NCBI GenBank assembly: GCA_963971535.1
Contig: OZ020589.1
Span: 72,503,520 to 72,567,519, forward strand
Length of the DNA stretch: 64,000 nt
Reading direction: 5' to 3'
From: Notolepis coatsorum
Lineage: Eukaryota; Chordata; Actinopteri; Aulopiformes; Paralepididae
Positions 1-64,000 of this stretch are shown piece after piece (within the stretch, counting starts at the first letter, position 1; every line of letters begins with the position of its first letter). Below the pieces are notes generated by a model. The model did not search any database. It was not told the DNA's origin and saw nothing but the letters and a program-made list of their open reading frames with translations. The translations under genes were made by a program, and so were the position numbers.

Positions 1-301
1 TCATCGTTGCTTCACCAAGCAGCCGGTCTAATAATGACACCGCTGTGTCAGCGCGAGCTTGCTGCTCCTAGATTTGTGAGAAGCATCCATCTGCAGGCTG
101 TCAGAATGCAGTACTCCAATCCAGCCATTTTGAATTCAGCTGTTGGGTGGGGGGCGCTGCTGAGCCCAGACCGGACCGGACCTAAAAACACCGCTGCTCT
201 GTCGGTCTGCAGCTCCATGCTTGACGTAAATCTAACAACAGCCAGCTCGCGCTGACACAGCGGTGTCATTATTAGACCGACTGCTTGGTGAAGCAACGAT
301 G
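1..301. repeat. Inverted repeat, arms about 58 bp (1-58 and 244-301)
   Basis: The two arms are complementary over about 58 bp with a spacer of about 185 bp. The right arm continues colinearly into the rest of the element, so the left arm looks like an inverted duplication of it. Confidence 0.75.
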
Positions 302-842
302 AAACAAATGTAATGATTGTTTCGTTCATCGCATAGGCTATTTAATTTTAGTCTATTTTAATACAATTCAAATAATCAAATTGTGCTTAGAGGGAATTCT
401 TTTCACTGGATATTATGACCAGCACCAAGTCGTTGGGAGGTGGAGTCATAACGCAAACCCACGATAATGTTGCCGTCTCTCTCTGCCAAATTTCTCAGTT
501 CTTCGCTTGATATAATTAATACAAATGTCCAATATAACGGAATTCGTTAGCTCATAAAAATGTGATTATAACAGACTGCTGTTTAATGTCGGGCAGACTG
601 CCCACCGACACCTCAAGTCGGCAGCAGCACGAAGTCTCGAGGGACTTATTTTATTTGGAATATATTAATGACTGTATACGCAAAAGTAGCCTAGTTTTAA
701 GTTAAAATATTATAAATTCCTTGATGATGTCATTCTTTATATAGGCCTATCAATTGTTTTTAAGCTCAATAAACTCTGACCGGAATTTATCCCATTTATC
801 CCACAATCAGACCTGCAAAAAAAAATTCTAACGGAAACCCTG
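1..842. mobile_element. hAT family A non-autonomous copy, left end outside window
   Basis: The right end CTAACGGAAACCCTG at 828-842 and the interior (for example the stretch 480-700) match the complete copies at 5765-6646 and 36722-37608 reported below. The window starts inside the element. The left part is folded back: bases 1-58 reappear reverse-complemented at 244-301 with about one mismatch, which creates two opposed small open frames without meaning. No transposase is visible. Family assignment rests on the shared ends and the 8-bp duplications of the other copies. Confidence 0.8.
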
Positions 843-1210
843 GCGGACACCCAACCCATAGACCGCTCAGTGTGTGAATTATGTTAATCCACCACCGTTT
901 CACAATTACTGTGTTGCACAACTTGCACTCAATATTTAAATAATGTTAGTCTAAATAAATGTAGACAATGTACGTATTTTAAAAATAGAATGAACAGAGT
1001 AGTGTTGTTTTGAAACAGTAGGCCTAGTAGTGTGTGTGTGTTAGTTTGATTTATGCTGCATTTGATATTGAATCTTGGCCTAATTTGTTTTGTTTATTTA
1101 TTTTAAATAACACAGTGACACTTTTCCTTTTGATGAGAAATCCAGCCATATTCCTTTCATTGTATTTAAAATACTGCACTTTAATTTTAAGCGGAAAACT
1201 AATCTTTCCA
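843..1210. other. Unassigned AT-rich stretch
   Basis: No gene, terminal repeat or recognisable transposon is seen. There are short open frames on both strands without domain features. It lies between the hAT end at 842 and a TTAA-bounded element. Confidence 0.4.
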
Positions 1211-2464
1211 TTAACACTTTCAGTGCCGGCCATTAATGTTGATTAATGTCCTTGAGTGCCACCATCCACGTTAAAAACGCATAGGGCATAACAAAAAATA
1301 TTGTTTGTTTCCTGTTGGTTGTCAGTTAAGGCCATGGGTAGGTAGTAGTGTTGTCAAAAATATCGAAGTATCGATACATATCGATACTGAATATTTAAAA
1401 TGGCTTCGATACTCATTTCCCGAAGTACCGATACTTTTTGCAGTATCGGTACCAGCTGGCTTGCTCCCGCAAGTTGTTGACAGACGCGCTGCCAGAGCCT
1501 TGCCCTTCCGCCTCCTCCTCCTCCTCGCTCAGAGCAACAGACACAAGCTGCTGCAGCCTCCTCCCCCTCACAGCCGGGCAGCGCAGCCCTGTCTTCAGTT
1601 TGTAAACAACGCTATTATTAGCTAACGTTAGCTGTCGTTCCTCCGTTAGCTTAATGCTAGCTAGCTGGCCACCTATTACTTCATGGAAACGGAGTAACGT
1701 CAAGCCGAGCCCACTACACCAGTACACGCATGAACTCGACACAACTACCCCGTTTCCAACGTTAGGTCCGGAAAATAGAAAGATTCCCTCATAAACGGCA
1801 TTTATTGGAATATTCTCGAATACACTAGACACGTTGTCATTGTCTGCCTATTTATGAATCGTTTTCAAATAAACGCTAGATTATCGATAGTATATGTGTA
1901 CTTATGCACGCTACAGAAGCGAGCTGAGAAATCGATTCTCTCATTTCCTCAACATCACACACACACACACACACACACAAACGGGACACGCTGTTATCTC
2001 AGTGAATACAGCTCTGATTATCCTAAAACTGGTAACATAGACTCCTCCTTACCTTAGATCAGATGTTCTCCAAAAAGATTATTCCAATTCCTGATCGCCA
2101 TTCCAAATATCGATCGCGTTTATTGATTGATTATTGGCTGCTGTAAATATATATTCAGGCTGCTTTCCAACTCGCGATCACTTCCCTCATCATCAGATCC
2201 CTCGCCAGCATAATGGAGCCAGTTGGCTCCCCCCACACAGATCCACCAGTATAATCGAATGGCCTGCAGTTACACAGGGATAGACGATAGGGGGCGGTAT
2301 TTTCCCATCGGAGGTCCTAGAGGGGCTGCTGTACCAACGGGAGACTCGGTTGATGAAATATGAATGATCGCTAATAAAAAATTTAAACGACAATTTGCGT
2401 CGTCGGCACTCAACGGGGGGCATGAAAAGACAACATAACACGTCGTCGGCACTCAAAGTGTTAA
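1211..2464. mobile_element. piggyBac-like element bounded by TTAA
   Basis: TTAA sits at 1211-1214 and 2461-2464. The inner ends are CACTTTCAGTGCCG and, on the other side, its near reverse complement (CACTTTGAGTGCCG when flipped), which is the TTAA plus short terminal-repeat pattern of piggyBac elements. The interior includes a (CA)n run at 1955-1978, a fragment at 1285-1346 resembling the inverted-repeat element at 53590, and a start of another hAT-like end (TAGTGTTGTCAAAAATATCG) at 1347. The stretch 1850-2100 recurs at 63275-63520 in a second copy. No transposase is recognised. Confidence 0.55.
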
Positions 2465-2470
2465 GAACTG

Positions 2471-2888
2471 ACAATCAGGGAATTTAAACATTGTTGACAT
2501 TGTTTTTTTGTGTTTATTTTAAAGAAAGGAAAGTGTAGTGCTGGTTGAGCTTATGCATACATTATGTTGATAGTCTTTGTCTATAATGTGGCCACAAAAA
2601 TAGAAAGGTTTAATTATTTTGTTTGTTTGCACTAAGTTAATACTTTGACAAATGTAGCCTATATTTTTCAGACAGTTCGGTATTTGTGTGCCAAACATTA
2701 TTTAAGGCAAACCGCTGTAAACCTTTTTATAATTTTTTTATAAATGAGAAGCATGTTTACATTTTTGGAGTGTTACATTTAAAAAATAAATAATAATATA
2801 AAAAAACGTATCGAACCGAACCGAAAACCGTGAGCACAAAACCGTGATACGAACCGAACAGTGTATTTTGTGAACCGTTCCACCCCTA
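2471..2888 (-). mobile_element. hAT-like family X, terminal part (reverse orientation)
   Basis: The end GAACCGTTCCACCCCTA at 2888 and the interior are the reverse complement of the copy starting near 60345. The shared interior covers the segments near 60450-60660 and 62836-62954. Only one end is present here; the other is lost or displaced by the TTAA element. Confidence 0.5.
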
Positions 2889-2893
2889 CACAT

Positions 2894-3866
2894 TAGGGGT
2901 GCAAAGGTACACGTATCCATACCGAACCGAACCGTTTCAGTGTGTACCGTACCGTACCGAACGGCTGTGTAGTGTTCCCGAACGAATACAACGGTATGTT
3001 AACCACTAACGACCGCCCACCGGGGGCTGTTTTTTTTTCACAATCTAATATAATTATTAGGGCTGTCAGTTTATCGCGTTAATTAGACAAATTAATTACA
3101 CAGCAAATTATCGCGTTATGAAAATTAACTCAAAATGTATTACAAAATTTTTTTTTTATAATTTTTCTTTTAATCTCATTTATTCCATAAGAACGTAGAA
3201 TACACATTTACAGGCTTTTTTTTATATGGTCCATTTGCATGTTCTTGGTATCTGACTGATTCTAGGGACATCTATGGATCTCAGGGAATGTATTCCCAGT
3301 GTCAGAAATACTGTGTCTGTTACTAGGCTTGAGTAAATTGTAATGAACCAAATGAGAATATCAATAAAAAAAAATGTAATCTTTGACTGAATAACACTAT
3401 GCTCAAATTGACCAAACCTGAAAAATCTAAGCAAATTAATAGATGGAAGATGATTAAACAGAAGGTTTTGTAGATACAGTACTGAATTCTGCCATCCGGA
3501 CACATGTCATTTGAAATATGATTATAGAATATAGAATATCAGGCATAAAATGGTTATGCGATTAAAATGCGATTAATTAGATAAATTAATTACAAATCCT
3601 GTAATTAATTAGATACATTTTAATTTTAATCACCTGACAGCACTAATAATAATTATTATTATTATTTTTTGTACAAGTCTATTATTAATTTCAATATGGA
3701 ATATTCGTTGACAGCCCTACAATTACAATTAGTTACTGCACACTACATCACCCCTGAGTGGAACATGGAAATCCAAACTTTCCCCCACTGTACCGAAAAC
3801 CTGTACCTTGACTTCAAAACCGAGGTACGTATCGTACCATGGTTTTTGTGTACCGTTACACCCCTA
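2894..3866. mobile_element. hAT-like family Y copy (TAGGGGTG...CACCCCTA)
   Basis: Both ends carry iterated TACCG/CGGTA words and finish in TAGGGGTG and CACCCCTA. The flanking 8-mers CTACACAT (2886-2893) and CTAGACAC (3867-3874) agree at 6 of 8 positions, so the target duplication is only tentative. A second hAT (3058-3645) is inserted inside. No coding region is seen. Confidence 0.55.
3058..3645. mobile_element. hAT MITE (TAGGGCTGTCA...TGACAGCACTA)
   Basis: The terminal inverted repeats TAGGGCTGTCAG and CTGACAGCACTA are flanked by ATAATTAT and ATAATAAT (7 of 8 identical), which fits a hAT insertion. The subterminal regions contain ATTAATTA words on both sides. It is nested in the family Y copy. 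Confidence 0.75.
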
Positions 3867-4011
3867 CTAGACACATTAACACATTGGGCGCCATGGGTTA
3901 TACCCATCAATATACCCAGTCTGCCACCACTGTAAGCCTATGGAGATGTTTACCTTCTTTGCAGGGCTATAACTTTTTAAAATGTATTGCTATATTGACA
4001 TTACTATGGCC
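3867..4011. mobile_element. piggyBac-like relic, left part
   Basis: TTAACACATTGGG near 3875 followed by a segment containing CTTCTTTGCAGGGCTATAAC resembles the start of the TTAA-bounded element at 5610. It is interrupted by the hAT at 4012. Confidence 0.4.
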
Positions 4012-4234
4012 CAGGGTTAGAAATTAACTTTTTTTTCAAGGGCTTTTTTTGCCCCCCTTAATTGATTTTCGGGGGCTTTTTTTGTATTTCAGGGGCACTG
4101 CATTTTTATGATGAAAACGGTTATTAAACATCCTTATCATTTAAAAAATACAACTCAATTAATCTAATCTCCACAACTCCATCATACTCCGCTTTACATT
4201 TTCTTATTTGAGGACCTGGGGAATCTGCTTCTCA

Positions 4235-4954
4235 GGCCCCGTTTAGACGGAAACGCTAGCAGGTGAATCCGCAAAATATTTTTTCGGATGTGCCTTTCGT
4301 TTATACGGAAACAGCGTTTTTACAGGGTGAAACCGCAAAAAAGTGAGACTACCTTCCAGGGTGGAATTCCTAGAAACGCAAAAGCTTTGCGCACTCGTCT
4401 AAACTGTTAAAACGTATAAATCTGATAAAACGATGACGAAAGGTTTGTCACGGCTCTGGTCGCGCGTACTGCTTACGTCACAGGTAGCAGGTATGCGCCA
4501 GTAGCCGAGACGTAAACAAAGCAAGTATGTCTGACTTATATCAACGGAGATCACCTGAAGGCTACATTGGCAGTACTTTTAACCCTTTCACTGCCACACG
4601 ACAGAAGGTTACCCCTTTACTATCACACAACCGGCTGTCGTGTGGCAGTGAAAGGGTTAAATACACAAGAATCTGTCCCGCGGCGTGAGTGGACCCACTG
4701 TCTGTGAGTGACTCTGCTTTGGTGCAATCACATTCCCCATCCACAGTCTGCGAATCAGAGGCAGAGTAGGGCGGGTCTTCACAGCACGTCATGTGACATA
4801 TGTGCCAATCGTGTGACAGCGGGTCTCCGTCGTTACAGCGTCGTCTGCACGGAGAATTCCACTCCAAAACGCTCGTCTAAACGTACAATTTTAAGTGAAA
4901 CCGCAAGATGACTTTTGCGGTTTCTGTTCACAAAACGCTCGTCTAAACGGGGCC
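4235..4954. mobile_element. Harbinger-like MITE (GGCCCCGTTTAGACG ends)
   Basis: The terminal inverted repeats GGCCCCGTTTAGACG and CGTCTAAACGGGGCC are perfect over 15 bp. They are flanked by TCA at 4232-4234 and 4955-4957, a 3-bp repeat compatible with PIF/Harbinger elements; three bases can match by chance. Internal copies of the CGTCTAAAC word occur near both ends. The element has no transposase and contains a 74-bp piggyBac MITE. Confidence 0.6.
4579..4660. mobile_element. 74-bp piggyBac MITE with TTAA duplication
   Basis: TTAA occurs at 4579-4582 and 4657-4660. Between them are perfect 22-bp inverted repeats starting CCCTTTCACTGCC, separated by about 30 bp. This is the CCYTTT..TGCC type of end known for piggyBac elements. 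It interrupts the Harbinger-like MITE. Confidence 0.8.
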
Positions 4955-5609
4955 TCACTCTTTTTCCTTCGTGTTTTTATAGTTTGATCAAAAACGCTCC
5001 ATCTTGTCTCTCTTCAAAATGCCATCAAATGCTGGTGAGCTGCTCACATGCTAATGTGAGAGGGTGGGGAGAGTGACGTCGACATCGGCGTCTGATCAAA
5101 ACAGATTGAATAAAATTAAATAAATAGTAATATAAATTTTTATACTATGTTTGATAACGTAATGTTAATGAAATTAATAATGTCTCCATATATATATATA
5201 TCATTAGTAAACTGTCTGGGGCTTTTTGTCCCCCCCGGCCCCCCTTAACATGAGGGAAGCCGAGAACGCATACCTGTCAGTGCGCACAGGGGTGAAATTG
5301 TGTGTCACAGCTGGGAGCGTTGCGGTGTTTGCAATGGAGAAGTTTGGTTCACTTGTAAATAAACTATTCACATAAATGAAACAAAACATAATGTTAATGT
5401 CTCCATCAGGGTTTCCGTTAGAAAATACTGGGGCCGGTCTCCGTGTCCTGGAAGATTTCAATCTCCCGGACAAATGTGAGAAATTCCGGTCAGTTTATTG
5501 AGCTTAAAAACAATCGATAGGCAGGCTATATAAAGAATGACATCCCCAAGGCATGTAGATTTATAATATTTTTACTTAAAACTAGGCTACTTTTGCGTAT
5601 ATACAGTCA

Positions 5610-7041
5610 TTAACACTTTCTCTGCCACGCTTATGTACATCCTTATACCATCCTCTGCCAGCTCTATTTGTCTATGGAGAAGTTCCCCTTCTTTGCAGGG
5701 CTATAACTTTTTAAATTGTATTGCATATATATTGTATATTGTATATACAGATTCCTATTATGGGCAGGGTTTCCGTTAGAAAAAATTGTTGCCGGTCTCA
5801 GGGTCCGGTAGATTTAAATCTACCGGTCAAATGAGAGAAATTCCGGTCAGAGTTTATTGAGCTTAAAAATAATTGACATCCTCAAGGCATGTAGATTTAT
5901 AATATTTTAACTTAAAACTAGGCTACTTTTGTGTATACAGTCATTATATTCCAAATAAAATAAGTCCCGAGACTCTGTGCTGCTGCCGACTTTAAATCAA
6001 ATAGGTGTCTGTGGGCAGGACGCCCGACATTAATAAACAGCAGTCTGTTATAATCACATTTTTATGAGCTAACGAATTCCGTTATATTGGACATTTGTAT
6101 TATTTATATCAAGCGAAGAACTGAGAAATTTGGCAGAGAGAGACAGCAACATTATCGTGGGTTTGCGTGATGACTCTCTCCACCTCGCAACGACTTATTT
6201 GCAAAGAGTATGGCGCTGCAGACCAGCAGATTCAGCTGTTTTAAGGCTCTATCTGGGGACCGCTCAACAGCGCCCCCCACCCAACATCTGAATTGCCAAT
6301 GGCTGAATTGGAATACTGCACTCTGCCGGTACAGATGGGTGGGTTATGGTGGATTCTGTGGCTCTGCAGCTGCATGCAGTCGCAAATCTAGCAGCAATCT
6401 CCCGCTGACACAGCGGTGTCATTATTATACCTGCTTGGTGAAGCAACGATGAAACAAATGTAATGATTGTTTCGTTCATCGCATAGGCTATTTAATTTTA
6501 GCCTATTTTAATACAATTCAAATAATCAAATTGTGCTTAGAGGGAATAATTTTCACCGGACATTAAGACCGGAGAGATTAAATATGTCGGACTTCAACAG
6601 ATTTTGCCGGTCAAATACCGGTAATTACCGGCTAACGGAAACGCTGATTATGGGATGTTGAAATATGCGATCCATCTCCAGGTTGTATAATAGTATATAC
6701 GTCCAAATCATGTTGTTTATCGAGTTATTGGTAACGGATCGCTATCCATTGTGTCGAGCTCGAGTCCCGGGACCTATAGCGAGTGGTCGGACCGAATTTG
6801 GATGAGCACCAGTTTCCGTTTCCGGTTTGGGCGATCCGCCGATCCGCCACCAGATGGCGCTCTTGAACCGTTGGAGAGTTGAGAGGGGATCAACGGTATA
6901 TCTCAAGTCTCCGTGGGAGAAATATGATTGCGATCACAGATTTTTTAAATATTGATCTCAATGACGTGTTACGGCGTCATTGGCAGAATTAGCATGGCGG
7001 GGAATGACGTGTTAAGGCGTCCTTGGCAATTAAAGTGTTAA
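5610..7041. mobile_element. piggyBac-like element bounded by TTAA, containing a hAT
   Basis: TTAA is duplicated at 5610-5613 and 7038-7041. The ends are CACTTTCTCTGCCACGC and, on the other side, GGCAATTAAAGTG. Several internal NNGGCGTCNTTGGCA words lie near the right end (6970-7030). It sits in a family A hAT and holds another complete family A hAT (5765-6646). No transposase frame remains. Confidence 0.65.
5765..6646. mobile_element. hAT family A, complete non-autonomous copy
   Basis: The 882-bp element runs from CAGGGTTTCCGTTAG to CTAACGGAAACGCTG. A perfect 8-bp duplication ATTATGGG is at 5757-5764 and 6647-6654. The terminal inverted repeat is about 14 bp and the inner region contains CCGGT/ACCGG words. 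The frames at 6210-6479 are shadows on both strands of an internal near-palindrome and have no domain. Confidence 0.92.
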
Positions 7042-7768
7042 TATATTCAAAATAAAATAAGTCCCTCGAGACTCCGTGCTGCTGCTGACGAAGCGATAAA
7101 CTCATCCCAATAGTATGCAACTGCAGAGCCGCAGAGCCAGCGGCGCTATCAGGTCCAGTCTGGGGACTGCTCAGCAGCGCCACCCACCCAATGGCTGAAT
7201 TGCCAATGGCTGAATTAGAGTATTGCACTGTGCGGGCACAACTGTGAGCTCTGCGGCTCTGCAGTTGCATGCTTCTCGATAATCCAGCACCAAGCTCCGC
7301 CATTCTCATCAGCAAACCACAAGTCGCGAGGGAATTATTTTCACAGGACATTATGACCAGAGATATTTAAATATGTCGGACTTCAACAGAATATATATAT
7401 ATAATTAGTAAAATGTCGGGGGCATTTTGTGCCCCCCTTAACTGATTTTAGAGGGCATTTTGTCCATTTTCACAGGCATTTTGCCCCGAGCCCCCGTTAA
7501 TTTCGAACCCTGCCGTGACGTCACCATCTAAAATGGCGCCGCCCATGGCGAAAACAGGGAAATTATATTTTTCAGACAAATAAGCAGGATTTCACATTTT
7601 ATTATAGGACCCCGTCTTACACAAGGTACACAACAAACAAACTAGGATCACATTGTTCAATGCTTCATCTCCCCTTTAAACTTATCCTTGCTAAGTTTCA
7701 GTTTCACTTCCAGAGAGAATTTTACTTCACGAGACTGAATACTAGAGAACAGATGACATATTACAACA

Positions 7769-7813
7769 ATGGCAGAGGATTATTTGGATTTAAACACAGT
7801 GGAGCTCAGATGA
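7769..7813 (+). other. Short open frame conserved between two family Y copies
   Basis: It reads MAEDYLDLNTVELR and stop, with a favourable ACAATGG start context. The identical frame occurs at 59915-59959 on the minus strand in the other copy. It could be a captured first-exon fragment, but I do not recognise it, and conservation may only reflect common descent of the two transposons. Confidence 0.25.
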
Positions 7814-8169
7814 TCTGTCCGGAAAAGTAGGTTCTTCTTTTTATTTGATGAGCTGTGCCTGTGGCTGTCCGGCGGGGGAGAATGTTGATGTGGCACGTGT
7901 GTGTGTGTGTGTGTCGGCGACGCGTGCATGTTTCTTTTCATTGGTTTCATTTGGTTAACGTTATTGGGCGCACAAGAAAACGAAAGAAAACTGTAATGAT
8001 GACCCTGCAACTGTTCCAATGTAAATGTGCCTGGCTTTCTCCTCCGTGCACTTTCGCCGCTCTGAAGTCTGAGCTCGGTGTGCCCGGCCACGTGCGCTGT
8101 TCTCACACGGACCTCGCGCGTGCCTGCATGTGGGTGTGTTTGCGCTGTGGGGCGTATTAGTCGCATGGG

Positions 8170-9189
8170 CAGGGACCGAAACTAGAGAGCGCCACCCGCC
8201 ATTTGCGCTCAGTTTTTACGTTTGGCGCCTCCCACTGAGACGTCTGAGCGCCGTGTGACGGGCAATCAAATAGTCATGTGAAAACCGAAAATCATGATCC
8301 AATTCTTTAGCGGAGTTCTCACTCGCTGTCTCAGCAGACATGAAGCGCGCACCGCGCACTGCTGCTGCTGCTGCTGCTGCATGTAAACAGAGGCTATTGC
8401 CTCCGAGTCACCGTGACGTTAGTTAGCACTGCTGCTGCTGCTAATGCCTGCATGTAAACAGAGGCTATTGCCTCACTGTGACGTTAGTCTAGTCAGTGTG
8501 GGACCTTCGTGAGATAACGTTAGCTACCGTTACAAAATGACCCAGTCAACTATTCACTTAGTTTAATACACAAGGCATTGTGTAACGTTATCCAGCCGGC
8601 TAGCTACGGATAGCTCCCGACATCAACAAATCCTCCAGCAATAGTCCAGTGCATAATACCTCCGTTGGCTAGGTAACTAGTCACTACGAAATGTCGCAGT
8701 AAACTAAATAGTTCACTGAGGCGTTGTCCCAACGCCATCCAGCAGTAGCTACAGATAGCTCTTGGCATCAATGTCCTACAAGGCTACAACAACAACATGC
8801 GTATTCGAGTCCCTGGTTTACATCGCATGAGTGAGGGCTGCTGACTAGGGTCCAGGTGCAGCGCCGGAGAATTATTTTGCATGCTGAATGTAGCGTTTAG
8901 GGTCCAGCTGCACCCCCGGAGAATCCTTGCTGGAGCTGGAGGCCACTCGAGTATACACACAGACAGTGGAGCTGTTTGCAGACAGCGAGGTGGCGATGTC
9001 TCGCAGATAACACAATCACAAGTATGATTATATAATATATATATTTTATTAAAAAAAAATCTATATAAAATAATAATAAAAAAAAAAATTATCAAAAAAA
9101 AGTTGGCGGGTAAGAAATATGCTTGGCGGGTAGATTCTTCCCATCTACCCGCCACTGGCCGGTGAGTCAAAAAGTTAATTTCGCTCCCT
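8170..9189. mobile_element. hAT (CAGGGACCG...CGCTCCCTG)
   Basis: A perfect 8-bp duplication CGCATGGG flanks the element at 8162-8169 and 9190-9197. The ends are CAGGGACCGAAACTA and TAATTTCGCTCCCTG. The interior carries CTG repeats at 8359-8380 and 8423-8437. Its segment 8780-9050 is the reverse complement of the interior of the TAGGGATGCCCCG family elements (40100-40260 and 43700-43860), so two terminal families share a core. Confidence 0.9.
8356..8440 (+). repeat. (CTG)n runs with a 70-bp imperfect tandem repeat
   Basis: CTG repeats at 8359-8380 are followed by TGTAAACAGAGGCTATTGCC. The same combination recurs from 8423 onward with fewer CTG units. Confidence 0.7.
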
Positions 9190-9267
9190 GCGCATGGGTG
9201 CGCGTACCGCACCGTGATGGCCGTACCGTAAATTCGCGGAACGAATACACGTACCGTTACACCCCTA

Positions 9268-10190
9268 GTGCTGAGAGTTAATATAAAAAGTGCAGCAGTA
9301 GAATAAATCAACGTAAACTAAAGGTACTTAAAACGAATACATAAATATATACAATCAAATCCTGTTGCAGTTACTATGTCAACTTTGATAAGCCAAAAGG
9401 TACCATCTGGTGGTGACTTTGACTAGGTTAATAAAAAATAGCTAAATCCTACAAAATAATGCCCTGACGTGTGTTCCAGTGTATCCATCCATGCAGGGGA
9501 TAGGAATAGCAACACGAGGTAGAACAAGAGGACAGGATTGTGACTGGCTCTGAGATAAGACAGAGCATCTTCCCTCGGGTGCAAGGATGGTAGGGGGCAG
9601 AGAAGATAGACCACTTTGCTCCTTCCACAAACTGGCAACTCATTCTGGCAACTGGCAACTCATGCTGTGTGTGGGGGTGGGTGACAATCCAATCCAAGTT
9701 TACATTTCAACCTGCTGACTCTCTGGAGAACAATGGAATTCATTGCTAGAGGACCGCAAGAGGAAAAACAGCAGAGACAGGGTTTCCCGCTAGATGGCGA
9801 AGGGGCCAAACCTGGCTGCCTGGGGGCTGCACAGGGGCTCTGGAAAAGCTTAGCAGTGCTTGGTGGTACAGTGTGTTATCTCCAGCGCTGCAGAGCTCCT
9901 CCTTTGAAGTGCTGAGACACAGACGCTGGGCCAGGGGCAGTGGGGAGTAGGGAGCTAAGAGGAAATTTAGACACAGCTACAAAGGGAAAAGAAACAACTG
10001 AGAGGTACCAAAGAGAAAGGGACACTAAACTGCAGGGACAAACAGGAAATGCAACCAATAACTTGTGTTTTGTTTCGTTCTCGCATCTGTAGCCTTAGTG
10101 GTGACAAATGCATCTATTTATGCAAATCAACTTTCACAACATAGCAGGTTATTTGCCAATGAGCTCTTTGGAGCACAGTTGACACACCAT
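9268..10190. other. Unassigned sequence, no clear gene
   Basis: Open frames of 60-82 residues occur on both strands (for example 9423-9697 minus, 9733-9915 plus). None has a recognisable domain and they overlap each other. No transposon ends are recognised. It may be intron or intergenic DNA of the original locus. Confidence 0.35.
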
Positions 10191-10598
10191 TAGGGTTGGG
10201 TATTGTTTTGATTATTTTTAATCCCGGTGCCAAATTATAATTTTTTTTAAACAATGCCAGTTCCCAAACGTGAACACACGTGTAATTGGCGCATTCCAAG
10301 TGAAAGGTGCAAAACACAACCAATCATCTGCTGTTCTCATCGTCAGTAAAGTGAAGCCATACTTGAGCATTTTGCCTTTGACATGATGACATGCTTATTG
10401 TCTGTCACTTTTGAAGTTCATGTGAGACTGCTGGCTGGGCGAGAGATAAGTGTTCTGCAACTTTCCTGACACAAAAAGGCGGCTGATGCTCGTTATGCTG
10501 CATAAGGTGCACAACGAATTGAGGCACCAAAATGTATGTAGTGATTCAGTGAGGGTAGTACCGACTACCGAGCATGTTGGCACCGGTACCCAACCCTA
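10191..10598. mobile_element. hAT MITE (TAGGGTTGGGTA...TACCCAACCCTA)
   Basis: The ends TAGGGTTGGGTATTG and GGTACCCAACCCTA are inverted repeats. The flanks CACACCAT (10183-10190) and GACACCAT (10599-10606) match at 7 of 8 positions. The element is 408 bp and non-coding. Confidence 0.85.
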
Positions 10599-10847
10599 GA
10601 CACCATGATCACACACAATATCAATGTGAGACGAGCAAGAGAAAGAGTTTGGTTGCGGGGAAAAAACTGGCTGCCGACTTGTTTTGGAGTCTGCCTTTCC
10701 TTTCAGAGCAGTCTGGAAAGCAGATGGTTACCATGTGTTTGGGAGAAAGTTTGGCTGCACTAATGGGGGGGGGGTACAGAGAGGACACAATTACCAGAGA
10801 TAGCAGGAGTAAGAAAATGAATAGACAGACTTTGTAGTGCTTGTGCC

Positions 10848-12065
10848 TAGGGCTGGGCGATATGGCCTCTAAATGATATCGCGATATTTTTTGGCCATAT
10901 CGCGATACACGATATACATCGCGATATTTTGACATTTCCTCTAAATCACTTAAAAATGCTTGATTTAACCCTTTGATGCATACAGTCACACCAATATGAT
11001 GATTATAATAAGTCCCTGCAACATATGTTTGCATTATTAAACCATGAAGATGCTTTAAAAAACAATTTAATGAAAATGTACTAAGAGTAGTCTACTGACA
11101 CACTAATAAAAAAAATTATTTACATCTAAGACAATTTATATAAAAACTCTTGGGTGCCTAAGACTTTTACACAGTACTGTGTTTTCTATCCACTTTAGCC
11201 AAACACACACACATATATATATATATGTATATATATACACACCCTACTGTGAGAAAATAATAATCACACACAAAGGTATAATGGCTTATAGCAGACTTAA
11301 TGATTTTAGAATATTTCAGATAATGAAATTAAATGTTTATATCATCACCTATCCAATTAGTATTTATACTGTCTGTAACGTTTGGCTACTTTAAATCATT
11401 GAATGTAGAGAGAGAGCGAGAGAGAGAGAGGGGGCGAGAATGAACAAGAGAGCCAGCCCCCCCCCCCTCGGGTTTTGTTCTAGGTTCGCGTTTTGATCGT
11501 CTAAGCTTCCGTAGGTGATGACGTCACACTCGAATGTAAACAGGAAGAGATGGAGACACACGGAGATGGAAATTGAATGATATACAGAAACGAATAACCA
11601 ATAAATATGAACTTATGTTTAAACTTCTGTTGTCAAGCGTTGTCAATATAACCCACCCCCTTTCCTCACGAATGGAACTAGTCTTGTGGAGTCCGCTTTG
11701 ACCGTTGTCCAGGGTTAGCATCAGCTATCGCTAGTTAGCTTAGCATAATCCTAATGGATACCTTGGTTAGCAGCTACCGTTAGCTCATTGCTCGTGCAAT
11801 TAAATTACATGTTATTAAAGGTCCGCGCTGGTCTGTCTAATGAAATTACAACCGCAACATTATATCGCACTGTACAGCCCTGACTACACTAACGTTAGCC
11901 TATAGCTCCGCCGTCCCTTCTCGAGGAAAGCACTGCGAGTGTCTCTCGGCCGCGGGCGGCGCCATATAAACTAAATACTCGATGTTCGCGATATAGTACA
12001 GTACTACATCTCGGGTAGAACAATCCGCGATACATCGAGTATACTCGATATATCGCCCACCCCTA
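10848..12065. mobile_element. hAT (TAGGGCTGGGCGATATGG...ATATCGCCCACCCCTA)
   Basis: A perfect 8-bp duplication CTTGTGCC is at 10840-10847 and 12066-12073. Both subterminal regions are dense in ATCGCGATA and TCGATATA words. The interior has a TA run (11213-11235), a GA-rich run (11403-11440) and a TGACGTCA site at 11519-11526. The stretch 11515-11690 is similar to 31680-31860, outside this terminal family. No transposase is visible. Confidence 0.9.
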
Positions 12066-12235
12066 CTTGTGCCCTATGTCCACTGCTGGACTCTCCCTGG
12101 AGGATAATCCTTTCTAATGGAACTTAATGCACTTTGACTGAGCTGCCAGCTGCCCCCAGCAAGCAGCTACTCTGGACCCAAGTACAAGAGGGCATACTGT
12201 CATGGCATTCCGACACATGCCATAATGATATGTAA

Positions 12236-12407
12236 TAGGGATGCACAGGTGTGAAATATTTGGCCAATACCTGATAATACATTTTCCTTTATGGCCAATA
12301 ACAGAGATATAATCATCAGTTGACCACATCTGCCCAGTTCTGCTCATCGGATAAATGCTGATAAATAAAAATTAACAATATGATCGCCAATATATCATGC
12401 ATCCATA
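12236..12407. mobile_element. Short hAT MITE, 172 bp (TAGGGATGCACAGG...ATGCATCCATA)
   Basis: The degenerate inverted ends are flanked by ATATGTAA and ATATGCAA (7 of 8). GGCCAATA/TATTGGC-like words occur on both sides. It looks like an older, decayed insertion. Confidence 0.6.
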
Positions 12408-13225
12408 ATATGCAACTAAGCAGGGAAATGAAAAGAGCATGTTTGATGACAAAGAACCTATAGAGGCTTCATTCATGATGATGAAACACTACTCAAGACA
12501 TGAACAGAAAAAGAAAATTACAACTAAAGTAGTAAATATCCAGCTAATTACATACTGCATAGTCAACGTTCAGCGCTATGCTATATTATACAAACAGTTA
12601 ACAGAGGGCAGAATTTAGGGCTGGAAAAGCACCGAGCTGCGTTAAAGCCATCTGTGGATAGTGGCTGGTAAGTGCTGAGGAGCGTCTGTTGCACAGAATG
12701 AATATTGAAACAGTATTTCTCATGCCACTGCCCCTTCGTGTTGTAGAGTGTAAAATCACTGAGTTGTCTGCCTGCCTTGACTGAGGGTAATGGAGTTGCT
12801 GCCCCTCCTCCAAAATGAGTCTGTCATTGACTGCAAGAGACCTGCTGTGCCTTACTCAAAACATTCTCATCGGGCGGATCTGAGGCATTTTCTCCTTGAA
12901 TTTCGATAAGCAGTAAATAATTCAGAGAGGGGAGGGGAATGTGGTCCAGTCAACAGCAATTTAGATAACTTCAAAAACAGCTATAACATAAGGATTCCTA
13001 TAGAACCATAAAACAGCTATACCATAAGGATTCATACCATAAGAGCTTGGTAAAAACAGCTATACCATAAGGATTCCTATAGTACCACAAGAGCTTGATA
13101 AAAACAGCTATACCATAAGGATTCCTATAGTACCATAGGAAATGAATCAAATGCAACTTCCATGCATCCATACATTTTTCATAGAAAATGTTCATATTGA
13201 AACTGGCAAATTATCATGTTAGCAC
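12408..13225. other. Unassigned sequence with a minisatellite
   Basis: No gene or transposon ends are recognised apart from the tandem repeat at 12973-13140. Small open frames have no domain features. Confidence 0.35.
12973..13140 (+). repeat. Minisatellite, about four imperfect units
   Basis: The core CTATACCATAAGGATTC recurs at about 12980, 13016, 13060 and 13108 with variable spacers containing CCTATAGTACCA and AGAGCTTGRTAAAAACAG. Confidence 0.8.
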
Positions 13226-14031
13226 TAGGGCTGACCTTCGAAGCTTTTTTTGGCAATCGAAGCTTCGGGCCGAGCTTAGATTTTAATTCGAAGCTTCGGG
13301 ATTTATTTTATTTTTTATTTTATTTATTTTTTTATATATATATTTTTTTTATCTTATGTTGTGGTACTTGTACAGCACTTTGGTAAACGTTGTTGTTTTT
13401 AAATGTGCTCTATAAATAAAGTGGATTGTTTTAAATCTTTTTATTTTTCATGAGGTTTCACATTCAATCGACAGATCTACAGAATGTTCAGTGTCACTCT
13501 CATGAACAATTTTTAACAATTTTCCTTGTGCTCCCCACTCAATCCATTCTCCCATCTCTCACTCACACTCACACACACTGGGACATACACACACGTACAC
13601 GCGCACACACGCGCACACACGCGCATACAGGCATACACACATACACACATACACTTGCCCACATACACACAAATAAACAATTAGACAACAAAAAAAAGAA
13701 AATAATAATAATAAAAATAAAGTAAAATAAAGGGACAGTAGGTAAATCATAAGTAAATACGGAATAAGGAATAAAAGTTCAAATGTCGGTATTGTAAACA
13801 GTGACATTTTATAGTACCCAGTTGCTCACACCCGCTTATCGATGGCTACTCCGACAGAGAAGGGTCCGGGCCGCTGCGTGTTCAGCTCCCTTTCCCAGAC
13901 CCGACCCCGTGGGGGCAGGGTTTGACAGCCATGCGCAGGCAACCAGGCACTTATACGCAGACAAAGAGCCTCAACAGATCAGCTAATCTAATCTGCTAAA
14001 ACTCCACGTCTGTTATTTAGATATGACACAT

Positions 14032-15029
14032 TTATAGGACTACATTATGAGTTTCCAGTTGAGTATAAAGTGGATTCCAAAGTTCTTGAAATAAGTGACC
14101 CTGGTTGTGCTTTTCAAGCGTTATCTTTTCTAAGGGAAGAAACTGAGATATTTGTTCTATGAACATATTGAATGTTGGTGTGATTTCATTTTTCCATAGA
14201 AGTATACATTTCTTTGCAAAATATGTTATGTATACCAACAGTCTGCATTTCTTTTGGTCTAAGTGGCAGTTTGTTATATTATTTAATAGATAGACACATG
14301 GTGATAACTCAAATTCCAACTCCATGACAGATTTAGTAAATAAGTGGATCTTGTTCCAGAAATGCTTCAATTTGCTACATTGCTAGAACATATGCAGAAA
14401 TGTTCCTTCTTTAATTTTACATCTTGGGCAATTTGGTGAGTTGGTGATAACTCAAATTCCAACTCCATGACAGATTTAGTAAATAAGTGGATCTTGTTCC
14501 AGAAATGCTTCAATTTGCTACATTGCCAGAACATATGCAGAAATGTTCCTTCTTTAATTTTACATCTTGGGCAATTTGGTGAGTTTTCTTTCGAGATTTT
14601 GTGCATTTTTACAGGAGTATGGTAGAATTTATGAATACATTTGAAATTACTTTCTTTGATCTTATTGCTTGTAAAGGGAAAGAAAGTTCGATCACAGATA
14701 TCTTGCCAATTGTTTTCTTCAAATTTCATTGCCAGGTCCATCTCCCAGCATCTTAATAGAGCTGGGAAGACTGTTTGGCATTCATTAGTTAGAATTTCAT
14801 ATAGTTCACTGATTTTACCTTTAATTGTGGATGAGGTAGTTAGTTTTTCTTCCAATTCTGTCATTTCAAAGCTTAACTTGTTTTCTTTAGTAAGTGAACT
14901 TAAAGTGCTTTGAATTTGCATATATTTTAAGAAGTCTGAGTTAGGAATGTTGTATTCTTCTCTTAGCTCCTGAAATGCTTTTAATTTCCAGTTTTTATGA
15001 AAAAGGTCTTTAAGTTGAGTTACCCCCAA
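14032..15029 (-). pseudogene. L1-like ORF2 C-terminal region, frameshifted
   Basis: This continues the LINE ORF2 after the reverse transcriptase. A Cys-rich knuckle is visible in SPNCPRCKIKEGTFLHMFWQ (14580-14400 region), as is usual near the C-terminus of L1 ORF2. A 143-bp tandem duplication (14300-14442 and 14443-14585) shifts the frame, so the frame from 14370 down to 14032 repeats the KHFWNKIHLFTKSVMELEF segment before running to its stop. Non-functional. Confidence 0.85.
14300..14585 (+). repeat. 143-bp direct tandem duplication inside the L1
   Basis: The unit from GGTGATAACTCAAATTCC to GGCAATTTGGTGAGTT occurs twice with one base difference (CTAG/CCAG). Since 143 is not a multiple of three it disrupts ORF2. 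Confidence 0.92.
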
Positions 15030-15048
15030 GTGTCTCCACTTGTTTATA

Positions 15049-16482
15049 TCAGTTGAATGGTTGAATCAGTTTTAGGTCAGGGTTTTGATGAATAGGTGAA
15101 TAAACAGAGATGCATTTAGTTATGCCAAACTTTTTCGAGCAATCTTTCCATGCAGATAGGATATTCACAACCGTGAAATATTGCTTTATATTTTCTATTT
15201 TGTCAAAATTCTTTATAAAAAAAAGAGAGTTTAGAGGTAAAGGATCAACCTGTCCCGCTTCTATCTGTATCCAGTGTGAGTCTGGTCCTCCCAATGACCA
15301 TGATACTATAGTTCGAAGTTGGGCTGACCAGTAGTAGTGTTGGAGATTGGGAAGCCCTAGACCACCCATGGACTCAGGTTTCATAAGAGTCAGTAATTTA
15401 ATCCTTGGTTTTTTATTGGACCAAATAAATTTTGAGATACGTTTATTCAATATGTTAAAATATGTTATAGATAGGTAGCAGGGTACATTTTGAAAGAGAA
15501 AGTTCAATCTCGGAAGGATATTCATCCTGATGACGTTTATCCTTCCTAGAAGGGATAGGGGTAGTTTGTCCCATCTACCTAGATCTGTGTTCATTTCAAT
15601 TGTAAGAGGAGTGTAATTTTTTTCAAATAAATCATTTAATTGCGGTGTAAAGTGTACTCCCAAGTATTTGAAGCCTCCTGGTGACCATCGAAATGGGTAG
15701 GATTTCTGCATTTCTTTTGTTGGTTTCATATGTAGGAGACATGCATTAGATTTATTATAATTTATCTTGTATCCTGAGTACTTTCCAAATTGTTCGATTG
15801 TGTTATACAGATGTAATAAGGAGTTTTCTGGTTGCTCAATGTATAGAACAATGTCGTCAGCATATAAAGATATTTTGTGTTCAACCTTATCGATATATAC
15901 TCCTTTTATGTTAATGTTGTCTCGTACAGATGCAGCCAAAATTTCTATTATTATTGCGAATAATGAGCTTGACATTGGGCACCCCTGTCTTGTTCCTCTC
16001 ATTAAGAGAAACGGATCAGATGTATTGCCATTAGTAATAACTGCTGCTTTTGGAGTTTGATAAATTGCTTTAATCCACTGGATAAAATTTGACCCTATAT
16101 TAAGTTTTTGCAACACGTTAAAAAGAAAGTTCCACTCGACTCTGTCAAAAGCCTTCTCTGCATCCAGAGATAGGAGTAGAGAGGGCCTCTGTTTTAGATT
16201 CAAATGATTGGTTATATTTAATAACCTTCTGATGTTATCGGTAGCATATCTTCCCTTAACAAATCCAGCCTGATCTGGGTTTACCAATTTCGGCGTGATG
16301 GTTTCAAGTCTTTTCGCTAATGCTTTGGTGATAGTCTTATAATCATGATCTAAAAGACTTATAGGTCTGTATGATGAACAGTCTAGTGGATCCTTACCAC
16401 TTTTATGCAGTACTGTGATGTTTGCCAAGCTCATTGTTTGGGGAAGTGCCTTGTTGCGTCCAAAGTTGTTAATCATTCCCAT
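15049..16482 (-). pseudogene. L1-like ORF2 reverse transcriptase, N-terminally truncated
   Basis: The 477-residue frame encodes the reverse transcriptase of an L1/Tx1-type non-LTR retrotransposon, which copies its own RNA at a nicked target. Motifs seen are SYRPISLL (about residue 37), AFDRVEW (about 110), GTRQGCPMSS (about 163-172) and the catalytic LYADDIVLY (YADD about 207-210). The endonuclease domain is absent because the copy is 5'-truncated. The frame ends with a stop at 15049; homologous coding continues in the frame upstream of 15029, so a small frame change lies near 15030-15050. The start codon is only the first in-frame ATG. Confidence 0.9.
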
Positions 16483-17102
16483 AAATAAAGTGGATTGGAT
16501 TAATTAATTAAGTAGCCCCTTTCGTGACTGACGCAGCCAACAAGGTTTCACTCGGCTGCCCTGCCTGGGTGCAGTGGGGCTGCTCTCACAGCCAACGACA
16601 TGACATTACATAATTATGTTGCAACCTTCGTCTATCAAGCAAACAATTATATAAATATTTATATGTAGTTGATGGAGACAAAGGCAGAATTCGACTTAAT
16701 TAAGCACGTTTTATTAAGACATATTTTTATATGGGTCGGGACACTGAACAATGAACACAAATCTGTCCGACATAGTCTTAAATAACAAACGGCATTGCTT
16801 CGCTTCTTCGTCGACATGTCTGCTGCACATGTCCTTGTTGTTTTCAACACAGATAATCTCTACGTGCTTGTTGTAGAGAGGTGGAGTCGAGGCGCCGCTT
16901 ACTTTCGCAAGATTTTGGAGGCAAAAAAAATAAAAAAAATATATATTTTTTTTCTTTTTTATGCTTGTGCCATCGAACGAAGCTTCGAAGCTTCGAAGTA
17001 TTTAAGACAGCCCTAGTTAGCACAGACCATGGTGTTGGTACTGGCTGTGTTGAAATAAGCTTAACATGACAACATTATTTTCTCCTTTAGAAAATAAAAT
17101 AA

Positions 17103-17557
17103 CAGGGTGGCGCAGCGGAGATTGCGCTCGTCACCAATGCGAGAGACTCCGGTCTTGAATCCGGGTGTCAGCATTGCCTCCGGCTTGGGCCAGCCGTCAT
17201 ACTAACTCGTTTGGCTGAGTTAGCGGGAGGGAAGTCGATGGGGTGGTAATATGGCGTTGTGGACAGCGACTCCTACAGGTCAGGTCAGCACAGCAAAAGA
17301 CAGGAAGTGGTGAAGGCAGTGTGACCTCCCACGTGTTACACTTCACCAATGAGAGTCCGCGCTGTCAGGTGAAAAGAGAGCCGCTGGCTGTCTCTGCATG
17401 TGTTGGAGGAAGCATGTGGTAGATCTCAGGGCTCCCTTGACCGACCAGTAGGGGGCACATGCGCACAACGACCAGGTAGGGGAGGGGGGAATTGGCATAA
17501 CGACTAAATTGGGATGGGAGGAAAAGCACAGAAAATCAAACTAAGACAAAAAAAAAG
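17103..17557 (+). mobile_element. tRNA-derived SINE, about 450 bp
   Basis: The head GGTGGCGCAGCGGAGATTGC resembles a tRNA A box region and GGTCTTGAATCCGGGT a degenerate B box, which together form an internal RNA polymerase III promoter. The body contains TAACTCGTTTGGCTGAGTTA, and the 3' end is an A-run at 17548-17556. Two further copies are at 47598-48081 and 61057-61554, the latter two with clear target duplications. Target repeats of this copy are not convincing. Confidence 0.85.
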
Positions 17558-19268
17558 ATTAAATATTATTATTTTTTTTTACACTGTACCACCATAGCTT
17601 TCTCTCAACTTTGCTAAGGAGCAGCATGCGTCTGTACATATACACGATAGACACGCGATCGTAAGGCAACACATGCAGGAGTAAGAAGAAGCACCATAAA
17701 TACAAACTTTGTACTTTCAGGGAGCTGGATTTTTTTTGCTGGAAAGGGTTGGCTTGCAAAGGGGTCTTCCTGGATGGTGCGAGGCCACTGACCAGGCCCA
17801 GTCTGTAAGAGAAGCCTCCATTCACATAGACAGGCGTTTCCATGTCAACAGAACCTCTGCTGGGGGGCCCTCCTTTCAAGGGGGTATCGTCCTGCACCAC
17901 TGTTGCCGTCTCAGTAAAGAGGTAGTAGGAGGGATGGCTTTTGAGAAGGAAAGGGTTGGGGGAAGCCGGGGGGGGCGCAATTGTGTTTGGGCAAGATGTG
18001 GAAAAAGAAAAGAGGAGGCCTGAACAGAGAAGCACCAGTGCCTATACAGACACTGATAGCAAATCACACCATGGGGGGAGGGGCAAGGACATAGCTGAAG
18101 AGTGCTGGGAAGTGTCCTCAGAGCGAGCAGTGAACAGAGGACACCCCAGACACCCGGGGAGGAAAAGAGGGAAACCAAGAGGGCACCAGGATGAGCCTGG
18201 CTGACTGGGCGAGGTCTGCTCTCACTGAAGACAGAGAGCCCTGCTTCCTGTCCCACATGGAGACATTGAATGAGGGGACGGCACAACTGTGAGAATGTTT
18301 GATGCCAAAGCAAGCGGTCTCACACACACACAAACCATCTCAAGACAATGCCAGGATTCCCCTTTCTACCATTTTGAAATGAATTACAAAAGCATAAGGT
18401 AGCATACTCCTTTAAGATAGCTTACAGAGAGCAAAACGAGGCGTGATAAAAAAAAAATGTGTAGTAAGAACTAAGAAGAAGGGATTTCAGCATACTGAGG
18501 ACAGGCCATAAATAGTTTTTTTATATCCAAATAAACATATGCCCACAAGCCCAAACTGCTATGACATGACACCTTCAGAAACAATAGGGTTTTGCTGAAT
18601 AAACTAGTCTAAATCTCATTTCAACTATTTCTTCCCTTGTATTGAACAGGCTGTTGTTCCCTTCCCTGCCTGGATACCCCACACCAAAAGTAAACACTTT
18701 AAAAAACTAGGCAGTATATTAGGTAGGCATACTAGGCAGTGTTCCTGCCTCCAAAAAGGACAGCTATATTAGTTCATTAAAGCTAGCCAAATTGATTTCC
18801 TGCATCATTGGTATCACAAAGGCCAATACTTGAGAAACAGTATAACACACCTTTGACCAAATGGCAAGGAGTAGATACGTAATTTTCCCCCAGCGCCTAA
18901 ATAACATTTCAGACTGCCAAATCCATACCTAGTCAATTCCATTTTCCATAATATGAAAAAGATCATAATTTGTTGAATGTATGAGCCAACAATGAATAAA
19001 TTATGAGGTTCCATTGAAATGTTAATGTATCAACTCCAGATGCTCCCAATGAGAAATATGGGTGGGTCATTCTTCACAGTTCCATCTCTACTGCTCCAGA
19101 CGGTATAGGTGTGAATGCGGAAAGTAATAAGCAATTCAGAACATTGACATAAGAATTTATGAATATACACAATCAAGGCTTCCTATAGTCAGGAGATGCA
19201 GTAATCAAAATGATGTAGCAATAAATTATGTTTCCCCTCACTGATTTAAATGGTAATGTTACTGATAT
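17558..19268. other. Unassigned sequence, possible residual host locus
   Basis: This 1.7 kb has no transposon ends. It contains one candidate exon (17715-17899, minus) and otherwise only overlapping short frames. Together with 9268-10190 and 42637-43533 it is among the few stretches not explained by repeats. Confidence 0.4.
17715..17899 (-). CDS. Candidate host exon, product unknown
   Basis: On the minus strand an open segment reads VQDDTPLKGGPPSRG, then DMETPVYVNGGFSYRLGL, and ends KSSSLK. It is preceded by a pyrimidine-rich tract ending in ACGGCAACAG (possible splice acceptor) and followed by AAAGTACAAAG (possible donor). The composition is protein-like and lacks transposon features. The opposite strand is also open over this stretch, I do not recognise a family, and the splice sites are only plausible. 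It may be chance. Confidence 0.25.
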
Positions 19269-20424
19269 TGTAACTGAGGGGTTACAAAACCCCGACTGTA
19301 TTAAAGATTGTTTAGATTAAACCACTACTAAATATTATTATTACTTGCAAGACAGTACAGTTAAATATGGCAGACACTCAATAGACGGCACGGTGACAAA
19401 GAGATAACGTTTACAGTATTTTATTAGCAATATCAAATATACAACTGAGAATTAGTACGTTGCTCTTTTATGGCGAATGATAGTAGAATGTCAAAGTATC
19501 AAAGTCAGTGGGAATGAATAATTCCTAGGTTAATAATACTAGACCGGAACACTGCATGGAGTGAGATGGCGATACGGGGCAAACGAGGGTATAGCTGGAG
19601 ACTGGTGATTTCCCCCACGGAGTGGTAAACTCCAGAGGAATTGAAGAATAGTCGGATACTCCTGCTGGTCACTGAAGAAAGGGGGGTCTCATACGGATCC
19701 AGTCCTTGTAATCCAAGTGCTCGATAGCAGGGTAATAGCTCTTAATCCAATGCCCGACGGCAGTGATGATAGCTAGCTAGCTTCGTCCTCGAAGCTAGCC
19801 CGATGCAGATCTTCAGGTGTAGTTAAATCCAAACGACAATGGTATTAACGATGCTCTTCTCCACGGTACTACGTTTACACAATCCACTATAATACGCCAA
19901 CAATGGTTCTACAATATCAAGGTCGTATCTAAGGAGCTACTAGTTATCCGTAACGATACACCGCGGGTAGGTTCCACTGCTCACATGTCCAATAGTTCTG
20001 CTGCTAGGTTCATCTCGTGTTCTGATACTAATTACGTTAAGTCCACACACACTTGCTAAGGTTCACACTAGTTACTGGGTTCACTTCGCACTTCACTTCA
20101 CGAACGTTACTGCTGCACACAACGGCTGCTGCGCCTTCCACAATATATACTCAGTCATTTCTAGGGCGCAACCGAATCTCTTGTCCGGAATCAATGCGCT
20201 GGCCAAGGGCATGTCTCAACTTGTCCGGACTCGCCTTTGAACTTGTCTGGGAGGCGCGACTGTTGGCGCCGTCAATACCAAGGGCGGTGTCCAATGAGGA
20301 AAGCGAATAATGCTATGATTCAAACGGAGGCTTAAAGGTATATAGCTTATATATATAAATAATATACAAGTTATATAAAATAATAAAAACGTATATTCTC
20401 AGTGTTAATCTGGCCCTTCAGAAC
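19269..20424 (-). mobile_element. Solo LTR (reverse orientation), 5-bp duplication GATAT
   Basis: It starts TGTAACTGAGGGG and ends CCCTTCAGAACA, with GATAT at 19264-19268 and 20425-20429. It is the reverse-complement relative of the LTR at 33287-34490: both share CCCCTCAGTTACA at one end and a GGGYCAGATTAA word at the other. There is no internal coding region, primer site or second LTR, so it is a solo LTR. The open frame at 20053-20310 lies inside it and has no domain. Confidence 0.85.
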
Positions 20425-20799
20425 AGATATCATCAAGGTGATTTGTGGGTGGCATTGAGAAAAACTAGGAGAATTTCTCCCTGAAGAAATCACTCCTTAT
20501 GTAGCAGGGGAAAAGAGAGATCTCAAATTCAATAATCTCAAAATTGTGAAAAATTGGCAGACGTTATCTGGGCTAAGTCTTCAAGCTTTTGGATTGTGAT
20601 TCTTAGGGACTGCCAAATTATGAAAGTTCATCTATGTTGGGAGGGAAGCAATAGGGGTCATCAACTGAGAAAAGTGAGGTAGACCTTATAGATAGACCAT
20701 AAGGTTGAAGATTGCTCCTGCTACTTCTTTCCATATGTTTTGGGAATGCTTGAAGTTCGACAAGACAAAATATTTTATGACATTTTACAAATGTATAAG
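20425..20799. other. Unassigned sequence
   Basis: No gene or repeat is recognised. A short minus frame at 20618-20812 has no domain. Confidence 0.35.
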
Positions 20800-20889
20800 T
20801 AGGGTTGGGCACCGAAAACCGATTCTAATTAGGAACCGGTTCCTAACCCGGAAGTAACATATCTGCATTTCGATTCTTAAAAAAAAATA

Positions 20890-20923
<34 letters not shown>

Positions 20924-21168
20924 TTTACTTTGTTAATTAATACCCTAGTTACAGTACAGCAACCAAATGAAACTGTATCAAGTCAACTGAAAATGTGAAT
21001 AGTATGATTTTTTTTTTTTTTTTCAAAAAAAATAGAAAATTCTCCTGCGAAATAAGCTGTGACCTGCACCTCAAAGAATCGGAATCGAGAATCGTTCAGA
21101 ACAGGAATCGATATGGAGAATCGGAATCGGAACCGGAATCGTTCAAATCCAAACGATGCCCAACCCTA
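20800..21168. mobile_element. hAT MITE (TAGGGTTGGGCACCG...GATGCCCAACCCTA)
   Basis: The flanks TGTATAAG and TGTATGAG match at 7 of 8. GAATCGG and CCGATTC words recur at both ends. The centre is an AT microsatellite and T-run (20887-20926). It is 369 bp and non-coding. Confidence 0.88.
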
Positions 21169-21552
21169 TGTATGAGTCCGTTTCACAGAGGGAAAGAGAC
21201 CGACTTTAGGCCTAGTCCTAAATCCTCTCTCTCCAAAGTTTCCCCTTTTCAATATAATTTTTTATTCATCCGATTTCCTGATTTTACGATGATCCGTGTG
21301 AAATCCTATTAAACAAAACTTGGAAGGAAGTCTTCGTAGGAAAATTTAACTTTCTGGCCTTATAAAACATCTCAGTTCCACTTCAGTATTGACAAGACAA
21401 AACCGCGGCATTGCAATCACTCAAGAGTCATCCGACATCTCTCTGTGACATTATTTTAGAACAATTGGATTATTTCTCTTCTTGTTTGGTTTCTCCGACC
21501 CTTCCTTGGTTTGGTTTGACCCTTCTTGCTGTCTCTGTCACACTCCGTTCAC
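21169..21552. other. Unassigned sequence
   Basis: Nothing recognisable is seen between a hAT MITE and the CG-rich inverted-repeat element. Confidence 0.35.
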
Positions 21553-21723
21553 ACCAGGGCATGTGAGCGGTGCAGCGCGTGAGCGGCGCGGGGAGCGGAG
21601 CGGGCGGTTTTGACGTGAGCAAGGAGTGGGTTTTAAAATGGGTCGGCGCGACGTCCGGAGCGAGAGTTCTCCTCCGCTCCAATCCACTCCAGGCCGCTCA
21701 CAGTGGTTTAACACTGATGTAAT

Positions 21724-22738
21724 TAGGCCTGCCGCGATAAGCAATAAATCGATTAATTGCCGCGATAATTAAAATGAATGCAATGATTTTGACGGGCGCG
21801 ATTAATTGCTATTTGCGCGTTTGTTTTAATGAGGCGGACCCAGTGCCCCTTGTCAGTCACTGTCCGTGTTGGGAGGCGGGCCGCTGGCTTTACTACAGAG
21901 CACAGCACAGGACTGAACACAGACACAGTTTTCAATCAATCAATAACAACATTAACGAGACCCTCGTTGTGTCTATTCTGCTAACGCTAACGTTACCTCT
22001 CATTGTGTATATTCTACAAGCGTTAACGTTAGCTAGGCTGTCTATGCTAACGTTAACGAGCATTAGGCTAACAAGCTGTAACGTTACCAGTCGCGTCTAT
22101 TTGCTAACGTTAGCATTAGGTAATAACCGGTTTAAAATGGATGGTGATTACCTCACGTTGTGTCTATTCTACTAGCATTAACGTTACTCATACAAACAAT
22201 CAATAGCGAGTTATATTGATCGCGCTATGTACGATAGCCATGCTAAAACGCTAGCACAACATTAGCACCTAACCTAACAACAAGCCTTAACAAGTCAGCG
22301 ATCTTTTTGCGAGACTAAACTCTCCGCTCGGTGGCAAATTGTGTTGATGTCGGTTTTGTTTAATCAATAAATGAGGCAGAATACACAGTGACTGTATCCT
22401 TTGTTTATTGCACTTGTGCCTGCTGCAAACATAATGATTATGAAATCCTAGAGACGCGTCTCTCTATTCAGTGGTCTGCAGTGTTTCACGTGACTTTTCT
22501 GGTACCCAAAAAGTACCTGAAATAATCACAACAATACTTCCGGTCCGGTCGGTGGGCTTCAAAATAAAAGTCTTAAACACCGGAAAAGACGGAGCGGTGG
22601 GCTTCAAAATAAAAGTTTTGGGAAATAAATTTCTCCAAAAAAAAAAAAATTCTCTAACCGGTCGCAATAATATCGCTTATCGCGATATTTTCGGGGGCAA
22701 TTAATCGCCCAGCAAAATGTGTTATCGTGGCAGGCCTA
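21724..22738. mobile_element. hAT (TAGGCCTGCCGCG...GTGGCAGGCCTA)
   Basis: A perfect 8-bp duplication GATGTAAT is at 21716-21723 and 22739-22746. The subterminal regions repeat CGCGATAA and ATTAATCG. The interior 21960-22200 contains more than six GCTAACGTTA-type words. Two copies of GTGGGCTTCAAAATAAAAGT lie at 22551-22615. No transposase is seen. Confidence 0.92.
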
Positions 22739-22964
22739 GATGTAATATACATGTAGTACAATGCCAAAGCAACAGATGGCGATGTACAAACATGAAGGCC
22801 ATTTTCAACCAATGAGAAGGGTGAACCTGTGATATCCTGTTCAGGCTTTGTCACTCACATCCTGTCACAAAAAGTTTTGACGCCATTGTTGTTGTCGTTA
22901 GCTTACATGCTAACGTTAATGGCAGCGACCATAGCATTGTGGCTAGGCTAGCTATCATCGCTTA

Positions 22965-23060
22965 ATAGAGCTAGTGAATGGATAAACAACGTTATTTAAC
23001 ATTGCAGAATGGGTACAATTACAATGCGGCTCAATACAAACAATTGTTATAATATAATAA
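22965..23060 (-). mobile_element. LINE 3'-end fragment
   Basis: The sequence around GCAGAATGGGTACAATTACA and CGGCTCAATACAAACAATTG matches the 3' end found at 61950-62010 (same strand) and, reversed, at 31550-31600. It is a truncated tail only. Confidence 0.6.
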
Positions 23061-23329
23061 TAATGCAGGACCTGCTCAGAGGTCTTTAATTGGCATTGGC
23101 AATTATCCTCAACACACACACACCGGAACACACACGCATGCATTGTCTGTAGGATCGCTGATGCGATTCGTCTCTGCGATTAACCCATCCCGTCGTCCTT
23201 CCCCCCCAAGGGCAGCCGGGAGCAGACAGGCGTCAACGTGAGCCGCGCCAGGGGACCAATCCAAGTGCTCCTGTCCGTCTTCGTCAAGGACGCCACAGCG
23301 TTAGCAATCTATTGTTGTGCATGTTTTTC

Positions 23330-23515
23330 CATTGGGTTTATCTTATCGGGGGGAAACCCTTGCGAGCACGGGGAGAACATGCAAACTCCACACAGAAAGG
23401 CCTGGGAGATACCCCACCTGGGTACCTGGCATCATGGAAACCTGGTCCCCAAGCGGGAATCGAACCCTGGACCTTCTTGCTGTGAGGCGACAGTGTTAAC
23501 CACTACACCACCGTT
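23330..23515 (-). mobile_element. tRNA-derived SINE (fish-wide type), reverse orientation
   Basis: Read on the minus strand it begins GGTGGTGTAGTGGTTAACAC (A box) and contains GGGTTCGATTCC (B box), followed by the CCTTTCTGTGTGGAGTTTGC and TGTTCTCCCCGTGCTCGCA tail that is widespread in fish SINE and LINE 3' ends. It is not a functional tRNA: no acceptor stem closure. Confidence 0.8.
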
Positions 23516-23759
23516 AAGGGGGCCAGGGGGTGTAGACTGTTGTAGTTTGAGCTAATTTACACCATGCTCCAAAACAAATAAAAAATCTGCCGAGCGATGT
23601 GGCGCGGGGAGCGCTCGATTCAAGGTGAGCGGTGAGCGAGCGGAGAGCGACTTGGGGGCGGGGTCAACATGAGCGATTAGCGGAGCGGACCAAGCTTTAA
23701 AGAACGAAGAGCGGATTTCTCGCCCGCGCCGATCCGCTCACGTGGCCTGGTTCACACCA

Positions 23760-24134
23760 TAGCCCACATCAAAGCAGCATGCCTGGGAGATTGTTCCCCA
23801 GTGTTCATAACCCAACCCAGAGCTGCTGCATGGCAGATCCCTGAATTATTTACGCAATCCTCGCTCCTCACAGATACAGAGCCACTACATGAAGGCCATT
23901 CACAATGGTAAAGAAGAGGAATGCTTAGGCTCCATCGTGGCCACTTGTACATGACCAGTACAGCCTTCAAGGCGCTGCATTTCCAAAACCAGAAGCGATG
24001 GATAAAATAACATCTTGATCATTTAAAGGGGAACTATCTTATAAATGGCTTTTTCCAGTATTTAGCATCGTTTTCTAGCTATGTGTGTTTATATTAATGG
24101 GGTCTATGTCTCTAATTCTCATGTTGGCGCATTC
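23760..24134. other. Unassigned sequence left of the tandem duplication
   Basis: No gene or transposon end is seen. A small minus frame (23752-23970) has no domain. Confidence 0.35.
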
Positions 24135-24231
24135 TTCCAATTGACATCTCACAATATTCTCCCTCACTGAACTGAGTCATCTGAAACTTAGCGTATCTTG
24201 GACGTCCAACAATTCTCATCTGCATAATAAC

Positions 24232-25835
24232 CAGTGATGGGCAAGCTACTTGGAAAATGTAGCAAGCTACACTACAAGTTACTCTCGATTAAATATAGCT
24301 CAACTACAATGGAAGCTATCCCCAGAGAAATGTAGCAAGCTACACTACAAGAACACTACTAGCTACACTACATCGGCACTACTTTTTTTTTTTTTTGTGA
24401 TCAAGTTTCCACCAAACAAATAGGCAGGAAAAAAAAATCTCAGTTTGATTGTTTATTATAAAACTGAAACAAGCCCTTGGTCTGGCTTTTTGTGTCATCC
24501 TTTTAACATGAACTTGTATTATGTACAAAATCCAGGAAGGCAAGTTTAGCTGGGTGCAGCCTCTACAAAAGAAAAGAAAGAGACCATTTGGTTTTATCAG
24601 TTTTTATAGTATAGTTTGTCGATTACTTTTGATGCAGTAATGGTCTTTTTCTTTTCTATTCTATCTTTATGTATTATTTATCCCTAAACTCTGCATCTTC
24701 TGAAACCTGCCCACTTTATCAACCAAAAACACACTTCTTCAATATCTGAATTGTAATTGTTTTACTTCATTTTACTAGTATTATGCTACCATGTATATAC
24801 TACTACCAACTATGCTAATATGTCTATACTACTACAGTATGTACTCAGAGTATAACACTCAAGCTTGACACTGACAAACAATACTACTTATCCTTGGCTG
24901 CTAGATATGTACCACTCCTGCTGACTTGTTGTACACAATTTGTAAGTTGCTTTGAATGAAAGTGTCAGCTAAATGACCAAATGTATTTAAATATGTAACT
25001 CACAAAACATTCCATGGCCCCAAAATCATGTGGGGACCCCCCCTGGGGGTCCTGTCCCACAGGTTGAGAACCACTGCTTTTCCCTCTTTTTTTCTTTTCT
25101 CCACCCCCATAATATTGTTCATTTTCTGCCTACAGTGAAACATCATCATGATAGCAGCTATCTGTTAGTTAAAGCTGTTGACAAAAAGTGTACTGACTTG
25201 TGTGCTGTTTGGGAACAGTTGATTTTCATCAGCTCACCTGAATGTGTTCTCAAGTTAGTGCTGGACGTGTTGAGAGCAGCATATGTTTTAGCCGTTTTTT
25301 CAGTCAAACTCATAAATGTGTCCCAGATAGGGCCATGGAGAGGCATTGTTGTTATTGACATCATCATCTTCATCAATGCCATCGAACCCCTCTGCCATTT
25401 TGTGCGGACTGGTTCATGTAATCCGTTAAATTGCATTCATTCAGTACGTCTGTTTTGATTTTCACTTCCTGCTTTGCGGCTGGAGTCCCGCCCTATCCTG
25501 CCTCTGATTGGCCTACCCGTAATGTTTTGGCCTACCATACCCAATCGTGAGTCGTCATACTCATATCTAAATCTTAACCAACCAACCAATCATAGTGGGT
25601 TTTTTTACGGGGAGTTTTTTTTTCTTCTAGTCTAGACTGTTTCTCCCGAAAGTAGCGTGTAACGTTTCCTCGGCGCTACGTTACTACTTTGTTCTATAAA
25701 TAGCTCCGCTACAGAGACCGCTACCCTGGTTAAAAAGTAGCGACGCTACCAGCACGCTACTGAGAATTGTAGTTAAGCTATGTAGCGTCGCTACTTGTAG
25801 CGTCGCTACTTGTAGCTAGCTACTGCCCATCACTG
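24232..25835. mobile_element. hAT (CAGTGATGGGCAAGC...GCCCATCACTG), copy 1
   Basis: A perfect 8-bp duplication ATAATAAC is at 24224-24231 and 25836-25843. Both subterminal regions are arrays of GTAGC/GCTAC (24242-24380 and 25660-25830), probably the transposase-binding arrays. The 142-residue frame at 25030-25458 overlaps a minus frame and shows no transposase motif. An end-like GGTTGAGAACCACTG at 25061-25075 suggests a further nested MITE. Confidence 0.93.
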
Positions 25836-26292
25836 ATAATAACGCCCGCCCCCTCTATGTTTGTTGCCACCAGGCGCACTAGGAGCCACTGCCCACAATC
25901 TACCGTTATTTAGTGCAGACCGCAAGGAAGGAAGTGCAGTGAGTTAGGCCATGGTTAGACTAGTGTTTTTGTGGTCGTTGTTTGAATACGTTTGCTGTCC
26001 CTTTTACATAGAAATGCCGTTTTTGCCGGATACGTTGTGGCCCTACTGAAAACGCTAAATTGTGTTTCCGTTTTGGAGTAGCGCCAAAAACTCGCCGACA
26101 ACATGTGTGTAATCTGCGCGGAGCCGTTTTTGCTCAACGCCCATGCGCAGTAGACTGTCAGACTGCAGTGTAACCTACAGTGTAACCTACAGCCCTTCCA
26201 ATTGACATCTCACAATATTCTCCCTCACTGAACTGAGTCATCTGAAACTTAGCGTATCTTGGACGTCCAACAATTCTCATCTGCATAATAAC

Positions 26293-27894
26293 CAGTGATG
26301 GGCAAGCTACTTGGAAAATGTAGCAAGCTACACTACAAGTTACTCTCGATTAAATATAGCTCAACTACAATGGAAGCTATCCCCAGAGAAATGTAGCAAG
26401 CTACACTACAAGAACACTACTAGCTACACTACATCGGCACTACTTTTTTTTTTTTTGTGATCAAGTTTCCACCAAACAAATAGGCAGGAAAAAAAATTCT
26501 CAGTTTGATTGTTTATTATAAAACTGAAACAAGCCCTTGGTCTGGCTTTTTGTGTCATCCTTTTAACATGAACTTGTATTATGTACAAAATCCAGGAAGG
26601 CAAGTTTAGCTGGGTGCAGCCTCTACAAAAGAAAAGAAAGAGACCATTTGGTTTTATCAGTTTTTATAGTATAGTTTGTCGATTACTTTTGATGCAGTAA
26701 TGGTCTTTTTCTTTTCTATTCTATCTTTATGTATTATTTATCCCTAAACTCTGCATCTTCTGAAACCTGCCCACTTTATCAACCAAAAACACACTTCTTC
26801 AATATCTGAATTGTAATTGTTTTACTTCATTTTACTAGTATTATGCTACCATGTATATACTACTACCAACTATGCTAATATGTCTATACTACTACAGTAT
26901 GTACTCAGAGTATAACACTCAAGCTTGACACTGACAAACAATACTACTTATCCTTGGCTGCTAGATATGTACCACTCCTGCTGACTTGTTGTACACAATT
27001 TGTAAGTTGCTTTGAATGAAAGTGTCAGCTAAATGACCAAATGTATTTAAATATGTAACTCACAAAACATTCCATGGCCCCAAAATCATGTGGGGACCCC
27101 CCCTGGGGGTCCTGTCCCACAGGTTGAGAACCACTGCTTTTCCCTCTTTTTTTCTTTTCTCCACCCCCATAATATTGTTCATTTTCTGCCTACAGTGAAA
27201 CATCATCATGATAGCAGCTATCTGTTAGTTAAAGCTGTTGACAAAAAGTGTACTGACTTGTGTGCTGTTTGGGAACAGTTGATTTTCATCAGCTCACCTG
27301 AATGTGTTCTCAAGTTAGTGCTGGACGTGTTGAGAGCAGCATATGTTTTAGCCGTTTTTTCAGTCAAACTCATAAATGTGTCCCAGATAGGGCCATGGAG
27401 AGGCATTGTTGTTATTGACATCATCATCTTCATCAATGCCATCGAACCCCTCTGCCATTTTGTGCGGACTGGTTCATGTAATCCGTTAAATTGCATTCAT
27501 TCAGTACGTCTGTTTTGATTTTCACTTCCTGCTTTGCGGCTGGAGTCCCGCCCTATCCTGCCTCTGATTGGCCTACCCGTAATGTTTTGGCCTACCATAC
27601 CCAATCGTGAGTCGTCATACTCATATCTAAATCTTAACCAACCAACCAATCATAGTGGGTTTTTTACGGGGAGTTTTTTTTTCTTCTAGTCTAGACTGTT
27701 TCTCCCGAAAGTAGCGTGTAACGTTTCCTCGGCGCTACGTTACTACTTTGTTCTATAAATAGCTCCGCTACAGAGACCGCTACCCTGGTTAAAAAGTAGC
27801 GACGCTACCAGCACGCTACTGAGAATTGTAGTTAAGCTATGTAGCGTCGCTACTTGTAGCGTCGCTACTTGTAGCTAGCTACTGCCCATCACTG
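26293..27894. mobile_element. hAT (CAGTGATGGGCAAGC...), copy 2 within the duplication
   Basis: It is the second copy of 24232-25835 with the same flanking ATAATAAC (26285-26292 and 27895-27902). It was copied by the tandem duplication and is not an independent insertion. Confidence 0.93.
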
Positions 27895-28005
27895 ATAATA
27901 ACGCCCGCCCCCTCTATGTTTGTTGCCACCAGGCGCACTAGGAGCCACTGCCCACAATCTACCGTTATTTAGTGCAGACCGCAAGGAAGGAAGTGCAGTG
28001 AGTTA

Positions 28006-29161
28006 GGCCATGGTTAGACTAGTGTTTTTGTGGTCGTTGTTTGAATACGTTTGCTGTCCCTTTTACATAGAAATGCCGTTTTTGCCGGATACGTTGTGGC
28101 CCTACTGAAAACGCTAAATTGTGTTTCCGTTTTGGAGTAGCGCCAAAAACTCGCCGACAACATGTGTGTAATCTGCGCGGAGCCGTTTTTGCTCAACGCC
28201 CATGCGCAGTAGACTGTCAGACTGCAGTGTAACCTACAGCCCGCGCGCAGCACCGTGTATATCCCTCCTGTCTGTCTGTCTGTCTCAAGCCCGGGGGAGC
28301 AGCACCGAGCAGCGGCCGAGGAGCAGCCCACGCGCAGCACCGTGTATCTCTCCAGTCTGGGCTGTCTGTCTGTCTCGAGCAGCACCTAGCAGAAGAGCGC
28401 CTCATGCCCCGCGCGCCTCATCTCTCCTGCCTCGAGCAATGGCATAACGTTATTTCGCGAGCGACTGTACATTAACACAGCGCACCCTAACTGCTTGTGT
28501 ATTCTAGCAGTGTTTGAGGTTATTTTGTACAGTACCTTTATCTGCACTGAAACATACATTTCTACAGTACATGCAGTTGTTGGTAGATAACCGTGATTAT
28601 GTTTATTTATTTATCTATCTCTCTGTGAGCAAAACCTATTAATATTACATATGTGTTGGCGGAATCGCGTCAATGTTTGTTATGAATAAAACGCCCGAAA
28701 GTTACAAAGTAGCCTACAGTTGACAGCTGGGCTGTGTTAATGTTACAATGTACAGTCCCGCGAAATAACGTTATGAATGCGCGAAATAACATAGCATTAC
28801 AAAGTACAGTTGACAGCTGGGCTGTGTTAATGTTACAATGTACAGTCCCGCGAAATAACGTTATGAATGCCCGAAAACATTTGTGATGTCACAGTATGAT
28901 GTCATAATCAAACATTCTAGAACATTTGTGTATCTATTCAACAATTCTCTCACAGCTGAGTGTGGACGACAGCAGGGACGAGGGAGAGTAACTACCTCCC
29001 TGCGCATGCTCAGTGCTGAATTCGAAACGAGATCCGTTGTGGTCTGACCAAGCCTTGTTCTGACAAAACGAAAGCGCTCAAGGTGCAAAACGAATGTCTA
29101 ACTCGGCTGCGAAACTCACCTGAAAAACGAAACGAAAAACAGCCTAGGTGTAACTCCAGCC
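28006..29161. mobile_element. Possible PIF/Harbinger-like element (GGCCATGGTTAGAC...)
   Basis: Left end GGCCATGGTTAGACTAGTG and right end CCTAGGTGTAACTCCAGCC are inverted relatives and are flanked by TTA (28003-28005 and 29162-29164), the usual Harbinger target. The interior includes two copies of a 70-bp segment with CCCGCGAAATAACGTTATG (28756 and 28846). The duplication unit 1 carries only its left 250 bp. There is no transposase. Confidence 0.5.
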
Positions 29162-29164
29162 TTA

Positions 29165-29473
29165 GGCTAACGTTAGCCTAACGTAAATAGTATGAGCAAA
29201 ACACGCAGGACATGTGCTGCTCCCAAAATGCTCCCGCTGTTTCTATGTGCAGTGAAAAGTGAAAGTGCTTTGCATCCTAGACTAGTCATTCATTTACATG
29301 GTAAACTAACGTTAGTGGCTAGCTAGCTAAATAGCCACGCTGATGATGACAGAGAGAGAACACTGAGCTAGCACGGGTGGGGGCTATCGGGGTAGGGAGA
29401 CGTCAGAGACAGAGAGAACACTGAGCTAGCACGGGTGGGGGCTCTCGGGGGAAGGAGCCGTCTCTGTGTGCGC
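29165..29473. other. Unassigned; GAGAGAGAACACTGAGCTAG duplicated
   Basis: A 40-bp segment with CACTGAGCTAGCACGGGTGG occurs at 29361 and 29419. GCACATAGAAACAGCGGGAGC (reversed) resembles part of the hAT at 58079-59470. No gene is seen. Confidence 0.4.
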
Positions 29474-29538
29474 TAGGGATGGGTACCGAATTCGGTACTT
29501 TTAAAAGGTACTTACCGAAACACGTCGGTACTACCGAG

Positions 29539-30737
29539 TAGGGCTGGGCGATAAAACGATAACGATAACTATCGCGATAAATTATTTCCTCGAAATAAAC
29601 ATGAAACGTGGTCGCAAAGTTTCGATATATCGATTTTCCAAGCTTGGATATGAGCACACGCACTAACAACCAATCGGTGAAGGAGATGGCCGATAGAGGA
29701 AGGAGACCCGGAAGGAGGTAGGACTCGGTAAACAAGGCTGGCTATGGCTAATTAGCTTGCACGCCGCTATTTCACAGGTTACCTGCCGAGTTGGTGTGTG
29801 TTTTGAATTCTGAGGGTAACTGTTATAGTAGTGTGGGGTATACGGTGGACGTCGTTGCAATGAATTGGGCGGAACAGAGTATTTTAGGGTCATTTTTTAG
29901 TACATTGTCATGAAATACTCCGCTTGGAAACGAGGCTGGCTATGGCTAATTAGCTTGCACGCCGCTATTTCACAGGTTACCTGCCGAGTTGGTGTGTGTT
30001 TTGAATTCTGAGGGTAACTGTTATAGTAGTGTGGGGTATACGGTGGACGTCGTTGCAATGAATTGGGCGGAACAGAGTATTTTAGGGTCATTTTTTAGTA
30101 CATTGTCATGAAATACTCCGCTTGGAAACGGGGCTGGCTATGGCTAATTAGCTTGCACGCCGCTATTTCACAGGTTACCTGCCGAGTTGGTGTGTGTTTT
30201 GAATTCTGAGGGTAACTGTTATAGTAGTGTGGGGTATACGGTGGACGTCGTTGCAATGAATTGGGCGGAACAGAGTATTTTAGGGTCATTTTTTAGTACA
30301 TTGTCATGAAATACTCCGCTTGGAAACGGGGCTGGCTATGGCTAATTAGCTTGCACGCCGCTATTTCACAGGTTACCTGCCGAGTTGGTGTGTGTTTTGA
30401 ATTCTGAGGGTAACTGTTATAGTAGTGTGGGGTATACGGTGGACGTCGTTGCAATGAATTGGGCGGAACAGAGTATTTTAGGGTCATTTTTGAGTCATGA
30501 GATACTCCGCTTGAGATACTCCGCTCTGCTAACGTGCGCGGACTGATGACGACATCAATTCGACTCTCGAGACATTCACAGCAGCAAAACAAGTCAGCCC
30601 GCGTATCGGCGCCGGGCATAATAAGTTAATTAAACTTGACAGACATTATATCGACGATAATTATCGATATCGAGTTATATGAAAATAATTTTATAATTTT
30701 ATCGCGATAACGTTTTTGGTCATATCGCCCAGCCCTA
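29539..30737. mobile_element. hAT (TAGGGCTGGGCGATA) with four internal 198-bp units
   Basis: A perfect duplication CTACCGAG is at 29531-29538 and 30738-30745. The ends TAGGGCTGGGCGATAAAACG and CATATCGCCCAGCCCTA frame a block of four 198-bp tandem units. Related copies at 32148, 41196 and 42053 have two, two and one unit. The repeated 64-residue open frames on the minus strand are products of the tandem unit, not genes. Confidence 0.95.
29736..30527 (+). repeat. Four tandem copies of a 198-bp unit
   Basis: GGCTGGCTATGG starts at 29736, 29934, 30132 and 30330, an exact 198-bp period. Units differ by one or two bases (GAGGCTGG/GGGGCTGG). The last unit diverges near 30490. Confidence 0.97.
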
Positions 30738-30929
30738 CTACCGAGTATCGATTCACGTGAGATACCGTTGTCGGTACTGTGTTCAAAAAAAAAAAAAAAA
30801 AAAAAAAATTCATGTCAATCACACGCACAATAATTGCTTACCTAGGATTTGACTTGATTCAACAACAAAGCAGTCGGGGCAATGGCAAGCCGAAAACAGT
30901 CGAAAGTGTGGTTATTTTAAGTTTGGATT

Positions 30930-31420
30930 TTTTTTTCCCACAACTGAGGTAGGTAGATTACAGGTTCGGTTCGATATACATTGTTTTTTTTATTTGTTTT
31001 TTAACACTCCAAAAATACCATACATCAGCATAAGATATATAGCCTAAAAATAATCCAACTTTTCAGTTATTCTCAAGGACGTAGTCATGCAAAAACTGAA
31101 AGAATGAGGCAGTTTGGCATCAGGCACATTATTTTGACTGACGCTTAGAGCTAGGAGAGAGAGAGGGGAGGCATTGCTGATTTTACCTTTACCTTTAATA
31201 ATGTTTGGCACACAAAGACCGAATTGACTGAAAAATATAGGCAACATTTGTCAAAGTATTAACTTTAACAAAATAATTAAACCTTTTCTTGTGGCCACAT
31301 TATAGACAAAGGCCATCAACAAAGTATGATTATGCTCAACCAGCACTAGACTTTATCAAAAAGGAAAAGTCACTGTGTTATTTAAAATAAATAAATCATG
31401 TGTACTAAATATATATTACA
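30930..31420 (+). mobile_element. Family X interior fragment
   Basis: GGTTCGGTTCGATATACATT, TTGGCACACAAAGACCGAA and TGGCCACATTATAGACAAAG occur in the same order as in the copy at 60345-60664 and 62836-62955. No left end is seen here. A family X-type right end lies at 38212, on the far side of the Rex1-like LINE. Confidence 0.5.
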
Positions 31421-31454
31421 TTTTTAATTGCATGAAACATTATGAAGTATTCTC

Positions 31455-31629
31455 TTATGCCGCTTTTCACTGCACTATGAATTGAACATGGGGGACCCTG
31501 ATGTAAACAAGACAAACGTCTTTCTCTGGTCTGCATCCCCTTAACAATTGTGTGTATTGAGCCGTACTGTATTGTACCCATTCTGCAATCTGTTAAATAA
31601 AGTTTTCATTCCTTCATTCATTCATTCAT
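31455..31629 (+). mobile_element. LINE 3' end with (ATTC)n tail
   Basis: The segment with GGGGGACCCTGATGTAAACA through GTTAAATAAAGTTTTCATTC and (ATTC)n repeats matches 57053-57190 and, reversed, 61921-62060. It is the 3' untranslated tail of a non-LTR element whose coding end is visible at 62007-62675. Confidence 0.75.
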
Positions 31630-32147
31630 GGTACCTAATCGACTCGACTCGCTTTTGCTATTTGAGTGTCCTGGTAGCCGTATTTGAAGTGACGTCACAC
31701 GAGGAAGTAAATAATCAACAGTAACACTGCATTGGAACCTGGAGAAGCCCTGATGATATAATATAAACAGCCAATAAATGTGAAGTTATCTTTGAACCTC
31801 TGTTTTCAAGCCTCCTCAATATACCCCCCCTTCCCCACTAATGGAACACAGCGAAGTGACTCAATATTGTCTCTCAATATTAGGGATGCACCGATATGAA
31901 AATTGGCCACCGATACCGATACCGATTGTTCAACTAACACAATCGGCCGATACCGATACCGATTCCGATATTTGTGGCAAAAAATAAGTATTTGTAATTT
32001 CTTTTAATATATTTTTTTTTATATTTTTTTTTTAATGAAACTACTGTATATTTGTATGTGTATGTTTGTATTTGTAGGCCTCTTTACTTAAAAAAAGGAA
32101 GAAATATGTTTATAGTATTAATTCAGCCATGCCATGTAGCACTATCC

Positions 32148-32956
32148 TAGGGCTGGGCGATATGACCAAAAACGTTATCGCGATAAAATTATAAAATTAT
32201 TTTCATATAATTCGATATCGATAATTATCGTCGATATAATGTCCGTCAAGTTTAATTAACTTCTTATGCTGCTGCGAATGTCTCAAGTCGAGTTGATGTC
32301 GTCATCAGTCTGCGCACGTTAGCCGACAAGCGGAGTATCTCATGACAATAAATATGACACTAAAATACTCTCTTCCGCCACAATATATTGAAACGACGTC
32401 CACTGTATATCCCACACTACCATAAACGTGGCCTCAGAATTCAAAACACACACATACTCGGCACGTAAATATATAAAACAGTGCCGTGCAAGCTAGTTAT
32501 CCTAGCCAGCCTGTTGGTTCTAAGCGGAGTATTCCATGACAATGTGCTAAATATGACACTAAAATACTCTCTTCCGCCACAATATATTGAAACGGCGTCC
32601 ACTGTATATCCCACACTACCATAAACGTGGCCTCAGAATTCAAAACACACACATACTCGGCACGTAAATATATAAAACAATGCCGTGCAAGCTAATTAGC
32701 CTAGCAAGCCTTGTTGGAGTGAGTCCTACCTCCTTCCGGGTCTCGGCCATCTCCTTCACTGATTGGTTGTTAGCTGTTGTGCGTAAGTACGTCATCACGT
32801 AACGCTGGTTGTTGTTAGTGAGTGTGTTGAGCCGAGGCTGAACGGAGCCAAGCTTGGAAAATCGATATATCGAAACTTTGCGACCACGTTTCATGTTTAT
32901 TTCGAGGAAATAATTTATCACGATAGTTATCGTTATCGTTTTATCGCCCAGCCCTA
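32148..32956. mobile_element. hAT (TAGGGCTGGGCGATA family), two internal units
   Basis: A perfect duplication CACTATCC is at 32140-32147 and 32957-32964. It is in the opposite orientation to 29539-30737. Two tandem units of about 194 bp begin near 32330 and 32524. Confidence 0.95.
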
Positions 32957-33582
32957 CACTATCCCTCTCCCAGTATCGTCTGGCGGCCTGCAGATGGATA
33001 CTATTCTCTCAACCAGAGCTTTCAACCAATGCAATAGAACCATTTTGATTGACAGTCGATTCGGCCAATTACGCCACACCGCTAGCACCCACCTCCTGCT
33101 GTTCTTACCACCAATCGGCAAGCGTTTATTCATTTTCTACTTCCGGGCATGCCGCCATTGATCTGCTTGCGAGAACCACAACAAGCTAATACGTTAGCTG
33201 CCCGCCAACCAGCGCGCTCCACAGGATGACCAAACGAGACACAATGATTTTACTGCAACAAATGTTATAATAAAACAAAGCCTTTCTGTTACAAAGGGTC
33301 AGATTAAACCGAATATATGTATTTACTGATTGATATATATTGCATAATATTTGTATATCGTTTTGATATCCCTTGTATATTCTTTGTACATATACACTGA
33401 ATATCCCTTTAGTCTACTACAGCCCATAATAGTTCATTCTCTCATTGGACAAGAACCTGGCGCCAGCAGACAGGCCCCTTGAGTCAAGTTCAATAGTGCC
33501 GACGAACATGTCCCAACTAGCCCCGGTTCCGCGTAGGAATACGGCTACCGAAATACGAATGGTACTATTTGTTCACCGTGCA

Positions 33583-33590
33583 TATAAATA
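33583..33590 (+). promoter_or_regulatory. TATA box of the solo LTR
   Basis: TATAAATA lies about 300 bp into the LTR, within GTGCATATAAATAGGGCGC. Transcription would start near 33615. Confidence 0.6.
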
Positions 33591-34325
33591 GGGCGCAAGA
33601 AATGTAGAATTCCTCTTAGTCCCTTGTCCCGTTCAGTCTCGTTCAGTTCCAGTTATCCAAGTGACGTCTCTCCCCACTACGCAACGTGGGCAGAGTAGGG
33701 CTCGCATCGCCCCAAGATAGAGTCTCGTGTTATCCTACTACGTTTGTTTAACGTATCGTTCGCTACTTACTAGTAAAAGCCTTCATTACGAGTCAAAGAC
33801 CACGTGAAGTGAGTAATTGTGCGTCTACATAGAGCACTTATTGCCGCGTACTAATAGGATAGTAACGTCAAGTTCAACCGTGGACTACCGTGCACCACGG
33901 AGGATACCTACACCGGTGATTGCAGAGCCACTTTCCGGCAAGGATTATTATTCTTCATTGCTTTGATCAAGCTGCTGGAGCAGAGAACCGTCTACCCACT
34001 GCTGTGGGATCTACACAGGCCCGTGAGGACATCACTCGAGCCCGTCTCTGTCGGAGCAGAGACTCCACGGCTTCATCTGCGGCGCGCACCCTAGGATTAC
34101 AGCTGCTGCTTTCCCCGCTGACACAGGGGTGATATCGCCTCCGTGGACTCATTGACTTGCATAGAGCATTGCCTCCCCCTGCTGGCTTACAACCGGTAGT
34201 ACCCCCTCTCCAGCTACTTCCCTGAGTACCATAGATAATTACTAATATTCACTATTGATTTGCCTATGCACATTCGATTTGCCTTATAAGCGCATTCAAG
34301 TAATGTAATATCCCACCTTTGATGT

Positions 34326-34331
34326 AATAAA
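34326..34331 (+). terminator. Polyadenylation signal of the solo LTR
   Basis: AATAAA lies in TGATGTAATAAATATTC about 160 bp before the LTR end, in the expected orientation. Confidence 0.5.
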
Positions 34332-34889
34332 TATTCTAAACAAGTATTTGTGTGGAAACCGTGTTATTGTGGAGAAGTTCTCATCATATACCTGTGTACG
34401 GTATTGGCCAGTAATGTACATAAGACGGTAGTAGTTTAATGATACTAATACTTGATTAATACAGTCAGGGAATTGTACCCCTCAGTTACACTTTCTATAC
34501 ATTTGTCTGGTTGAAAACTTTATTAACAGATTGCAGAATGGGTAGTTGGGTACGGAATGAGCAACGGAATGGAACTGAGCTATGAACGGAGTAATGCCTT
34601 GCTTACTTGCTATCTTCGGGTAAATAATATGCTGATGTTATTGAACGTGTAACACTAACTATATAACGTTAATGCCACAAAACGAATGTTTGTGTCATTT
34701 TAACAGCAGATACTTTCTTAAATGCCATCTTCCCGAGAGAGGGGTGTTGACGGGGAGCTGTGATGGGTTCGCTTGGTTGTGTTATTAATAGCATTGAGCA
34801 GCTAACCGAAAGCTAGCGTTAACTAACGTTAAAGGTTTAGCCATAACGTTACCTTGGCTAAAGTTGGGGCTATTCATAATCCAGCAATA

Positions 34890-34943
34890 ATGGCTGCAGA
34901 CCTGCAAGCAAAGTACAGCAAGTTGGCAAAGGAGTATTCCAAC
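34890..34943 (+). pseudogene. ppp1r21: Captured first exon resembling ppp1r21, copy 1
   Basis: The open segment reads MAADLQAKYSKLAKEYSN and is followed directly by GTAAAT, a splice-donor sequence. The PPP1R21 protein (an early-endosome and phosphatase-1 associated coiled-coil protein) starts with a closely similar segment, pattern LQxKYxKLAxEYSK, which I recall from the family. The flanking 5' sequence (about 34690-34889) and the first intron bases are shared with copy 2 at 63939. Comparing both copies, the ancestral junction was probably TCCAAG then GTAAAT, each copy carrying one substitution there. The exon is inside the hAT 31881-35365 and has no following exons, so it is a gene fragment, not a gene. 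Confidence 0.6.
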
Positions 34944-35454
34944 GTAAATCACATTTTCACCAGTAACGTTAGTCTTCCATCTGCCGGTAGCTCATGCTAG
35001 CTAACCTAGCTCATGTTAGCGTCGTCACTGAGCGACCACCTCGCGTACACAATTAATGACATGTTGCGGACAGCCATATCGGTGACAATGTTTAGCTTTT
35101 AGTGCCAAATGATAAGAGTCTGAAGCGGAGTCTCAAAAGAGAATGTTGAATATTTAGTAGTAACTTTGATGCAGTAGCTTGTGTGCGTGTGGGGGACTGG
35201 GGGACTGGGGGCGGCGCGGTTGTGCAGGACGCGACTGAATTTATCGGCTACTGCCATCGGCACATTCGAGCTTATCGGCCGATAGGCCGATTGCAGTCAA
35301 CAAGGCACTTATCGGCCGATACCGATACCCGACCGATACCCGACCGATACATCGGTGCACCCCTACTCAATATTAAGAAAACGAAATGTATGGTTTTTGG
35401 TAATCGAAAAGAAATAGTGGGGGATATCGAGTAAAAAATATGTGATGTAAAAAT

Positions 35455-36279
35455 TAGGGGTGGGAATCACCAGTTTCATCACGATACTAGGGGTGGGAAT
35501 CACCAGTTTCATCACGATACGATATCGATTCTTTGGACAACGATACGATATTATCCGATATCACACAGTCTGCCACGATACGATTCGATTCAGGTGCCTG
35601 CGATCGATATGAGACGATATTATATGCCCATTTAACACAATCGGTAACATTTAAATGAACAACAAAAAAAGGCAATGGAAATATCATTTGACATTTTTAT
35701 TTTTGAGCTCTTCCAGACATTTAAATGAAAAACTATCTATTGTTTTTAATACAAATAGACCTCCTGTTCACTGTTTTTGGTTCGTTTTTCTTTTTTTTCT
35801 GATATTAATATCCGATCACAGCGCTGTATTTTGGCTGGAAAAGGCATATTGGGAGTCAGAAGGTGCAGTACCGGCCAGATCCTGTTAGTGGGGCTATCTC
35901 GAGAATGCAGTAACCCCCCCTCCTTCCCAGTCCCTAGTGGACCTCTGCTGTTCTCTCTATCGCTCTATCAGCTTAGTTTAGTTAGCTCACGCTAACGCAA
36001 GGTTAATTTCGGTATTTAACGCGACGTGGGCATAAAGGAATGGCGAGGATGGAAAGCATGTTAGATGCATTTGACCCCTTGTGGGGAAAAAAACAGGCAC
36101 TTATTTCGGGCAAAATAGGCGGACTCTGAAGCAATGCTGTCTAACGTCTACACACGCTGAGCTGCGCTGAGCTACTGTTGTTGCAGCCGGGCGGATATGC
36201 TCACGAGGGGATTTTCAAAATAAGAGTATCGCAATATGAATCGATCTTTTTACGTTGCATCGATCCTATTTGATAATTG
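35455..36279. mobile_element. hAT-like element (TAGGGGTGGGAATC), right end damaged
   Basis: It interrupts the LINE frame between GNRKEIVGD and the continuation at 36280. The left end TAGGGGTGGGAATCACC occurs twice in tandem (35455 and 35488, 33-bp period), followed by ATACGATATCGA words; the right side has ATGAATCGATC and GCATCGATCC but no clean terminus or 8-bp duplication. Confidence 0.55.
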
Positions 36280-36543
36280 ATAATAGGTCGATCTGGAAAA
36301 ATTGTAAAAATAGAAAGAGTTTCTGAGATAAAATGTCTAGGGGTAGTTATTGACCAAAAATTCACATGGAAACAACATGTTAACTATATTCAAGGAAAAA
36401 TATCTAAGTCAGTAGCAATATTGTATAAATGTAAGGATATATTAAACTACAAAGCCTTGCAGACATCATTTACTGCTCACTTATACTTCCTTACATATCT
36501 TACTGTGTGGAAGTATGGGGGTCGACATTTGAAAATACAGTAA
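36277..36543 (+). pseudogene. Rex1/CR1-like reverse transcriptase, thumb region fragment
   Basis: IKCLGVVIDQKFTWKQHV followed by KISKSVAILYKCKDILNY is the conserved segment after the catalytic domain of Jockey/CR1/Rex1-group LINE reverse transcriptases. The expected following PYLTYC-type segment is shifted by a frame change after TAHLYFLTYLTVW. Catalytic motifs are missing because of 5' truncation. It belongs to the LINE described at 31853-38034. Confidence 0.85.
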
Positions 36544-36721
36544 ATCCAATAGTCTTACTGCAAAAGCGGGCCATTCAGAACCTTTTCAAGGCTGGTTACT
36601 ATGAACACACAAAATCCATTGTTTATAAAGTCTCATATTATGAAATTTAATGGTTTGGTTTATTATATAAGTATGCAAATAATGTACAGAGCTAAAGCAA
36701 AGTTACTCCCAGACGGGGTGC

Positions 36722-37608
36722 CAGCGTTTCCGTTAGCCGGTAATTACCGGTATTTGACCGGCAAAATCTGTTGAAGTCCGACATATTTAATCTCTCCGGT
36801 CTTAATGTCCGGTGAAAATAATTCCCTGAGTCTAAGCACAATTTGATTATTTGAATTGTATTAAAATAGGCTAAAATTAAATAGCCTATGCGATGAACGA
36901 AACGATCATTACATTTGTTTCCTCGTTGCTTCTAATAATGACAACGACGTTGTCAGCGAGAGCTTAGTGCTGGGTGTGCGAACTTTTGTGAAGCTGCAGA
37001 GCCGGAGCAACAGCAGCACAATGCAGTATTCCAGCAGTACTCCAATTCAGCCATTTTCAGCCAATGTTGGGTGGGGGGCGCTGCTGTGCGGTTCCCAGAA
37101 AAGAGCCAATAACAGCTGAATCAGCTGCTCTGCAGCGCCATACTCTTTGCAAATAAGTCGTTGCGAGGTGGAGAGAGTCGTCACGCAAACCACGATAATG
37201 TTGCTGTCTCTCTGCTTTCTCAGTTCTTCGCTTGATATAATTAATACAAATGTCCAATATAACGGAATTCGTTAGCTCATAAAAATGTGATTATAACAGA
37301 CTGCTGTTTAGTGTCGGACCGACTGCCCACATACGCGGTCTATTTTATTTCAAGTCAGCAGCAGCACGGAGTATCGAGGGACTTATTTTATTTGGAATAT
37401 ATTAATGACTGTATACGCAAAAGCAGCCTAGTTTTAAGTAATACTATTATAAATCTACATGCCTTGAGGATGACATTCTTTATATAGCCTGCCTATCAAT
37501 TGTTTTAAAGCTCAATAAACTATGACCGGAATTAATCTCATTTGTCCGGTAGATTGAAATATTGCAGGTCACGGAGACCGGCAACAATTTTTTCTAACGG
37601 AAACCCTG
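36722..37608. mobile_element. hAT family A, complete copy in the LINE
   Basis: The 887-bp element runs from CAGCGTTTCCGTTAG to CTAACGGAAACCCTG. Flanks CGGGGTGC (36714-36721) and CAGGGTGC (37609-37616) match at 7 of 8. It is reversed relative to 5765-6646. It provides the uninterrupted TTAA reference site for the piggyBac-like element at 5610. Confidence 0.92.
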
Positions 37609-37635
37609 CAGGGTGCAAAGGTTTTTTTTCAATAC

Positions 37636-37839
37636 ATGAAAGAAATATATGATTTGAGAGATATTTGTAAATTTACTGTTCAAAAAGCTAAGAAAGGGAT
37701 TAAAAGGAGGTGTATTTCTATTATTGGGGTTAACTTGTGGAACAATGCTGACATACAGTTAAGAATGAGTAAATCGCTTTTGGTTTTCAAGAAAATAGTT
37801 TGTAAAGCTATTTTTGAAAACTACAAGGGTGAAAAATAA
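37636..37839 (+). pseudogene. LINE C-terminal fragment
   Basis: CISIIGVNLWNNADIQLR and SLLVFKKIVCKAIFENY are the typical C-terminal tail of CR1/Rex1-type ORF2 proteins (LWN motif, then an FKK helix). It is the continuation of 36277-36543 after the family A hAT. Confidence 0.8.
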
Positions 37840-38034
37840 TTTTCTTTTGCTATTTTCCTTTAGAATACTGTTTGAGTCTTAATTTTTGTAATTTTTGTTA
37901 AGAATATAGGACAGGCATATAAGCATTATGCTTCAGTCTGTACCTTTTCAGTCACTGTAAAATCAAATATTGTTAAATGATGGTGTATATTGTATTGTGT
38001 GAGATGATGACTGAATAAACTACTACTACTACTA

Positions 38035-38212
38035 CACGGTTAGCTCGCAACGCTAGTTAGCTTGGAGCTAACGTAATGTTAGCCTAGCTTGCGGCTAAAG
38101 TAAAAATGGCCTAGCTTGCGGCTAACATTATAACCGAACAATACACACATGCCCCGAACCGTGGAGGTCGTATCGAACGGTGTACGGTTCGAATGCGTAC
38201 CGTTCCACCCCT
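38035..38212. mobile_element. Family X-like right end (CGTTCCACCCCTA)
   Basis: The segment 38140-38212 contains CGAACCGTGG, GTACGGTTCG and the end GTACCGTTCCACCCCTA. GCTAACG-type words precede it (38040-38130). It may be the right part of the element whose interior lies at 30930-31420, with the LINE inserted between. Confidence 0.5.
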
Positions 38213-38757
38213 AGCGCGCAGCATTTTTATTTTTTTTTTGTTTTTTAAACCTTACAGATGTTTCAAGTTTCAAGTTTCTTTAATAGTTGTCATACAGAAG
38301 TACAGAATACTTTCATACAAAATGCTTCTTACTGTTACGCTCCAGAGACTGTGCTAAGACAAGATAGTATCAAATAACATCAAATAACATAGTATAGCAT
38401 GTAATTTAGAAGAAGAAAATGAGGTCACAGTGTTCGGTATAGACATATGTACAATGTTCTGAGTTACCATATAATATACAATACTATGCAGTGTACTAAT
38501 GTACAGTACTATATAGTGCAAAGCAGAAATGGGATGAGGTACAATTTAGGTACAATTTACAGTAAGGTGTACGAGTTGTAGTGCAATCCTTCATCAATAA
38601 ATATAAAGTGTGGGGAGTGGGTGCTACAGTGTGTTTGTTTAAAGTGGGTGTGTGCTATAAAGTGTGTGGAGTGGGTGCTACAGTGTGTTTGTTTAAAGTG
38701 AGTGTGCGTGTGGATGTGTGTGCTATGTGCGTTTTGGTGGTTGTTGTTGTGTAGTGT

Positions 38758-39057
38758 TCATTGTTCGTTTAGCAGCCTGATGGCCTGGGGATAGAAGCTT
38801 CTTCTGAGTCTTTCTGTGCTCGCCTTGAGACTCCGGTATCGCTTGCCTGACCGCAGCAGTTCAAAGAGGCAGTTGTTCGGGTGACTGGAGTCTTTAATGA
38901 TTCTCTTAGCCTTGCCCTTGCAACGCTTGTTGTAAATGTTCTGGAGGGTGGGGAGCCCCCCTCCAATTGTGCGTTCGGCTGAACGTGTCACTCTTTGTAG
39001 TCTGCTTCGGTCTTGTGCAGTGCTATTCCCAAACCAGGAGGTGATGTTGCCAGTCAA
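38758..39057 (-). pseudogene. L2/CR1-like LINE C-terminal fragment
   Basis: NITSWFGNSTAQDRSRLQRV and HPNNCLFELLRSGKRYRSL are the characteristic C-terminal region of fish L2-type ORF2 (the ITSWFGN and HPLFELLPSGRRYRS type motifs). It ends RRSFYPQAIRLLNEQ. It is out of frame with 39148-39885. Confidence 0.88.
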
Positions 39058-39147
39058 GATGCTCTCTATTGTACATGAGTAGAAGTTCTTAAGGATCTTC
39101 TGACTGACTTAGAACTTCCTTAGGCGCCTGAGGAAGTAGAGGCGTTG

Positions 39148-39885
39148 TCATGCCTTCTTCACAACATTGTCAATGTGTGTGGTCCATGTCAAGTCCTCGG
39201 ATATGTAGGCTCCGAGGTACTTAAAGCTGTTGACTCTCTCAACCGGTGCCCCGTCGATGCTGAGGGGGCTGTAGTCCTTGACCCCCGACCTCCTGAAGTC
39301 CACAATCATCTCCTTTGTTTTGCTGACATTCAGGGAGAGGCTGTTTTCCTGGCACCATCCCGCCAGGACCTTGACCTCTTCCAGGTAGGCCCTCTCGTCG
39401 TTGGCAGAGATCAGGCCCACCACCACTGTGTCGTCAGCAAATTTGATGATTGTATTGCTACTCCGCTGAGCCACACAGTCGTGTGTGTACAGGGAGTAGA
39501 GGAGGGGACTCAGAACACAGCCCTGGGGGGCCCCTATGTTGAGGGTGATGGATGAGGAGGTGCAGTTGCCTGCTCTCACCACCTGGGGTCTGCCAGTCAG
39601 GAAGTCCAAGACCCACTGGCAGAGGTCATAGTTCAAGCCCAGGTCCCTGAGCTTGGCTATGAGTATGGAGGGGACTATGGTATTGAATGCCGAGCTGTAG
39701 TCGATGAATAGCATTCTCACATAGTTCCCCTGCCTCTTGTCCAGGTGTGATGCTGCTGTGTGCAGCACATGGGCTATGGCGTCCTCCGTGGACCTGTTGG
39801 GGCGGTATGCAAATTGCAGGGGGTCCATGTTGATGGGGAGGGAGGAGCAGATGTAGCCCTTTACTAGCTTCTCAAAGCACTTCAT
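39148..39885 (-). pseudogene. L2/CR1-like reverse transcriptase fragment
   Basis: The 245-residue frame is the palm of a non-LTR reverse transcriptase: [12 protein letters not shown] (about residue 25-36), [11 protein letters not shown] (about 60-70), [13 protein letters not shown] (about 119-131) and the catalytic FADD (about 150-153). It ends in [18 protein letters not shown]. The endonuclease and fingers are missing because of 5' truncation. A frame change near 39100 separates it from the C-terminal piece. Confidence 0.92.
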
Positions 39886-39919
39886 GGCTATGGAGTGTGT
39901 TCCATAGACTCACAGGAAT

Positions 39920-41069
39920 TAGGGATGCCCCGATCACGTTTTTTGCCACCGATACCGATCACCGATCGTCGTGAGCCATATCGGCCGATACCGATCCGAT
40001 ACCGATCGTTTTTGATTAAAAAGAAATTAAAAATTGTTTTATATAAAAAGTTTTTTTTTTTTTTTTTTTTATAAAATATATATATTATATAATTAGACTT
40101 GTACTTGTATTATCTGCGAGACATCGCCACCACGCAACAAGTCAAAATGCTCGCTATCTCCACTGTCTGTGTGTACATACTCTGCTTTGATCAAATCACA
40201 TTCGGCTCTGCAGATTTACCCTAGGCTCTGCAGATATACCCTACTCCCTCAGCTATCCCCGTTAATGACTGCGACGCAAGCCGGGCTTCGAATATGCATC
40301 GAATGAGTGTTATAAGACATTGATATCAGGAGCTGTCTGTAGCTACTGCTAGCCGGAAATATAACGTTAAGACAACGCCTCAGTGAACTATTTAGTTGAA
40401 TGGGACATTTCGTTTTGAACAGTGAGCTAAGCTAACGTGAGCTAACAGAGGTAACATACACTAGTACTAGATAACTAGACTATTGCTGGAGCATTTGTTG
40501 ATATCAGGAGCTATCAGTAGCTAGCCGGCTAGATACCGTTCAGTTAGACAATGCCTCATCATGTATTAAACTAAAAGTGAATAGTTGACTGGGTCATTTT
40601 GTAGCGGTAGCTAACGTTAGCTCATGGAGGTCCCGTCCCACTAGACTAGACTAGACCCGTGTTTACATGCGTGCGGGAGGAGCTGGAGGAGGAGCAGAAG
40701 ACGCGCAGCACTGTGTGCAGCTCCCGGTGTCTGAGACAGAACTCAGCGAGTGAGATCTGTTTTGACGATCGGCGAAAATAAAACAGTAACGATAGCTAGG
40801 TAGCTAACGTTAGCTCAGGTCGAATGCACTATCTAGACTCAGCAGAGGAGCCGCCTCCTCTGTGTTTACAAACTCTACACGGGTGCGGGCGGGGCTAGGG
40901 AGGAGGAGCAGTTTGCAGGTCCTGTGCGTCTGAGACAAGCGAGTGAGATATCCACTTGATCAGTTTCCGCGATCGGCGAATATGACTCATTATCGGAATT
41001 CCCCGATCGCATATTTATACTGAATATCGGCCGATAACGATCGGTGGCCGATCGATCGGGGCATCCCTA
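39920..41069. mobile_element. hAT (TAGGGATGCCCCGATC...GATCGGGGCATCCCTA)
   Basis: A perfect duplication ACAGGAAT is at 39912-39919 and 41070-41077. The ends repeat CCGATACCGATC and CGGCCGAT words. A T-run with TATA repeats is at 40050-40090. The interior contains several GCTAACGTTA words and shares sequence with 43534-45124 and with 8780-9050. No transposase is seen. Confidence 0.95.
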
Positions 41070-41195
41070 ACAGGAATTGTGTCAAATTGCTGTTGTTGTG
41101 GTTATTGTTTTGCTACGATTAGTCATCACAACTCATTTCAAAACTACACACTGAAAATTAAGCATGTAGCATCTTTCTGTCATCAACAATCATCA

Positions 41196-42016
41196 TAGGG
41201 CTGGGCGATAAAACGATAACGATAACTATCGCGATAAATTATTTCCTCGAAATAAACATGAAACGTGGTCGCAAAGTTTCGATATCGATTTTCCAAGCTT
41301 GGATATCAGCACACGCACTAACAACCAATCAGTGAAGGAGATGGCCGACAGTGAAGGAAACCCGCGGTGCACCTCTGGGTAGAGAGGTAGGATTCTAGTA
41401 GTAAACAAGGCTGGCTAGGATAACTAGCTTGCACGGCACTATTTTATATATTTACGTGCCGAGTATATGTGTGGCGTGAATTCTGAGGCCACGTTTATAG
41501 TAGTGTGGGGTATACAGTGGACGTCGTTTCAATATATTGGGGCGGAAGAGAGTATTTTAGGGTAATATTTATTACATTGTCATGGAATACACCGCTTAGA
41601 CACAACAGGCTGGCTAGGATAACTAGCTTGCGCGGCACTATTTTATATATTTACGTGCCGAGTATGTGTGTGTCGTGAATTCTGAGGCCACGTTTATAGT
41701 AGTGTGGGGTATACAGTGGACGTTGTTTCAATATATTGGGGCGGAAGAGAGTATTTTAGGGTAATATTTAGTACATTGTCTGTCATGAGATACTCCGCTT
41801 GTCGGCTAACTGCTAACGTGCGCGGACTGATGACGACATCAACATTCGCAGCAGCAAAACAAGTCTATTATATATATCTATGCTATTAATAGCCCGTCCA
41901 TCGGCGCCGGGCATAAGAAGTTAATTAAACTTGACAGACATATCGATATAGAGTTATATGAAAATAATTTTATAATTTTATCGCGATAACGTTTTAGGCC
42001 ATATCGCCCAGCCCTA
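41196..42016. mobile_element. hAT (TAGGGCTGGGCGATA family), two internal units
   Basis: A perfect duplication AATCATCA is at 41188-41195 and 42017-42024. Two tandem units of about 200 bp begin at 41409 and 41609 (GGCTGGCTAGG). Same orientation as 29539-30737. Confidence 0.95.
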
Positions 42017-42052
42017 AATCATCACCATCAACAATACATAAGACTGGCATCA

Positions 42053-42636
42053 TAGGGCTGGGCGATATGACCAAAAACGTTATCGAGATAAAATTATAAA
42101 ATTATTTTCATATAATTCGATATCGATAATTATCGTCGATATAATGTCTGTCAAGTTTAATTAACTTCTTATGCTGCTGCGAATGTCTCGAGTCGAGTTG
42201 ATGTCGTCATCAGTCCGCGCACATTAGCAGTTAGCCGACAAGCAGAGTATCTCATGACAATGTAATAAATATGACACTAAAATACTCTCTTCCGCCACAA
42301 TATATTGAAACGACGTCCACTGTATACCCCACACTACTATAAACGTGGCCTCAGAATTCACGCCACACACATACTCGGCACGTAAAATATATAAAACAGC
42401 GCCGTGCAAGCTAATTAGCCTAGCAAGCCTTGTTGTTGAGTGAGTCCTACCTCTGGGTCTCCTTCCGGGTCTCCTTCGCTCTCGGCCATCTCCTTCACTG
42501 ATTGGTTGTTAGTGCGTGTGCTCATATCCAAGCTTGGAAAATCGATATATCGAAACTTTGCGACCACGCTTCATGTTTATTTCGAGGAAATAATTTATCG
42601 CAATAGTTATCGTTATCGTTTTATCGCCCAGCCCTA
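42053..42636. mobile_element. hAT (TAGGGCTGGGCGATA family), one internal unit
   Basis: A perfect duplication TGGCATCA is at 42045-42052 and 42637-42644. It is reversed relative to the neighbour at 41196 and only 36 bp from it. It holds a single internal unit, so it is the shortest member. Confidence 0.95.
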
Positions 42637-42644
42637 TGGCATCA

Positions 42645-43168
42645 CATCTTCCACACTGATCTGTGATCACCACGCCTCTTTTTAACTTATCTATAGGAAC
42701 AGCGTTTGTGCTTTCCACCAAAAGTAGGCATGACCGCAGAGGGAAAAAACTGTTCGCGGAAGCGCATGTCTGATGTATATTGGTGAGTGCCTGTCTGTCT
42801 GAGGCACAAACATTGAGGAACAGTCAAAGCCGCTTTCATCACCACACCATGTTTTGTCAACATCAACTTCAAAGCTAGGAAATGTCACTGTCCATATGAG
42901 AGTGCTTTTAGCAGAGCCCTGGCGTCAATAATAAACTGCAGCAACCAGGAGCTTTCTGAAAACATCATCTACAATATCTCTACCTCAAAGGTATAAATGG
43001 CCATCATTACCAGACATTGCATTGTGAAAATGCATATTAGATTGTGGAAAAGAAAAACAGCCCCTGGCCGTCTTCCTCAACTTCCTGCGTGGGCCTGAAT
43101 GCACTGCATGACGGACAAGAGAAACACAACGTCACTTTCATTTAGCATTTAGAGCTAAATAATGTGCC

Positions 43169-43203
<35 letters not shown>

Positions 43204-43533
43204 CCACATGGTGTCATGGCAGATAGTTCAGAAAGACAATGATTTACTGAAATACTTTTGATCAACTTGTGAAACCTTGATACAAAGTTGTATGCAGGCT
43301 ATGTAAACAGCAGCAAATGAGCCTATAATGCCAAGGAACCGTTAGCCATTAGCTTATAATCACTTTGCTGACCTGATTTCAAGTTGCTGTGAGTAAATCC
43401 CTCGGTGTGAGAGAAAAAAAACTGAATAGAACTTTTTTAGTTCATGACTGTGTAGAAATATAGGCCTTGAAGCTATGTCAAGCACCAAGTTGGCAAATGA
43501 CACTACCACCAATGACAACAGTATTTCTTCAAC
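42645..43533. other. Unassigned sequence with (CAA)n
   Basis: No transposon ends are recognised. A CAA microsatellite is at 43174-43203. Small minus frames (42687-42888, 43360-43563) show no domain. It continues right of the next hAT at 45125. Confidence 0.35.
43174..43203 (+). repeat. (CAA)n microsatellite, about 10 units
   Basis: Uninterrupted CAA repeats inside otherwise unassigned sequence. Confidence 0.9.
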
Positions 43534-45124
43534 TAGGGATGCCCCGATCACAGTTTTTGCCACCGATACCGATCACAGATAGTCTTGAGCCATATCGACC
43601 GATACCGATCCGATACTAATAGTTTTTGATTAATTTTTTTTTTTTTATTATTTTATATACATTTTTTTTATATATATATATAAAATATATATATTATATA
43701 ATTAGACTTGTACTTGTATTATCTGCGAGACATCGCCACCACGCAACAAGTCAAAATGCTCGCTATCTGCAAACAGCTCCACTGTCTGTGTGTACTCGAG
43801 TAGCCTCCAGCTACGGCCAGGATTCTCCGGCGCTGCAGCTGGACCCTAGTATTGGTATAAATCACATTCAACAAGCCCTCAGCTCGAATACGCATTGAAT
43901 CAATGTTATAATACATTGATATCAGGAGCTACTGCTCTAGATACTGCTAGCCGGCTAGATAACGTTAAGACAACGCCTCAGTGAACTATTTAGTTTAGAG
44001 CTAACGTGAGCTAGGGCTGGGCGATATAACGATAACGATAAATATCGCGATATATTTCAATAATCGATATCGAAATTTAAAAAAAAATCTGCAACAGGGC
44101 AGTTTTAAAACCAGAGACAGTGGACAGACTTGTCTTTCTTGCCTGCAACTTAAAGTAATGGCTTTGCTTGTCCAAATGACAATACTGACCAAATTAAGAT
44201 TTCTTTTTCTCTTGTCCATTTATTTTGTTTGCTTTCTAATTTAAAATACATTTTGAAACCGTCTGTACACAGTAGGCTATGTGTGCTAGCAGAACTAGAC
44301 TCCAGTCACGAGTCACAGTGCACATGTGCGGTGGTTTGTCCACCAAAAAAGCGCCAAAAGATCGAAAATAAACTAGCAGAGCCAGAACTGTTCAACTCCT
44401 CTGGAGCCACAGCCAGCAGAGAAGCCGGTTTACTTTAGCTTTTAAACCAGCTACAGCCTGAGAACTGGAGTGTGAGGGGATATAACACTAAAGATGGCGG
44501 CATTGACAAAGAATTGCTGCAAAATAAACATACATCTGTTATAAAAAAAATAAAAATAAAAATATTTATACTTATAACAATTCGATAATTATCGATATCG
44601 AGAAATAAAATAAAATTATCATATCGTTATCGCGATATGATTTTTTTCCATATCGCCCAGCCCTAACGTGAGCTACCGAGTCAACGGAGGTAACTTATCA
44701 TGCACTCGACTATTGCTGGAGCATTTGTTGATATCAGCAGCTATCAGTAGCTAGCCAGCTAGATAACGTTAGACAATGCCTCATGTAGTCACTGGGTCAT
44801 TTAGTTTAAACAGTAACGTTAGCTCGGTAGGTACTGGTAGCCAATGTTAGCTCACGTCGCATCATGCACCAGACTATAGCAGACTGCGAGGCTCTTGTTT
44901 ACATGAGTGCGGGAGGGGCTGGGGAGGAGGAGGCGCCGTACGCTGCTTAGCTCTGTGTGTCTGAGAGAGAAGTCAGCAGTGACTGTGAGATCTCAACTAA
45001 GAATTGGATCATGTTTTTCGATCGGTTTTGACGATCGGCGAAAATAAAGCATTATCACCGATCACATATTTATACTGATTATCGGCCGATAACGATCGGT
45101 GGCCGATCGATCGGGGCATCCCTA
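43534..45124. mobile_element. hAT (TAGGGATGCCCCGATC family) with a nested hAT
   Basis: A perfect duplication TCTTCAAC is at 43526-43533 and 45125-45132. It is the same family as 39920-41069. The hAT 44012-44665 is inserted at an ACGTGAGC site. Confidence 0.95.
44012..44665. mobile_element. hAT (TAGGGCTGGGCGATATAACG subfamily)
   Basis: A perfect duplication ACGTGAGC is at 44004-44011 and 44666-44673. The ends are those of the TAGGGCTGGGCGATA group but the interior differs from 41196 and 42053 and has no tandem unit. It is the youngest layer at this site. Confidence 0.95.
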
Positions 45125-45132
45125 TCTTCAAC

Positions 45133-45665
45133 ACAAGGTCAGCATAGCTCTTTGGTGAAAGCATACCAACTGCTTCTAGGCAGGTATTAACAGATTCAGG
45201 AACAGAGTAAAAAGAGTTCCTTTGCAACTGACATTTATAAGAAGGCAGGGATATCAGGCTCGCTTGTGTGGTGAAAACCAGCACTGTCGAACAGTGCTTT
45301 CAACATATGCCTTCCATGTAGCTGGCATCTATTGGCTCTCCCTGTTCTGCCTCTCATGGTTCTTCTGTAACGTTAGGTGGTAGAAGCGTGTTTGATGTGG
45401 GAACCGGTCTTCGGCATACTTTTACAGTTTTCTGCTCAGAGTGTCAGATTTCTTCTACCCAAAAAACCATGACCAAATGACAAATCCCCCACTTTAGGTA
45501 AACATTTTGTCTCGTTTGGGCCGAGTCCTGTTCAGTGTTGCGGGAGTTACCTTTTGTGTCACACTCCTCCATGTTTATTTGTTATTTGAGCCTGTGTGTA
45601 GAGAGCGTAAAGCAGTAAAATACTGCTGTGAAGCAGCTCTGCTGCTTTTTTGCAACAGTGACAAT
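45133..45665. other. Unassigned sequence
   Basis: It continues the sequence interrupted by the hAT at 43534. No gene is recognised. Confidence 0.35.
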
Positions 45666-45934
45666 TAGGGATGGGTACCGAATTCGGTACTTTTAAGGGC
45701 ACGTCGGTACTACCATGTATCGATTCACGTGAGATCCAACGGTGCCAATTTTCGGTAATGCAAAAAAAGAAAGAAAGTCCGATGACGCCACGTTTTGTTT
45801 TTCCCGCAAAACTAAACCGCACGTTAATGTGCACAATACATGTTTTCAAACTCTCTTTGGGTGTTTGCAATTCATGGGGAGTATATGTCTCTGATATCTT
45901 GGTACAGTGGGCAGGTTGTTAGAAAGTGTAGCTC
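45666..45934 (+). mobile_element. hAT-like left end (TAGGGATGGGTACCG), truncated
   Basis: TAGGGATGGGTACCGAATTCGG begins at 45666 and matches 29474. No matching right terminus is found before the LINE begins near 45935, so the copy is truncated. Confidence 0.55.
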
Positions 45935-46048
45935 AGTTTCCACCTCTGCTCGGACATGGCCACGCCCGCTTGCCTGAACGATTACCGCCCTGTAGCTCTC
46001 ATCTCCATAGACATGAAGTGCTTTGAGAAGCTTGTGAAGGGCTACATC
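45935..46048 (+). pseudogene. L2-like LINE fragment, 5' part of a split copy
   Basis: [20 protein letters not shown] is encoded here (45978-46040) and matches the start of the minus-strand copy at 39885. The reading stops at the CAGTG end of the 5.8 kb insertion and continues at 51825. Confidence 0.85.
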
Positions 46049-46342
46049 CAGTGTTTCCCCTAGGATTTTTTTCAGGGGGGGGTGGTAGGCCGCCCAAAAC
46101 GACTAGTGTTGTCGCGGGGCGAGCGTGTCACGGATACGTGGTGTCAACAGTGTCCTCATAGGCGCGCGCAGTAAGGCGGTTGTTAGTATCGGTGCATTTC
46201 TCTACACTAAGCTTGAAATGAAACGATTGCACATAAATTAGGTAAATAAATATTAACAATATTAATTTACAACACATACATTAACTTATTTACAATTTTA
46301 CATACAGTAGTGACAACACATGAACTATTTACAATACAGGGA

Positions 46343-46908
46343 CAGTGTTTCCCACAGGATTTTGTGAGACTGTGGTGGGTGAATCTCGGACCCTCTAGGG
46401 GGGTCTGGGCATGCTCCCCCGGAATTGTTTTTTTTTGTATATTTTAAAGTTAAATGCATCAATCTGGTGCACTTTGAGAGCAAAATAAAGAGGCCAGATC
46501 TATGATGAACTTTGTGCTCAAAACACAAAATCAACTAGATTGCAGTGCTTCCCAATCCTCTCCTCGGAGCACCCCAGCCATTCCATGTATTTGTTCAATT
46601 CCACCACCAGAACACCTGATTCAACTTAACAAGCCCTTTATTAGTTGAATCAGGTGTGCTGGTGGTGGAATTTAACAAATACATGGAACAGCTGGGGTGC
46701 CTCGAGGAGAGGTTTGAGAACCACTGGACAAGAGCATACATTTGAGCCATCAAAGGAATGAAGCAAAAGTGGTTACCTGTGTTAAACTGGTTTATTTTTT
46801 AGAAAATAAAAAAATATACTGGATTATTACGAATACTACCACTGCCAATACTACTGATACATCCCTATTGGCAATGTATTCAGTCTAGGTAATTAATGGG
46901 AAACACTG
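46343..46908. mobile_element. hAT5-like element (CAGTGTTTCCCACAGG...GGGAAACACTG)
   Basis: It is flanked by AGGGA at 46338-46342 and 46909-46913, again 5 bp. Its ends are close relatives of the enclosing element. A fold-back MITE (46543-46726) lies inside. No coding region is seen. Confidence 0.8.
46543..46726. mobile_element. Fold-back MITE (CAGTGCTTCCCAATC...GAGAACCACTG)
   Basis: The two halves are complementary over most of 85 bp per arm (CCATGTATTTG..CAAATACATGG type pairing, with CACCAGAACACCTGATTCAA against TTGAATCAGGTGTGCTGGTG). Termini are hAT-like, but the flanks CTAGATTG and GACAAGAG do not match. Confidence 0.75.
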
Positions 46909-47080
46909 AGGGAGGCACATACAACACTCATAACTATTTACAACCAGTGTCAGAGCGAGCGCACTCAAGTTGTTAGGAAATTCTGAGTGCACACTGGACG
47001 CTCTGACCAAAGAGTCAGTTTATCAGAGCAGAGCAGATTTTCAGAGTGAATTTATTAACTCACCTTAACTAGGGCCCTAT

Positions 47081-47587
47081 GAAATCCGTTTTTATCTTTT
47101 CCCGTTTTAGAATTTCGCTGATTTAATATTTTTTCCTTTGGATTTAACAAAAAAAAACAATACAAAATTATGTTTTCAACTAACTTTAATAATAGTAGTA
47201 CATCTGCAAACAGTGCCAGTGTAGTTCAATGTTCAGTGCCAGTTAGGTTATGAGGTTTCTTTTTTCAATTAAGTTCAGTTCAATGCAGTTCAACTGCCAG
47301 TGCAGTGCAATAACTAAATAATAATTAAATAGTTAAATAATACAAAATAATCATTTGTTTAAAAGAAATCAAGAAAGAAACTGTAAAATGTAATTTATTT
47401 CAAAGAGATGTCCTTTAAAGGTTCATGCTTCTCCCCATATCTGGCTGACATCACCATTGATACATGATGGATAGCCGGCCTTTGTGTTTTCCTCAGTGAG
47501 GGATTGTCTTTTGTCGGTCAGCAGCGTTTTGTACTTGCTGAAGCTTCTCTCTGTATAATAATTTTGTAAGTTTAAATATCAACATTA
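47081..47587 (+). mobile_element. hAT-like left end (TAGGGCCCTATGAAATCCG), partial
   Basis: The end TAGGGCCCTATGAAATCCG starts near 47081 and the interior has short AGTGCAG/CAGTTCA repeats (47200-47320). The complementary right end is not present, so the boundary at 47587 is arbitrary (next insertion). Confidence 0.4.
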
Positions 47588-48091
47588 TCTGGCCATCAAG
47601 GCGGTCGGATGGCGTAGCGGAGATTGCGCTCGTCACCAATGCAAGAGGCTGCGGTCTCGACTCTCGGAGTCAGCATTGCCTCCGTCTTGGGCCGATCGTC
47701 ATACTAACTCGTTTGGCTGAGTTAGCGGGAGGGAAGTCGAGGGTGGTAATCTGGCGTTGTGGACAGCGACGCCTACAGGTCAGGTCTGGGCGCCTGCTCA
47801 GCGAAAGGCAGGAAATGGTGAAGGCAGCGTGACCTCCCACGCGTTACGCTTCAACAATGAGAGTCCTCGCTGCCAGGTGAGAAGAGAGCCACTGGCTGTC
47901 TCCACATGTGTCGGAGGAAGCATGTGGTAGACTTCAGGGTTCCCTTGTACCGACCAGTAGGAGGAACATGCACACAACAACCAGGTAGGAGTCAGAGGGG
48001 GGGAATTGGCATAACGACAGAATTGGGATGGGGAGAAAAATAGAAAATCAGGCGGAGAAAAAGAGGATAAAAGAAATTTTTTCTGGCCATC
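47588..48091 (+). mobile_element. tRNA-derived SINE with 10-bp target duplication
   Basis: TCTGGCCATC occurs at 47588-47597 and 48082-48091. The SINE (47598-48081) is the same family as 17103-17557: head GGATGGCGTAGCGGAGATTG, body TAACTCGTTTGGCTGAGTTA, A/G-rich 3' end. Confidence 0.92.
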
Positions 48092-48245
48092 CTCAGTAAG
48101 TCCTTTTTTACCAGTATTAGATTATGGTGATGTTTTATACATGAATGCCTGTTCCACCTCACTACACATGTTGGACACTGCTTACCATGGTGTACTAAGA
48201 TTTATTTCTGGATATAGATCACTTACCCATCATTGCACTCTGTAT

Positions 48246-48300
48246 CAGAGGCGGATTTAGGATTATAGGAGATCCGGAGCTTAGCCCAGATAGGTGCCCG

Positions 48301-48333
<33 letters not shown>

Positions 48334-49093
48334 AACCTGTACGTGCAATTTCCTGCAATATAGAGCCTTCAATCTTGACCAATAAAGCTGCTCTTTTCAC
48401 TATAAAACTCAGTTAACTCAGTAGTTATGGTTAGATTTATATATTGGGGGGGGATATATCATATTTTTCATATGATCAAAAAGTGGTGGAGCAAGAGCAT
48501 ACCTTTGCTCCCCCAAGTTCAATAGTGGGAGAGCAGAGATGCTCCGAATGCTCTTATGGCCAGGCGTCTATGATTCACTGATACAAAGTAAAATAGTGCA
48601 GTGCAATAAAATAGTTAGTAAAATAGAATAAAATAATGCAATAGTGCATTGCAATAAAATAGTTATCATCGTATTTCTTCGGGAGGCCGGTAAGGAGTGC
48701 ATTACAGTAGTCGAGTTGGCTTGAAATAAAGGCATGGATCTGGTTTTCAGCGTCCTTTTGATTTATAAATGGCCGTACTTTAGCTATGTTTCTAAGGTGG
48801 AAGAATTAAGTTTTTGTCAACTTGTTGATTGTGATTTAAAGCTTAGGTCTGAGTCTACCATGACACCAAGACTTAACTCACTCAAATACAGTTAGCAGCT
48901 GGATAGACCACAGATGGAAATTAGCTTCTGCTAAATCTGGTGCAAACATATTTTCATGTAACAATGATGAATTGTCAAAAAAAAAGAAAAGAAAAAAATT
49001 ATTTTCTTTTTCTTTTTTTTTAAATAGATTCGGGGCTTTTCAGAAAACATTCGGGGCTTGAGCCCAAGTAGCCACCCCCTAGCTCCGCCCCTG
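48246..49093. mobile_element. hAT (CAGAGGCGGATTTAGG...CTCCGCCCCTG)
   Basis: A perfect duplication CTCTGTAT is at 48238-48245 and 49094-49101. Removing it restores the LINE frame. It includes a T-run (48300-48328) and repeated GCAATAAAATAG units (48600-48665). Confidence 0.95.
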
Positions 49094-49122
49094 CTCTGTA
49101 TGCTAAAGTTAACTGGCCGTCC

Positions 49123-49428
49123 TTGACTGCCCGTAGACTGCTTCATTGGTACACCTTCATTTATAAAGCAATTATTGGTCAGCTCCCTTTTTACCTCGGT
49201 TCATACCTCACCTCACCATCACATCAAACCCATTTTACAGCTTACGATCCCAGGACTATTTATATGCCTCAGTACCCAGAACCCGCACAGAGTTTGGGAA
49301 AAGGGCCTTCATGTTCTCTGCTCCCTCTGCCTGGAATGGACTTCAAAAAAACTTTTAAACTGCAGGCCCTCACTACCATATCTGATTTTAAAGTTCAAAT
49401 TAAGGGCATTTTAAAGAATGAGATGTGA
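49123..49428 (+). pseudogene. LINE ORF2 C-terminal fragment
   Basis: The frame contains RLLHWYTFIYKAIIGQLPFY, then GKGPSCSLLPLPGMDFKKTF and SDFKVQIKGILKNEM, which match the C-terminal pattern of fish LINE ORF2 proteins (HWYTFIYKAI, then W/F-N-x-L-Q-K-T-L-like, then FK helix). A related start is upstream at 48110-48245. Non-functional because the polymerase domain is missing. Confidence 0.75.
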
Positions 49429-49745
49429 GAATGTCGCTGCTTCACTGCATAATGTGCTGTTATATTTTATATTTAACCTGACCTTCTCTCCCCAGCAACC
49501 TCCTGCAAAGCCTCACCTTCCATCCTCTTTCTACCTTTTTACCCTACCCTCCAATCTCCCCCAATCCCATTCAATCTAATTTGCTGCAGCTCAAATGTAT
49601 CCCCCTGCCCCACTTTGCCTTTTATGTCTCTGTCTGTGTTTTGTGTATTTTGTATGTTTGTTTTTGTTTTTGCTGCCATTTTGGCCAGGTCTTGCTCGAA
49701 AAAGAGATCTTTGATCTCAAGTGACTACCTGGTAAAATAAAGGGA

Positions 49746-49948
49746 AAAAAAAAGAAAAAGAAAACTATCAACAATGCTTAGAAAGTGTTCAATTTTCGTT
49801 CTTAAGCACAGAATTTAAAATGTCTCTACGCACAGAAAAATCGGGATTTATCAACTGTGCGTGCACAGGTCCTACGCACACTCCGTGTTGATAAATACCA
49901 TTTGTTCTTACAGTCTATGCTCGTGCACGATTATCCATATATGGTCAT
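49746..49948. other. Short unassigned segment within the 5.8 kb element
   Basis: Contains TACGCACAGAAAAATC and GTGCGTGCACAGGTCCTACG; no family recognised. Confidence 0.3.
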
Positions 49949-49956
49949 GAAACACC

Positions 49957-50903
49957 TAGGGATGCACGATAATTATCGGGCCGATCAGCAATTATGACGT
50001 CATCCCGATAAACCCGATAACGTTATTGATAATAATAATAATAATAATAATAATAATATATAATACATTTTTTGGTTAAAAGAAATCTGGTGTGGGTGGA
50101 TTTGGATGAAGGGCGCTTGTTTTTATTATAGCCTCCTCCCGTTTTGCCAGTACTGTGGTACGACTGACAGCGTGTGGTTTAGGAACAGGGAGTTTTTCAC
50201 AAATCCAGCGCTCCCTTTCTTGGCTGTGACGTAGTCACGTTACATTCGGAGGCAGACAGTCGATCTGCCAATTACGTCCCACCGCTTGCACCCACCTCTT
50301 CTTCTTACCACCAATCAGAAGCTCTCGTTCGTTTATTTACCTCCGGATTGTCGGCCATTATTCTACTCGGAGCTCAGGCTAATAACGTTAGCTCCCCGCC
50401 AGCCACATTGACAAGTACCAGCGCTTATAGATTACTGGCAAATGTCTTGTTGCACTTGTGGCAACGAGCGTTGTCAGCATCGACTTTAGTAAAATAGACC
50501 CAGACTTTTGAATGTTTCGTTCTGGCCGCCATGATGAGAGCAGAGCTGTCTGTACTCGGCAGCACCCGTGTGTGTGTGTGTGCGTGAGTGAGTGTGTGTG
50601 TGAGCACAGCCCGCTCCTCGCGCAGGCAGAGACACAGAGGCAGGAGAGATATAGAAAACGGCCAACAAGATTAGTTTGCGACGTTTAAATTCCTCAAAAA
50701 AAACTCCATAATTTCTCTAGTACCGATAGCAGTACCGATGACGTCGGAGCTTATAAATACGTAAAAAAAAAAAGATTTGATCAAAAAATATATATATATA
50801 TACATTTAAAAAAAAGATTATAATACAATAAATATCGGTTATCGGCTTGAGGAGCATAAAGTTATCGGTATCGGTGTCAAAAAATCAATATCGTGCATCC
50901 CTA
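49957..50903. mobile_element. hAT (TAGGGATGCACGATAAT...ATCGTGCATCCCTA) with a BED-finger fragment
   Basis: A perfect duplication GAAACACC is at 49949-49956 and 50904-50911. CGATAA/TTATCG words cluster at both ends. It has an AAT microsatellite at 50030-50056. The core 50225-50410 is related to 33020-33230 and 54040-54200, inside other terminal families. Confidence 0.93.
50425..50532 (-). pseudogene. BED-type zinc finger fragment
   Basis: The minus frame reads MAARTKHSKVWVYFTKVDAD then NARCHKCNKTFAS. The SKVWxYFxKV segment followed by CxxC is the first half of a BED finger, found at the N-terminus of hAT transposases and of ZBED host proteins. The zinc-binding His pair is absent: the sequence stops matching at TTTGCCA-GTAATC, which could be a splice donor. 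Either a captured ZBED-type first exon or a transposase relic. Confidence 0.6.
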
Positions 50904-51339
50904 GAAACACCCCCATGGGATGTGAAATAATAGTCTTACCCGAGCGAACTCTGAGAAACTCTGAGAAACTCTGAGAGCGAGATTGATCACCGAGGTCTAA
51001 CCAACTAATTCAACGTATACAGCATTTCCCGTTGTGAACAATCTTATTTGGAAACATGACAGAATAATAGTATTTAGCGTTTTATTTTAAACAATATTTA
51101 ATCGTATGATTATAGATATTTTTTGAGAATAAATAAATCCAATGAAGTTGTCAAGTTCACAGACAACTCCGCTGAGGAGGAGGGAGCGTGCAGACTATCT
51201 TCGGTGCGCCGGGAGCCAAGGATGTTGACTGACCCAGTCCTGCTACAGAACCAGCACATTGACAAAATAAATGAAAAGCTGACCCGACATTAAGCACTGT
51301 AATGACAGAAATTAAATCAATTTCAGCAGGCCAACTCTG

Positions 51340-51705
51340 CGCTCTACAATGCCTATTGTGCGCTCGTGAGCCCGTGGTTTTGGTCAGAGTCATTATGGCT
51401 TCAGTGGATAACCCTGATCTGCATTTAAGTGATGTTTTAATTATAGATACCCCAGTAATAACATACAATTGAATTAAATACAATTAGGCCTGAATGAGTC
51501 GTGTTCCTCCCAGCCACCGGCAACGACATTATCAGCCAAAATGCGCATCGCAGATTATCTGTACATTGACCGAGTGGAATCCCGTTCACATTACTGGATT
51601 TGTTTATTGATGGAGCTTTGAAAGCTACATGGGTACAGTCTATTGCTCCGATGATGTTGGGTAACCTGGCGTAAAATCCTCTCTTGGCCTCCTGTTATTG
51701 ATATA
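51340..51705 (-). pseudogene. HARBI1-like PIF/Harbinger transposase relic
   Basis: The minus strand encodes KRGFYARLPNIIGAIDCTHV then AFKAPS (about 51690-51610), the segment with the first catalytic Asp of the DDE nuclease of PIF/Harbinger transposases. About 200 bp on, another frame reads AHERTIGIVERRVGLLKL (about 51395-51345), the motif before the helix-rich C-terminus. The middle segment with the second Asp is missing or unreadable. It is a frameshifted remnant and may mark an old Harbinger insertion within the 5.8 kb element. Confidence 0.75.
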
Positions 51706-51824
51706 TGGGTATTGTATGTAGTTGGGGGGGGTTGGGGAAATTACGACTGCGTTTTGAGTCTCAAATTGTGGTACAAACAAAGCAAAAGTGCCACCCCGCC
51801 AAGGCAATGGTAGGGGAAACACTG

Positions 51825-52243
51825 ACATCTGTTCCTCCCTCCCCATCAACCTGGACCCCCTGCAATTTGCATATCGCCCCAACAGGTCCACGGAGGACCC
51901 CATAGCCCATGTGCTGCAAACAGCAGCGTCACACCTGGACAAGAGACAGGGAAACTATGTGAGAATGCTATTCATCGACTACAGCTCAGCATTCAATACC
52001 ATAGTCCCCTCCAAACTCATAGCCAAGCTCAGGGACCTGGGCTTGAACTATGACCTCTGCCAGTGGGTCTTGGACTTCCTGACGGGTAGACCCCAGGTGG
52101 TGAGAGCAGGCAACTGCACCTCCTCATCCATCACCCTCAACATAGGGTGTGTTCTGAGTCCCCTCCTCTACTCGCTGTACACACACACGACTGTGTGGCA
52201 CAGCGGAACAACAACACAATCATCAAATTTGCTGACGACACAG
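51825..52243 (+). pseudogene. L2-like LINE reverse transcriptase, 3' part of the split copy
   Basis: [34 protein letters not shown] and [14 protein letters not shown] are read here, nearly identical to the minus-strand copy at 39148-39885. A deletion removes the GAPQ before GCVLSP and shifts later codons. Coding ends at the FADD catalytic motif (TTTGCTGACGACACAG), where another hAT end begins. Confidence 0.9.
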
Positions 52244-53410
52244 TAGGGTTGCACGGTATACCGGTATTAGTATAGTACCGCGGTACTAGAGTGTTCAAAA
52301 TGATACTATACTGCAGGGGTCAGCAACCTTTTTGACATGGAGTGCCTGTTTGAAATATAGTTGTAACTAGTGTGCCTCAACAATATTCCATGCATCGTAA
52401 TTTTTTTCTTCTCATAATCAGGTCTGTTTAATGATAATTTTTACATTATTACATCATTATTGTTATTATTAACAATATTATTATGATGGTTGTATCAACC
52501 CTAAATCTGAGTTGGGGGGGGGGGGATGCAATGCAGACAAACAGCTGCATTCAGTGCGACCATTTCACTCACATTTGCCCATTCATTTTTGGACACATCA
52601 CACACCATCGGTGTGTGTACTGTACGTGTGCTGTCATAGCTCCACCTACAGGCCTAATGGAGAACAACAGGAGAACACCAGGATGTGAATGGAGGGTGAA
52701 TGTGAGGTATATCGTGTAAATAAGTTTTGATTGATCGCAAGACTACACTGTAAAGAAATTTATAATAATAAGTTACCAGAACTTAAAAATATTGAGTTCA
52801 GTTACTGTGCATGAAGGTTTTCAGTTTTCAATCCATAATAAGTTAACAGAAAAATAAGTACACAACCACATTATTTCAACCTAATAAAACTATGTTTATT
52901 GTCATTGTTTTAAGAACACAAGTTGACTTGGTAATACTCAAAATGGCTTTTAACATGTGCAATGTTCAATGAAATAGATAAATAAATAATAAAATGTGTT
53001 TATTAATCCCACTGGTCACAATGGTGACCGTAATAATGTTTTTGTTATAAGGCTCTGCAAATGTTACTGAATGATATAGCAATGTATTTCCAGCTAAATT
53101 GAAATAATAAACAAATAAAGGGTCTCAATTAAATATGTGGTAGTAAAAAGAACCTGTGGGAGGATTTCAACAAGATAAATGCGACAACAGTGCAAAATAT
53201 TTCACTATAATATTAAAAAAAAATATATATATATTTTTTTTTATTTTTTTTTTTATGCTGCCCCCTGTGCCTATGAAAATGCCCCCGCGTGCCTATGCAG
53301 GCACGCGTGCCTAGGGTTGCCTACCCCTGCTATACTGCGTTTGGGAAAAAAACTACTTTTTTAAAAATTTATTTATTCATTTATGCATGCGAATGCCTTC
53401 CTATTGGAGC
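52244..53410 (+). mobile_element. hAT-like left end (TAGGGTTGCACGGTATACC), partial, with nested hAT
   Basis: TAGGGTTGCACGG starts at 52244 immediately after the LINE, followed by GGTAT/ATACC and CCGCGG words. It is interrupted at 52314-53329. The right terminus was not found in the window. Confidence 0.55.
52314..53329. mobile_element. hAT (CAGGGGTCAGCAACC...GGTTGCCTACCCCTG)
   Basis: A perfect duplication CTATACTG is at 52306-52313 and 53330-53337. The terminal repeat is CAGGGGTMRGCAACC. It is 1,016 bp and AT-rich inside, with no transposase. Confidence 0.95.
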
Positions 53411-53589
53411 TAGAGCTGCCGCGGTATCGGTATTACCGCGGTATCGCTGTTACATCACGCCCACCGCAGAGTTAGGCTGAATACCGCATCACTGCTGTTT
53501 TTTTATAATAATAATAAAGTACCCTGCTCTCGTTGGGCTTGCGGCTCTGCAGATATACCCTACTCCTCTGTCGAGGTTCCAAGCGACCC
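53411..53589 (+). mobile_element. hAT-like left end (TAGAGCTGCCGCGG), copy 1
   Basis: The end TAGAGCTGCCGCGGTATCGG and TACCGCGG words match copy 2 at 54930. No right end is seen for this copy. Confidence 0.5.
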
Positions 53590-53972
53590 TAGGCCTAACA
53601 AAAATAATAGTTGGTTTCAGGTTGGTTGTCAGTTTGGCCATGGGTAGGTAGGGAATTTATTTTATTTTATTTTTTTATTTTATTCTTTCCCATGGCGACT
53701 ATGGATAGGGAATTTCTTTATTTAATTAAAATGTTCACAACAACATGGATGCATGTACTCTGCCAGCATGTTTAATATCCATAATACTAAATGTTTGACT
53801 AAGATTTCTATGAAACTTTATTCTTAAAAAAAAAAAAAAAAAAAATCGGATTTTCTTTTTTTTTTTCTTTTTTATAATTTTTTTTAAAAACTCATAAAAT
53901 ATATTGGGTCGCACCTAAATCGGCAGGGTCGGTCGGCAACCTGAAACCAACTATTATTTTTGTTAGGCCCTA
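53590..53972. mobile_element. Inverted-repeat element (TAGGCCTAACAAAAATAATAG)
   Basis: The 35-bp terminal inverted repeats, from the TAGGCCTAAC end to the GTTAGGCCCTA end, match except for one missing G on the left. The flanks AGCGACCC and TTGGGTAC do not match. A left-end fragment of the same family is at 1285-1346. The centre is A/T-run rich. Confidence 0.65.
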
Positions 53973-54430
53973 TTGGGTACCAGAAAAGTCACATGAAACA
54001 CTGCAGACCACTGATTGGTCAGAAGAGAGACGTGTCACACGTTGGAGCGTCCTGCAGTGTGTTACCACCAATCGGCAAGCGCGTATTAGGTTTTTACTTC
54101 CTGAATGTCAGCCATTGATCAGAGCTCACAACACGGCTAATACTTTAGCTCCCGCCGGAGACCGGAGTGGATTACCGTCGCTCCTCAGGGGGAACGAGAC
54201 ATAATGATTTTACTGCAACGAATGTTATAATAAAAGCCCTTCGTTCTATACACTTGTCTGATTGAAAACTTTATTAACAGACCGCAGAATGGGTACAACT
54301 CGGCACGCTCTGAGCAAAGAAAGGAACTGAGATATGAATTGAGTAACGCTTGCCTTGCTATGGTCCGGTAAATACGCTGATGTTATTGCCACAAAACGAA
54401 TGCCTTTGTAATCATAAGTAGTAACGTTAT
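53973..54430 (+). other. Shared core, also present inside the TAGGGATGCACC hAT
   Basis: It matches 33080-33286 joined to 34496-34690, that is the same core without the solo LTR (TTACTGCAACGAATGTTATAATAAA, then TTGAAAACTTTATTAACAGA). It contains AGCTCCCGCC and other GC-rich promoter-like words. No coding region is seen. Confidence 0.6.
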
Positions 54431-54547
54431 AATAATAATAATAAGAAGAAAGGGTCGGGGGGGTAACCGTCGGGCGCGCCGCTACCACCCCTGCCCGCGA
54501 CACAGAGTGAACGGCGCACGACCAGAGGGGAGACTTCGAATCCGTGT

Positions 54548-54662
54548 TTCACTTTATTTATTTTTTTTTATCTTTTTCCCCCTCCTTTTTCCTCCGATTT
54601 TCTCCCATCCCAATGTTAGTCGTTATGCCAATTCCCAATCCCCTTCCTGGTCGCTGCGCACA
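54548..54662 (-). mobile_element. SINE 3' fragment
   Basis: The stretch with TTTCCTCCGATTTTCTCCC and CCAATGTTAGTCGTTATGCC is the reverse complement of the SINE 3' region (compare 61080-61165). The head is absent. Confidence 0.7.
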
Positions 54663-54685
54663 AAGATCCTCACTGCGATTAGTTA

Positions 54686-54885
54686 GTTATCATAACCATC
54701 GGCAATCGCAGTGAGGATCTTTATTGATTAACATTAGCTAGCTAGCACATTTTGCATAGAATAAACTCGGCTAACGTTAGCTTATATAGCTAGCAAACTA
54801 TAATTCTAGTTAAAGCTAGCTAGCTAACGTTAATCAATAAAGATCCTCACTGCGATTGCCGATGGTTGTGATAACTAACGTTACG
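54686..54885. repeat. Inverted repeat, about 62-bp arms with a 76-bp loop
   Basis: The left arm (54686-54747) and right arm (54824-54885) pair through GGCAATCGCAGTGAGGATC and its complement, and extend into GCTAGC words. Four mismatches or indels at most. Confidence 0.85.
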
Positions 54886-55059
54886 TGATACAGTAGCTCC
54901 TATCAGTACTGTAGTCATGCCATTGATGCTAGAGCTGCCGCGATTACCGCATTACCGCGGTATCGCTGTTACATCACGCCCACCGCAGAGTTTAGCTGAA
55001 TACCGCATCACTGCTGTTTTTTATAATAATACTCTCAACCAAAGCAATGCGCGGCAGTC

Positions 55060-55550
55060 GGCCCGACATTAAATACAGCAGTGTGTTATAATCACATTTT
55101 TATGAGCTAACGAATTTCGTTATATTGGACATTTGTATTAATTATATCAAGCGAAGAACTGGGAAATTTGGCAGAGAGAGACGGCAACATTATCGTGAAA
55201 TATAAACGTTGCGTGATGACTATTATATCTCCGCCGGTTTGGCAGCGAGAGCTAGATTTGCGAGAAGTATGCAACTGCAGAGCCGCAGAGCCAGCAGCGC
55301 TCTCAAGTCCGGTCTGGGGAAGCTCAGCAGCGCCACCCACCCAACAGCTGAATTGCCAATGGCTGAATTGGAGTATTGCACTGTGCGCGCACAACTGTCA
55401 GCTCTGCGGCTCTGCAGTTGCATGCTTCTCGCAAATCTAGCTCCCGCTGCCAAACCAAATGAATCTCGACATCGCTTCACCAATAGTCGTTATCAGAACA
55501 CTACACACATAATAGAACACACATCGAATGCCTTTGTTAATCATAAGTAG
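55060..55550. mobile_element. hAT family A fragment
   Basis: ATGAGCTAACGAATTTCG to the CAACTGCAGAGCCGCAGAGC core matches 6065-6420 and 36980-37270. Both terminal ends are missing. The opposed frames at 55168-55550 and 55223-55483 come from its palindromic GCAACTGCAGAGCCGC part. Confidence 0.75.
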
Positions 55551-55556
55551 TAACTT

Positions 55557-55624
<68 letters not shown>
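55557..55624 (+). repeat. (ATA)n microsatellite, about 22 units
   Basis: Uninterrupted ATA/TAA repeats precede AGAAAGGGTCGGGGGG. The same junction with a shorter repeat is at 54428-54460, and the next 110 bp are also shared between both places. Confidence 0.95.
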
Positions 55625-55956
55625 GAAAGGGTCGGGGGGGATAACCGCCAGGCGCTACCACCGCTGCCCGCGACACCGAGTGAACGGCGCACGACCAGAG
55701 GGGAGACTTCGAATCCGTGTTTCACTTTCAATAACGAATGCGTGCTTGCCGAATCCCAAACAATATTCATGCTGCAAAGTCATCCTCTAAAGATAGACAT
55801 TTAGACTAGAGGCAGGCTATATGCTATAAAGAGTAGACTACAAAAAAAATGCATTCAAACTTTTTTTTTTTTTGTGTGTGCAGTAATAACCGCAGCGGTA
55901 GGAAATACTTCGCAAATTTGTGCGGTAAGGAAAACATCAATACCGTGGCAGCTCTA

Positions 55957-56253
55957 CTTTCTCGTGCACTTTCGCCGCTCTGAACTGAAGTCGGAGGGAT
56001 GCGGAGCGTTTTGCGCGCGCTCTCGACTGCGTGTGTGTTTCCCCACGCACGCCGTGTGTGTGGGGTGCTCAGTGTCCCTCTCTGTCTCTCTCTCGTCACA
56101 GTCTGTATCCTGACTGTGACGGTGTGCCGCGCGCTGTTCTCGCATGTGCGACTGGTGTGTTTGCGCTGAGGCGTATTCGCCGTATGGCGCGCGTACCGCA
56201 CCGTGATGGCCGTACCGTAAATTCGCGGGACGAATACACGTACCATTACACCC
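55957..56253 (+). mobile_element. Family Y right part (CGTACCATTACACCCCTA)
   Basis: GTGCACTTTCGCCGCTCTGA and the end GTACCGCACCGTGATGGCC to CACCCCTA match 8045-8160 and 9200-9267. The left part is replaced by the TAGAGCTGCC element. Confidence 0.65.
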
Positions 56254-56261
56254 CTAATATA

Positions 56262-56500
56262 CAATATACAATGCACAGTAGAAAAAAGGTAACTGAGTTA
56301 CAATACAATATACAGTACAATGCAGAAATGGGATGAGGTACAACTTAGGGTAAGGTGCAATGAGGTATGAGTTGTAGTGCAAATCTCTTTACCAATCAAT
56401 ATAAAGTGTCTAAAGTGGGTGCTACAGTGAGTTGTTTGTACAGTGAGTGTGTGTGCTGTGAGTGTATTTGATGGTTTGTTACATAGTGTAAAAAACGAGC
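56262..56500 (-). mobile_element. L2-like LINE 3'-UTR fragment
   Basis: GCAGAAATGGGATGAGGTAC, GAGTTGTAGTGCAA and ATATAAAGTGT are shared with 38525-38640, the 3' untranslated region of the minus-strand LINE. Confidence 0.65.
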
Positions 56501-56529
56501 CGGTTTAGATTTTTTTTATTTTATTTTAT

Positions 56530-56675
56530 TTTTATTTTATTTCAGATAATGGTTGAAGAAGTGAGTCTTTAGTCGACGGCGGAAGATTGGACGGGATTCG
56601 GCTGTCCTAACTGGGGTGGGTAGTTCATTCCACCATTGTGGGGCAAGGACTGAGAATAGGCGTGTAGGTGGTGTA
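56530..56675 (+). repeat. Dispersed repeat fragment, also at 58407-58536
   Basis: GGTTGAAGAAGTGAGTCTTT to GGGCAAGGACTGAGAATAG is repeated with few changes in the hAT 58079-59470. No family name is assigned. Confidence 0.7.
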
Positions 56676-57052
56676 CAGGGTTAGAAATTAACATTTTTTT
56701 TCAAGGGCTTTTTTTGCCCCCCTTAATTGATTTTCGGGGGCTTTTTTTTGTATTTCGGGGGCACTGAATTTTTATGATGAAAATTAACATAAGGATTATA
56801 AAACATTGTTGACACTTTTTTTTACAGTCTTCGTCCCTATGTTTGATAATGTAATGTTAATGTCTCCATATATAGGGCTCTACGCTAACCTTTTTCCCAA
56901 GGAGCACATGTGCTCCTAAATAAAATGTTAATAAATAAAATCTAAATAAAAATTTAGGAGCACACAAAGAAATTTAGGAGCACAGTGAAAATTGTTCAAG
57001 TAACAGAGTTTATTAACTATTTATCTCATGCATTATTATACTGTGCGTGTGC

Positions 57053-57192
57053 ACACTATGAATTGAAAATGGGGGACCCTGATGTAAACAAGACGAAAGT
57101 CTTTCTCTGGTCTGCATCCCCTTAACTTGTGTGTATTGAGCTGTACTGTATTGTACCCATTCTGCAATCTGTTAATAAAGTTTTCAATCAAA
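57053..57192 (+). mobile_element. LINE 3'-end fragment
   Basis: GGGGGACCCTGATGTAAACA to GTTAATAAAGTTTTCAATC matches 31480-31612. Tail only. Confidence 0.75.
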
Positions 57193-57486
57193 CGCAAAGG
57201 ATATCGGTTGTCAAGCTGCTTTTGTATGTTGTAGTGTTGTTATGATACCAACATTTTGACTTTGATACAGATAGGAAAGGTAATGGAATATATTATTAGA
57301 TGACAGAACATTGAAAATTCTTTATACAATTATTTAATTCATTATGAAATAGAAATTCCGTTTTTGGGTGGAACGTTTGTTGCAAGGAGGGAGGAGGCGG
57401 GGACCGCTGCGTGTTACACACAACACGGAGAAATGGTCTAGCTGCTTCGGTGCGTCGTTAACGTTAACGTCGGAAGAAATTCCCCA

Positions 57487-57640
57487 CTAAGCCCTAAATT
57501 CAGAGCAGAGCAGTATCCTAATGACTTTTATGCTTCAGTCGATAAGGTGTTTTGCGAATTCTGTCAACATACCGTGGGGACTGGACCCGCAAAAACACGT
57601 GCGAATATCACTTCAAAAGCCATGTCAGTCGGATTCCTCT
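57487..57640 (+). pseudogene. CGGBP1/BED-like zinc-finger remnant
   Basis: One frame reads PNDFYASVDKVFCEFCQHTV (57508-57570) and the next, after a 2-base shift, reads WTRKNTCEYHFKSHVSR (57578-57630). Together they give the C-x2-C ... H-x3-H spacing of the BED-like finger at the N-terminus of CGGBP1-type and hAT-derived proteins. The frameshift shows it is a relic. It may be the remnant of the transposase N-terminus of this hAT or a captured gene piece. Confidence 0.55.
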
Positions 57641-58078
57641 CTTTATCCTCGTCTCTCTTTTGCTCAAAATAAAAATGAATGGGCTTCATGGCTGGCTGAT
57701 TTTTTTGCGTTGTCTGATTCTGAATGTATAACTTGCCTAAGCCGGTAACGTGACTTTGTTTTCGGGCGCTACTGTGATTGGACGTTTATGCGCCTTGTGT
57801 AATGTGGGACTATTATAACAGCGGAGCTGTTTTGTAATCGTCACTCGTCTCGAGTAAATGATTTTTCCGGGTGGCGCGCACACACATATTATTAGGGCCA
57901 AATACAAGGGAAATGCTCGCACTGTAGATCATATATATAATTATATATATAATTAGTAAACTGTCGGGGGCATTTTCTGCCCCCCTTAACTGATATTCGG
58001 GGGCATTTTGTCCATTTTCAAGGGCATTTTGCCCCGAGCCCCCGTTAATTTCGAACCCTGGTGGTGTATATGTGTTTG

Positions 58079-58850
58079 TAGGGATGGGAATTGATAGGAT
58101 TTTATCGATACGATTCCATTATCGATTCTGCTTATCGATTCGATTCTTTATCGATTCCCTTGTCGATACCTGATCAATTTATAATTTAAATAAATAAATT
58201 GGAAATGCAACAGAACTACATTTAGTCATTTAGCTGACGCTTTTATCCAAAGCGACTTACAAGTTCTGTATGACAAGCCATCAGGAAGGGCACAACTCTA
58301 TCAGCTGAGCAACAATGTTCATCAAAGTGTTGAGTGCTACAGTGTAGGTTAGTTTATTAGGACAAGTGCATGACAGTACGGTTAGTTAGGGTTAGATTTT
58401 TTTTTTTTTTATTCAGATAATGGTTGAAGAAGTGCGTCTTTAGTCGACGGCGAAAGATTGGACGTGATTCGGCTGTCCTAACTGGGGTGGGTAGTTCATT
58501 CCACCATTGTGGGGCAAGGACTGAGAATAGGCGACTTCTCTTTGATGACCCTCCCGGAGCTCGGATAGGAGTAGGTCTGAGGCGGCCAGAAGATGCAGAG
58601 CGTCGGGGTCTAAGCTGGTTAGAATAACAACATGCAACTTGACATTTCTGATTGTCATTTATTGTTGAGCCCCCATGTCAGAAAAATACAAAAACTGTAA
58701 AAAATAAAACATTAACTATAGCCTACACTTAAATAAAATAATGTATTTGAGATTCTCTTAAAATGTATTTATTTTTTTATTCTTAAACTAATTTAATCTA
58801 TTGAAGGTTGTTATTCCTCTGACTTCTGTCTCTCACTCACACTCTCTCAC

Positions 58851-58922
<72 letters not shown>

Positions 58923-59470
58923 CTCCCTCCCCGGGCCCCTGTCCTTGGCTTGTGTTGCTACACGGACACATTTGTATGTTGCACCACTGTACTTCCTGGC
59001 TTACAGACTTGTAAACAAGCACTCACGTCTCTCATTATATGTGAACTAAAGAGTACAAGGTTTACACAACAGCCCCCACCTGCTGTTTTATTGTATTTGT
59101 ACCTGTACTATCCGCTGTCAGCTGTTTATCTCTCTTTGTGAGCTTGATTAAATAGCGTTAGCTCACGTTAGCTCCGCGGCTAATTTTAGCTCACCCTGAT
59201 CTAAATCAATGACTACGTTCTAAAGCATTCAAGTAGTTTTCACTGCACATAGAAGTAGCCAAACAGCGGGAGCATATTACCAAAACCCAGGCAATTTCGA
59301 GCCCTTAAGGAATCAAATAGAGTCTGCCATGGCTACATGCTAACGTAACGTTATTGCGCAACTGTAGGCAGCGATAAGGGAATCGAAAGTCACAGGAGCC
59401 ACACGGTTCCAGGCATCGGCCAATTAGGAACCGGTTCCCAACAGGAACCGGTTTTCGATTCCCATCCCTA
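58079..59470. mobile_element. hAT (TAGGGATGGGAATTG...CGATTCCCATCCCTA)
   Basis: A perfect duplication TGTGTTTG is at 58071-58078 and 59471-59478. ATCGATT and AATCGAT words cluster at the left end. The interior has a fish repeat with TTTTATCCAAAGCGACTTAC (58240-58262), the dispersed fragment 58407-58536 and a (CA)n run at 58852-58906 followed by (GA)n. No transposase is seen. Confidence 0.95.
58852..58922 (+). repeat. (CA)n then (GA)n microsatellite
   Basis: About 25 CA units followed by about 8 GA units. Confidence 0.95.
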
Positions 59471-59711
59471 TGTGTTTGAGGATGATATCCTTCAAACAGG
59501 CAATAGTGATGATATAATTTGGGCAGTGCTGAGCTGGGTTACTTTCCTCCAGTGTATTTGTCCCCCGGCCCCACCCAATGGCCCCATGCACACACACACA
59601 CACACACACCGAAGTAAAAAAAAAAAAAAAAAAATGAAACTTCGATTTTTTTTTTTAATGTTCGAAGCTTGTGCCATCGAACGAAGCTTCGAAGTATTTA
59701 AGACAGCCCTA
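59471..59711. mobile_element. hAT right end of the CGAAG family (GACAGCCCTA), truncated
   Basis: The segment 59655-59711 with CGAACGAAGCTTCGAAG and the end TTTAAGACAGCCCTA matches 16965-17015. A (CA)n run is at 59588-59611. The left terminus is missing. Confidence 0.7.
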
Positions 59712-60326
59712 TCTACGAGAAAGGCACATTTACATTGGAACAGCTGAAGGGTCGTTTTTCTTGTTCGCTCAATAATGTTAACCAAATGAAACCAATGGAA
59801 AGAAACACACGCGCGTCGCCGACACACACACGCCAACAAACACATCAACATTCTCCCCCACCGGACTCACAGGCACAATTAAATAAAAAGAATAAACATA
59901 CTTTTCCAGACAGATCATCTGAGCTCCACTGTGTTTAAATCCAAATAATCCTCTGCCATTGTTGTAAGTAACATGTCATCTGTTCTCTAGTCTTCAGTCT
60001 CGTCGTGAAGTTAATTCTCTCTGGAAGTGAAACTGAAACTTAAGGATGCGCAAGGATAAGTTGTTAAAGGGGCAGTAGGCAAGTGGATGCCTGAACACAG
60101 AATGACACTAGTATCACTGACTACCACGGCAAGCCTATAGAAAATTATTCTATTTAATAATAATAATTATTATTATCATAAATATAATATAACAAAAAAT
60201 ATAATTTAAAACAAATTATATAATTATTATAAATATTTTTTTTTCTGTTGTACCGAACTCGTATCGAACCGTGACCCCAATACCGAAGTACGTACCGAAC
60301 CGTGGCTTCCGTGTACCGTTACACCC
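59712..60326 (-). mobile_element. Family Y copy, reverse interior
   Basis: It is the reverse complement of 7680-8040 followed by a CACCCCTA terminus at 60326. It contains the short conserved open frame at 59915-59959 (minus). Confidence 0.65.
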
Positions 60327-60875
60327 CTATTGTATATATGTTGGGGGTGGAACGGTTCACAAAATACACGGTTCGGTTCATATCACGGTTTTGTGCTCAC
60401 AGTTTTCTGTTTGGTTCGATATATGTTTTTATTTTTTTTAATTTTTTTTAATGTAACACTCCAAAAATGTAAACATGCTTCTCATTTATTAAACATTTTA
60501 AAAAAAAAGTTTACAGCAGCGGTTTGCCTTAAATAATGTTTGGCACACAAAGACCGAACTGACTGAAAAATATAGGCTACATTTGTCAAACTGTGTAACT
60601 TAGTGCACTGCAAACAAACAAAATAATTAAACCCTTCTATTTTTGTGGCCACATTATAGACAAACAGTGTTGGGACTAACGCGTTACAAAGTAACGCGTT
60701 ACAATAACGAAGTTACTTTTTGCCGTTCTAGTACTCTAACGCATTACTTTTTAAATTCAGTAACGCTGTTACCGTTACTAAATGGTTTGTTAGTTCGTTA
60801 CTGCGTTCTTTTTATGTAGATTCATAGCGAGCATCCTCCTAACTCCGTTTGATTTCGCCTGAGTTTGTTTTGTTT

Positions 60876-61055
60876 ACAATAGAGAGCGTCTATTTCTTTC
60901 CGTAGCCGCATTTCTGGTTTTCGCATTTCTGATTGGCCACTGACTGACGTTCTCTGACGTTCTCTGACCAGAGAGCGTCAGTCAGTGGCCACTGGCCAAT
61001 CAGAAATGCGCAAACCAAAAATGCGGCTACGGAAATAAATAGACCCTCTCTATTG
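60876..61055. repeat. Long palindrome, about 85-bp arms
   Basis: ACAATAGAGAGCGTCTATTT through GATTGGCCACTGACTGACG is repeated reverse-complemented up to CTCTCTATTGT, with a tandem TTCTCTGACG word near the centre (60950-60968). The SINE was inserted at the outer end of the right arm. Confidence 0.88.
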
Positions 61056-61571
61056 TTTTTTTTTTTTTTTTTATTTGTCTTTTTCCCCCTCCATTTTCCT
61101 CCGATTTTTCTCCCATCCCAATGTTAGTCGTATGCCAATTCCCAGTCCCTTCCTGGTCGCTGCGCACTTACCCCCCACAGTCAGATCATCTGTGAGAGTG
61201 GAGGCTACCACGTGCTTCCTCCGACACATGTCCAGCCAATCACCACTTCTTTTCACCTGGCAGCGCGGATTCTCATCGAGAGGGCGTAGCGTGTGGGAGG
61301 ATCACACTATCCCCCTCAAGTCCTATCCGCGCTTAGCAGGCGCCCCGACCGAACTGTAGGAGTCGCTGTTTACAACAACCCGGACCCACCCCGCCAGCTT
61401 CTCCCACCCTCTAATACAGCCAATTGTATTAGTGCAGACGGCCAGCCAAGCTGGTGACAACCCCGGAGCTGTGAGCTGGATTCGAACAGGCGAATCCAGC
61501 TCACAGCTCCGGGGTTGGTGACGAACGCAATCTCTGCTTGGCCACCTAACCGCCTAGACCCTCTCTATTGT
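61040..61571 (-). mobile_element. tRNA-derived SINE with 17-bp target duplication
   Basis: TAGACCCTCTCTATTGT occurs at 61040-61056 and 61555-61571. The SINE (61057-61554) is reversed: T-run at the left, tRNA-like head at the right. Near the head a perfect inverted repeat with about 28-bp arms (centre about 61479) duplicates the AGCTGTGAGCTGGATTCG segment head to head. Confidence 0.93.
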
Positions 61572-61920
61572 AAACAAAACAGTAGTAACGAACTAACAAA
61601 CCATTTAGCAACTACTTGGAGAGATAATTAATATACAACATGGAAACGAGATAAAGAACATGTTTGAGGCGCTGCTGGAGTCAATTGGACTAACGTTACT
61701 ACATCTCGACCACCGCAGACTTTGGTGAGTGCAATGTGTTCACTGTTCACTGAAACTCAAGTTGATCAACGGATTTTGACTGTACGAAATCTGCCAGGGA
61801 ATCCCATAATACTAATCAAACAATATAAATATAGTCCTTTCATGCACAATTGATATCCTAACTATTCTAACGTTGCAATGCTTTGATTGATATCTTAAAC
61901 AACGTTGCAACTTGCAAGAT

Positions 61921-62680
61921 GGTGAATGAATGAATGAATGAATGAAAACTTTATTTAACAGATTGCAGAATGGGTACAATACAGTACGGCTCAATACATA
62001 CAATTGTTAAGGGGATGCAGACCTGAGAAAGACGTTTGTCTTGTTTCCATCAGGGTCCCCCATTTTCAATTCATATAGACATTTATGACATACACAACAT
62101 ACATGACATTTATGGCATAGGGACATATAGGTATTTAGTACTGATACATTTGTGACATAAACGGTATTCAAATATACAGTACTGTTACCCCTAGCTTTGG
62201 GTAGGGCGTTCCACATTGTTGTGGCATAATTGCGAAACGTGTTTAGTCCCTTGTTTGAGCCGAATCTGGGTTTTACATGATTTGTTGAGCTTCCTCTGGT
62301 GTAGTGGTTGTGGTATTCACTGACCTTTGGGAAGTATTTTGACATGTACATGGGTACCTTAGTCGTATAGTGTATCTTGTAGACCAGGCCCATTGCAAGT
62401 TGCTGTACTCTGTTGTCTACTCAAAGCCAACCTAGGTTGTCAAAGTGGGCAGGGGTGAGGTGGGTTCTGGGGTTCAGGTCAAGTAGTAGTCTGACCAGTT
62501 TGTTTTGTGATGTTTGTAATTTTGTTTTAAGCGCCTTTGAGGTGCTTTGGTACCATGAGGTGCACGCATAGTCGTAGTACCCTTGAATTATAATGGTTAT
62601 AATGAAACGCTCCGGCGACATCAAGGCTGTTCCTTCAACCGGCGCACTTCTTATTATATCGACTCGGGACAACATTTGTT
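61921..62680 (-). pseudogene. LINE ORF2 C-terminal region with 3' end
   Basis: On the minus strand, YYDYACTSWYQSTSKALKTK and NKLVRLLLDLNPRTHLTP (62590-62430) continue after a frame change into MGLVYKIHYTTKVPMYMSKY, then YHNHYTRGSSTNHVKPRFGS and RNYATTMWNALPKARGN (62393-62190). This is the C-terminal domain of a Rex1/Nimb-like non-LTR element. The 3' tail ends in (ATTC)n at 61924-61945. It lies inside the hAT 60665-62835. Confidence 0.8.
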
Positions 62681-62954
62681 TGTGTTTTTTTATTTATTTT
62701 TTTTAAATAACTATTTTTTCACAGTAACTCATTACTTTTGGGTGTAAGTAACTAGTACAGTAACGAAGTTACTTTGAAATGAAGTAACTAGTAAAGTAAC
62801 TGAGTTACTATTTTTCAGTAACTAGCACAACACTGTAGACAAAGACCATCAACATAAATTATGCATATGCTCAACCAGCACTAGACTTTCCTTTCTTTAA
62901 AATAAACACAAAAAAACAATGTCAACAATGTTTAAATTCCCTGATCGTCAGTTC

Positions 62955-63540
62955 TTAACACTTTCAGTGCCGGCCATTAACATGGTAAAGCATGGTTAAA
63001 TTCCAGCACCCACTTCAATGATAGCGCTGTGAACGCATAATATCTGTCTTAAATTATATGTGTCTAATTTGCCCGTTGTTTATCAATGACTTGTTTGCAG
63101 TCAACATTGTCGAAACAGATTTTTTTTTCTTTTTTTTTCTTTGAATCGCTTAATTTCCGTTTTATAGCAGTTTTATTTTATAGCCCTTGTTTTCAAGGAA
63201 ATTATAAAGATTCCGTGATAAAAGGCATTTACTGGAATATTCTGGCATACACAAACACGTTGTCATTTTTCGGCCTATTTATGAATCGTTTTCAAATAAA
63301 CGCTAGATTATCGATAGTATATGTGTACTTATGCGCGCTATAGAGGCGATCTGAAAAAAGCGATCACAGCCACACACACACACGCATAGGGCAAACGCTT
63401 ATATCTCTGTGAAAATAGCTCTGATTATCCTAAGACTGGTAAAATAAATTCCTTACCTTAGATCAGATGTTATCCAAAAAGATTATTCCAATTCCTGATC
63501 GCCATTCCAAATATCGATTACGCTTATTGATAACAGTGTT
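62955..63540 (+). mobile_element. piggyBac-like element, left part
   Basis: TTAACACTTTCAGTGCCGGC at 62955 and the segment 63270-63520 (CTATTTATGAATCG, ATTATCGATAGTATATG) match 1211-1240 and 1850-2100. The right TTAA end is missing; sequence becomes divergent near 63530. Confidence 0.55.
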
Positions 63541-63568
63541 GGGTACTGTAAATACATAATCCATGTGT

Positions 63569-64000
63569 TAGAGTTGTTCCGATACCGATACTGGTATCGG
63601 AAAAGCCGCCGATACTGGCTAAAATGCTGGTATCGGTATCGGCGAGTACCCTCTAATGCTGCGCTCCGATACCATATGACGTAATTTATCAACAACACTG
63701 TGGTCTGTTGAGTAAGCATTATAAAACAAACGTGTGCTTAATCGATTAAAGTGTCAATGCCATTTGTCATTTTAACAGCAGATACTTTCTTAAATGTCAT
63801 CGTCCCGACAGAGCGGTGTTGACGGCGAGCTCATGGGTTCGCTTGGTGGCTGGTGTTATTAGCATTGAACGGCTAACCGAAAGCTAGCTTTAACATTACC
63901 TTGGCTAAAGTTGGGGCTATTCATATAATCCAGCAATAATGGCTGCAGACCTGCAAGCAAAGTACAGCAAGTTGGCAAAGGAGTATTCCAAGTTAAATCA
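63569..64000 (+). mobile_element. hAT-like left end (TAGAGTTGTTCCGATACC), continues beyond window
   Basis: The end TAGAGTTGTTCCGATACCG is followed by GATACTGGTATCGG words. The interior from 63765 is the same captured gene segment found in the hAT 31881-35365, although the ends of the two elements differ. Confidence 0.65.
63939..64000 (+). pseudogene. ppp1r21: Captured first exon resembling ppp1r21, copy 2
   Basis: The frame reads MAADLQAKYSKLAKEYSKLN up to the window end. The first 18 codons match the PPP1R21 N-terminal pattern (see the copy at 34890). The expected exon end is after EYSK; the next bases are TTAAAT where copy 1 has GTAAAT, so the splice donor is mutated here. Since intron and upstream sequence are shared by both copies, the segment was taken from genomic DNA, not from mRNA. 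Confidence 0.6.

Follow-up and report, generated by a model that had tools for sequence, protein, structure and literature searches.

How does the start of a single host gene come to lie inside transposable elements with different ends? The question is raised by a 64,000-nucleotide stretch (the window) of contig C13 in the 3.42-Gb genome of the fish Notolepis coatsorum, in which a segment resembling the promoter, first exon and intron start of ppp1r21 occurs twice. The original prediction held that two different hAT elements carry this segment, that it had been captured as DNA and that it had then passed between terminal families, as a vertebrate counterpart of Pack-type gene capture.

Both copies lie within hAT-like, non-autonomous elements at the places predicted for them, and both kinds of ends are present. 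Element A (31881–35365, forward strand) has relatives with different target-site duplications (TSDs). Its own 8-bp TSD, CTCAATAT, stands on the left at 31873–31880 and on the right at 35366–35373, and its terminal inverted repeats (TIRs) are TAGGGATGCACCGATA and TAGGGGTGCACCGATG. Because spanning alignments of other A copies skip 32148–32956 and 33288–34490, these two tracts are probable nested insertions outside the core of the element, which measures ∼1.47 kb after their removal. Alignment with B and with a capture-free A element (locus L014) places the captured block at 34689–35156 (forward strand), with edges uncertain by a few bases; the repeated segment predicted at 34690–34950 is present, but the block is slightly wider. 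It holds the ppp1r21 promoter, exon 1 and intron 1 together with B-lineage sequence. The captured first coding exon, 18 codons from ATG, occupies 34890–34943 (forward strand), its last base changed from G to C, and the captured splice donor, GTAAAT at 34944–34949 (forward strand), now stands in the junction AAC|GTAAAT.

Element B (63569–64000, forward strand; TIR TAGAGTTGTTCCGATA) is cut by the window end. The full element is 1,079 bp (L030, 1569–2647) and ends 647 bases beyond the window, where the fetched sequence again holds its TSD, CCATGTGT, present on the left at 63561–63568. Captured ppp1r21 sequence starts at 63715, fills the rest of the window (63715–64000, forward strand) and runs on past it, beginning ∼60 bp farther upstream in the gene than the capture in A. 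The first coding exon, again 18 codons from ATG, lies at 63939–63992 (forward strand), so the start codon and exon codons read from the two copies are borne out, and the splice donor is lost through the change of GTAAAT to TTAAAT at 63993–63998 (forward strand). Alignment of window elements A and B finds that single block in common and nothing else. The window also contains two more candidate elements, at 39920–41069 and 43534–45124, whose ends (TAGGGATGCCCCGATC) face each other.

The block is abundant genome-wide. An exact 35-mer across the start codon occurs 3,579 times, an exact 30-mer across the exon-donor junction 3,462 times and an exact C-type 35-mer (family C, below) lacking the start codon 893 times, and reversed control patterns gave 0 matches in every genome-wide pattern count. 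Together, the two exon markers mark ∼5,650 copies, an estimate scaled from the first 105 Mb of contig C1, in which 100 donor and 90 start-codon matches had 40 places in common. These markers follow the copies at bases where the gene reads otherwise, and more gene-like copies would therefore be missed both in the counts and in the fetching, which relied largely on such patterns. Exact left junctions number 987 for A and 478 for C, the B left arm occurs 1,155 times and the empty (capture-free) A junction 1,292 times. Of 32 B left arms in the first 105 Mb of C1, 25 lie no more than 900 bp from an exact exon marker. Some of the copies are young, since the best 40 of 3,174 candidates for A are 99 to 100% identical and the best 40 of 1,819 for B are all (40/40) 100% identical over 236 bp.

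The predicted transfer between terminal families held, and the number of families proved to be at least three rather than two: B (TAGAGTTGTTCC), A (TAGGGATGCACC) and C (CAGTGTTAATTT). Outside the block, their arms give short matches only (best E value, 1e-4, for an 18- to 20-bp subterminal repeat of A and B) and are otherwise unrelated in sequence. The ends of C are CAGTGTTAATTTTGTC, as in L053, an element of 1,198 bp with the TSD CTAGGAGC. Our samples comprised 20 A copies (the window copy, L015 to L029 from among the best hits and L047 to L050 from the match list of the exon-donor 30-mer), 14 B copies (the window copy/L030, L031, L033, L040 to L046, L055 to L057 and L060) and 11 C or C-like copies (L032, L034 to L039 and L051 to L054). 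L058 and L059, each with one flank only, were left out of the family samples. At L032 (504–1530), a C-type block lies near 132-bp inverted arms; one such copy was seen, and it is possibly a fourth carrier.

hAT elements are recognized by an 8-bp TSD and by short TIRs of the (C/T)AG...CT(A/G) type. Sampled elements of all three families have 8-bp TSDs, and their TIRs (TAGGGATGCACCGATA, TAGAGTTGTTCCGATA and CAGTGTTAATTTTGTC) are short, with 14 to 16 of 16 bases complementary in TSD-bearing copies. Perfect TSDs (8/8) flank 12 of 20 A, 8 of 14 B and 1 of 11 C or C-like copies, and all 21 are different; one additional A copy and one additional C copy match at 7 of 8 positions. In the remaining sampled copies, which are truncated or rearranged or whose flank was not fetched, a TSD was not found. 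Many C or C-like copies are truncated or rearranged: the left end lies within the fetched stretch in 6 of 11, and only 2 of 11 have a TSD of ≥7/8. As predicted, then, many copies have hAT ends: markers number in the thousands, and about half of the sampled copies combine hAT-like ends with differing 8-bp TSDs. A host element without the fragment was found for A only, namely, L014 at 8075–9104 (C23:6694075–6695104; 1,030 bp; TSD ATTTACAA). Exon 1 of ppp1r21 itself lies ∼30 kb downstream of this capture-free element.

Plain segmental duplication of a ppp1r21 pseudogene with hAT ends in it by chance is scarcely credible as the source of the copies: two checked members of a nine-copy cluster on C13 do share flank past the element end, but the perfect 8-bp duplications of the 21 sampled copies all differ, and the main alignments (>150 bits) of all 15 A copies compared extend ≤9 bases past the element ends (in L015, a match to a neighboring repeat is separate from the main alignment).

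The parent of the block is the ppp1r21 gene on contig C23. The KLRAQ profile PF10205, for the N-terminal domain of PPP1R21, identified a single place in the genome (5 candidates scored), exon 3 of the gene; exon 2 is in the same stretch and exon 1 lies ∼18 kb upstream. The joined translation of exons 1 to 3 matches PPP1R21 in PDB entry 7nd2 (E value, 3e-34) and PF10205 (E value, 6e-34). Exon 1 of the parent has 18 codons from ATG and ends in the junction TCCAAG|GTAAAT, precisely the ancestor that had been deduced from the two window copies. None of the five A, B and C end sequences was found around exon 1, in a 10-kb stretch searched with up to 3 mismatches allowed, in agreement with the expectation that the parent locus would lack hAT ends. 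The expected alignment with the true exon 1 region was also obtained, as BLASTN against 3.7 kb of ppp1r21 gave best E values of 2e-43 for copy A and 2e-33 for copy B. Copy A matches the parent in three blocks (promoter, 84% identity; promoter-exon-intron, 83%; intron 1, 80%), and the whole of B matches in four pieces, the first beginning 638 bp ahead of the ATG and the last ending ∼1.6 kb within intron 1. Because intron bases are in the captured block, the capture was from DNA, as originally proposed. The TIR elements enclose host sequence, and the parental copy of that sequence on C23 has no such ends.

The gene of today has a tandem array in the promoter stretch and a long repeat-like stretch in intron 1, and both are absent from the window B copy. 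The view that the copies retain an earlier, repeat-free ppp1r21 was dropped, since a piece of the repeat in parent intron 1 (L011) is found near the same place in B copy L040; the repeat may have been in place before the capture, or it may have arrived on two occasions.

Could the flow have been the reverse, with a transposon supplying ppp1r21 with its promoter and first exon? Transposon-derived first exons are in use in some vertebrate genes, and this general knowledge speaks for the idea, which is nonetheless hardly tenable here. The exon encodes an N-terminus shared with PPP1R21 of 7nd2, aligned gaplessly from query residue 2, and because this N-terminus is common to both, the exon should predate the elements. 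One residue is Q in the gene and in 7nd2 but K in the copies, and the direction from gene to element follows from this difference; in addition, the 10 kb around exon 1 is free of element ends.

Several lines of evidence give the order in which the families acquired the block. First, in a tree of 43 trimmed block sequences rooted on the gene, A forms one clade (98/96) and C forms one clade (95/93), B as a single clade is rejected (AU test, P = 7e-4), and two changes of end type are needed, with A and C nested in B. Second, B is nearest to the gene in the tree and holds the longest gene segment, which exceeds that of A on both sides, so that the A block lies inside that of B. Third, L060 is a complete B-ended element with the donor allele of A, AAC|GTAAAT; it joins A in a second trimmed tree (without L031, L037, L043 and L054 and with L060 added), where support is 85/75, below the starred level. 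Neither tree contains L056 or L057, whose exons are broken. Fourth, C copy L052 keeps the B subterminal sequence CACTGGTATCGGATCAGTAT beside the block, a sequence absent from the other 10 of the 11 C or C-like copies. Because of the tree, the larger segment of B, L060 and L052, we read the order as gene to B, followed by B to A and B to C, each once.

Had three hAT families captured this part of ppp1r21 independently, the separate ends and separate block boundaries of the families would be explained, but such a history is most improbable on the same evidence. Two end-type changes suffice with A and C nested in B, the A and C blocks lie within the extent of B, and the terminal B sequence in C copy L052 would have no place in such a scheme. 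Moreover, ∼60 bp (TTTTAGTGCCAAATGATAAGAG...) common to A, B and C is unmatched in the compared stretch of the gene, and aligned copies of all three have common exon differences from the gene, differences that are partly due to the fetching patterns that held them. Only the exon and the intron end were used from the multiple alignment of copies with the parent, in which the promoter was misaligned.

Two arrangements of the block are found in A. In the first (A1; the window copy and 13 of the 15 best-hit A copies), the block replaces 15 bp of the empty element L014. In the second (A2; L047 to L050, all four A loci taken from the donor-marker match list), the left arm runs to L014 position 780 and is followed by the block, by L014 from position 679 on and then by the empty junction, so that ∼102 bp of host sequence is repeated on either side of the block. 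A1 and A2 differ in their right junctions, and neither junction is present in L020 or L029, two of the 15 best-hit copies of A. Among the first 100 empty A junctions listed, twelve have a filled junction less than 1 kb upstream and therefore look like A2-type copies. The A2 arrangement may be older than A1, as L047 groups with A1 rows in the 43-row tree and L048 to L050 stand beside them. Six tandem pairs of capture-free A junctions, 170 to 360 bp apart, were also seen among the first 100 listed (C1:20568874, 80948178, 114957937, 133380002, 183263971 and 218866838). The A host segment near the junction thus appears prone to duplication even without the block, and because of these six pairs the repeated host sequence in A2 may be older than the block.

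We therefore consider it highly probable that a B-type element captured and amplified the start of ppp1r21 and that pieces of it then entered A and C and were amplified under their own ends. This reading starts from direct observations, namely, the parent, the approximate boundaries, the family order, the copy numbers, the distinct TSDs and the capture-free A host. On this view, a hAT element of type B (TAGAGTTGTTCC ends) would have captured a stretch whose limits in the gene of today are 638 bp before the ATG and ∼1.6 kb inside intron 1, and would then have amplified. Pieces of B still holding the promoter, exon 1 and donor would have been copied into TIR families A and C, which would have amplified later under their own ends. 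The transfers could have occurred by template switching during gap repair or during replication of the host element at a stalled fork, and mobility would have been provided by hAT transposases acting in trans. The host segment repeated in A2 suggests template switching, and a match of AATG at the left junction of A (CGAATG in the host and TCAATG in B), where the next few bases do not match B exactly, points weakly the same way. The same type of mechanism (FoSTeST) is proposed for Pack-TIRs by Tan et al. in their 2021 survey (PMC8277862).

Nested insertion is a distinct, if lesser, possibility for C and perhaps for A: a B element would have inserted into another hAT element and its ends would then have been deleted, with no template switching. 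Insertions of this type occur in the window (32148–32956 and 33288–34490), and C copy L052 retains part of the right end of B. Family A speaks against it: neither end of B survives there, the block of A1 takes the place of 15 bp of host, and in A2 the block is surrounded by a host repeat of ∼102 bp and not by an 8-bp TSD. Whichever route the block took into C, capture and amplification by B followed by entry into A and C remains our preferred reading.

The captured segment comprises the parts of a promoter/exon trap, and these have fared differently among the copies. Fully intact copies are in the minority: the intact 60-mer (ATG, open exon 1 and GTAAAT donor) has 224 exact matches genome-wide, some in local clusters, and in the first 105 Mb of C1, exon and donor are intact in 7 of the 40 copies with both markers. 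Among the 100 donor matches listed there, 42 read AAG|GT, 33 AAC|GT, 23 AAG|TT and 2 AAG|CT. B copies of the TT class have lost the GT of the donor, A copies have a changed last exon base (already so in B-ended L060), and all 11 sampled C or C-like copies have lost the start codon by a 9-bp deletion. Each expanded lineage has thus lost or weakened one part of the trap, and this pattern of damage may reflect either selection for disarmed copies or chance changes in founders. A wider proposal, that the ppp1r21 start is a passenger module moving between unrelated hAT families with selection favoring its disarmed versions, is tentative, and we think it rather unlikely to be correct in full.

One local group of intact copies lies at C13:5.028–5.257 Mb (L058 and L059), with nine fully intact exon-plus-donor copies in 230 kb. 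Co-option was considered for this cluster, but a comparison of two members gave 99% identity over 208 bp, of which ∼164 bp lie beyond the element end. The cluster (5.03 to 5.26 Mb) is likelier to be a local duplication series carrying the ppp1r21 start than a product of transposition.

Comparison with known systems separates what is familiar here from what is new. Helitrons have neither TIRs nor a TSD, and the ppp1r21 carriers have both TIRs and 8-bp TSDs. HelibatN3 of vespertilionid bats nevertheless offers a functional parallel: the promoter, N-terminal codons and splice donor of NUBPL were captured and amplified, and the resulting promoter/exon trap was shown by experiment (PMC4778049). The amplified ppp1r21 segment is made up of the corresponding parts, but HelibatN3 is a Helitron and the ppp1r21 carriers are TIR elements with 8-bp TSDs; the codons carried number six for NUBPL and 18 for ppp1r21, and the 4,690 copies given for HelibatN3 are a sum over the promoters of 15 genes (PMC4778049). 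The ppp1r21 carriers may thus be viewed as a hAT analogue of HelibatN3 with a relay between families, and the intact copies could act as promoter/exon traps in the same manner.

FB4, with 9- to 10-bp TSDs and long TIRs (PMC8277862), represents the Pack-MULE pattern; the ppp1r21 carriers have 8-bp TSDs and short TIRs. They resemble plant Pack-MULE and Pack-TYPE elements in bearing gene fragments on non-autonomous DNA transposons, but those are elements of plants, and the accessible text on them (PMC8903248) describes no relay of a fragment between end types. Also comparable are the animal Pack-TIRs, of which the consulted sections of the survey list 370 in 100 animal genomes, 208 of them hAT, the commonest superfamily (PMC8277862). 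Like these, the ppp1r21 carriers are non-autonomous TIR elements with a host gene fragment that includes noncoding sequence, a parental copy and TSDs. According to the same sections, only 4 multicopy Pack-TIRs are in reference genomes, those described have three to five copies, and hAT-N8_XT carries a 291-bp piece of the CAPSL 5′ untranslated region in multiple copies on three frog chromosomes (PMC8277862). The ppp1r21 case differs from the Pack-TIRs treated there in having thousands of copies, a complete first coding exon with its donor and a fragment passed from one TIR family to two others.

The label of Pack-type capture is therefore apt, but hAT captures in animals were already in print (PMC8277862), and the novelty lies in the scale and in the relay between families. 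Among titles and abstract starts in the open-licence literature, we found no hAT capture of ppp1r21, no fragment passed between TIR families and no TIR element in an animal with thousands of fragment copies.

The finding means that cut-and-paste TIR transposons can spread a host promoter, first exon and splice donor to thousands of places in an animal genome. Bat Helitrons have been reported to reach this scale, and the available sections of the Pack-TIR survey report no TIR element that does (PMC8277862). The steps of capture and passage can be read directly from two series of elements, one leading from the gene through B, L060 and A2 to A1 and the other from B through L052 to the other C copies. 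The intact and disarmed classes of copies provide a ready test of host selection against natural promoter traps.
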